Part shown: positions 1 through 32,916 of the stretch, piece after piece | Layout: each line of letters opens with the position of its first letter | How positions within the stretch are numbered: position 1 is the stretch's first letter | Source: a virus | Virus record (IMG/VR): IMGVR_UViG_3300010354_000321 | Span: 1 to 32,916 of that record | DNA length: 32,916 nt | Direction: 5' to 3' (one strand) | Made by a program: the position numbers and the translations under genes | Notes under the pieces: generated by a model | The model's input: only the letters and a program-made list of their open reading frames with translations | The model's database searches: none | Told to the model about the DNA's origin: nothing

Positions 1-54
1 GCCATTGGAGAAATTCTCTCCGCATTGTCCAGTTACGAAAGTGGTCTTTCATGA
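1..54 (+). CDS. C-terminal end of an unidentified protein (partial)
   Basis: The frame is open from the first base and ends with TGA at 52-54, giving 17 residues (AIGEILSALSSYESGLS). The stop overlaps the next start as ATGA, the usual layout of translationally coupled phage genes. That is the main reason to believe this frame is coding. Too little is visible to assign a function. Confidence 0.5.
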   Translation, partial: AIGEILSALSSYESGLS

Positions 55-209
55 TTCTCGTAGATTTCTTCTCAGAAGATGCCTGCAAAGGCACTGAACT
101 GATTGAAGGCTGGTATTTCTACTCTGATAGCGATGATTCAATTATTGGAGGACCATTTGACAATGAAGAGGCCGCTCTCAAAGCGGCCTTTGATGGTTAT
201 GGCTGGTGA
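51..209 (+). CDS. Small acidic hypothetical protein, 52 aa
   Basis: This short ORF starts with an ATG that overlaps the upstream stop (ATGA) and ends at TGA 207-209. The product is acidic, with a central run rich in Asp and Ser and an aromatic end (GYGW). It has no signal peptide or membrane segment. The segment FDNEEAALKAAFDGYGW resembles the small single-domain proteins common in cyanophage accessory regions, but I do not recognise a family. Coupling to the upstream frame and an amino-acid make-up unlike random translation support it. No Shine-Dalgarno sequence is obvious. Confidence 0.6.
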   Translation: MILVDFFSEDACKGTELIEGWYFYSDSDDSIIGGPFDNEEAALKAAFDGYGW

Positions 210-213
210 AGAT

Positions 214-308
214 CCGGCTGGCTATGTATAGGAACCGGCTGGATGTGTATAAAGGGGCAAAGGGTCCGGCTAGCTCCGTATCTAGGGTCCGGCTAGGGGC
301 GTATCAGG
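214..308 (+). repeat. Four iterated ~20-bp CCGGCT repeats
   Basis: CCGGCT begins at 214, 235, 266 and 289. The four copies align as CCGGCTRG, then four to five variable bases, then GTAT, two to three bases, then AGG. Spacing is 21, 31 and 23 bp. They lie immediately after the stop of the 52-aa ORF. Tandem degenerate repeats with a conserved edge and core look like iterons or clustered protein-binding sites. The function is inference. Confidence 0.6.
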
Positions 309-337
309 GGGTGGTACAAATGTTCGCCTCCATGCGC

Positions 338-404
338 CTATGCGTGCAGCCGCATAGTACTGGTGTACTATAGTACAAACGTACTACCATGCCTCTATGC
401 GCAT
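338..404. repeat. Cluster of perfect inverted repeats
   Basis: CTATGCG (338-344) pairs with CGCATAG (351-357) over a 6-nt loop. GTACTATAGTAC (365-376) is a perfect 12-bp palindrome. ATGCGCAT (397-404) is a perfect 8-bp palindrome. The first and last elements share the ATGCG core. Three dyads within 67 bp suggests protein binding or cruciform/hairpin formation. Confidence 0.55.
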
Positions 405-614
405 ACAGACATATAAGCCGAGTTGATATAAAGAACTGTGCGCCATAGGATCCTCTTATCATTGCAGAATTGGCCCTGCTAAGTGGAGCAAACCGTGCGC
501 CGCCGTTTGTGACACTTAACTGCGCTGCCAGTAGGCTCCTCTTACTCTCGCGTGCCGATTCTTGTCTCTTACTGTTCAGCGCTAAATATAAATATTTCAG
601 ACTGTAACGGCCCT

Positions 615-830
615 GCCCGTTTGAGCCCGTGCCATGGTATGGGCGCCAATTGTTAAGGATTGTTTCAGCGGACGCCACAAGCGGCCGCGCCATGGTAGGC
701 CGTGAAATGTGAAGAATTGTTAAGCGGCTTGACCAATGGGGGCCATGCATGGTACGCGCGTGCGCGTTCCTTTCTATGTGAGCCCGTGGCATGGCAGCGT
801 GGCAGCAGCCCGTACCATGGCCCGGCCCGT
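615..830. repeat. GCCCGT / CCATGG iterated motifs
   Basis: GCCCGT occurs at 615, 625, 782, 808 and 825. CCATGG occurs at 632, 690 and 815. The longer string GAGCCCGT followed by a CATGG-like core appears near 624 and 780, and AATTGTTAAG appears near 649 and 714. The repetition is clear by eye; its meaning is not. Confidence 0.4.
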
Positions 831-956
831 AGCGTCAACGCAACGACGCGCCTAGGTGTGCGGAAATAAAATCGTCACAGCGTCCCTGGTCGTTGACTGC
901 CCGCCGCTTAATGTGCTCGTGGCGGAGCGATCCGCCGATTCTCTCGCTTTGATTCC

Positions 957-1112
957 ATGCCCGCTCTCTTCAAAGGCCTAGCCCTGTTCGGCGGCTCTCT
1001 CCTGCTTCTCTTTATCGCCTCGCTGGCTTCTGAGGATCAGCGCCATTTCGCAAGCTGCAAGGCTTCTGGCGCTTCCACAGATGCATGCCTGCTGCAGATC
1101 AGCGGCCGCTGA
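957..1112 (+). CDS. Small secreted or membrane-anchored protein, 51 aa
   Basis: ATG at 957 opens a 51-codon frame ending TGA 1110-1112. Residues 1-24 form a classic signal or anchor: one Lys near the start, then a run of Leu, Phe, Ile and Ala (GSLLLLFIASLA). The short remainder has two cysteines (C34, C44) and ends QISGR. A hydrophobic N-terminus followed by a Cys-x9-Cys tail is typical of small envelope-directed phage proteins, so I take it as real although it is short and lacks a clear ribosome-binding site. It overlaps the earliest possible start of the downstream gene, which argues for the later start there. The role is unknown. Confidence 0.55.
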   Translation: MPALFKGLALFGGSLLLLFIASLASEDQRHFASCKASGASTDACLLQISGR

Positions 1113-1152
1113 TTCTCTCCTGTTCTCCAATCTCTTCTCTTCATTTCCAACA

Positions 1153-2040
1153 ATGGCAGTTCTCAACGCTCGCGCTCCCTACCCTCGCGATCTGCAGGCC
1201 CTTAAGAAAGGCTACGCGATCGACCACACTAGCCTTCTCTCAGTCAATCCCAAGACTGAGAAGAGCGAAGTTCAGACCTACATCCTACACTTAGCGCCTG
1301 CCAATACTTCTGGCGTTAATGTTTGCCCTGCCGCCAAGAATTGCGCCAAAGTTTGTTTACATTTCGCTGGCAATCCTGTCTACATGCAAGCCAAACAGGA
1401 GGCAAGAATCCGCCGAACCTTAGCCTTTACCATGCAAAGAGAAGCCTTCTGTAAGATGCTTGTTTGTGCAATTCTGGCCAAGCTTGCCAAACACCAAGGA
1501 GAGAGAATCGCAGTCAGGCTAAACGGAACTTCTGACATTGTTTGGGAGAGCGTAGACTTTACAGTCTGCCCTGAATTCTTCACATATTGCCGCGTTAAGT
1601 TCGGCATTGAGCTCCCCTTGGGCAAGCGTAATATATTTGAGCTCTTTAATTACATTGGCGCGAATATTGTCTTTTATGACTACACCAAGCTTAAGCGCAA
1701 CTGGGCAGAATGCAAGCGCTTAGGCTATCACCTAACTTTTAGCTTTGATGGATGGGACAATCCCGCCAACTTAAAGACTGCAGCGGATGCACTCCGCCAT
1801 GGCGTCAACATTGCGGCCGCTTTTAATCTTAAGCGGGGCCAATCCTTGCCGCAAACCGTCAACCTTTCTAAGCTGTTTCCGGCTGCCAATGGCGAACCAG
1901 TGCCCTTTATCGTCCGAGATGGCGACCTGTCAGACTTCAGGCCTGCCGACCCTTGCCTCTCTATCATCGGGCTGCGCTTCAAACTGCCTCACGGTCTGAG
2001 CTTCTCAGAAGCTGAGCGCCAAGCCTTCTGTATTGCCTGA
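1153..2040 (+). CDS. GP88-family protein
   Basis: From ATG 1153 the product is 295 aa. It matches, as I remember the family, the conserved blocks of the phage GP88 domain. These are a cysteine cluster CPAAKNCAKVC (C58, C64, C68), an Arg-rich helix, VRLNGTSDIVWE (121-132), FYDYTK (174-179) and YHLTFSFDGWDN (192-203). The family occurs in many tailed phages and has no settled function. The three clustered cysteines followed by alternating strand/helix blocks suggest a metal- or Fe-S-binding barrel, which is inference. An in-frame ATG at 1081 would add 24 residues overlapping the 51-aa ORF, so 1153 is preferred. No Shine-Dalgarno sequence is evident at either start. Confidence 0.7.
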   Translation: MAVLNARAPYPRDLQALKKGYAIDHTSLLSVNPKTEKSEVQTYILHLAPANTSGVNVCPAAKNCAKVCLHFAGNPVYMQAKQEARIRRTLAFTMQREAFCKMLVCAILAKLAKHQGERIAVRLNGTSDIVWESVDFTVCPEFFTYCRVKFGIELPLGKRNIFELFNYIGANIVFYDYTKLKRNWAECKRLGYHLTFSFDGWDNPANLKTAADALRHGVNIAAAFNLKRGQSLPQTVNLSKLFPAANGEPVPFIVRDGDLSDFRPADPCLSIIGLRFKLPHGLSFSEAERQAFCIA

Positions 2041-2149
2041 GGCTCTGCCATGCATTCTCTCCTGGCCCACGCTTGCTATCGGGCGCCCGCTTGGGCGTTC
2101 TACTGGTTCCCTCGCCCTGCCCGTCTCGCTGCCCTTGAGCTTCTCCGTT

Positions 2150-2353
2150 ATGAAACACGCCTACTCTGTTATGAAATTAAAAGCCGGAAGCGTTAGAGCT
2201 TCAGACGCTGCCATGGCCGATCAGTTGGCCGGGATTCTCTCAGGCTATGCCGAACGATGGGCAGCCGATGAACTGAGAAGAGAAGCCATCCGTCAGGGGC
2301 GCTTAAAGGCTCCCGAGCCTGCCCGCCAATGGGAGATTAGCGACCGTCACTAA
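2150..2353 (+). CDS. Small hypothetical protein, 67 aa
   Basis: The frame is open from 2033, but the part before 2150 reads as a poor translation overlapping the GP88 gene. ATG 2150 (or 2171) is the likely start. The product is basic and helical, with a charged segment around YAERWAADELRREAIRQGRL. The gene ends 21 bp before a strong terminator hairpin, which fits the end of an operon containing the GP88 gene. The bases before the two candidate ATGs are similar (TCCGTTATGAAA and TCTGTTATGAAA), a short local duplication. No family is recognised. Confidence 0.5.
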   Translation: MKHAYSVMKLKAGSVRASDAAMADQLAGILSGYAERWAADELRREAIRQGRLKAPEPARQWEISDRH

Positions 2354-2374
2354 GAGCCCCTTCTAGCCTCTCCT

Positions 2375-2397
2375 GGCCCCTTCTAGGGGCCTTTCTT
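2375..2397 (+). terminator. Rho-independent terminator
   Basis: GGCCCC (2375-2380), 5-nt loop, GGGGCC (2386-2391), then TTTCTT. It closes the accessory gene group that ends at 2353. Confidence 0.75.
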
Positions 2398-2467
2398 ATG
2401 TGGCAGGGTGGCAGGGGCCTGGCTGGCTGATTCTTAGGCTGAGACTGAGAAGAGACAAGACAAAGGG

Positions 2468-2518
2468 ATTAGAAATCTAATTTCGTAGCATTCTGCGTTT
2501 TTGATACGATTTCGTATC
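2468..2518. promoter_or_regulatory. Operator-like dyads
   Basis: ATTAGA-AA-TCTAAT (2468-2481) and GATACGA-TT-TCGTATC (2503-2518) are perfect inverted repeats with 2-bp centres, 21 bp apart. Each is linked to an ATTTCGTA string. The right edge of the second dyad, CGTATCGTAAA, recurs exactly at 3194-3204. Short perfect dyads with AT-rich centres are typical sites for dimeric repressors. The binder is unknown. Confidence 0.5.
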
Positions 2519-2797
2519 GTAAACTTTTGCAACTTTTACTTGATTTCTGCCGCAATTCTTGCGAGGCTAGTTATAGCCACAGAGCAGTAACCTGGGGGTT
2601 TTTTGACTTTTCGCTGCGGTATCCCCCTAAAAAACACGCGCCATTTTTCATTTCCCCAATACCAAATACGGCCTTATTAGCCATGTTTCCCTTGTGCAAG
2701 GCTCGTGACGATGCGAGGGAAAGCTGAGCTGCCCCTGGCCGAAAGCAAGACAGGCCGAAGGCATGTCGCAGCTTGAGGCCATGGCCGAAAGCTCTAG

Positions 2798-2929
2798 CCA
2801 GTGGTACTAGCTAGTAGTACTGGCTGATTAATGAAGACGGCCTCAAAGCCGTCTGAATGAAGCCCAATCATTGGCATGGGCTTTGCATTGTTTTTCTCAT
2901 GCCAGAAGGCGGCTCCTCGAAGAGCCGCC
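2798..2929. repeat. Row of inverted repeats / hairpins
   Basis: CCAGT-GG-TACTAGCTAGTA-GT-ACTGG (2798-2823) is a near-perfect 26-bp palindrome with a perfect 12-bp core. It is followed by AGACGGC/GCCGTCT (2835-2841 with 2848-2854), AAGCCCA/TGGGCTT (2860-2866 with 2877-2883, then a T-rich tract) and GGCGGCTC/GAGCCGCC (2908-2915 with 2922-2929). The third could terminate rightward transcription. Together they look like processed or structured transcript rather than plain spacer. Confidence 0.5.
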
Positions 2930-3026
2930 GAGCCTGATAGTTCCATTGATTTTCTTTTTTCTGCTTGCCTTCTGGCTGCAAGCACTATTTCCCCTTCTCT
3001 CTCGCAGGTGAGATAGTCCTGGCAGT

Positions 3027-3144
3027 AGCCGCTGTGTGAGTCGTTCGCCTTGAGGGCTCACTCACCATGGGCTGCGGCTTAAAGAAGGAAGATCACTGGG
3101 CTGGATGGACCGCCCTTGAGGGGCTGTAGCAAGCGTGATCTTCC
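3027..3144 (+). ncRNA. Candidate structured RNA (unclassified)
   Basis: Two adjacent folds are visible. AGCCGC (3027-3032) pairs with GCGGCT (3074-3079) and encloses GTGAG (3036-3040) pairing with CTCAC (3057-3061 or 3061-3065), plus an inner GCC/GGC. Then GGAAGATCAC (3087-3096) pairs perfectly with GTGATCTTCC (3135-3144) and encloses GCCC-TTGAG-GGGC. The strand is uncertain because stems are symmetric. I compared it from memory with tRNA, tmRNA and the glutamine riboswitch and it fits none. It may be a new small RNA or only two unrelated hairpins. Confidence 0.35.
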
Positions 3145-3421
3145 GAGCCTGGCTTGAAGGCCTGGCAGGTTGTAAGCGGCTGCTGCGCATATGCGTATCG
3201 TAAATGGTGTGTCAATAGCTGTCAAGGGCTTTTTTGAAGAAATTTGGCTCGTAGTGATACAAAACCAATATTTTCTTAATAGTTTCTTCAGCTTTTAGGG
3301 GCAAAAGGGCGATTGTGTAGCAAAGATTGCGCAATGGCTAAGAAATTGTTAGAAACCAGGCATAGTTCAAGACAGTTGTGCCCATGCGGAGTAGCGTGAT
3401 TAAATAGCTTGCAAATTTGCC

Positions 3422-3613
3422 ATGTTTGGACTTCCAGAGCGGCAGCCATTCATGATGGGACCATATAAACTATGGCCATGTTTCAGCAAGCCTGAATTCG
3501 CCTGGTTTGCCGCCATCCATGGCAAGCCCCACTACTTCCGCACGTTGAACGAGGCCAAGCTTTTTATTAAGGATTTGCTTACAGTTGAGGACGATGAAGG
3601 ACTCTGCGACTAG
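3422..3613 (+). CDS. Small hypothetical protein, 63 aa
   Basis: The ORF runs from ATG 3422 to TAG 3611-3613 and ends 24 bp before the terminator that precedes nrdA. The product is aromatic-rich with the pattern WFAAIHGKPHYFRTLNEAKL and an acidic tail. It reads like a small one-domain phage protein with a helix after a turn. No family is recognised. An AT-rich string (ATTAAAT, 3399-3405) about 20 bp upstream could be a -10 element. No clear ribosome-binding site is present. Confidence 0.55.
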   Translation: MFGLPERQPFMMGPYKLWPCFSKPEFAWFAAIHGKPHYFRTLNEAKLFIKDLLTVEDDEGLCD

Positions 3614-3637
3614 CTAGGCTTTCCCAGTTAAATCCAG

Positions 3638-3660
3638 GCCCGCCACTGGCGGGCTTTGTT
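3638..3660 (+). terminator. Terminator/attenuator hairpin just before nrdA
   Basis: GCCCGCC (3638-3644), ACT loop, GGCGGGC (3648-3654), then TTTGTT. It ends 11 bp before the nrdA ATG. It either terminates the preceding small gene or acts as an attenuator/mRNA 5' hairpin for nrdA. Confidence 0.7.
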
Positions 3661-3665
3661 GTCAA

Positions 3666-5099
3666 ATGGTCTCTCTCAAAGAACAAGCAAAATGTGAAAA
3701 AATTGCCCGCACTGGGCGCGTGCAATCTTGGCTCGACGACCCTGAAGGTCGTCTCCCCGTGAGCTGCACCGTTTTCAAAGTATTAGACAGCATGGAGGGA
3801 GAAGATGGCATTGAACAAAGCTGGCGTTTTGCTAGCCACGGCTTGCGCAATGGTGCGGGGGTCGCTGTTCATCTTTCTGCTTTGCGCCCGAGGGGTCATG
3901 AAAATGGCAAAGGCTTGGTTGCTTCAGGCCCGGTGAGCTTTGGCAAGATTTACAGCTCCCTCAATGAAATTCTCCGCAGGGGCGGCAAATACAAAAATGG
4001 TGCAATTGTTTTGCATTGCGACTATCTGCATGAAGATGCTCTTGAGTTTGTCAATGCATCACGAGCAGAACTTCCTTGGGTGAAGCGTTGCTTGAATGTG
4101 GACAAGCATTTCTTTGCCAATGCATCGCAAGAGCTGATTGATGCTTCGCTGCAAGCCATTTCTGCTGGTGATTTATGGCTCAATAAAATGCGCTACAACG
4201 ACAAGGGCGAGCGCATCTATGCCAATGTTTGTCTCGAAATTTATCTTCCGCATCGTGGCACTTGCCTTTTGCAGCATGTGAATGCTGGCGCTTGCGACAT
4301 TGATGAAATTGAAGGGGCCTTTGTCGAGGGCATGACGCAATTGTGCGAGCTGCATGGCCGCACTGGCGTGGGCGATTCTGGCGAATATTTGCCTCCTTCC
4401 ATTGACCGTCAAGTGGGGCTCGGCCTTTTGGGCCTCGCCAATTTCCTCAGCATTCACGACATTTCGTATGCTGAATTTGGACAAGCTCTCAAGGCAGTGA
4501 ACAATGGCAGTCCGCATGAGCCGACGCAGGCCTATAAAGCGGCCATGGCATTTTTCAAAGGCATGCAAGCCGCAGCGGAAGTGGCACGAGCAGCCGAAAT
4601 GGACCGTGCTTTCACAATTGCTCCCACTGCATCGTGCTCCTATCGCTATTTGGACAAGCGAGGCTTCACGACTACGCCTGAAATTGCTCCGCCCATTGCA
4701 AGGGAAGTGGACAGGGATTCGGGCACATTGGGCGTGGAAAGCTTTGATTATGGGCCGGTTGAAACTGCAGCAGAAGTGGGCTGGGAAGCGTACAAGCTTG
4801 TAGCAGACGAGCTAGTACTGATGTATCAAAACACTGGCTTGTTCCATGGCTATAGCTTCAATTCTTGGAGCGATGTTGTTGGTTACGACGAAGCGTTCTT
4901 GAAGGATTGGCTAGAATCTCCTCAGACAAGCCTCTATTACAGCCTGCAAGTCCTGCCTGACACTCAGCGCAAGGACGATGCATTCGCTGCATTGGACGAC
5001 GATTTCAAGAGCATGTTTGGGCTGGATGATGCCGAGCCCGATCAGGCTTCTGCGTCTTGCTCCCTAGAGGCTGGTTTCTGCTCAGCCTGCGCTGAATAA
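3666..5099 (+). CDS. nrdA: Ribonucleotide reductase large (alpha) subunit, compact class I
   Basis: The 477-aa product reduces ribonucleoside diphosphates to dNDPs for phage DNA synthesis. Visible active-site residues are the redox cysteine in LPVSCTVF (C34), the catalytic NVCLE block (N187, C189, E191) and the second redox cysteine C200. A tyrosine pair near the end (YY 424-425) is the class I radical-transfer dyad. The C-terminal tail carries CSAC (472-475), which re-reduces the site. The protein is much shorter than cellular NrdA (about 750 aa) and lacks the N-terminal ATP-cone, matching the short Cyano-SP type reported from cyanopodo- and cyanosiphoviruses and once misannotated as class II. 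nrdB follows after a terminator-like hairpin. Confidence 0.9.
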   Translation: MVSLKEQAKCEKIARTGRVQSWLDDPEGRLPVSCTVFKVLDSMEGEDGIEQSWRFASHGLRNGAGVAVHLSALRPRGHENGKGLVASGPVSFGKIYSSLNEILRRGGKYKNGAIVLHCDYLHEDALEFVNASRAELPWVKRCLNVDKHFFANASQELIDASLQAISAGDLWLNKMRYNDKGERIYANVCLEIYLPHRGTCLLQHVNAGACDIDEIEGAFVEGMTQLCELHGRTGVGDSGEYLPPSIDRQVGLGLLGLANFLSIHDISYAEFGQALKAVNNGSPHEPTQAYKAAMAFFKGMQAAAEVARAAEMDRAFTIAPTASCSYRYLDKRGFTTTPEIAPPIAREVDRDSGTLGVESFDYGPVETAAEVGWEAYKLVADELVLMYQNTGLFHGYSFNSWSDVVGYDEAFLKDWLESPQTSLYYSLQVLPDTQRKDDAFAALDDDFKSMFGLDDAEPDQASASCSLEAGFCSACAE

Positions 5100-5107
5100 A
5101 AAAAGAA

Positions 5108-5129
5108 GGGGGCCTGATGGCCCCCTTTT
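5108..5129. terminator. Strong, possibly bidirectional terminator between nrdA and nrdB
   Basis: GGGGGCC (5108-5114), TGAT loop, GGCCCCC (5119-5125), TTTT on the plus strand. The upstream A-rich run (5097-5104) would give a U-tract on the minus strand as well. It lies 9 bp after the nrdA stop and 31 bp before the nrdB ATG, so it probably limits read-through between the two subunits. Confidence 0.8.
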
Positions 5130-5160
5130 GATCCTCACACCATCGAACCATAGTCGAGCA

Positions 5161-5907
5161 ATGAGCACCGCTGTCGAAAAGAGCCCCTATCTCAACATGA
5201 TCCAGAAGAAGCGGCCTTGGCAGGCCGTTGCCGTGGATAAAGGCGTGGTGGTTGAAGGCAGCGAAGAGACGCTGCGCCTTCTGCTTGCATTGCGCCATCT
5301 GGAACTGCCCGTTAAGGACTTCCTGGAGCAGGGCCTTGAGCGTGATCTGCCTTCCACGCCTGGAGTGGTGGAAGCCCTGCGCCACAACCAGCAGGACGAA
5401 GAGCGACATGACCAGGCATTGAACTATGTGGCTGCTGCCCATGGCACTGATGCCAAGGCTGAAGCGGAAGTACTGAACATCTTGAAGGCATGGGACGAGC
5501 ATCCCGCCCATCCCATCCTTAAAGCTTCAGTGCTGGAGCGCAGCATTTTCTTTGTGGTGCTGCCGTTCTTCCGTTTCAATGGTGACATGGGCATCCGCAC
5601 AGTGGCTGCTGACATCTCGAGGGATGAAATTAGCCATGTGGGCATCCATTCTTTAGTCTCAAAAGAGCTTGGTGAGACTGCAGGGCAAAGCTTGAACAAG
5701 CTGCGCCGTGCTACGGCGCTTTGGGCCTTCGACAAGCTTTCTCGCAATGACAACAAATGGCTGGATAAAGATTTCTGGCTGCGTCAAAGCGACAATTTGT
5801 TTGAGCGGGGCAAGGCAGAAGAACTGGCCGACACGCAACGCAGCAGAATGCCAGCGTTTTTCGAGGCCTCGAATATTAATTTGCCCAGCTACGGAAAGGC
5901 TGCTTAA
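5161..5907 (+). CDS. nrdB: Ribonucleotide reductase small (beta) subunit
   Basis: The 248-aa product is a ferritin-like helical protein that supplies the radical or oxidant to NrdA. Metal-ligand motifs are E80-x2-H83 (DEERH) and E156-x2-H159 (DEISH), with E127 (LERS) and probably E48 as the other carboxylates. The residue four after H83, where Escherichia coli NrdB has the radical tyrosine Y122, is L87; a tyrosine (Y89) lies two residues further on. So a standard tyrosyl radical is unlikely and another metal-based chemistry is implied. ATG 5161 is chosen because the earlier in-frame ATG (5128) abuts the terminator. A terminator follows the gene. Confidence 0.9.
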   Translation: MSTAVEKSPYLNMIQKKRPWQAVAVDKGVVVEGSEETLRLLLALRHLELPVKDFLEQGLERDLPSTPGVVEALRHNQQDEERHDQALNYVAAAHGTDAKAEAEVLNILKAWDEHPAHPILKASVLERSIFFVVLPFFRFNGDMGIRTVAADISRDEISHVGIHSLVSKELGETAGQSLNKLRRATALWAFDKLSRNDNKWLDKDFWLRQSDNLFERGKAEELADTQRSRMPAFFEASNINLPSYGKAA

Positions 5908-5934
5908 TTAATTCTTAAAAAAGGCATCTTGAAG

Positions 5935-5962
5935 AGCGACGGTCTTAGAACCGTCGCTTTTT
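5935..5962 (+). terminator. Rho-independent terminator after nrdB
   Basis: AGCGACGGT (5935-5943), 6-nt loop, ACCGTCGCT (5950-5958), T-run to 5962. The 9-bp perfect stem closes the RNR unit. Confidence 0.85.
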
Positions 5963-6005
5963 AATGCTCATGAGAATACAATGAGGGAAAAGGCTTGGAT
6001 GGTGC

Positions 6006-6209
6006 ATGAACGAACGACGCACCTTCAACACACCATTGCGTGAGCCCCTCAATCCAATCATCCATCGCTTGTTGCAAGCAGTGGATTGGCACAACTGTCA
6101 ATATTTCAAAGACGGCAATTTATGGCACTTAGAAAAGGCTACGATCATTAGACAATATGTGGCTGAGCTTAAGGATTGGGTGCATGAGCAGGAGAAAAAC
6201 GGCTTTTAG
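6006..6209 (+). CDS. Small hypothetical protein, 67 aa
   Basis: ATG 6006 opens a 67-codon frame. The product is mostly helical, with many aromatic and charged residues (LLQAVDWHNCQYF, then YVAELKDWVHEQEKNGF). It resembles small soluble cyanophage proteins. No family is recognised and no membrane segment is present. It lies alone between the nrdB terminator and a small membrane-protein ORF that overlaps its 3' end. Confidence 0.55.
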   Translation: MNERRTFNTPLREPLNPIIHRLLQAVDWHNCQYFKDGNLWHLEKATIIRQYVAELKDWVHEQEKNGF

Positions 6210-6444
6210 ACTTTGGGCTCTGGCACTAGGGGAAAAGGCCGGGAAGCATGATAAAGAAGCAGACGTTGTTGCCCTCATTAGAACTATTATTTTGCTTTCC
6301 TACATTGCCACCAATTGTTTCATTGTGGCTGGTGTGGTGAGACACTGGCAAAAAGAAAAGCCCGCCGAAGCGGGCTGTAGTGTTGTCACTGTTGGCTCGT
6401 TTGAACCGGGCGATAATCAACGCCTCGATACATCAGATGCTTAG
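6184..6444 (+). CDS. Small single-pass membrane protein, 86 aa
   Basis: The frame contains one clear membrane helix near residues 23-41 (LIRTIILLSYIATNCFIVAG) followed by VVRHWQKEK. The N-terminus is basic, so the C-terminus would lie outside the cytoplasm. I recall similar short L-R-T-hydrophobic-R-H-W proteins from cyanophages, but the role is unknown. ATG 6184 lies inside the preceding gene and is the last possible start in this frame. The C-terminal third crosses a minus-strand terminator and overlaps the convergent DUF4278-like gene by 59 bp, so the true end of the coding part may be earlier. A 30-codon frame from 6248 in another phase is the alternative. Confidence 0.45.
   Translation: MSRRKTAFRLWALALGEKAGKHDKEADVVALIRTIILLSYIATNCFIVAGVVRHWQKEKPAEAGCSVVTVGSFEPGDNQRLDTSDA
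6350..6376 (-). terminator. Minus-strand terminator with UUCG loop
   Basis: Read on the minus strand: AGCCCGC, TTCG loop, GCGGGCT, then TTTCTTTTT. It begins 10 bp after the stop of the 51-aa minus-strand gene and closes the leftward terminase/CP12 unit. Confidence 0.85.
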
Positions 6445-6541
6445 AAGCGTCGTGATGAATGAGGTTCCACCAGGCCTGATAAGCCTGTTTGGGGATGGCG
6501 GTGTCATACTTGACGCCGCGATAAGTCGCCGTCGTGGACAT
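6386..6541 (-). CDS. DUF4278-like small protein, 51 aa
   Basis: The minus-strand ATG at 6541 has a good ribosome-binding site, GGAG, 6-7 nt upstream. The product begins MSTTATYRGVKYDTAIP and repeats the motif later (MYRGVDYRPV). The YRG-V-x-Y signature is that of the small cyanobacterial and cyanophage DUF4278 family, of unknown function. The stop lies 10 bp before the UUCG terminator. Motif, ribosome-binding site and terminator together make this a secure gene although it is short. It is probably the last cistron of the leftward unit. Confidence 0.75.
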   Translation of the reverse strand: MSTTATYRGVKYDTAIPKQAYQAWWNLIHHDASKHLMYRGVDYRPVQTSQQ

Positions 6542-6854
6542 GGTGTTCTCCGATCATCCAACCCCCGTTCCATGGTTGGTTGATTGCGCCCCTTGAGGGG
6601 GTGAACGTCCTTTCAATGTAGCAAGCAATCGAGCGTCTGCTTCTGGCTCAATTAGCAAATCTTTAAGGAGAAGAGGGAGCCGACAATGGGGCTTCAATCC
6701 ATCGTTTGGTACGGCATTTAACTAAGGGTAGGCCCTTAGCCCTCTCACCTCGTGGTCTGCAGAAAGGTGCCTGATCACCTTTCGTTGGTAACGCTGGCGC
6801 CAGCGTGCTTCGCGAAAGCCCTGAAACTATAAAACATTTCTTAAGACAAGGCAA
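6542..6854. other. Non-coding hairpin array
   Basis: No gene is visible in 313 bp between two minus-strand ORFs. Perfect inverted repeats lie in a row: CTAAGGG/CCCTTAG (6722-6728 with 6733-6739), GAAAGGTG/CACCTTTC (6762-6769 with 6776-6783), the 16-bp palindrome ACGCTGGCGCCAGCGT (6791-6806) and GCTT/AAGC. This may be a processed leader or structured RNA upstream of the DUF4278-like gene, or a replication or packaging site. Confidence 0.5.
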
Positions 6855-6983
6855 CTATTCCCGCCAGGTCCAATAGACAGTGCCGCCTGCATTGAGAATT
6901 TCTTTATTGCGCCAGCGGGCTTCATGCAGCTTGCAGCGAAAGCACTGCCTTTTGCCATGGAGCTCAAAGCAAATGCCAACCAT
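6855..6983 (-). CDS. Tiny cysteine-containing protein, 42 aa
   Basis: The minus-strand ATG at 6983 starts 2 bp after the stop of the CP12-like gene, so translation is probably coupled. The product begins MVGICFELHGKRQC and continues FRCKLHEARW, giving C5, C14, C17 and H20. A C-x2-C-x2-H set could bind zinc, but no known finger is recognised. It ends with aromatic residues (VYWTWRE). Tight spacing and a residue composition unlike random translation support it. Confidence 0.55.
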   Translation of the reverse strand: MVGICFELHGKRQCFRCKLHEARWRNKEILNAGGTVYWTWRE

Positions 6984-6985
6984 GA

Positions 6986-7228
6986 TCAGAGGTCATAGAG
7001 GCGACATTCCACAGCAGACGGATCTTGCGTGCAGAAATCTTCCCAATGGTTTGGCGAAGGCCTGTCGGATGCTCGATGGTAATAGTCCTTCATGAGCATG
7101 CGATATTGATTATGGGCTTCCATTGCTTGATAACTACCTTCACCATGGGCGATCATTGCATCTTGGAAGCGATAGGCCGCATCCATGGCTTGGCGATAGA
7201 TATCGGCAATATCATCTCTTCGGGACAT
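6986..7228 (-). CDS. cp12: CP12-like Calvin-cycle regulator
   Basis: The 80-aa product ends FCTQDPSAVECRLYDL, with cysteines at 66 and 75 (C-x8-C). This matches the C-terminal disulfide loop of CP12 (typically C-x4-P-x3-C followed by a hydrophobic-Tyr-Asp end). CP12 is the small disordered protein that ties glyceraldehyde-3-phosphate dehydrogenase to phosphoribulokinase and slows the Calvin cycle. The remainder is predicted helical and acidic/basic mixed, but the usual central AWD-VEEL core and N-terminal cysteine pair are absent. cp12 is a known auxiliary gene of cyanophages, thought to divert carbon to the pentose phosphate pathway. Here it lies in a leftward unit downstream of terL. The family call rests on the C-terminus alone. 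Confidence 0.65.
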   Translation of the reverse strand: MSRRDDIADIYRQAMDAAYRFQDAMIAHGEGSYQAMEAHNQYRMLMKDYYHRASDRPSPNHWEDFCTQDPSAVECRLYDL

Positions 7229-7253
7229 GGCTAATTAGCGATGTCCTTTTATG

Positions 7254-7466
7254 CTAAGCCTCAGCTTGAACATTCTCTATTTTTGCTTGCTCTGCTTTCC
7301 TTAATGTTTTCAAAAGATTTCTTAATTTTGGCAGCAAATTAGGCTCATATAAATGGTCTGCTGCCAGTAATTGCAAGGCAGTTTGACGACTTCCTGAGCC
7401 ACATTCCAGCAATGCAAGCAGGAATTCAGTTTCTTTTATGGTGAGCTCTAAAAGGACGAAGTCCAT
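7254..7466 (-). CDS. Small helical hypothetical protein, 70 aa
   Basis: The minus-strand ATG at 7466 lies 40 bp after the terL stop. The product is Leu/Glu-rich and likely three helices: LLELTIKETEFLLALLEC, then LQLLAADHLY, then a basic helix LRNLLKTLRKAEQ. There is no membrane segment or known motif. It lies between terL and the CP12-like gene with small gaps on both sides and is probably co-transcribed with them. Confidence 0.6.
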   Translation of the reverse strand: MDFVLLELTIKETEFLLALLECGSGSRQTALQLLAADHLYEPNLLPKLRNLLKTLRKAEQAKIENVQAEA

Positions 7467-7506
7467 AAGAATTAATTAATGATGATGAACATGCTATAGC
7501 CAGTGC

Positions 7507-8874
7507 TTAAGAAACCAGGCTATCAATCCATCCAATCTCATCGTCTTTACTGGCAGCCAAAATGGCACCCGCCATTGCAAACGCCAAGTCGTCAATGCCA
7601 GTGGCTTTACCACCAGTGACAGTCCATTGCCCACTGGGTTTGTAGGTGACAGTGAGATTTTTGAGCTGTTGAAGAGCTTTTTCGTGGCGATACATATTGA
7701 TCTGCCCTGCATTGAAAAGCTCTCGCATTTTGCTGAAAGCTTTCATTTTGGAACTCACTGTCCAAGTGAGCTCAGTAATGGGCAGATCGCCTGCCAGTGT
7801 TTGAATGGTGCCAGCGCTGTTGAATTGGTCCATCACGATGGTTTCAAACATGTAGAGCTTGTGCTGTTCTTTTATCCAATCCTCCACTGCATTGATATTC
7901 ACCTCCATCCGACCATTAATTTCAAAGTCGGCTACGAAGGAATGGAATTTATCAACGACTAACGTGCCGTTCTCATAATGAACAATACAAGCAGTGTAAT
8001 CGTCACGCCCAACCCCACCCCTGGCGGGGTCAAGGGCCAAAACATAGGCTCCCACGAAACGTTGGTTTGGAGGGAGGGCTGCTCTACGCTCATCAACACA
8101 GGCGTCAACAACATCACTTGCAACAAGAGCGGAGAGATTGGAGGCGAATTGAGCCCCGTATTCCACCTTAAATTTTTCAGGATCACGCTGTCTTTCTGTG
8201 TCAAGAAACTCTTGCGAAATGCGCGGATTCATCTCCCATGTTGGGAGATTCACCGCTTGCATAAAGGGGAAGCGTCCTGAAGAGGCCTCTTTGAAGTGCT
8301 GATAGAAGATGCCGTCTGTCAGCCAGGGAGACGAGAGCTCAAGGATGCGTCCGGCGCCACCGAACTGAGCAATGGACGGAGACAGGGCGTCGTAAATGCC
8401 ACGACCACCACTGTTCGCATCGCCTTCATTGGCAAAAGCAAGCTCGTCAAACACTGCTCCAGCGCAGGCCAAGCCTCGAGCTGCACGGCCTGACGTGGGG
8501 ATGGCTTTGAAAACGCAGTTATTACTGAGCTCAAGAATGTCTGCCGTTTCGCGCACAATCTCTTGGGCGAACGGGCTTTCAATGATGAGCTGACGTATGT
8601 TATTAAGAGCAATGCGAGCCTGGTCTTGGCTGTTTGCCACTGTCACTACATACCATCGCTCCCCTTTTCGTACTTTCCGCTTGTAGTTGTCCTCCAGGAC
8701 AAAGCACATATAAAGGCAGGCCACTGCCGCCATGAGAGTTTTGCCAGAGCGTCGCCCAAGCGCCCAAACTGCATGGCTTTTGCCAGGCGTGAAGAAATCA
8801 TCAAGGATTTCTGCCTGTTTCGGGAAAAGCTCTAAGCCAAGAGCGTGCTTGGCGAAGTCTGAGCACTTAAGCAT
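7507..8874 (-). CDS. terL: Terminase large subunit
   Basis: The 455-aa product is the packaging motor that pumps DNA into the prohead and cuts it. The N-terminal ATPase has Walker A GRRSGKT (40-46), Walker B AGAVFDE (D143, E144) and the coupling motif LSSP (180-183). The C-terminal RNase H-like nuclease has D282 (ALDPARGG), D349 (IVMDQ) and D428/D429 (GIDDLAFA). Length is normal for TerL. It lies on the minus strand, opposite to the portal and other virion genes, and its start overlaps the 3' end of the nuclease-like gene by 43 bp. No separate small terminase subunit is recognised in the window. Confidence 0.93.
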   Translation of the reverse strand: MLKCSDFAKHALGLELFPKQAEILDDFFTPGKSHAVWALGRRSGKTLMAAVACLYMCFVLEDNYKRKVRKGERWYVVTVANSQDQARIALNNIRQLIIESPFAQEIVRETADILELSNNCVFKAIPTSGRAARGLACAGAVFDELAFANEGDANSGGRGIYDALSPSIAQFGGAGRILELSSPWLTDGIFYQHFKEASSGRFPFMQAVNLPTWEMNPRISQEFLDTERQRDPEKFKVEYGAQFASNLSALVASDVVDACVDERRAALPPNQRFVGAYVLALDPARGGVGRDDYTACIVHYENGTLVVDKFHSFVADFEINGRMEVNINAVEDWIKEQHKLYMFETIVMDQFNSAGTIQTLAGDLPITELTWTVSSKMKAFSKMRELFNAGQINMYRHEKALQQLKNLTVTYKPSGQWTVTGGKATGIDDLAFAMAGAILAASKDDEIGWIDSLVS

Positions 8875-9362
8875 TGTTGGAGGAGGGAAAGGGGATGCAG
8901 TTCGCTTTTGGGGACAAAGTATGCGGGTCTGTTTTTAACGCATTCATTTCTCCGCTTTTCCTGCATTGCATCCTGGCTTCTGATCCAACCATGCAGGCGA
9001 GTTTCTTTGTTTTCGATGGTTACAAGCACCAAGATTTTATTGGGCTCTTCATCAAGCTGCACCACCAAATCATAGTAATGACGGGATCTTGTTTTCACAT
9101 CGATGTTGTGAGGTAGATCGCAGGAGCCCCGCCGGGCCGTAGTTTCCTGAAAAACATGGCCAGCAAGGCCAAGGTATGAGGCCACTGCCATTTCTCCTGC
9201 AGCGCCGAGCGTGTGTAGCCGCAAGGCTACAGCTCCAGAAGCCGGGGCGTTGTTACGCCCCTTCAGGCCTTGCTTTTCGTTTTGCTCTTGACGACGCCGC
9301 GCCTCAGAGTGGACCATGCGCCGCTGGTCGTCGTTGAAGCTAAAAACCAGATAGTTGGCCAT
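8832..9362 (-). CDS. PD-(D/E)XK-type nuclease-like protein
   Basis: From the minus-strand ATG at 9362 the product is 176 aa. It has an N-terminal charged helix, then GE (56-57) in a helix, D82, and IDVKT (87-91, D-x-K) followed by strands with VLV and GWI. This order (E in helix, D, then D/E-x-K) is the core of the restriction-endonuclease-like fold, seen in phage resolvases, VRR-NUC proteins and packaging-associated nucleases. It precedes terL and overlaps it. In-frame starts at 9371 and 9404 exist but add hydrophobic residues of no known use. The exact family and substrate are unknown; it could assist packaging or recombination. Confidence 0.6.
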   Translation of the reverse strand: MANYLVFSFNDDQRRMVHSEARRRQEQNEKQGLKGRNNAPASGAVALRLHTLGAAGEMAVASYLGLAGHVFQETTARRGSCDLPHNIDVKTRSRHYYDLVVQLDEEPNKILVLVTIENKETRLHGWIRSQDAMQEKRRNECVKNRPAYFVPKSELHPLSLLQQCLSAQTSPSTLLA

Positions 9363-9437
9363 GATAGCCATGTAACACAACTTAATATAGGCCAGGGTTA
9401 GCATGAATACAACAAACCTTGGCTATAAAACTGCCTT
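9363..9437. promoter_or_regulatory. Divergent promoter region between terminase and portal units
   Basis: The 75 bp between the two divergent starts must hold promoters for both units unless a longer start is used. AT-rich -10-like strings are visible: TATATT on the minus strand (near 9386-9391) and TATAAA on the plus strand (9424-9429). No convincing -35 partner is seen, so positions are tentative. Confidence 0.35.
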
Positions 9438-11300
9438 ATGGAAGACCAAGCCGTAGATCTTGGCCATGTAGGGGAAGCTGGCGTTCGCGCTGACGGTCTC
9501 CAGAACGTGCTCATTGGCATGGGCACCAATCGCGACAAGAGCAAGTACACCACCACTCAGCCCATCACCTTCCTGACACAAGAGGAAGTGGAAAGCCTTT
9601 ATGGCGAATGGCTGCCTAAGCGCATCGTTGACATTTATGCCGACCAGGCCACGCGCAAGGGCTTCAAAGTTTTGTTCGGCGGAGAGGGCGTTCGAGCTCA
9701 AGCCGTTGCGGGCATCGAGCAGATCATCGAGGATCTCTACATCCTCGAGCATTTGAATCTTGCTGCGAAGAATTCGCGCCTCTATGGAGGCGCCTGCATC
9801 CTTCTCTACATCGATGACGGACGCCCGGCTTACATGCCCGTGGACAAGCGCAACATCCGTCGCGTGGAAGAGCTCGAATGTCTCGACCGCTGGCAGATTG
9901 CGCCAGTGATCAATGAGGAAAACTTATACGACTATTCAAAAGCAACGTATTATCAAATCATTTCTGGCGACCTCATCGCCCAACCACAACTCACCTACAT
10001 CCACAAAGATCGCATTCTGCGTTTTGACGGGGACTGGCTGCCTTATCGCGTGAGGCAGCGGAACTATGGCTGGGGCATGAGCAGCCTTCAGACGGTGTAT
10101 GACAGCTTCCGTCATTATTGGACCGGCCTGAATTCTGCGGCAACACTGCTCACCGAATTCGACATCTTTGTCCATAAGGTGAGAGGCCTGGCTTCGATGC
10201 TGGCCGCTGGCAAGGAAGGCGCCATTCGTGACCGCTTGCAGATCAACGACATGAGCAAGAGCATCTATCGCGGCTACGCGATTGATGCGGAGAAAGAAGA
10301 GCTCCAGTTCATCTCGCGGCAGTTTGGCGGCATTGGCGAAGTGATGGAAAAGCTGCGCGTTGACATTATTGGCGCATCGAAAATCCCTCATACAGTGCTG
10401 TTTGGCGAAAGCCCTGGTGGTCTTGGCTCCACTGGCCGTAGCGAAGAGCGGGACTTTGCCAAGACACTGGCTGATTATCAAGCAGCCCATTTCAAGCGCC
10501 CCTTGAAAAAGCTGATGGAATACATCCTGCTGAGCAAGGAAGGCCCCACTCAAGGACGCCTGCCCGAATCATGGCGCGTTTCCTTCAATCCATTGTTCGA
10601 GCTGAATGAGCGTGAAATGGCTGACGTGCGTGCTCGCACGGCAGCAGTGGATGGTCGCTACATCCAACTGGGAGTGCTCACTCCTCAGGAAGTGGCAGAC
10701 GCTCGTTATGGCGGCAGCGAATGGAGCATGGAAATGACCCTCGATCCATCCGTAGTGCGGGAGCTTCCCCTTCAAGCTGGGAGTGGTTCCACTCAAGCCA
10801 GGGGTGAGTTTGCGGTGCCTCCTGGCGGTCGCGATCCGCTGGACGAAGCAAATGGCACGCTGCCAATGGATGGGAGCCGTGAAGTGCAGGACGATGCTGG
10901 CTTGTTCCTGCCGGGCGATCTCGAACACAAACGCGGAGACGTTGAGTTCACTGACAAAGACCTCCACAAGAAGGCAATTGCTGCCGCAAAAGCAAAATTC
11001 AAGACATGGCCGAGTGCAGTGGCTGGCGCCTACGTCACCAGAAAATACAAGGATCTATACAAACAGAAGCATGGCTCAATGAGCGGTGCCTTCAAGGGAG
11101 AAAAGCAGACTGCCGAGTATTTCAAAGAGAACAATGATGCCATTGAGCCCCTTCAGGCTCAAGGACTCGTTTTAGGCGATTACGACGAGGCTGCTCAAAT
11201 CACGGAAGAAGACATTTCCGCTGCATTGGAACAATGGAAAGAAGAAGCGCCCGAGCGCTTCAAGGATTTCCTGGAGGCAGAGGATGTCCAGCCTGAATGA
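9438..11300 (+). CDS. Portal protein (DUF1073 type) with C-terminal extension
   Basis: The 620-aa product forms the dodecameric DNA channel at the head vertex. The N-terminus has the family entry signature DGLQNVL-IGMGTNRDK, then LYGEWLPKRIVDIYADQATR, and later LFGESPGGLGSTGRSEERDF, all characteristic of DUF1073/phage-associated portals. After about residue 510 an extension starts: AIAAAKAKFKTWPSAVAGAY, then KYKDLYKQKHG and an acidic helix. It resembles the small DUF5872-type domain and is not part of a standard portal. The gene overlaps the MuF-like gene by 17 bp. ATG 9438 is needed to keep the conserved N-terminal block. Confidence 0.88.
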   Translation: MEDQAVDLGHVGEAGVRADGLQNVLIGMGTNRDKSKYTTTQPITFLTQEEVESLYGEWLPKRIVDIYADQATRKGFKVLFGGEGVRAQAVAGIEQIIEDLYILEHLNLAAKNSRLYGGACILLYIDDGRPAYMPVDKRNIRRVEELECLDRWQIAPVINEENLYDYSKATYYQIISGDLIAQPQLTYIHKDRILRFDGDWLPYRVRQRNYGWGMSSLQTVYDSFRHYWTGLNSAATLLTEFDIFVHKVRGLASMLAAGKEGAIRDRLQINDMSKSIYRGYAIDAEKEELQFISRQFGGIGEVMEKLRVDIIGASKIPHTVLFGESPGGLGSTGRSEERDFAKTLADYQAAHFKRPLKKLMEYILLSKEGPTQGRLPESWRVSFNPLFELNEREMADVRARTAAVDGRYIQLGVLTPQEVADARYGGSEWSMEMTLDPSVVRELPLQAGSGSTQARGEFAVPPGGRDPLDEANGTLPMDGSREVQDDAGLFLPGDLEHKRGDVEFTDKDLHKKAIAAAKAKFKTWPSAVAGAYVTRKYKDLYKQKHGSMSGAFKGEKQTAEYFKENNDAIEPLQAQGLVLGDYDEAAQITEEDISAALEQWKEEAPERFKDFLEAEDVQPE

Positions 11301-11961
11301 TCTAGCTGGGTTCGCTGAGGCCGTGATGCGCTTAGACGCATCATGGTCTTACGACCCCATTTCTGGAAGGTATCGAGCGGAAAATGGCCGCTTTATGAGC
11401 AAAAAGGCCGTTGAGGCCCTGGTGGACAGCAGGATTAGTCGCCTAAGCAAGCAGCTTCGTCAATTCACACGAATGCTTGCTGATGGTCAAATTACGCTCG
11501 ATCAATGGCAACAAAGCACAAGAGAAGCATTAAAAGCGGCTCATGTGCAAGCCGCCATAATTGGCAATGGTGGCAGGGCCAATATGACGGCCACTGACTG
11601 GGGCAAGGTTGGCGCTCGCCTTAGCTCTGAATATAAATTTCTTGAAGGTTTCGCTCGTGACTTATTGGCGCAAAAAGCGTCTACACCAATGGCTTTGGCT
11701 CGCATTGGTATGTATGCGGCTGCAGTCAAGGGCAGCTACTGGCAAGGGGAGGAGATTCGCAGCGGCAAGCAGGGCTATTCCCTGATGCAGCGCATTCTTG
11801 ATCCAGCGGCAAAGCATTGCGACGATTGCGTGCGCTTTGCTCAAAGAGGAGTTGTGCCGCTTGGCGCACTACCCCTACCAGGTAGTCGTTGTGCTTGCCG
11901 GTCCAATTGCAAATGCACAGTAAAGTATTTGCGACAACAGGCTCCAACTGTGACAGTTTGA
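11284..11961 (+). CDS. MuF-like minor head protein
   Basis: The 225-aa product has a helical N-terminal two-thirds and a cysteine-rich C-terminus: HCDDCVRFAQRG, then GSRCACRSNCKCTVKY. This C-terminal pattern, placed just after the portal, is typical of head-morphogenesis (SPP1 gp7/Mu F) proteins, which bind portal and enter the head in small copy number. The six cysteines plus histidine could bind a metal. The ATG lies inside the portal 3' end, so translation is coupled. The following gene starts 2 bp after its stop. Confidence 0.75.
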   Translation: MSSLNDLAGFAEAVMRLDASWSYDPISGRYRAENGRFMSKKAVEALVDSRISRLSKQLRQFTRMLADGQITLDQWQQSTREALKAAHVQAAIIGNGGRANMTATDWGKVGARLSSEYKFLEGFARDLLAQKASTPMALARIGMYAAAVKGSYWQGEEIRSGKQGYSLMQRILDPAAKHCDDCVRFAQRGVVPLGALPLPGSRCACRSNCKCTVKYLRQQAPTVTV

Positions 11962-11963
11962 CA

Positions 11964-12659
11964 ATGGATGTGCTGATTGGAGACACAGGGCTAATTGGGG
12001 GAGTCCTCCAAGAGGCCCATTGTTTTCAACAAACTTTCAATTCTTCTAATTTGCAGCAGGCATCATTGTCGCAATACGACATTGATGCCCTGCATTTAGC
12101 CTGTTTGCCAGCGCAGAAATGGAAAGCAAATTTATATCCCGTTGATGACTTCTTCAACATGCAAAAAGTGGTGCAACGCCTGCGCGGCTGCAAGGCCAAG
12201 GAAGTGGTGCTCTATTCAACGATTGACGTTTACAAGCGCTCAGAAAACAGGCTTGACTATGGAACAGTGCGCCATCTCTTTGAGCTGCTGATTGCGGAAC
12301 TATTTGCCGACAGTGTTGTCAAAATCGTTCGCCTGCCCGCACTCTTTCATTCCAGCTTTAAGAAGAATGCTTTATACGATCTATTGAACAATCATGAAAT
12401 CGAAAAGATCAACGGCAACTCTGCCTATCAATGGTATTCGCTGGATGATTTGTGGGGCGATGTGAAAGCGCTTGAAGAGTCTGGAACTTACGACTTATTT
12501 TCAGCTACCATTGAAACCTCCGAGCTTATTGACAGGTTCTTTCCTGGCGTGCAAGTAGGCTATGGCGAGCGCATTGAATATCAATGCGGAACCATTAAAT
12601 ATTCCAAAGACGAAATGTTGAGCAAGATGGAGGCGTTTATCAATGCTTATCGGCGTTAG
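11964..12659 (+). CDS. NAD(P)-dependent sugar epimerase/reductase-like protein
   Basis: From ATG 11964 the product is 231 aa, short for the extended SDR family. It begins MDVLIGDTGLIGG, a Rossmann Gly-x2-Gly-x2-Gly loop. It later has VVLYSTIDVYKR, corresponding to the strand holding the catalytic Ser/Thr. The usual Y-x3-K appears as YGTVR, with Arg in place of Lys, so activity may be altered. It is the first gene of the sugar cassette, starting 2 bp after the MuF-like stop, and overlaps the next gene by 17 bp. The substrate is not predictable. Confidence 0.7.
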   Translation: MDVLIGDTGLIGGVLQEAHCFQQTFNSSNLQQASLSQYDIDALHLACLPAQKWKANLYPVDDFFNMQKVVQRLRGCKAKEVVLYSTIDVYKRSENRLDYGTVRHLFELLIAELFADSVVKIVRLPALFHSSFKKNALYDLLNNHEIEKINGNSAYQWYSLDDLWGDVKALEESGTYDLFSATIETSELIDRFFPGVQVGYGERIEYQCGTIKYSKDEMLSKMEAFINAYRR

Positions 12660-13389
12660 TTCTATTGGCTGGGATGATGCTCAAGAGCGGGCCGTATTGA
12701 GCGCAAATGCTGGAGCGTTCAATCTGCTTGAGATTGTTCCGTCTCGCATATTCGTCTCCCAAGAGCGTCCGACTGACATTGCAAAAAGATATCAAGATGA
12801 ATATGGCTTATGGACATATTCTGCTCAGGCATTGTTCTTCAATAGCGACGTGCAGAGCTTTGAGGATACCGCTGCTACTTCCGAGCATTTGTTGAGAGTG
12901 GTAAGGCTTGCTGCCCCAATGGGCATCAAGCGCTTTGTGCTTGGCAGTCCAAGCCTGAGAAGGGGAAGCCCTTCATGTCTAATGAACGTCTTAAAGCGCT
13001 TGGACTCTGTGCTGGGCGACGGAGATGCAATCATGTGCATTGAGCCGATCAGTAAGCGCTATGGCGGTAATTATTTTTACACAGTTGAAGAGATTGTCAA
13101 TCAAATCGACTTTTGGAATTTGCAAAATGTCAAGACAATGCTCGACACAAATAATGCTTGGTTACAGGGAGATAGTCCAACAAAAATCTTTCGTCATTAT
13201 CTTCCTTACATTGCTCATGTGCATATCAGTGACAGCGATAATGGCCCACTATTAAACGGCTACGATCATCGTTGCATTAATCAACTTTTGCACTTTCACC
13301 AATACAAACAGGGAGTGGTGCGTGAGCTCGTAAAAGCTCACGACCACCCCGAGGATTATGCAAGATTCAGACAGATTTATGCTGCGTGA
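12643..13389 (+). CDS. Sugar-phosphate isomerase/epimerase-like TIM-barrel protein
   Basis: The 248-aa product resembles the AP-endonuclease-2/xylose-isomerase-like superfamily. The metal-binding strands are visible: MCIEPISKRYGGNYFYT (Glu), TMLDTNNAWLQG (Asp, Asn) and AHVHISDSDNGPL (His, Asp). These positions normally hold a divalent metal and isomerise or epimerise a sugar. The length is slightly below the usual 260-290 aa. It is coupled to the upstream epimerase-like gene and converges on the minus-strand oxidoreductase with a 13-bp overlap. The substrate is unknown. Confidence 0.75.
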   Translation: MLIGVSSIGWDDAQERAVLSANAGAFNLLEIVPSRIFVSQERPTDIAKRYQDEYGLWTYSAQALFFNSDVQSFEDTAATSEHLLRVVRLAAPMGIKRFVLGSPSLRRGSPSCLMNVLKRLDSVLGDGDAIMCIEPISKRYGGNYFYTVEEIVNQIDFWNLQNVKTMLDTNNAWLQGDSPTKIFRHYLPYIAHVHISDSDNGPLLNGYDHRCINQLLHFHQYKQGVVRELVKAHDHPEDYARFRQIYAA

Positions 13390-14351
13390 ATGAATGCTTT
13401 CACTAAGGCTTCAATGGCATAGATGCCTTGAATTTTGCCTGTAAACACTGAAAGCAGATTGTCATCTTGCTGGCTCACTGGAGCTCTATCGGCACTGTTG
13501 TTGCGCACTTTGGCCTTGACGGAAGTCACGGGAAGCAATGGCGAAAGATAGTCCTCAAGCTCTGACCAATATTGACGCAAGTGATTTTCCATGGCCATGC
13601 GTCGAGCGTAGGACTGCTCATTAAATCGCCGTCCGGGATGGACAGTGCTTTGTGAAATCACTCCATGCTTCACATGGCTCAATGACATCACTCCACTTTG
13701 ATAAGGGTAGAGAGAGAACAGCTCTCCATCGATGTAAGTGAGGGCTCCGAAGGGGAGAGGCTTTTTAATGGAATACAGCATCATCATCACCTCTTCAAAA
13801 AAGCAATTTTCTGCTGTCGAAAGGAGAGCATTGTTCGTGCAATCTATGACGTAGTCAAAATCTTTTTTCAAAAGAGGAATGTCGCTTATCTTGATGTCTG
13901 CGCGTACCACCAACGGCATCAGTAGCTGCGAGAAATATTCGGCAGCCAGCCCTGCATTGATGAATTTCTCCTGGGTGTTGATCACAAGAGAAGTGTTGCG
14001 CAGCCCATGATTCCTCACTTTGGTGTAGGGCCAATCCTTAAAAATGTGTCGCAAGGTGGTGCTATCAAGCAAGCTCTCGTCTTGAGCTACGGCATACAGA
14101 TTGTTTGGGATGTGATCGACGATATGGCCGTAGTCGCGCAGAAAAATTTGGAAGGTATCTCTGCACAGTTCTCTGGTGTGGGCATTCCGTGCATAGTGAT
14201 AGCCATAGTGAAGGCGGTTTTGATTGATGAGGGACGTTTCGCTGATCAGCGTATCGTTTCGCTCATAAAGCGTCACATCAACATTTCTACTCAGAGTGCG
14301 AGCCAAATGGCAGCCCACCCAGCCGCCTCCGATAATTGCAACGTGCTTCAT
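13377..14351 (-). CDS. FAD-dependent oxidoreductase (DAO type)
   Basis: From the minus-strand ATG at 14351 the product is 324 aa. It begins MKHVAIIGGGWVGCHLA, a dinucleotide-binding fold, followed by NQNRLHYGYHYARN, a block shared with FAD-dependent enzymes in surface-polysaccharide clusters. The C-terminal FAD contact is LSVFTGKIQGIYAI. It probably oxidises or rearranges a sugar or amino-sugar; the substrate is unknown. Its start overlaps the stop of the upstream minus-strand gene as TAATG. Together they form an antisense island inside the rightward virion genes. Confidence 0.75.
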   Translation of the reverse strand: MKHVAIIGGGWVGCHLARTLSRNVDVTLYERNDTLISETSLINQNRLHYGYHYARNAHTRELCRDTFQIFLRDYGHIVDHIPNNLYAVAQDESLLDSTTLRHIFKDWPYTKVRNHGLRNTSLVINTQEKFINAGLAAEYFSQLLMPLVVRADIKISDIPLLKKDFDYVIDCTNNALLSTAENCFFEEVMMMLYSIKKPLPFGALTYIDGELFSLYPYQSGVMSLSHVKHGVISQSTVHPGRRFNEQSYARRMAMENHLRQYWSELEDYLSPLLPVTSVKAKVRNNSADRAPVSQQDDNLLSVFTGKIQGIYAIEALVKAFIHAA

Positions 14352-15055
14352 TAGATGTCTATGCAAAGGTGGGGTTGAACGCCTTGCCAGTTGCTTTTCG
14401 CCTTGTACAAATCCAACTGAGGGAAATATTCGATGCGACGTTGCTTGCCCGTGTCATAAGGATCGGCATGGCCTTGATAGTTCCATTCGTCAGGACCATG
14501 AAGATCTGGATGGTAGACAGGGGTGGGTTCGTCCGTCAGCTTCCAAAGCATGTAATCCTCGTTTGGCACTCCCCATTGCTTCCACGCCTGCAAAGCCTGT
14601 GGCGAGCTGTCCATGTTTTTAATGGCCAGTAATCGATCCTTGTGGTGGAAAAGATAGCTGCTTTCGTACAGGCCAATGCTCATTGATGGCGTGCGCTTCA
14701 TAGCCACCTTTTTAGGGGTATCTGTGGGCAGTTGCACAACGAGCTCACCAAAGCGCGGACCAGCAAAGCAAGTGTCGTGCAGGAGAAACCAATAGGGGCT
14801 TTCAAGGCCTCGCTCCACCACTTCAATAAGAGGCGTGTACTCAAAGGAGTTTTGCTGCACGCAAAGCATCGAGATGCCATTGAAACTGGAAGCAAATTCC
14901 TGCTTCTTTCCGCCATTGACAATCAGAATTTGCTCAGCAGCAATGCCAGCCGCAAACAGAGAATTCGTGATCACTGGCAGCGTGTGCGGCGCAAATTTCG
15001 CACAAGTGCTGATAGCAAAACGAACAGAAGAGAGTGCTATCTGCATTGGCTTCAT
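14351..15055 (-). CDS. Glycosyltransferase-like protein
   Basis: From the minus-strand ATG at 15055 the product is 234 aa. The N-terminal half looks like a GT-A nucleotide-sugar fold: MKPMQIALSSVRFA, then AAGIAAEQILIVNGG, then LIEVVERGLESPYWFLLHD ending in a His-Asp acidic turn. A central segment (RTPSMSIGLYESSYLF) may be the acceptor side. No classic D-x-D is obvious. In-frame ATG at 15067 would add four residues. It is coupled to the FAD oxidoreductase by TAATG. Confidence is moderate because the family is recognised by pattern only. Confidence 0.55.
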   Translation of the reverse strand: MKPMQIALSSVRFAISTCAKFAPHTLPVITNSLFAAGIAAEQILIVNGGKKQEFASSFNGISMLCVQQNSFEYTPLIEVVERGLESPYWFLLHDTCFAGPRFGELVVQLPTDTPKKVAMKRTPSMSIGLYESSYLFHHKDRLLAIKNMDSSPQALQAWKQWGVPNEDYMLWKLTDEPTPVYHPDLHGPDEWNYQGHADPYDTGKQRRIEYFPQLDLYKAKSNWQGVQPHLCIDI

Positions 15056-15109
15056 CGCTGCGACCACAGTCTAAATGGCCGTTATGATTGCGAAGCTTCC
15101 AATCAAGAC

Positions 15110-16333
15110 ATGGCAAAAATCCTTTATTGCGGCGATGCGTTTGTCGAAACTGGCTTCGGGCGAGTTGCCGAAAATTTGCTCCCTGCGCTAGCAGAGGAGC
15201 ATGAAGTGCATGTGCTGGCCGTCAACTACTGGGGCGACCACGACGAACGCACCGCCAAATACAAGGTGTATCCCGCAGGGACGCACGGCCATGATCCATT
15301 TGGCTCCCATCGCATCCCGGAATTCGTTCAGCTCATCAAGCCAGATTTGGTGTGGGTGACCAATGACTTCTGGATTGGCATTCAGCTCTGGAATCAAATT
15401 AAGCAATTCCAGGAAGAAATTGGTTTCAAATACTATTGCTACACCCCCATCGACTCCTACGGCATCTTCAAGGAGACGATGCCTCCCGTCATGGAATGGG
15501 ACGGGCTTGGCACCTACACGCAGTTTGCTGCCGAGGAGCTCAAGAAGGCAGGCTACGACAAGCACATTGATATCATTTCGCACGGCGTAGACCGCACCAA
15601 ATTTTTCCCTGGTGAGCGGGAAGCCCTGCGTAAAGCGCTGGGCGTCCCGCAGGAGAATTTTATTGTCTTCAATGGCAATAGGAATCAACCGCGTAAGCGT
15701 ATTGATTTGACGATCAAGGGTTTTATTAAGTTTGCAAAGGACAAGCCTGATGCACAGCTTTGGCTGAACATGGGCAAAAAAGACCTTGGCTGGGACTTGG
15801 TACCTCTGTTTAAGCGTGTGGCACGAGACGAAGGCTACGATCCCACTGGCAAGCTGATTCTTACCAGTCCTCACTTTGACGTGAGCAATTGCCTGTCAGT
15901 GGAGAAGCTGAATCAAGTGTATGGAGCTGTGGACGTGGGCGTCAACACTTGTATTGGCGAAGGCTGGGGCTTGGTCAACTTTGAGCATGCTGCTGCAGGC
16001 GTGGCGCAAGTGGTGCCAGATCACACGAGCCTGAAGGAGATTTTCAATGACATTCCACGCATCGAATGCATTGGCTCTGAAACCGATAGGAACTATGGCC
16101 TCGAGCGTCCACTGCCTGATCCTCAAAGCATGGCTGATCTGCTGACTATGTACTACGAAGATCGCAACAAGCTGCAGGCCACTGCAGACTGGTGCTATGA
16201 GCGTGTTACGTCTCCTGAGTTTTCATGGGACGTTATTGGCAAGCAAATGCTGGGCATTGTCAATCGCCTGTTGTCCACTCCCAAGACGAAGGCTTCTGGC
16301 CAAGGCTTTGGCACTCCCGCGAAGATTGTTTGA
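15110..16333 (+). CDS. Glycosyltransferase, GT4-like (GT-B fold)
   Basis: The 407-aa product begins MAKILYCGDAFVETGFGRVA, the N-terminal Rossmann half. The C-terminal donor-binding half has FIVFNGNRNQPRKRIDLTIK, VDVGVNTCIGEGWGLVNFEH and a following AGVAQVVPDH. The E-G-W-G-L...E string is the GT4 E-x7-E nucleotide-sugar motif. It should transfer a sugar from an NDP- or GDP-sugar. The frame is open upstream to 14732 but that part is antisense to the minus-strand gene, so ATG 15110 is chosen. It diverges from the minus-strand pair, so a promoter for each side should lie in 15056-15109. Confidence 0.85.
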   Translation: MAKILYCGDAFVETGFGRVAENLLPALAEEHEVHVLAVNYWGDHDERTAKYKVYPAGTHGHDPFGSHRIPEFVQLIKPDLVWVTNDFWIGIQLWNQIKQFQEEIGFKYYCYTPIDSYGIFKETMPPVMEWDGLGTYTQFAAEELKKAGYDKHIDIISHGVDRTKFFPGEREALRKALGVPQENFIVFNGNRNQPRKRIDLTIKGFIKFAKDKPDAQLWLNMGKKDLGWDLVPLFKRVARDEGYDPTGKLILTSPHFDVSNCLSVEKLNQVYGAVDVGVNTCIGEGWGLVNFEHAAAGVAQVVPDHTSLKEIFNDIPRIECIGSETDRNYGLERPLPDPQSMADLLTMYYEDRNKLQATADWCYERVTSPEFSWDVIGKQMLGIVNRLLSTPKTKASGQGFGTPAKIV

Positions 16334-16335
16334 TC

Positions 16336-17052
16336 ATGCAAGTTTCTCAAATTTTTCTAACGACTGATCCTGCCGAAGAGCTCAGTCCTTTCTTGAAATA
16401 CGCAACAAGCACGATTGACGTGCATTTCCCAAATGCAGACCACAAGATCTATACGAACGAAAGTCTTCGTCAATTCATTGCTGATGCATATGGCGGGGAA
16501 GTGTTGTGGGCCTATGACAAACTGAAGCCGTTTTCATACAAAGCAGACCTTGGTCGTTTTGCATTGCTAAATCACTTTGGTGGATGGTATTTTGACATTG
16601 CCATTCGTTGCATTAATGCAGTGGATGTTGGTGATCGTATTGAATTTCTGGCATTTCGGGACATTCAAAAGTTCAGCTTTACTGCGCATGCATGCGCCAC
16701 CACTGTTCTCTATTCAAAGCCAAACAATAAGAGCCTGCAAACTGCAATTGAATACATCATTCGCAATTGCAAAGAAGGCTATTACGGCATCACTCCATTG
16801 TGCCCTACTGGTCCAACTTTGCTAGGTGAAGCATTAGCCGCGAATCGCGGCAATGCGAACTATGTGTTTGGCGACTATCTGGAACTAACGCCTACGCATC
16901 AACATCAGAACCGTGCCTTCGTACTACCAGATGGTACTATTCTTGCCTGGAGCAAGCCTTCTGGCGGTGGCGATCTAACTGGAGTGGGCGCCAAGGGAGT
17001 CAACAACTACAACGAGCTTTGGGCGGCAAGGGACATTTATGCAGCCGATTGA
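16336..17052 (+). CDS. GT32/OCH1-like glycosyltransferase
   Basis: The 238-aa product starts 2 bp after the GT4-like stop. The core block LKPFSYKADLGRFALLNHF then GGWYFDIAIRCI matches the K-x-D-x2-R-y-x-l-y-x-x-G-G-x-Y-x-D-x-D motif of GT32 sugar transferases. The second aspartate of the D-x-D is replaced by alanine (DIA), so metal binding or catalysis may differ. The C-terminal half has a CPTGPTLLGEAL block also seen in this family. The 3' end overlaps the DUF4422-like gene by 14 bp. The sugar substrate is unknown. Confidence 0.75.
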   Translation: MQVSQIFLTTDPAEELSPFLKYATSTIDVHFPNADHKIYTNESLRQFIADAYGGEVLWAYDKLKPFSYKADLGRFALLNHFGGWYFDIAIRCINAVDVGDRIEFLAFRDIQKFSFTAHACATTVLYSKPNNKSLQTAIEYIIRNCKEGYYGITPLCPTGPTLLGEALAANRGNANYVFGDYLELTPTHQHQNRAFVLPDGTILAWSKPSGGGDLTGVGAKGVNNYNELWAARDIYAAD

Positions 17053-17755
17053 TTCAACAATTTACGGCGTCTGTATTCGCGGGGAGGGAATGCGCTATAC
17101 GGCGCATTCCCGCATTGTTCCAATTATGGGACACAGTATTTCTTTGAGCGAAAAAGAAAGGAAAGACTTGCGTGAAGGAGGCTTTGTTTTTGATGACGAG
17201 AATGCTTACTATTCCTGCCTCAATCCATGGTGGGGAGAGCTTAGTTGCGTGCATTGGATGTTGCTTAATGCAGAAGAACGCAACATTGGCAATGCACAAT
17301 ATCGCCGCAATTGGATAGAACCTAAAGGCTATTGGTACGACGAAAACACTTTGTATTTCCCAGAGCCTGCCATATTTAGCTGCTCCTTGGAGCAGCAATT
17401 TTATGGAGGCCATTCTGCTTTTGACGCGCCAGCAATTACGAGGCAATTGGCTGATTCTGGGGCGTGGCTATTTTCAAGAGAACAGATTGACAAGGTTTGG
17501 GCTCAAAATACATTGATTGGCTGCAATATGGCTCGAGGCCCTAAGCATGCATACAAGCATTTTATGAGCCGTCTGTTTGATGCATTGATGCCCATGTGGC
17601 GCCTGCATGGAGCAGACTTTTTGTTCATTGAAGGCTATGACAAACGGGCTCTTGCTTTCACTGCTGAGAGAATTATTACTGGCATGGTTCTTTATCGGGA
17701 CGAACTATTCCCTGGTATGAACATAGGCACTGCTCCTATAGGATTTATAGGATAG
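17039..17755 (+). CDS. DUF4422-type putative glycosyltransferase
   Basis: The 238-aa product has the DUF4422 order: MGHSISLSEKERKDL, then LNPWWGELSCVHWMLLNA, a YRR triplet (AQYRRNW), an ICNM-like stretch (LIGCNMARGPKHAYKHFMS) and a C-terminal RALAFTAERIITG. DUF4422 proteins occur in exopolysaccharide clusters and are considered glycosyltransferases. This copy is somewhat divergent. It is the last gene of the sugar cassette, 23 bp before the next head gene, and its start lies inside the GT32-like gene. Confidence 0.7.
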   Translation: MQPIDSTIYGVCIRGEGMRYTAHSRIVPIMGHSISLSEKERKDLREGGFVFDDENAYYSCLNPWWGELSCVHWMLLNAEERNIGNAQYRRNWIEPKGYWYDENTLYFPEPAIFSCSLEQQFYGGHSAFDAPAITRQLADSGAWLFSREQIDKVWAQNTLIGCNMARGPKHAYKHFMSRLFDALMPMWRLHGADFLFIEGYDKRALAFTAERIITGMVLYRDELFPGMNIGTAPIGFIG

Positions 17756-17778
17756 AAGCACGGTCTCATTCTTTGATC

Positions 17779-18048
17779 ATGACTAAAAAGGAAAAGCAAG
17801 CCAAGGTGGCAAAGGTGATGCGCGAGTTCAAGGCAGGCACCTTGAAAGGCAGCGATAAGAAGCCCATCAAGAGCCGGAAACAGGCTATTGCCATTGCACT
17901 GTCCGAAGCTGGAATGAGCCGTGAGGGCAAGAGCGATGAATATTGGGACAGCTATTTCATGACCATCATTGGTGAAGAGGAAGAAGAAAAGGAAGAAGAA
18001 GAGGGCATGGAAGAAGAAATGAGCGATGGCAAGGGAAAAAAGGCCTGA
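17779..18048 (+). CDS. DUF6496-like protein, upstream part of a probable frameshift fusion
   Basis: From ATG 17779 the in-frame product is 89 aa. It has a basic N-terminal domain (KVMREFKAGTLKG, then SRKQAIAIALSEAG) typical of DUF6496 in phage head regions, then a long acidic Glu-rich stretch and a basic end (GKGKKA). The last sense codons read GGA AAA AAG GCC TGA. The heptamer A AAA AAG (18036-18042) is a known strong -1 slippery site, and an 8-bp stem begins 5 nt later. Slippage would join this product to the next frame (18042-18416) to give about 212 aa. A small acidic/basic protein at this place may be a scaffold or head-core component. Confidence 0.75.
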   Translation: MTKKEKQAKVAKVMREFKAGTLKGSDKKPIKSRKQAIAIALSEAGMSREGKSDEYWDSYFMTIIGEEEEEKEEEEGMEEEMSDGKGKKA

Positions 18049-18074
18049 GGGGCGACGCTCAAAGCTTCGCCCCT
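18036..18074 (+). other. Predicted -1 programmed ribosomal frameshift signal
   Basis: Slippery heptamer A AAA AAG at 18036-18042 is in the correct zero-frame phase. A 5-nt spacer (18043-18047) follows, then AGGGGCGA (18048-18055) pairing with TCGCCCCT (18067-18074) over an 11-nt loop. Slip site, spacer and stem match the layout of the Escherichia coli dnaX signal. The zero-frame stop TGA is at 18046-18048. Confidence 0.75.
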
Positions 18075-18416
18075 CCTGCTGCTGTTAGGGCTGCCGCTCG
18101 TCGTGGCTTAGCGCTGCGCAAGAAGCACGGCAAAGGTGGTTTGTCCACCCAGGAAGCAGGAAAGCAAGGGATTGGCAGTGGCGTGGCCAGGGCCAGTGAT
18201 CTTGCTGGGGGCGGAGCAGTGAGCTTCGAGACGATTAAGCGGATGTCTGCATTCTTCTCTCGCCATGAGAAGAACAAAAGCGGCGGCGAAGACGACGCTG
18301 GTTACATTGCTTGGCTTTTGTGGGGCGGTGATGCTGGGAGGGCCTGGGCGAATCGCATCATTAAAATGATGGAAAAACGTCAGAAGGCCGATGAGCGAAT
18401 TCGTCAGAGTGATTGA
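18042..18416 (+). CDS. Downstream (-1 frame) part of the DUF6496-like fusion
   Basis: This 124-residue extension is open from the slip site to TGA 18414-18416. It has a conserved-looking domain: PPAAVRAAARRGLALRKKHG, then GLSTQEAGKQGIGSGVARA, VSFETIKRMSAFFSRH and YIAWLLWGGDAGRAWANR. I recall this block as a common domain in cyanophage and other phage head-region proteins. The only possible local start is TTG 18141, which would cut off the conserved RRGLALRKKHG part. No ATG or GTG lies between the stop and the domain. Frameshifting from the upstream gene is therefore the best explanation; a homopolymer sequence error (A6) is the alternative. Confidence 0.7.
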   Translation, partial: GLRGDAQSFAPPAAVRAAARRGLALRKKHGKGGLSTQEAGKQGIGSGVARASDLAGGGAVSFETIKRMSAFFSRHEKNKSGGEDDAGYIAWLLWGGDAGRAWANRIIKMMEKRQKADERIRQSD

Positions 18417-18708
18417 AGAGGAAGACGAAGGCATCGGCCTGATGAAGGCGTTGTCAATTCTTTCGGCTAACGAACATCGCAACACATCACGCTGGGAGCT
18501 TGTTGAGAAGCAATGCTTCAAGAATGGGCGCCTCGATGAGACGCACATTTATGTGCAGAGCGTCTACGAACAGCCCGACCCACATTTCATTCCAACCAAG
18601 TTTTTGGTGTTTGAAGTGGAAGCCATGGCAAAGGCTTACATCATGGAAGGCATCGAAAACCAGCTCAGCGAACTGCGGGGCTATGACGATGACGATGATG
18701 ACGATTGA
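18391..18708 (+). CDS. Acidic-tailed hypothetical protein, 105 aa
   Basis: ATG 18391 lies inside the end of the previous gene (26-bp overlap). The product has a mixed alpha/beta look (VEKQCFKNGRLDETHIYVQS, then FLVFEVEAMAKAYIMEGI) and ends in seven consecutive aspartates from a GAT/GAC repeat. The tail overlaps the end of the minus-strand repressor gene by 28 bp. No family is recognised. The position between a head-core gene and the prohead protease suggests a virion-assembly role, which is inference. Confidence 0.6.
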   Translation: MSEFVRVIEEEDEGIGLMKALSILSANEHRNTSRWELVEKQCFKNGRLDETHIYVQSVYEQPDPHFIPTKFLVFEVEAMAKAYIMEGIENQLSELRGYDDDDDDD

Positions 18709-19013
18709 GAAGAATCAACGACAAATGATGGGTAGCCCATCAACCACAGCACACTGATTCCATAGAGACCGCTGAGCGTGCGAATTTGCACGCAATCAGG
18801 CGCCAGTTCTCCGCTTTCAAGGCGGGAGATGGTGCTTTGGTCGCAATGTAGCTCTTTGGCAATGTCTGCTTGAGAGAGACCAGAATGGAGCCGAGCTTGA
18901 CGAAGGCGCTCCGCAATGAGCGCCTTCGCTTCAACGTATGAAAGCTTGAGCTTGTCCTTGCGGCTGACGAGCATCAAACGGCCAAGTCCCTGAATATCCA
19001 TGCGGATATGCAT
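18681..19013 (-). CDS. XRE-family HTH transcriptional regulator
   Basis: From the minus-strand ATG at 19013 the product is 110 aa. The Cro/CI-type helix-turn-helix is clear: ERLRQARLHSGLSQADIAKE, then LHCDQSTISRLESGELAPD, then a third helix ending LSGLYGISVLWLMG. It should bind a DNA dyad as a dimer. The C-terminus is poly-Ser because it is read antisense to the poly-Asp codons of the neighbouring gene. It is transcribed away from the prohead protease, and the 27-bp inverted repeat at 19032-19058 lies between them. An ATG at 19001 is an alternative start. No ligand or protease domain is present. Confidence 0.85.
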   Translation of the reverse strand: MHIRMDIQGLGRLMLVSRKDKLKLSYVEAKALIAERLRQARLHSGLSQADIAKELHCDQSTISRLESGELAPDCVQIRTLSGLYGISVLWLMGYPSFVVDSSQSSSSSSS

Positions 19014-19031
19014 AACAGCAGCGACTGTAGC

Positions 19032-19058
19032 ATAAATATAACGATAAAGTATATTTAT
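19032..19058. promoter_or_regulatory. 27-bp operator-like inverted repeat covering the protease start
   Basis: ATAAATATA (19032-19040), 9-bp spacer, TATATTTAT (19050-19058); both 9-bp arms are perfect. The right arm includes the first two bases of the protease ATG (19057). The left arm is 19 bp from the regulator start. The likely binder is the adjacent XRE protein. AT-rich -10-like strings lie within it. Confidence 0.65.
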
Positions 19059-20253
19059 GAGCACCACATCTTGTCGGTACGATTTCTCTCCTATTGAGAA
19101 ATTCGAGACCACTCCCGAAGGGTATCTCCGCGTGTGGGCGTCCATCGCCCGCACCGGCATTCAGCATTACACCGATGCTGACGGTTCCATTCGACGAGAA
19201 TACCGCCCAGAGCAAGAAGTGGCGTCTCCCGAGAGTCTTGCCTCATTCGCGGGCAAGGCAATCACTTCTGAGCACCCTCCAGTGCTGCTTGATAGCGCCA
19301 ATACAAAGGACTATCAAGTGGGCTTTAGTGGCACTGAAATTGTGTACGACAACGGCTTTGTAAAGGCCGTTATGACCGTCACTGATGAAGACGCCATTAA
19401 GCGCATCATGCGCGGAGATGCAAGGGAAGTATCAGCCGGTTACCGGGTTAATTACGACCCGACGCCTGGCGTAACGGAAGATGGTGAGCATTTCGATGGC
19501 ATCCAAAAGGAAATCATCGGCAATCACATTGCTATCGTCCGTCGTGGCCGTGCTGGCCCGCAAGTGAGGCTCCATCTTGATCGTCAAGATGCTGCTGATC
19601 CCTCTCTATTTTCCAAAGAGGAAAACCAAACTATGACCGCCAAAGTCGTATTCGACGGCGCCGAGTTTGAGGTGAGCGAGAGCGTTGCTCTGGCGATCAC
19701 CAAAGAACGAGAAGACGCCAAGATGTCCTTCGAGGACATGAAGAAAAAGTACGACGAGCTCGTGGCCGCTGCCGATTCCATGAAGTCCGAAATGGATGCC
19801 ATGGAAGGCGAACTCAAGGGCAAAATGGATGCCGCCGAAGGGCGGGCCGATGCTCTGGCCGAGCAAGTCGAAGAACTCAGGGGCGAACTGGAAGCCGCCA
19901 AGCAAATCAACCTGGATTCCATGGTTGAAGAGCGCGTGGCTCTGGTTGAAAAAGCCAAAGCTGTGCTGGATTCTGATTATGAATTCAGCGGCAAGAGTGA
20001 CCGCGAAGTGATGGTTGATTCCATCAAAGCTGTGCGTGGCGACTCTGTTGCTCTGGACGAAAAGTCTGACGACTACGTCCTGGCAATGTTCGACACCATT
20101 GCTGAAGCTGGTCGTTCTGACTCTGCTACCACCGACGAGCTGCGCAAAGCCGTAGCTTCGATTGCCTCTCCCGTTGCTGCACCTTCCAGCTATATGGATC
20201 GTCTGCAGAACGCTTGGAAGGCCCCTCTCTCCATCTCCAAGGAGGCTAAGTAA
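19057..20253 (+). CDS. Prohead protease (DUF2213 type) fused to scaffold domain
   Basis: The 398-aa product has an N-terminal protease domain (about 1-190): TSEHPP (H73), REVSAGYR (S126) and IGNHIAIVRRGRAG (H157), the His/Ser/His pattern of phage DUF2213 proteases. From about residue 193 it becomes a charged coiled coil (EREDAKMSFEDMKKKYDELV and EGRADALAEQVEELRGELEA) typical of a scaffold. The protease releases scaffold and trims head proteins before packaging. ATG 19057 lies inside the operator-like repeat, with no Shine-Dalgarno sequence. A probable internal start for free scaffold lies at 19633. The next gene starts 3 bp after its stop. Confidence 0.85.
   Translation: MSTTSCRYDFSPIEKFETTPEGYLRVWASIARTGIQHYTDADGSIRREYRPEQEVASPESLASFAGKAITSEHPPVLLDSANTKDYQVGFSGTEIVYDNGFVKAVMTVTDEDAIKRIMRGDAREVSAGYRVNYDPTPGVTEDGEHFDGIQKEIIGNHIAIVRRGRAGPQVRLHLDRQDAADPSLFSKEENQTMTAKVVFDGAEFEVSESVALAITKEREDAKMSFEDMKKKYDELVAAADSMKSEMDAMEGELKGKMDAAEGRADALAEQVEELRGELEAAKQINLDSMVEERVALVEKAKAVLDSDYEFSGKSDREVMVDSIKAVRGDSVALDEKSDDYVLAMFDTIAEAGRSDSATTDELRKAVASIASPVAAPSSYMDRLQNAWKAPLSISKEAK
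19633..20253 (+). CDS. Nested scaffold protein from an internal start
   Basis: An in-frame ATG at 19633 is preceded by AAAGAGGAAAA (19615-19625), a good purine-rich ribosome-binding site 11-12 nt away. It sits exactly at the junction between protease and coiled-coil domains. The 206-aa product would begin MTAKVVFDGAEFEVSES. Lambda makes its Nu3 scaffold from within the C protease gene in the same way. The internal start is inference from position and ribosome-binding site. Confidence 0.55.
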   Translation: MTAKVVFDGAEFEVSESVALAITKEREDAKMSFEDMKKKYDELVAAADSMKSEMDAMEGELKGKMDAAEGRADALAEQVEELRGELEAAKQINLDSMVEERVALVEKAKAVLDSDYEFSGKSDREVMVDSIKAVRGDSVALDEKSDDYVLAMFDTIAEAGRSDSATTDELRKAVASIASPVAAPSSYMDRLQNAWKAPLSISKEAK

Positions 20254-20256
20254 TCC

Positions 20257-20817
20257 ATGGCCGTAACCTTTACCGCTTCGGGCACTGCCTCTGCGGGTGG
20301 TGTGCAGCAGAGCTACTCGCTCGCTCAGACCGCTCTGCAAGAAGGTCAACTGTCTGACATTCGCTCCAACACCATCACCACTCGCGTCAACGAGACTGGT
20401 GCTGTCCTTGCCTTTGGTAACGGCGTTGTGTACAACAGCGGCGGTTCCGTTGGCGAGTCTGCCAAGACCATTGCTGCTAGCGGCGACGCCTTCCTGGGCG
20501 TGAACGTTCGCACTTATGTGGACGAAGCTGCTGCTGACACCAACAGCCGTTATGGCGTGAAAGATGACCAAGTGATGAACGTGGTCAACGAAGGCGCTGT
20601 GGCTGTGTATGTGCATGGTGCTGTCAACCCCAGCACTGCTGTGCGCGTGATCCACACTGCTACTGGCACCAAGTATGCCGGTCGCTTTAACAACGCTGCC
20701 ATTGCTGGCAAGACCGCTGTTCTGTCCAACGCTCGCTATCTGACCTCCACCACTGGTGACGGTCTGGCGATCCTGGAACTGAATGGTCCTTCCTTCACCC
20801 TCACTGGCGATTCTTGA
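20257..20817 (+). CDS. Head decoration / cement-like protein
   Basis: The 186-aa product is rich in Ala, Gly, Thr, Ser and Val and likely all-beta. It begins MAVTFTASGTASAGG and ends GLAILELNGPSFTLTGDS. This composition and its place between protease/scaffold and capsid match the structural cement or decoration proteins of DUF2184-capsid phages. A strong AAGGAGG lies 7-8 bp upstream and codon use is of the highly expressed type (abundant GCT, GGC, AAC), in line with many copies per virion. Confidence 0.75.
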   Translation: MAVTFTASGTASAGGVQQSYSLAQTALQEGQLSDIRSNTITTRVNETGAVLAFGNGVVYNSGGSVGESAKTIAASGDAFLGVNVRTYVDEAAADTNSRYGVKDDQVMNVVNEGAVAVYVHGAVNPSTAVRVIHTATGTKYAGRFNNAAIAGKTAVLSNARYLTSTTGDGLAILELNGPSFTLTGDS

Positions 20818-20833
20818 TAGGAGGCCCTTAACA

Positions 20834-21736
20834 ATGTCTGAATTCCGTATGGATGACGCGGGTCTGTTTCTTGAGCGTCAGCTTGAGTACATCCGCCCCC
20901 AAGTTTTTGAGATTCAGTACGCGGATATCAAATATCCGACCGTGCTGCCTGTGACCAGCGAGGCTGGCCCTGGTGCTCAAACCTTCACCTACCGCGTCAT
21001 GGACTCCACTGGTGAGTTCAAGCTGATTGCTGACGCTGCCGATGATCTGCCCCGCGCTGACATCAGCCAAGTGGAGAAGAGCATCAACATCCGCTCCTTC
21101 GGTGGTTCCTTCGGTTACACCGTCCAGGAACTGCGTGCCGCTCAAATGGCCAACATTGCTCTTGAGCAGCGTCGTGCCGCCGCCGTGCGTCGCGCCTACG
21201 AAGAGAAAGTTGAGAGCGTTGCCTTCTTTGGCGAAAGCTCTGTGGGCCTGGGTGGTTTCCTTAACAACTCCACCGTGGACGTGGTTGCTGCTGACAAGTG
21301 GTTCAGCAACTCCACCGCCACTGAAATGCTCGAGCTGCTGAACTATGGCGTGACCGCCATCATCAACGGCTCCAAGATGAAGGAGCAGCCCGACACCATT
21401 CTGATGGCTTGGGAAGATTACAACAAAGTCAGCACCACTCGCAATTCCGATTCTTCGGACGTGACCGTGCTGGAGTACTTCCTGCGCACCAACCCCTTCA
21501 TCCGCAACGTCGAGCCCATCAACCAGCTTGATGCCGACAACAGCGTGCTCAATACCAACCGCATGGTTGTGTACAAGCGCGATCCCGAGAAAGTGCAACT
21601 GCACATTCCTCAGCCTCTGGAGCTCTTCCCCGCTCAGCAACGTGGTCTGGAATTCATCGTTCCTGCTCACGCTCGTGTTGGTGGCGTTGCTCTGTACTAT
21701 CCCAAGAGCGTTATCTACGTCCAGGCTTCTGCCTGA
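20834..21736 (+). CDS. Major capsid protein (DUF2184 type)
   Basis: The 300-aa product forms the HK97-fold shell. N-terminal FRMDDAGLFLERQLEYIRPQ and YADIKYPTVLPVTSEAG, central QVEKSINIRSFGGSFGYTVQ and YEEKVESVAFFGESSVGLGG, and C-terminal GLEFIVPAHARVGGVALYYP are the blocks expected of this capsid family. AGGAGG at 20819-20824 gives a strong ribosome-binding site for ATG 20834. An earlier in-frame start (20783) would overlap the decoration gene and is unlikely. Codon use is again of the highly expressed type. Confidence 0.9.
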   Translation: MSEFRMDDAGLFLERQLEYIRPQVFEIQYADIKYPTVLPVTSEAGPGAQTFTYRVMDSTGEFKLIADAADDLPRADISQVEKSINIRSFGGSFGYTVQELRAAQMANIALEQRRAAAVRRAYEEKVESVAFFGESSVGLGGFLNNSTVDVVAADKWFSNSTATEMLELLNYGVTAIINGSKMKEQPDTILMAWEDYNKVSTTRNSDSSDVTVLEYFLRTNPFIRNVEPINQLDADNSVLNTNRMVVYKRDPEKVQLHIPQPLELFPAQQRGLEFIVPAHARVGGVALYYPKSVIYVQASA

Positions 21737-21790
21737 GGATAGTTAGTCAAGGGAAGGGCGTTAAGCTATTTGTCAATTGTTTCTATAACA

Positions 21791-22177
21791 ATGCTCATTG
21801 CTTACCGCCCTGAACTTGAAAACCCGCCGCGTGACGCTGGCTTTGGGATCATCACTAAATCTGGTTTGATTCAACTCACTCCAGGCTTGAATCAGGACAT
21901 TCCTGACGAGCGATGGTCTGAAGCTAGGGAAAACAACACGGTTCGCAAGCTAATGGCAATTGGAGCCATTGAGGAGATGAAGGAGCAAGTTACGGTTCAG
22001 GAACTTCCTGAAGGCGTAGAAAGCCTTGCTGAACTTCCTCTCACCCAAGCCATCCGAGCCATTGAACTTCTCCACGACATTGAACGTCTCGCTGAATGGC
22101 GCAAGATTGAAGGTCGCGTGAGGGTTCGCAATGCAATTAGCAAGCGACAAGAAGCCATCCGCATTGGAAAAGCCTAA
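21791..22177 (+). CDS. Hypothetical head-completion protein, 128 aa
   Basis: ATG 21791 is preferred; a TTG at 21770 would add seven residues. The N-terminal half has LENPPRDAGFGIITKSGL and LNQDIPDERW, and the C-terminal half is helical and charged. It lies between the capsid and DUF4054-like genes, where head-tail connector accessory genes are usual. No family is recognised with confidence. The stop is 2 bp before the next ATG. Confidence 0.65.
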   Translation: MLIAYRPELENPPRDAGFGIITKSGLIQLTPGLNQDIPDERWSEARENNTVRKLMAIGAIEEMKEQVTVQELPEGVESLAELPLTQAIRAIELLHDIERLAEWRKIEGRVRVRNAISKRQEAIRIGKA

Positions 22178-22179
22178 AC

Positions 22180-22491
22180 ATGGCAGTCACCTACGCCAGT
22201 TTTGTTGAGAGGTTTCCTGAGTTCACGCCTCATCCCTCTGGGATTGTGAACGGGGCAATTTCTGAAGCTACTGCCGACATTTCTTCTGACGTGTTTGGCA
22301 CCAATGCTGATCGTGCGGTGAAATTCCTGGCGGCGCATATTATCGCCATCCAGCTTGCACAAATGGGCGTTCAAATTGGCGCCACTGATGGCAAGGTTTA
22401 TGGCGAAGGTCTCGATGCCACTCAATATGGCCAAGAGTACCAGCGAATGCTCAATTCCCTCTCTGCCTCAACCATCGGATTTGTGGTATGA
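22180..22491 (+). CDS. Head-tail adaptor (DUF4054-like)
   Basis: The 103-aa product is mainly helical: YASFVERFPEFTP, then AVKFLAAHIIAIQLAQMG, then YGQEYQRMLNSLSA. The F-x-x-R-F-P-E-F opening is typical of the DUF4054/gp6-gp15 connector family that binds below the portal. Length and position after the capsid fit. The stop overlaps the next start as ATGA. Confidence 0.75.
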   Translation: MAVTYASFVERFPEFTPHPSGIVNGAISEATADISSDVFGTNADRAVKFLAAHIIAIQLAQMGVQIGATDGKVYGEGLDATQYGQEYQRMLNSLSASTIGFVV

Positions 22492-22877
22492 CCAACGGCG
22501 TAGTGCCATTAGCTAATGCCACACTTGTGTGGTCCGTAGCTTCTGGCTACGTCAAGGATTCAATCACTGGCAATTATGTTGCCACCGCTTCTGGAAGAAC
22601 GTACTATGCGACGCTCCGTCAAAAGCGCAATCCACAATACGATTACTTGCTTGGGGCCGACAACACTGCTGTCTACATGGAGGGCCGTCTGACAAATCCT
22701 CTTACCTTGTCAGGCGTTACTCCCGGTAGTTCAGCAGAGGCAACAATCAATGGGAGAGAGGGACGGTTTGAGCTATTACCGAATGAAGAAATTGCTGAGC
22801 ATTATTGGCAGTTTCTCGGTACGCCAATCAGAGGAATTTTTAGACTGGTTGGTAAAGGAAGCGTCTTGAACGCTTAA
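22488..22877 (+). CDS. Probable head-closure/stopper protein, 129 aa
   Basis: The product looks all-beta: TLVWSVASGYVKDSITGNYV, then YYATLRQKRNPQYDYL and a C-terminal HYWQFLGTPIRGIFRLVGKG. Length, fold type and place directly after the DUF4054 adaptor suggest the stopper that closes the connector (SPP1 gp16-like). The assignment is by position. It is coupled to the previous gene by ATGA. Confidence 0.55.
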   Translation: MTNGVVPLANATLVWSVASGYVKDSITGNYVATASGRTYYATLRQKRNPQYDYLLGADNTAVYMEGRLTNPLTLSGVTPGSSAEATINGREGRFELLPNEEIAEHYWQFLGTPIRGIFRLVGKGSVLNA

Positions 22878-22908
22878 CCGTTCCCTCTTCTCTTTGCATT
22901 GACAGAAA

Positions 22909-23487
22909 ATGCTCTACCATCCCACAGAATTGGTTAAGAGCCAAGACGTTATCGTCCGTGTTGGCTCCATCACTGGTACTGGTCGTCCAGTGATCACTCA
23001 GAGCGGCGCCACCTTCACGGTGAGCGGCGCCCCCACTCTCTACACCCTCCAGGGCGCTACCACCGCTTCTGTTGCCTTCAATGATGGCAACCAAGAGTTC
23101 TACCTGCTTGGCGGCGGCGGCTTTGCTGACAGCGTGATCACCACGTCTGCTGCCACTGCATCGATCACCTCCTACTTCCAGAAGGACGTTGACGGCACCA
23201 CCTTCGTTCCCGATAGCTTCGATGAAGCTTTCCAGGTGATCGCAAAGAGCCGCTACGACAAGAACCATGAGGTGTATGTCGAGATCAACAAGCAGCTCGG
23301 CGCTTCTGGCACCACCTATTACTACGACCGTGTGGCCTTCACCGCTTGTGTGATGAACTACAACGAGAGCTATCCCGCAGACAACCTTGTTGAATGCACC
23401 TTTGATCTGACCAGCCGTGGTCGTATTGGCATTCACCAGAATGCTTCTGAGACCGGCTCGATCATCCCGACTGCTCCCAACTCCTGA
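22909..23487 (+). CDS. Major tail (tube) protein
   Basis: The 192-aa product is beta-rich with many Thr, Ser, Gly and Ala, for example TTSAATASITSYFQKDVDGT and RVAFTACVMNYNESYP. It ends TSRGRIGIHQNASETGS. Codon choice is of the highly expressed type, like the capsid gene, and a strong terminator follows directly. These traits and the position between connector and tail-completion genes fit the tail tube subunit. Confidence 0.7.
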   Translation: MLYHPTELVKSQDVIVRVGSITGTGRPVITQSGATFTVSGAPTLYTLQGATTASVAFNDGNQEFYLLGGGGFADSVITTSAATASITSYFQKDVDGTTFVPDSFDEAFQVIAKSRYDKNHEVYVEINKQLGASGTTYYYDRVAFTACVMNYNESYPADNLVECTFDLTSRGRIGIHQNASETGSIIPTAPNS

Positions 23488-23513
23488 TCGATTTAACTAT
23501 CGATTTCTTGCTA

Positions 23514-23535
23514 GCCTCCCTATGGGAGGCTTTTT
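23514..23535 (+). terminator. Rho-independent terminator after the tail tube gene
   Basis: GCCTCCC (23514-23520), TAT loop, GGGAGGC (23524-23530), TTTTT. It would lower expression of downstream tail genes relative to capsid and tube. It lies 11 bp before the next ATG. Confidence 0.85.
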
Positions 23536-23541
23536 CTTTCT

Positions 23542-23952
23542 ATGAATATCAGCCAACTGCGCGAGACTGTTGTTGAGCTTCTCACTGCATCGCCCGATTT
23601 AATTGGAAGCTATACGTTTCCCAATGGCACGCAAATTCCTGCTGTGTATGTGGTGGGCAGGCAATCTGTGCCTTCTGAATGGAAGGTGAAAGGCCTTGAA
23701 GTGACCATGAGAGAGTTCCCGGAGCTGCTGCCCACCCCAATGGTGGGCACGCTGCGTTCAAGACAGCTTTGGGAAGTGATTCTTGTGCAATACAACTCTG
23801 AAGAAGACAAGCTCTCGAGCGCGATGGAGCGCATGATTCGGCGTTTCCCCGATGCAACGGTGCGTTATTTCCCTGGGGATGACGTGGCATATCGTCGCTG
23901 TCGCTTCATTATTCCAGACACTGAAATCCTGCGTCGCTATCCTGGCCCCTGA
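23542..23952 (+). CDS. Probable tail-terminator/minor tail protein, 136 aa
   Basis: The product opens with MNISQLRETVVELLTASPDL and has a central VGTLRSRQLWEVILVQYNSE strand. This alpha-beta order (N-terminal helix, central strand pair) is like lambda gpU/HK97 gp10-type tail-terminator proteins. The ATG has TTCTTTC upstream and sits within the terminator T-run, so it is probably translated from read-through. Function is by position and general fold. Confidence 0.5.
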   Translation: MNISQLRETVVELLTASPDLIGSYTFPNGTQIPAVYVVGRQSVPSEWKVKGLEVTMREFPELLPTPMVGTLRSRQLWEVILVQYNSEEDKLSSAMERMIRRFPDATVRYFPGDDVAYRRCRFIIPDTEILRRYPGP

Positions 23953-23954
23953 TC

Positions 23955-24407
23955 ATGGCAACTGCTGGTGCCAAGCTTATTAACGGCCATTTGATCGAGA
24001 ATGCCTTGCTAAAGGCATTCGAGATTTGGGCGGAAGAGGATATTAATGATCAATACATGGCTGAGCAATTTCTGGATCCGGGGCGGTGGCCTTATGACGC
24101 GCCAATAGAAGGAACAGAAAGGAAAAACGGACAAGTGGTGTATTCGCCAAGAAACACTTACGACCTTGGCGAGCTTTACAGAAGCGGGCAAGACAGCTTC
24201 AGCGTTACCAATGGCACAGCATCATGGAACTTTGATGCAACCAACGACCAGGGAGGAGCCTATGCCTGGTATGTTCATGAAGGCATTGGCACCAATACTA
24301 CTCCTCGCCCATGGACGGACGATTTGACAATCCCGTCTAAATTTGATGGAGGCTCTGAAAAGCGCCAATTAATAGCCAAGATTGACGCGGCATTCTCAGT
24401 GCTCTAA
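23955..24407 (+). CDS. Probable neck/tail-completion protein, 150 aa
   Basis: The N-terminus is helical (KLINGHLIENALLKAFEIWA), followed by YDLGELYRSGQDSFSVTNG and YAWYVHEGIGTN. The segment order (helix, YDxGxLY-S turn, Y-A-x-x-V-H-x-G) matches the HK97 gp10-like tail-completion family. The stop overlaps the next ATG as TAATG. The family call is tentative. Confidence 0.55.
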   Translation: MATAGAKLINGHLIENALLKAFEIWAEEDINDQYMAEQFLDPGRWPYDAPIEGTERKNGQVVYSPRNTYDLGELYRSGQDSFSVTNGTASWNFDATNDQGGAYAWYVHEGIGTNTTPRPWTDDLTIPSKFDGGSEKRQLIAKIDAAFSVL

Positions 24408-24646
24408 TGCGAATTGATTATTTATGGAGCGATAGCAGCACGCTTCATGCCATCAATTGCAATGTTGATGGTTCAGCCTTGGAAGTGGGCATTTTGTGCT
24501 GTATTGCTTTAAGAGAAGCCACCATTAGAATTGCGAACGAACATCACGCCTTCATCGTTGAAGTGCCTAAGGAATTTATTTCCAGCACTGAAAGAGTGAA
24601 AGCCTTTAATGTCACGCTAAACGTCATCAGCCATGAGCAAGTATAG
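24407..24646 (+). CDS. Small hypothetical tail protein, 79 aa
   Basis: Starts within the upstream stop (TAATG) and overlaps the tail-chaperone gene by 14 bp. The product has strands and a short helix (LWSDSSTLHAINCNVDGSAL, then LREATIRIANEHHAFIVEVP). No family is recognised. Tight coupling on both sides makes it a secure gene. Confidence 0.65.
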   Translation: MRIDYLWSDSSTLHAINCNVDGSALEVGILCCIALREATIRIANEHHAFIVEVPKEFISSTERVKAFNVTLNVISHEQV

Positions 24647-25172
24647 TTTTCTTCTCGCATCGAAAGAAGATCAATACTTTCAACTCACCCCTGCCATTCG
24701 CCTGAAGAAGCGTGGCGGCTGGCTGGTTGCAGAGGCGATTGAGCAAGAGGAGATTAGCAAGGCTCAAAGCCAGGCAACCATTCGTGCTGTGCAGCTTGCC
24801 AAGCGCATTGCCACCGCCAAGGGCATTGCTCTTGATGAAGCGCTCGCCCTTCTACAGGGCGGCGCTGAAGTGTCCGACCTTGAGCTGCTCAGTGACTACA
24901 CCGAAGAAACGCTGCAGATGATCTCCAGCGGAGGCTCCGCCGAAGCTGGCAATGCTCGCCTTGTGACCACTTTCATTCGCTGCCGAGGCGAAGGCCTCAT
25001 TGGAGAGGAATGGGCGCCATTGTCCGACTGGGAGCTCGCTGACACTGAGCAAATGACTCGCCCCATCATCCAAAAAGCAATGGAATTTATCATTGCTGAG
25101 CAAGGAGCGGAGGAAAAAGCAAAAGCAAAAAAAGCTCCGCTGAAACCAGTGGAAGCGTCGCCCAAAGATTAG
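24633..25172 (+). CDS. Tail-assembly chaperone, zero-frame product (G-like)
   Basis: The 179-aa product is helical in its middle (QATIRAVQLAKRIATAKGIA and LQMISSGGSAEAGNARLVTT), with a Lys/Ala-rich end (EEKAKAKKAPLKP). Position before the tape measure and the frameshift signal at its end identify it as the lambda gpG-like chaperone. It coats the tape measure while the tube assembles. A fraction of ribosomes should slip at 25127-25133 to make a longer GT-like product. Confidence 0.75.
   Translation: MSKYSFLLASKEDQYFQLTPAIRLKKRGGWLVAEAIEQEEISKAQSQATIRAVQLAKRIATAKGIALDEALALLQGGAEVSDLELLSDYTEETLQMISSGGSAEAGNARLVTTFIRCRGEGLIGEEWAPLSDWELADTEQMTRPIIQKAMEFIIAEQGAEEKAKAKKAPLKPVEASPKD
25127..25152 (+). 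other. Predicted -1 frameshift signal of the G/GT pair
   Basis: Slippery A AAA AAA at 25127-25133 in zero-frame phase (GCA AAA AAA GCT), followed after 3 nt by CCGCTG (25137-25142) pairing with CAGTGG (25147-25152, one G-U) over AAAC. The -1 frame is then open to 25597. Phase, place and stem match the tail-chaperone signals of lambda-like phages. Confidence 0.75.
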
Positions 25173-25597
25173 AAGACGAAGCCAGGGATCAATTAAAGAA
25201 TCTCACTGATTGGAACAAGGTTTATTTCAGGCTGAGCTCTTCATGCTTGCATGATCCACGGTGGCATGCAGAAAACTTTGCAATGCAGCCAGTGACGGAT
25301 GTTATTGCGGCATTGAAATACGTTGAGAAGTACGATATCACTCAATACAACATTCAAAGCATTACGACTGCCAAGCTTGCCATGGTTGTGCTTGGCGGGC
25401 TAGCTGGCAAGAAAGCAAAAGCAACCACTGAAGATTTCCTGCCGTTTGACACTCGCAAGCTGAAGAAAGACAACGGCCTCACTGAGGAAAGCCTGGCCAT
25501 CTTCCAGAAGCTTATGAAAGAAAGGCGTCTTGATGGACGCCTCCTTGCATTGATGGCAGATGACTTAAAAAACGCTGCAATGCGTGGTGGAGATTAG
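25133..25597 (+). CDS. Tail-assembly chaperone, -1 frame extension (T-like)
   Basis: After slippage the frame reads about 154 residues: SSAETSGSVAQRLEDEARD, then WNKVYFRLSSSCLHDPRWHA, then KYDITQYNIQSITTAKLAM and a basic end. There is no ATG or GTG in this frame before the conserved part; only a TTG at 25247 could start it alone. The longer GT form (about 321 aa) would bind the tape measure, as in lambda. Confidence 0.7.
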   Translation, partial: SSAETSGSVAQRLEDEARDQLKNLTDWNKVYFRLSSSCLHDPRWHAENFAMQPVTDVIAALKYVEKYDITQYNIQSITTAKLAMVVLGGLAGKKAKATTEDFLPFDTRKLKKDNGLTEESLAIFQKLMKERRLDGRLLALMADDLKNAAMRGGD

Positions 25598-25629
25598 ACT
25601 TAGAGAAAATATAGTCCCCATAATATCTA

Positions 25630-28600
25630 ATGGCTGGGAATGCTGCTGAGCTGAGGCTGCAGGTAACGCTGGATCGCCAGTTTTTCAGAGGTCAGCTTGC
25701 GTCCCTTGGTCAGATTGCTTCTGGCTACAGAATTCCCATTGCTGTCAGTATTGACAGGCGTTCTGTTCAAAGTGAGCTCAATAAATTAGGCGACAACATT
25801 AGAAGGAGAAACTATAGGCTCACTGTCGAAACCAATCTTTCTGCTGAAATTGCAAAAGCAGAAACTTTGGCAAATAAGCTTGCGGCGTTGGCGGGCAAGC
25901 TGAAAGTTTCTGGAGGTGGTGGCTTTGCCCAGTCAGCCCAAGGAGCTGCTGGGCTCATGGAATATATGCGCACCCAGGGACTGTCTGGGGGTGGCGGCTT
26001 TGTTGGCGCTGGACGATCCGCCCGTTTCCAAAAAGCTCTCGAAGATCTAACTGTTAAGCAGCTTCAAGGCCTGGCCAGGCAAGAAGGCATTACATTCTCT
26101 GGACTCAGAAAGTCTGCGTTGATTGACAAACTGCTTAAGGATGTCAGTCAAACAGCCATGGAGAACATCCTTGGCAATGTTGAAATGGCGCTGCGTCGTC
26201 CAGTGCGAGGAATATTCCCTAGCGGCAGAGCTGTTTCGCAAGGTCCGTTGTCCACTTTTGGCATGGGAGGACGCGCACAACAATTCCCTGTGTCTCCAAT
26301 GATGACTGGTGGAGTGGGCGCAGGAGGAGGGTCTTTTGTTCCCATGCAGGGCGGCGCAAGAGCTGCTAATCAAGCCAGTTCCGCATTAACTGGGCTCATT
26401 CAGCGAATGAGAGCACTGGGGGACTTTATTGCTGGGGAAGATCCGGCAACCCTCGCCAGAGACGCGCAACGATATGCGGTCATGCAAGGCGCGGCAGGAC
26501 GCAGCCAATATGCATTCCCTACTCACAGGATGATCTATCCTTCCTCGCCTTTAGGGAGGATCACTCCGCAAAGCAGCATGTTTGCCCAGATGGGCACTCC
26601 CATGGGACCTGTCCCCAATCTTCCTAGCCCTGGAGCAGGGGCTTTTGGCAGGGCTCTTGCGGGCGTAAGCATTCCAGGAGCCGCTCAAATTCGTGAACTT
26701 GGTAATGAGTTTGCACAAGCCACCAAGCAAGTGTTGCTCTATGGCACTGCATATAAAGCTCTGGCGTTTATGACAAGCCTGCCTGGCCAGGCTTTCAATG
26801 CAGCAAAAGGAATGGAGACATTCCGCAACCAATTAGATGCAGTTACTAAAACGAGCAATCAATTTGGCCCTTCATTGCGCTTTATTGAGCAGACCATTGG
26901 AGAACTAAATGTTCCAATTGATAGTGCCCGCAATGGCTTTGTAAGGCTATTTGCTTCGCTACAGCCAGCCAACTTTGATCCTTCCACTATTCAGGATTTG
27001 TTTAGTGGCATCACCAAGGCCTCTGCCACGTTTGGCTTAAGCGCTGATCAAGTGGATCGCGTTTTTTATGCCTTTGGGCAAATGGCCAGCAAAGGCCAGG
27101 TGATGAGCGAAGAACTCAAGGGCCAATTGGGCGACGTGCTGCCTGGCAGCTTGGCGCTATTTGCTGAAGCAGCTCAAATGAGCATGACAGACTTCACTGC
27201 AGCGCTGGAAGATGGTGTGTTCAAGGGCGATGCCATGAGGGTGTTGCTTGAGAATGTCGCTGTTTTGATGAATACAAAGTTTAGTGATGCAGCAACGAAA
27301 GCATCTCAGACTTTGCAAGGTCAGCTCAATGCAATGCAAAACTCGCTGCAGCTCATGTATGAGGCAATGCAGCCAATCGTTAATCGATTTGCGGCGGCAT
27401 TTGGGCCTGCCATTAATGCTCTTGTTAAAGATGCCACGGATGTCATCAAGGCCTTCAATCTTGGCATTTCGACCACTGGAGACTATTTCTCTCAAATGTC
27501 TCCTCGTGCGCAAGCGTTCTATTCTGCGCTAACCAATATTCTTCCCACATTGCGTGGTCTGGCCACCTCCTTGGGAAGTGCTGCCACAAATGCTGGTTAT
27601 TTCACCAGCACATTGCTCACTCTTCTCCAGCCTTTGCTGGGCGTTGGAAAAGCGGCGCTTGACTTTGCTTCCATTCCATTTGTCGCTCGCATGGGAGCCT
27701 ATGCGGCAGTCGTTGGCGTGTTGACGCAAGCATTTGTACTGTTGCGCAACACTGGCATTATTCAGGCCACTGTTGCCATGGTGAGATTTATTGCCACGAT
27801 GAGCGTGGCTCAAATCCGCGTTTACATCGCAGGTATTCAAACACTGGTGATGGTGTTTGCATCAATGGCAACGAGCGTGAACGTGGCTCGAGTGGCAGTG
27901 ACTGCTTTGAAGGTGTCTTTGGTGTCCCTTGGTGTGGGGGCAGTGATGCTTGCCCTGGATGCAGTGATTAGCAAGCTGTTCAGCATTGGCAATGCCGCTG
28001 ACAATGCAAAGATTCGGGCCGCTGCACTGACTGACGAGCTGCTGCGTGCTGCCGAGGCTGGTGATACTGCTACTGCTAGTGCGAGATTAGTTGAAGCTGA
28101 AACGCAAGTTCAGTCCATCACGCAAGCAGAAAATATTTTGCGAAGGATGCAAGGCGGCAATATGCGCCTCACAAGGGCTGAATATCAAAAATTACAACAG
28201 ACTGGACTGGCCGCTGGGATTAATTTTGGGGCTCCTCAGGCAACCACTCCAGGGCAAATTGCTGCCAATTTAGAAGCAGCACGACAAGGCAAGGTAGCTG
28301 CGTTGAATGTTGCTGGTCAAAGTCAAGAGGCGCTGCAAGATGCAGCACAAGTGGCGTTGAATCGCCAACGCCAGATGGATCAAGCAAGGCAAGCAGGCCT
28401 CAAGCCTCTGCCTGCTGGGGCTGGCGAAGAAGGGACAGCAGGCGGCAAGAAACTTGAAAAATACTACAGCGATAGGACCAAGCAGTTGCAAGATGATCTT
28501 GCGATACAGTTAAATCAGCTTGAAGTGCAGCGAAAGCAAGGTGCTCTTTCTGAAACGCAATACGCCATTCAAAGAGCCACTGCAGAATTTGCAACTGAGC

Positions 28601-29805
28601 GAGCCTTGATTGACGAAAGATATAGGCTTGCCACTGCAAAAGGGAATGACGACAATCTCTCCGCATTGGATAGACAGCGTCAACAGAGCGATCTTTTGCT
28701 CGAAAAGAATAAGGCAATTGCCAAGGCACAAAGTGATTACGGCAAGGCTCTGACGTTGGCAAATATTGAGCTCAAGAAGCCTTACGAAGATTTAATTAGA
28801 GACGAAAAGCTGCTTGCTAAAGAGCAGAGTCTGCGCCTGGACAACTATCGAGACGGCCTGCTTGAGCTCACTCCAGCTCAACAGGCACAACTTGCTATTG
28901 ATGAAAAGACCAAAGAACTGTCTGAAGATCAGCGCACTATTCTCCAGGAGACTTTAGGCATTTACGAGGATCTCATTCGCAAGCGCCTGGAGAACGCTCA
29001 AATTGCCGAGCGTGAAAAAGAACTGGCAACAGTTAGGCAGCAAATTGATGTCACTGAAGCAGGGCTGGGTGCTGGTTTCTTGGGCGAGGCGGCTACTGCT
29101 TACGAGCAGACTCTGCTGAAGCCAGGCGCCACAAAAGAAGATGCCATGAAGATGGCAAAACTGACTGAGCAACTGAGCCTGCTCAAAATGCAGGCCGACT
29201 CCACCAGGCAGTCCATCGAGGGCATTGGCAGTGCCTTTGCAACCACCATGTTTGATGGCACGATTGCCCTGGCAGAAGGCAGCAAGACCACGAAGGAAGT
29301 GTTTGCTGATTTGGTTAAGAGCTTGGCTCAAATGTTGATGAACGCTGCCAAGCAAATGATCGCCACTTACATCGCCATTGGCATTGCTCGCATGTTTGCG
29401 GGCATGGGAGCAAGCAGTGCTGGCTCCAAAGCCGCTCCGAAGGTTGATATTCCTGCTTATGGAACTCCCACCTTGGGAGGGGCGCCAATGTATGCCAATG
29501 GCGGCATTGCGCCTGGTGGTTTCAAGGCGTTTGCCGCTGGTGGCATTGTTACTGGTCCCACTTTGGGTCTTGTTGGAGAAGGTCGCTATAACGAAGCCAT
29601 CATCCCAATGCCCAATGGCAAGGCCGTGCCAGTGGACCTTCAAGGTAGCGCTGGTGGATCCACGAATGTAGTGATCAACGTAGATGCAAAAGGCACGCAG
29701 GCACAAGGTAATGATGCCAATGCAAACTCCCTTGGTCGCATTCTTGCTGGAGCCGTGCAAGAAGAAATTATGCGTCAGAAGCGCCCTGGCGGCCTCCTCG
29801 CCTAA
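25630..29805 (+). CDS. Tail tape measure protein
   Basis: The 1391-aa product sets tail length and later enters the host. Order: N-terminal mixed domain (1-95), a SAP-like helix-turn-helix at 138-170 (LEDLTVKQLQGLARQEGITF), Gly/Ala-rich linkers, a tape-measure domain (about 385-560; FRNQLDAVTKTSNQFGP and MASKGQVMSEELKGQLGDVL), a hydrophobic membrane-active block (about 683-787), long charged coiled coils (about 940-1190), and a C-terminal Gly/Pro segment. At 3 bp per residue and about 0.15 nm per residue, a tail near 200 nm is expected. The ORF starts 32 bp after the chaperone frame. Confidence 0.92.
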   Translation: MAGNAAELRLQVTLDRQFFRGQLASLGQIASGYRIPIAVSIDRRSVQSELNKLGDNIRRRNYRLTVETNLSAEIAKAETLANKLAALAGKLKVSGGGGFAQSAQGAAGLMEYMRTQGLSGGGGFVGAGRSARFQKALEDLTVKQLQGLARQEGITFSGLRKSALIDKLLKDVSQTAMENILGNVEMALRRPVRGIFPSGRAVSQGPLSTFGMGGRAQQFPVSPMMTGGVGAGGGSFVPMQGGARAANQASSALTGLIQRMRALGDFIAGEDPATLARDAQRYAVMQGAAGRSQYAFPTHRMIYPSSPLGRITPQSSMFAQMGTPMGPVPNLPSPGAGAFGRALAGVSIPGAAQIRELGNEFAQATKQVLLYGTAYKALAFMTSLPGQAFNAAKGMETFRNQLDAVTKTSNQFGPSLRFIEQTIGELNVPIDSARNGFVRLFASLQPANFDPSTIQDLFSGITKASATFGLSADQVDRVFYAFGQMASKGQVMSEELKGQLGDVLPGSLALFAEAAQMSMTDFTAALEDGVFKGDAMRVLLENVAVLMNTKFSDAATKASQTLQGQLNAMQNSLQLMYEAMQPIVNRFAAAFGPAINALVKDATDVIKAFNLGISTTGDYFSQMSPRAQAFYSALTNILPTLRGLATSLGSAATNAGYFTSTLLTLLQPLLGVGKAALDFASIPFVARMGAYAAVVGVLTQAFVLLRNTGIIQATVAMVRFIATMSVAQIRVYIAGIQTLVMVFASMATSVNVARVAVTALKVSLVSLGVGAVMLALDAVISKLFSIGNAADNAKIRAAALTDELLRAAEAGDTATASARLVEAETQVQSITQAENILRRMQGGNMRLTRAEYQKLQQTGLAAGINFGAPQATTPGQIAANLEAARQGKVAALNVAGQSQEALQDAAQVALNRQRQMDQARQAGLKPLPAGAGEEGTAGGKKLEKYYSDRTKQLQDDLAIQLNQLEVQRKQGALSETQYAIQRATAEFATERALIDERYRLATAKGNDDNLSALDRQRQQSDLLLEKNKAIAKAQSDYGKALTLANIELKKPYEDLIRDEKLLAKEQSLRLDNYRDGLLELTPAQQAQLAIDEKTKELSEDQRTILQETLGIYEDLIRKRLENAQIAEREKELATVRQQIDVTEAGLGAGFLGEAATAYEQTLLKPGATKEDAMKMAKLTEQLSLLKMQADSTRQSIEGIGSAFATTMFDGTIALAEGSKTTKEVFADLVKSLAQMLMNAAKQMIATYIAIGIARMFAGMGASSAGSKAAPKVDIPAYGTPTLGGAPMYANGGIAPGGFKAFAAGGIVTGPTLGLVGEGRYNEAIIPMPNGKAVPVDLQGSAGGSTNVVINVDAKGTQAQGNDANANSLGRILAGAVQEEIMRQKRPGGLLA

Positions 29806-29824
29806 TCCTTCTTAAACTAATCCA

Positions 29825-30160
29825 ATGGCCACTTTTAGTACGCAACCAAGCCGTTCTGCACGGGCGACAATTAAGCCTTCCATCAGGGCAACAAAGCTTG
29901 GTGATGGCTACGAACAGCGCCTAGCTTTTGGCTTAAACAGAAGACCTGAAGAATGGTCGCTCACTTTTCATGCTCGCTCGACCACTGAACGTGACACTGT
30001 GCTTGATTTCTTTGAAGCACGCAATGGCACTGAAAGTTTTGATTGGACAACGCCCAATGGCGATGCTGGAAAATATGTATGTAGCGAATGGGAAGTAGAA
30101 GTGGATTTGAATAATTATTTCATCATTTCTACTAAGTTTCGCCAAGTGTTTGAACCGTAA
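29825..30160 (+). CDS. Minor tail protein, lambda gpM-like
   Basis: The 111-aa product has the short beta fold of Phage_min_tail proteins: RATKLGDGYEQRLAFGL, EEWSLTFHARSTTERD and FFEARNGTESFDWTTPNGD. These fit the M family that joins the tube tip to the tail tip. The stop overlaps the L-like start as TAATG. The gene follows the tape measure by 19 bp. Confidence 0.8.
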   Translation: MATFSTQPSRSARATIKPSIRATKLGDGYEQRLAFGLNRRPEEWSLTFHARSTTERDTVLDFFEARNGTESFDWTTPNGDAGKYVCSEWEVEVDLNNYFIISTKFRQVFEP

Positions 30161-31092
30161 TGGCTGTTCCCTTTTCAGAAGCTCAAGGCCTAAATCCTTC
30201 TTCAATTATTGAGCTGTTTGAGCTTGAACTCAATCAGCTCCAGCATGGCTCTACAGAGGTGTATCGCTTCCATTCAGGAACAAGTCTTAAGAGCAATGGC
30301 AGCGTTTACTGGGCAGGTAATGAATACACGGCATTCCCCATCATCGCAGAAGGGTTTGAATATCAAGGGGGAGGACAACTCCCCCGCCCTAAGTTAAAAA
30401 TTGCCAACTTAAGTGGCACTATTACATCGCTACTGTTGCTGCTGCCAAATGGTCTTGAGGGTGCAAAAGTAAAGCGCATTCGCACTTTTGCTCGTTACAT
30501 CGATAACAATAACTTTCCTGGCGATACCAACCCGTTTGGTGCTCCAGATAGCAGCATGAAGCTGCCTGATGAAATCTTTTACATTGATCGCCTTGCCACT
30601 GAAACACGCGATGTAGTTGAGTTTGAACTTGTTGCAGTTTTTGACTTAATTGGCGTGAGAAGTCCGAAGCGACAGTGCATTCCTAATCTTTGTCAATGGA
30701 CATACAAAAGTGCAGAATGCTCTTATACGCCCGCCCCATCATTCACTGGCACTTATTCTCGAAGCGGGACAACAGTTTCAGTGGTTGGATCTGGCCTTGG
30801 CTTCACCAATGGCGACAATGTCTATTTGGACTTCACGAGCGGCGGCGTTCTTGACGGGGGCTATATCATTTCCAATGCCACGGCTAGCGGCTTCACGGTG
30901 ACAACTGCTGCCTCTGGCACTGCTTCTGGCAATGTCACGGGCACACAGTATTACGATGCAAATAATAATTTCGTCACTGCTTCAGGCAGTGACTCATGCG
31001 GCAAGCAATTGACAAGCTGCAAGACGAGATTTGGTGAGAATAGCCAGCTACCATTTGGTTCATTCCCAGGCATTGGAGCCTTTAAGCAGTGA
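30160..31092 (+). CDS. Minor tail protein, lambda gpL-like, with inserted beta domain
   Basis: The 310-aa product is the tail-tip hub protein L. N-terminal [12 protein letters not shown] and [20 protein letters not shown] are typical. The cysteines that in lambda gpL hold an Fe-S cluster are visible: [16 protein letters not shown], then [16 protein letters not shown]. Between the third and fourth lies an added Gly/Ser/Thr-rich domain (about 195-270; [20 protein letters not shown]). The start overlaps the M stop (TAATG) and the stop overlaps the K-like GTG start (GTGA). Confidence 0.82.
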
Positions 31093-31811
31093 ATAAAGCC
31101 AGCAAGGCTGCTGCGCTTGAGCATGCAAAGCAACGCTTCCCCGAGGAGGCGTGTGGTGTGGTTGTCATCATTAAAGGCAAAGAGCGCTACATGCCATGCC
31201 GCAACTTGGCAACGGACCATGAATTCTTCATTCTTGATCCAGAAGACTTTGCCGCTTGTGAAGATAAGGGCGCAGTGATTGCTATTTTCCATAGTCATCC
31301 TCGCACTCGTCCAGTGCCATCACAGGCAGATCTCGTTGCCTGCGAGCAGTCGGGACTGCCCTGGTACATTTGCAACCCTCAAACTGAAGAATGGGGCGAA
31401 TGTGCCCCATCTGGCTTCAAGGCACCCCTACTGGGGCGCGAGTGGGTGTGGGCAGTGCAAGATTGCTGGACTTTGTGTAGGGATTGGTATGCAGAGAAAG
31501 GCATCATCCTGCCGGATTGGCAGCGTCCAATAACGCCAGAAGAGTTTAATGATGCACCATTGTTTGATGGCTGCTGGGAAGAAGCTGGTTTTTATGAGCT
31601 GCCTGCTGATGAACCGCTGCAATTTGGCGATAGCTTGCTTATGTGCATTGAAGACAGGCAGGGTAAATTAAATCATTGTGGAGTGTATGTGGGTGATCAA
31701 ATGGTGCTTCATCATCTAAGAGGGCGATTAAGTAGTCGAGATATCTATGGAGAATGGCTACAATCGACTACAGGACGCAGATTGCGGCACAAGGATTGGC
31801 CCCCATGTTGA
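31089..31811 (+). CDS. Tail assembly protein, lambda gpK-like (JAB + NlpC/P60)
   Basis: The 240-aa product starts with GTG inside the L stop. Its N-terminal JAMM/MPN domain has E19/E20 (FPEEACG), H68-S-H70-P and S78/D81 (PSQADL), a zinc metalloprotease set. The C-terminal NlpC/P60 peptidase domain has C126 ([11 protein letters not shown]) and H196 ([10 protein letters not shown]). The two-domain order equals lambda gpK, needed for tail-tip assembly and cell-wall passage. All key residues are in place. It overlaps the I-like gene by 7 bp. Confidence 0.88.
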
Positions 31812-32464
31812 GAAAAGTGCGGGTGTATGGTCGTCTTGCGCAATTTTTAGGACGCCATAGTTTTGAAGCAGATGTGAACAGCGCAGCGGAAGCCATTCGC
31901 TTTTTACTGGCAAATTTTCCTGCATTGGAAGCCCATATGACCCAGCAGTATTACAAAGTATGCCTAGCTGAAGAGGCTATTGGTTTGCAGGATCTGCACG
32001 TTGAAGGGGGAGACAAGGAAATCAAGATTATCCCTGTATATGTAGGCGCTGGCGGCAAAGGAATGAATATCGGCATGATTCTTGCGGGCGTCGCATTGGT
32101 TGCATTGTCATTCGTCACCTTTGGCGCAGGTGCTTGGGCTGGTCTTGCTGGTTATGGCGCCACCGGAGCCTTTGCAGCAACAGGCAGTGTTTTATCGTTC
32201 ACCATCGGTGCAGGCTTGTTGCTCATGGGTACTGCTGGATTGTTGACATCCACGCCAAACTTGGTCACTCCCAGCGTTGGGGGCATGGGAAGTTACAACA
32301 CCGGCACTACCACTCGAGATACTGAGCTCGACCCTCAAAAGAGCTATAGCTTCAATGGAATTCAAAATACGAGCGCCACTGGGGCAGCCGTGCCCGTTAT
32401 CTACGGCGAAACGGTTGTTGGTAGTTTAGTGATCAGTGCAGGCCTTGATACTGATCAAACATGA
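31805..32464 (+). CDS. Tail assembly protein, lambda gpI-like
   Basis: From ATG 31805 (overlapping the K stop) the product is 219 aa. The N-terminal part is a ubiquitin-like beta-grasp fold ([20 protein letters not shown]) followed by a hydrophobic Gly/Ala-rich central block with probable membrane helices ([19 protein letters not shown] and [19 protein letters not shown]). The end has [20 protein letters not shown] then YGETVVGS, as in gpI, where this part contacts J. The frame is open upstream to 31754. The stop overlaps the J start as ATGA. Confidence 0.82.
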
Positions 32465-32916
32465 CAGAAATTAAGAAGATCATTGCAGGCGCTGGCGGCG
32501 GTGGTGGCGGCGGCGGAAGCGTTCAACAGAACGTTGTTGTTCAGCAGAATATTGTTGCGCCAACACGCACGCCTGTTCGTGATGCAGACAATCTGTCTAG
32601 CAAGCAATATGCAAAGATTTTAGATTTGATTTGCGAAGGAGAAATTGAAGGTTTTCCTTCTGCTAGGGACTATACAAGGGATACCACCAATTACAACAAT
32701 GCATTACTAAAGGATATTTTCTTTAATGGCACTCCTATTTTGCGCAGTGGCGCGGATGTAACAAACATCCAAGCCACGGATTACAACTTCTCCAATATGA
32801 CCGTAACCCCGCGTTACGGCACGCAGGCTCAGTCATATATTGGCGGATTTGAGCAAGTTGAGCAAGAAATAAGCGTCAATTTGCAAGTGAAAAATGTCAC
32901 TTCTGTGACGAAGCAA
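32461..32916 (+). CDS. Host-specificity / central fibre protein, lambda gpJ-like (partial)
   Basis: The frame opens at ATG 32461 and runs off the window, giving 152 residues. After a Gly-rich linker (a run of eight Gly) and QQNVVVQQNIVAP comes NLSSKQYAKILDLICEGEIE, the N-terminal block of phage J proteins. They form the tail-tip fibre that binds the receptor. The rest of the gene lies outside. Confidence 0.85.
   Translation, partial: MTEIKKIIAGAGGGGGGGGSVQQNVVVQQNIVAPTRTPVRDADNLSSKQYAKILDLICEGEIEGFPSARDYTRDTTNYNNALLKDIFFNGTPILRSGADVTNIQATDYNFSNMTVTPRYGTQAQSYIGGFEQVEQEISVNLQVKNVTSVTKQ

Follow-up and report, generated by a model that had tools for sequence, protein, structure and literature searches.

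A conserved candidate -1 ribosomal frameshift joining a DUF6496 protein to an unnamed helical domain between the portal and head protease genes of S-CBS4-like phages

The closest described parallels to the locus reported here are Escherichia coli dnaX, the tail-assembly-chaperone genes typified by lambda G/GT, and several phage major capsid genes. The dnaX gene (tau/gamma) shares with it an A_AAA_AAG heptamer, a hairpin 5-6 nt downstream and two products with a common N-terminus, although the dnaX protein is unrelated and its shifted product is the short one, whereas here the shifted product would be the long one. The Shine-Dalgarno-like stimulator found upstream in dnaX is only weakly suggested here: anti-Shine-Dalgarno pairing reaches its mean peak at -7 (-3.9 kcal/mol), but the entire acidic-coding stretch is purine-rich (about -3). 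Lambda G/GT and other tail-assembly-chaperone genes likewise use a -1 shift late in a small gene to yield a short form and a long fusion. The lambda heptamer is G_GGA_AAG, which is used by 17 of the 111 -1-type junctions described below; unlike the lambda pair, however, our locus lies between portal and head protease rather than upstream of the tape measure gene, and the proteins are unrelated. Frameshifting in head genes is itself established, as the major capsid genes of T7/T3, Lactobacillus phage A2 and Listeria phages A118, A500 and PSA all use it to place a C-terminal domain on a fraction of the product (PMC5009743). Those shifts lengthen the major capsid protein, often through the addition of an Ig-like domain, whereas the zero-frame product considered here is a DUF6496 protein, not the major capsid protein, and would gain a PHROG 2859 domain. 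An initial reading of the DNA, referred to below as the first-pass annotation, had known of no described case at this head-gene position; the capsid genes make that too broad (PMC5009743), while for this particular gene the statement stands, as neither an earlier description of a DUF6496/PHROG 2859 frameshift nor any paper on DUF6496 was found in the literature searched, most subscription journals lying outside its scope. The mechanism is of a known kind, and the gene is apparently undescribed.

The window, by which we mean the whole 32,916-nt stretch analysed (IMG/VR record IMGVR_UViG_3300010354_000321), carries the locus on its plus strand at 17779-18416. A zero-frame ORF (17779..18048) encodes 89 residues, made up of a DUF6496 domain (PF20106, E=1.4e-9, 38.6 bits against a curated cut-off of 24 in a Pfam profile search) and an acidic tail, and would give the short product; it has no NCBIfam match. 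Checked base by base, it runs from ATG 17779 to GGC AAG GGA AAA AAG GCC TGA, with the stop at 18046-18048, and places the slippery heptamer A_AAA_AAG (18036..18042) in phase for a -1 shift; in the other ORFs of the window, in-phase [A/G/C]3-AAAG heptamers number 1 in 7360 codon positions. The -1 frame is open from 17976 and, taken from 18042, reads GGC CTG AGG GGC GAC GCT and onward to TGA 18416, encoding a 124-residue all-helical domain (18042..18416; PHROG 2859, E=1.7e-18, positions 164-269 of 740), here called the C-domain, which belongs to the predicted fusion only. Its earliest ATG, GTG or TTG is TTG 18141, within the conserved domain. The predicted fusion has 88 + 124 = 212 residues, with the junction peptide ...GKGKKGLRGDAQSF... 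across the shift. The first-pass annotation had proposed this arrangement, namely a DUF6496-like zero frame, a dnaX-type heptamer in the correct phase, a 124-residue -1 frame with no ATG or GTG of its own, and products of about 212 and 89 aa; each element was borne out, the -1 frame lacking even a TTG before the conserved start, and its frameshift interpretation proved largely right, being supported by the comparison of relatives.

Upstream of the pair lies the portal gene (9438..11300, plus strand; PF06381, E=8e-61) and downstream, on the same strand, the DUF2213 head maturation protease (19057..20253; PHROG 530, E=4e-104; PF09979, E=1.5e-44), in the order portal, cargo-gene block, frameshift pair, DUF2213 protease, virion structural protein and major capsid protein (20783-21736), with glycosyltransferase-like cargo genes adjoining the pair. 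The end of the -1 frame is overlapped by a plus-strand gene of 105 aa (18391..18708), which has no PHROG or Pfam match and takes the same place in the gene order as gp020 of Synechococcus phage S-CBS4. That phage is the closest named relative, with 69.7% DNA identity over the region: its gp018 is 65.6% identical over residues 1-64 of the DUF6496 ORF, and gp018/gp019 correspond to the two halves of our locus and share its heptamer, spacing and stem (junction AGA AAA AAG GGC TAA GGGGCGA...TCGCCCC), deposited as two hypothetical proteins with no frameshift annotated. In the nine S-CBS4-like records tested the C-domain precedes the DUF2213 protease by about 1 kb, and in all six records long enough it is downstream of the portal gene, one of the fused type included. 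The portal C-terminus in the window (about 10970-11110) carries DLHKKAIAAAKAKFKTWPSAVAGAYVTRKYKDL, a stretch without a Pfam match that presumably resembles small DUF5872/DUF6321-type domains, and a glutamine-II riboswitch aptamer is found on the minus strand at 6557-6610 (Rfam RF01704, 50 bits, E 2e-9). The tape measure gene (at 25630) does not directly follow the locus; immediately upstream of it lies another -1 frameshift candidate, of the tail-chaperone type (24633-25597), with an ORF at 24633-25172, A_AAA_AAA at 25127-25133 and a -1 frame open from 25100 to 25597 that gives weak lambda-T-like matches (PF06223, E 0.11; PHROG 337, E 0.04).

Scanning IMG/VR with both halves recovered 277 loci carrying both domains, corresponding to 127 distinct junctions, counts that are not frequencies, since resemblance to the query determined which loci were sampled. 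The C-domain stands in the -1 frame in 111 of these (from IMG/VR plus the isolate S-CBS4) and in a single continuous frame in 13, and 3 are singletons resembling indels; the +1-frame loci L110 and L132 and the broken L264 are isolated, look like indels and were set aside. An X_XXA_AAG heptamer is present in all 111 -1-type junctions, as A_AAA_AAG in 88, G_GGA_AAG in 17 and C_CCA_AAG in 6, the three heptamers of this form reported to be highly shift-prone in E. coli (PMC5009743). The count of 6 combines four identified by script with two (L091 and L200) that the script read as AAAGGGC/AAAGGGG and that were assigned by hand to an in-phase C_CCA_AAG 3 nt earlier; the stop follows 3 nt past the heptamer in 101 of the 111 junctions by script, or 103 with these two re-read, and the spacer between heptamer and stem core measures 6 nt in 107 of 109. 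The signal also occurs in L284, a divergent member located in a bacterial genome assembled from a metagenome and one of two loci found in a scan of genome contigs, the other (L285) being a large multidomain protein. Both halves are under purifying selection where alignable (some N-domain dN values from offset starts were left out), with dN of 0.05-0.22 against dS above 1.3 or saturated for the -1 frame compared with its relatives.

Downstream of the slip site lies a putative stimulatory hairpin (18047..18075, plus strand), in which GAGGGGCGA (18047-18055) pairs with TCGCCCCTC (18067-18075) over 9 bp, followed by a 1x1 mismatch and three inner pairs. Its conserved 7-bp core (18049-18055 / 18067-18073) is separated from the heptamer by a 6-nt spacer (18043..18048) that includes the zero-frame stop, and the stem begins inside or just 3' of that codon; the perfect 8-bp stem noticed earlier at 5 nt downstream is recovered by counting from 18048 and extends to 9 bp from 18047. 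The 48-nt fold has an energy of -24.2 kcal/mol (z = -3.0); when a longer stretch of 141 nt is folded the total energy is unremarkable (z = -0.1), but the same hairpin lies within the optimal structure. In alignment A4, which comprises 81 distinct signals, standard pairs account for 98.9% of cells. Compensatory changes are found at three stem pairs, with a covariation score that was reached by 0 of 500 shuffles (kinship ignored) and was destroyed when pairing partners were slid by at least one column, and RNAalifold, unaided, predicts the identical helix. Pair 5, unformed in 6 of the 81 signals, varies between C-G, U-G and A-U in step with an Ala/Ser codon (p = 5e-9, kinship ignored): its 3' base sets Ala versus Ser, and the third base of the upstream glycine codon tracks it. 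The peptide GD-x-ESF-x-PP is encoded at the stem in both -1-type and single-frame relatives, yet all 7 core pairs are kept in 50 of 55 distinct -1-type sequences versus 2 of 10 single-frame ones (Fisher p = 1e-5, kinship ignored), so that coding for the peptide is not enough to keep the stem in place. In the divergent member L281 (3246-3584), C_CCA_AAG is followed 3 nt on by a stop, but no stem can be recognised where it would normally lie. Slip site and stem, whose conservation among homologues the first-pass annotation had set beforehand as a check, are conserved in more than 100 distinct relatives.

The same annotation had asked whether some phages carry the two domains in one frame, and the 13 single-frame junctions do so, encoding DUF6496, a mostly acidic linker and the C-domain continuously; these natural fusions directly encode the product expected from frameshifting. 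The heptamer is lost in 12 of the 13, the stop is lost and the stem usually is as well, and they differ from the -1 type across the whole junction rather than by one base. The exception is a single contig (IMGVR_UViG_3300013131_000066, recovered as L035, L129 and L282), in which one extra A in the slip run gives a single frame with the stem intact, and which could be a recent fusion or a homopolymer error. A structural model of a natural fusion has moderate confidence and a disordered linker (pLDDT under 50 at residues 70-79); a weak primase-like NCBIfam match to the fusion, far below cut-off and mostly in the acidic stretch, was disregarded. The C-domain tree, which is poorly resolved, implies a minimum of 5 changes between frameshift and fused states and is compatible with a single origin of the fused state. 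One virus record of 63 kb that carries a natural fusion has the fusion itself as its sole DUF6496 match, which suggests that the long form can suffice. Lineages of the single-frame type seem to do without a short form, so the short product may not be essential.

The heptamer, the stop spacing, the covarying stem and the loss of the signal in fused relatives together argue for -1 frameshifting, and on this comparative evidence we put the probability that the locus is a conserved -1 programmed ribosomal frameshift gene at roughly 0.93. Four of the features by which bacterial -1 frameshifting is judged are present, namely the phase of the heptamer, a stem at about 5-8 nt, a coding -1 frame that lacks its own start, and a conserved signal that is absent in fused versions. 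It is very improbable that the locus instead holds two genes, with the C-domain started alone by reinitiation, either at a CTG that shares bases with the stop (C-TGA) or at a TTG or GTG further along. A CTG does overlap the stop in the window (18045), as it does in 56 of the 111 junctions, and gp019 of S-CBS4 is annotated from a GTG, but the other junctions have CTA, TTA or a different codon at that position, and the GTG of gp019 cuts off conserved residues lying upstream of it. The conserved valine is written GTG in 30 of 111 only, against GTA in 51 and GTT in 28 (GTC also occurs), and before the conserved start ATG is found in 0 of 111, with no ATG, GTG or TTG at all in 76. Separate initiation therefore fails, as no start codon is conserved, and it would leave unexplained the heptamer, its phase, the spacing, the stem and their loss in fused relatives.

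Slippage during transcription of the A run, rather than on the ribosome, could draw on the six or more A present in most members, but 23 of the 111 junctions read GGGAAAG or CCCAAAG, with three A only and with the same phase, spacing and stem, and an RNA stem at 6-nt spacing downstream is a hallmark of ribosomal slippage; we regard this explanation as slightly less probable still than separate initiation. The least credible account is that one continuous gene has been broken by an indel, through sequencing error or as a pseudogene: single-frame versions do exist, but the -1 relation recurs across many metagenomes, in over 100 distinct junctions, and is seen in the isolate S-CBS4 too, both parts are under the selection noted above, and the single-frame versions differ by the whole junction in every case other than the contig with the extra A. 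Recurrence across independent junctions excludes sequencing error for the family, and the miscounted A run, which had been named in advance as a refutation, is excluded at that level by independent assemblies together with S-CBS4.

If the locus is indeed a ribosomal frameshift gene, most ribosomes would read the DUF6496 frame, terminate at TGA 18046 and release the 89-aa protein, while some would pause at the hairpin and slip on A_AAA_AAG into the -1 frame, yielding the 212-aa fusion of DUF6496, acidic linker and helical C-domain. Both products are presumably made, with a frameshift efficiency that would fix how much short form is made relative to the long one, and the C-domain may interact with portal, protease or capsid precursors or enter the procapsid together with them.

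The C-domain has no Pfam or NCBIfam match in profile searches; PDB profile searches returned nothing significant, and a PDB fold search with its AlphaFold2 model (all-helical, pLDDT 91.4, pTM 0.84) gave no match under E = 1. Among viral structure predictions, proteins bearing the names prohead protease, XkdF and portal contain the same domain. Of the annotated phages, Limnohabitans phage DC31 carries it on the N-terminal side of an XkdF-type protease, halovirus HGTV-1 within a prohead protease, HRTV-28 and HRTV-4 within portal-MuF proteins and S-CBS1 within the protein annotated as its major capsid protein, and in Vibrio phage 1.123.O it stands as a gene of its own that follows portal and MuF. 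Across haloviruses and widely differing phages (L286, L288-L296), PHROG 2859 domains are, in sum, attached to head proteases, portal-MuF proteins and capsid genes or placed beside them.

This company, together with the position between portal and protease, points to a role of the frameshift products in head assembly, which we hold to be plausible at a little under even odds. The more specific proposal of a head-side counterpart to lambda G/GT, in which frameshifting would set the ratio of DUF6496 protein to fusion, the C-domain would bind procapsid components (the portal, the protease or a capsid precursor), and the ratio would have been given up in some lineages through merging of the frames, is offered tentatively and is less likely than the general role. 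Comparable weight may be given to true frameshifting with products that serve outside the head, as an accessory and perhaps DNA-binding pair in the cargo region between portal and protease, a possibility that concerns function only. It accords with the adjoining glycosyltransferase-like genes and with giant phage PaBG, where a related small gene annotated as DNA-binding lies outside the head module beside topoisomerase genes, but it sits less easily with the repeated finding, in haloviruses and unrelated phages, of the domain fused to a protease or portal protein or directly beside one.

Conservation of the predicted frameshift gene across S-CBS4-like phages implies that the locus is likely mis-annotated in these genomes. 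The family also offers a natural experiment, in which the same two domains appear to be joined by frameshifting in most lineages and by fusion in others, the RNA signal being largely lost with fusion. Finally, the comparison highlights an unnamed helical domain (PHROG 2859, not in Pfam) whose possible role in head assembly is now open to testing.
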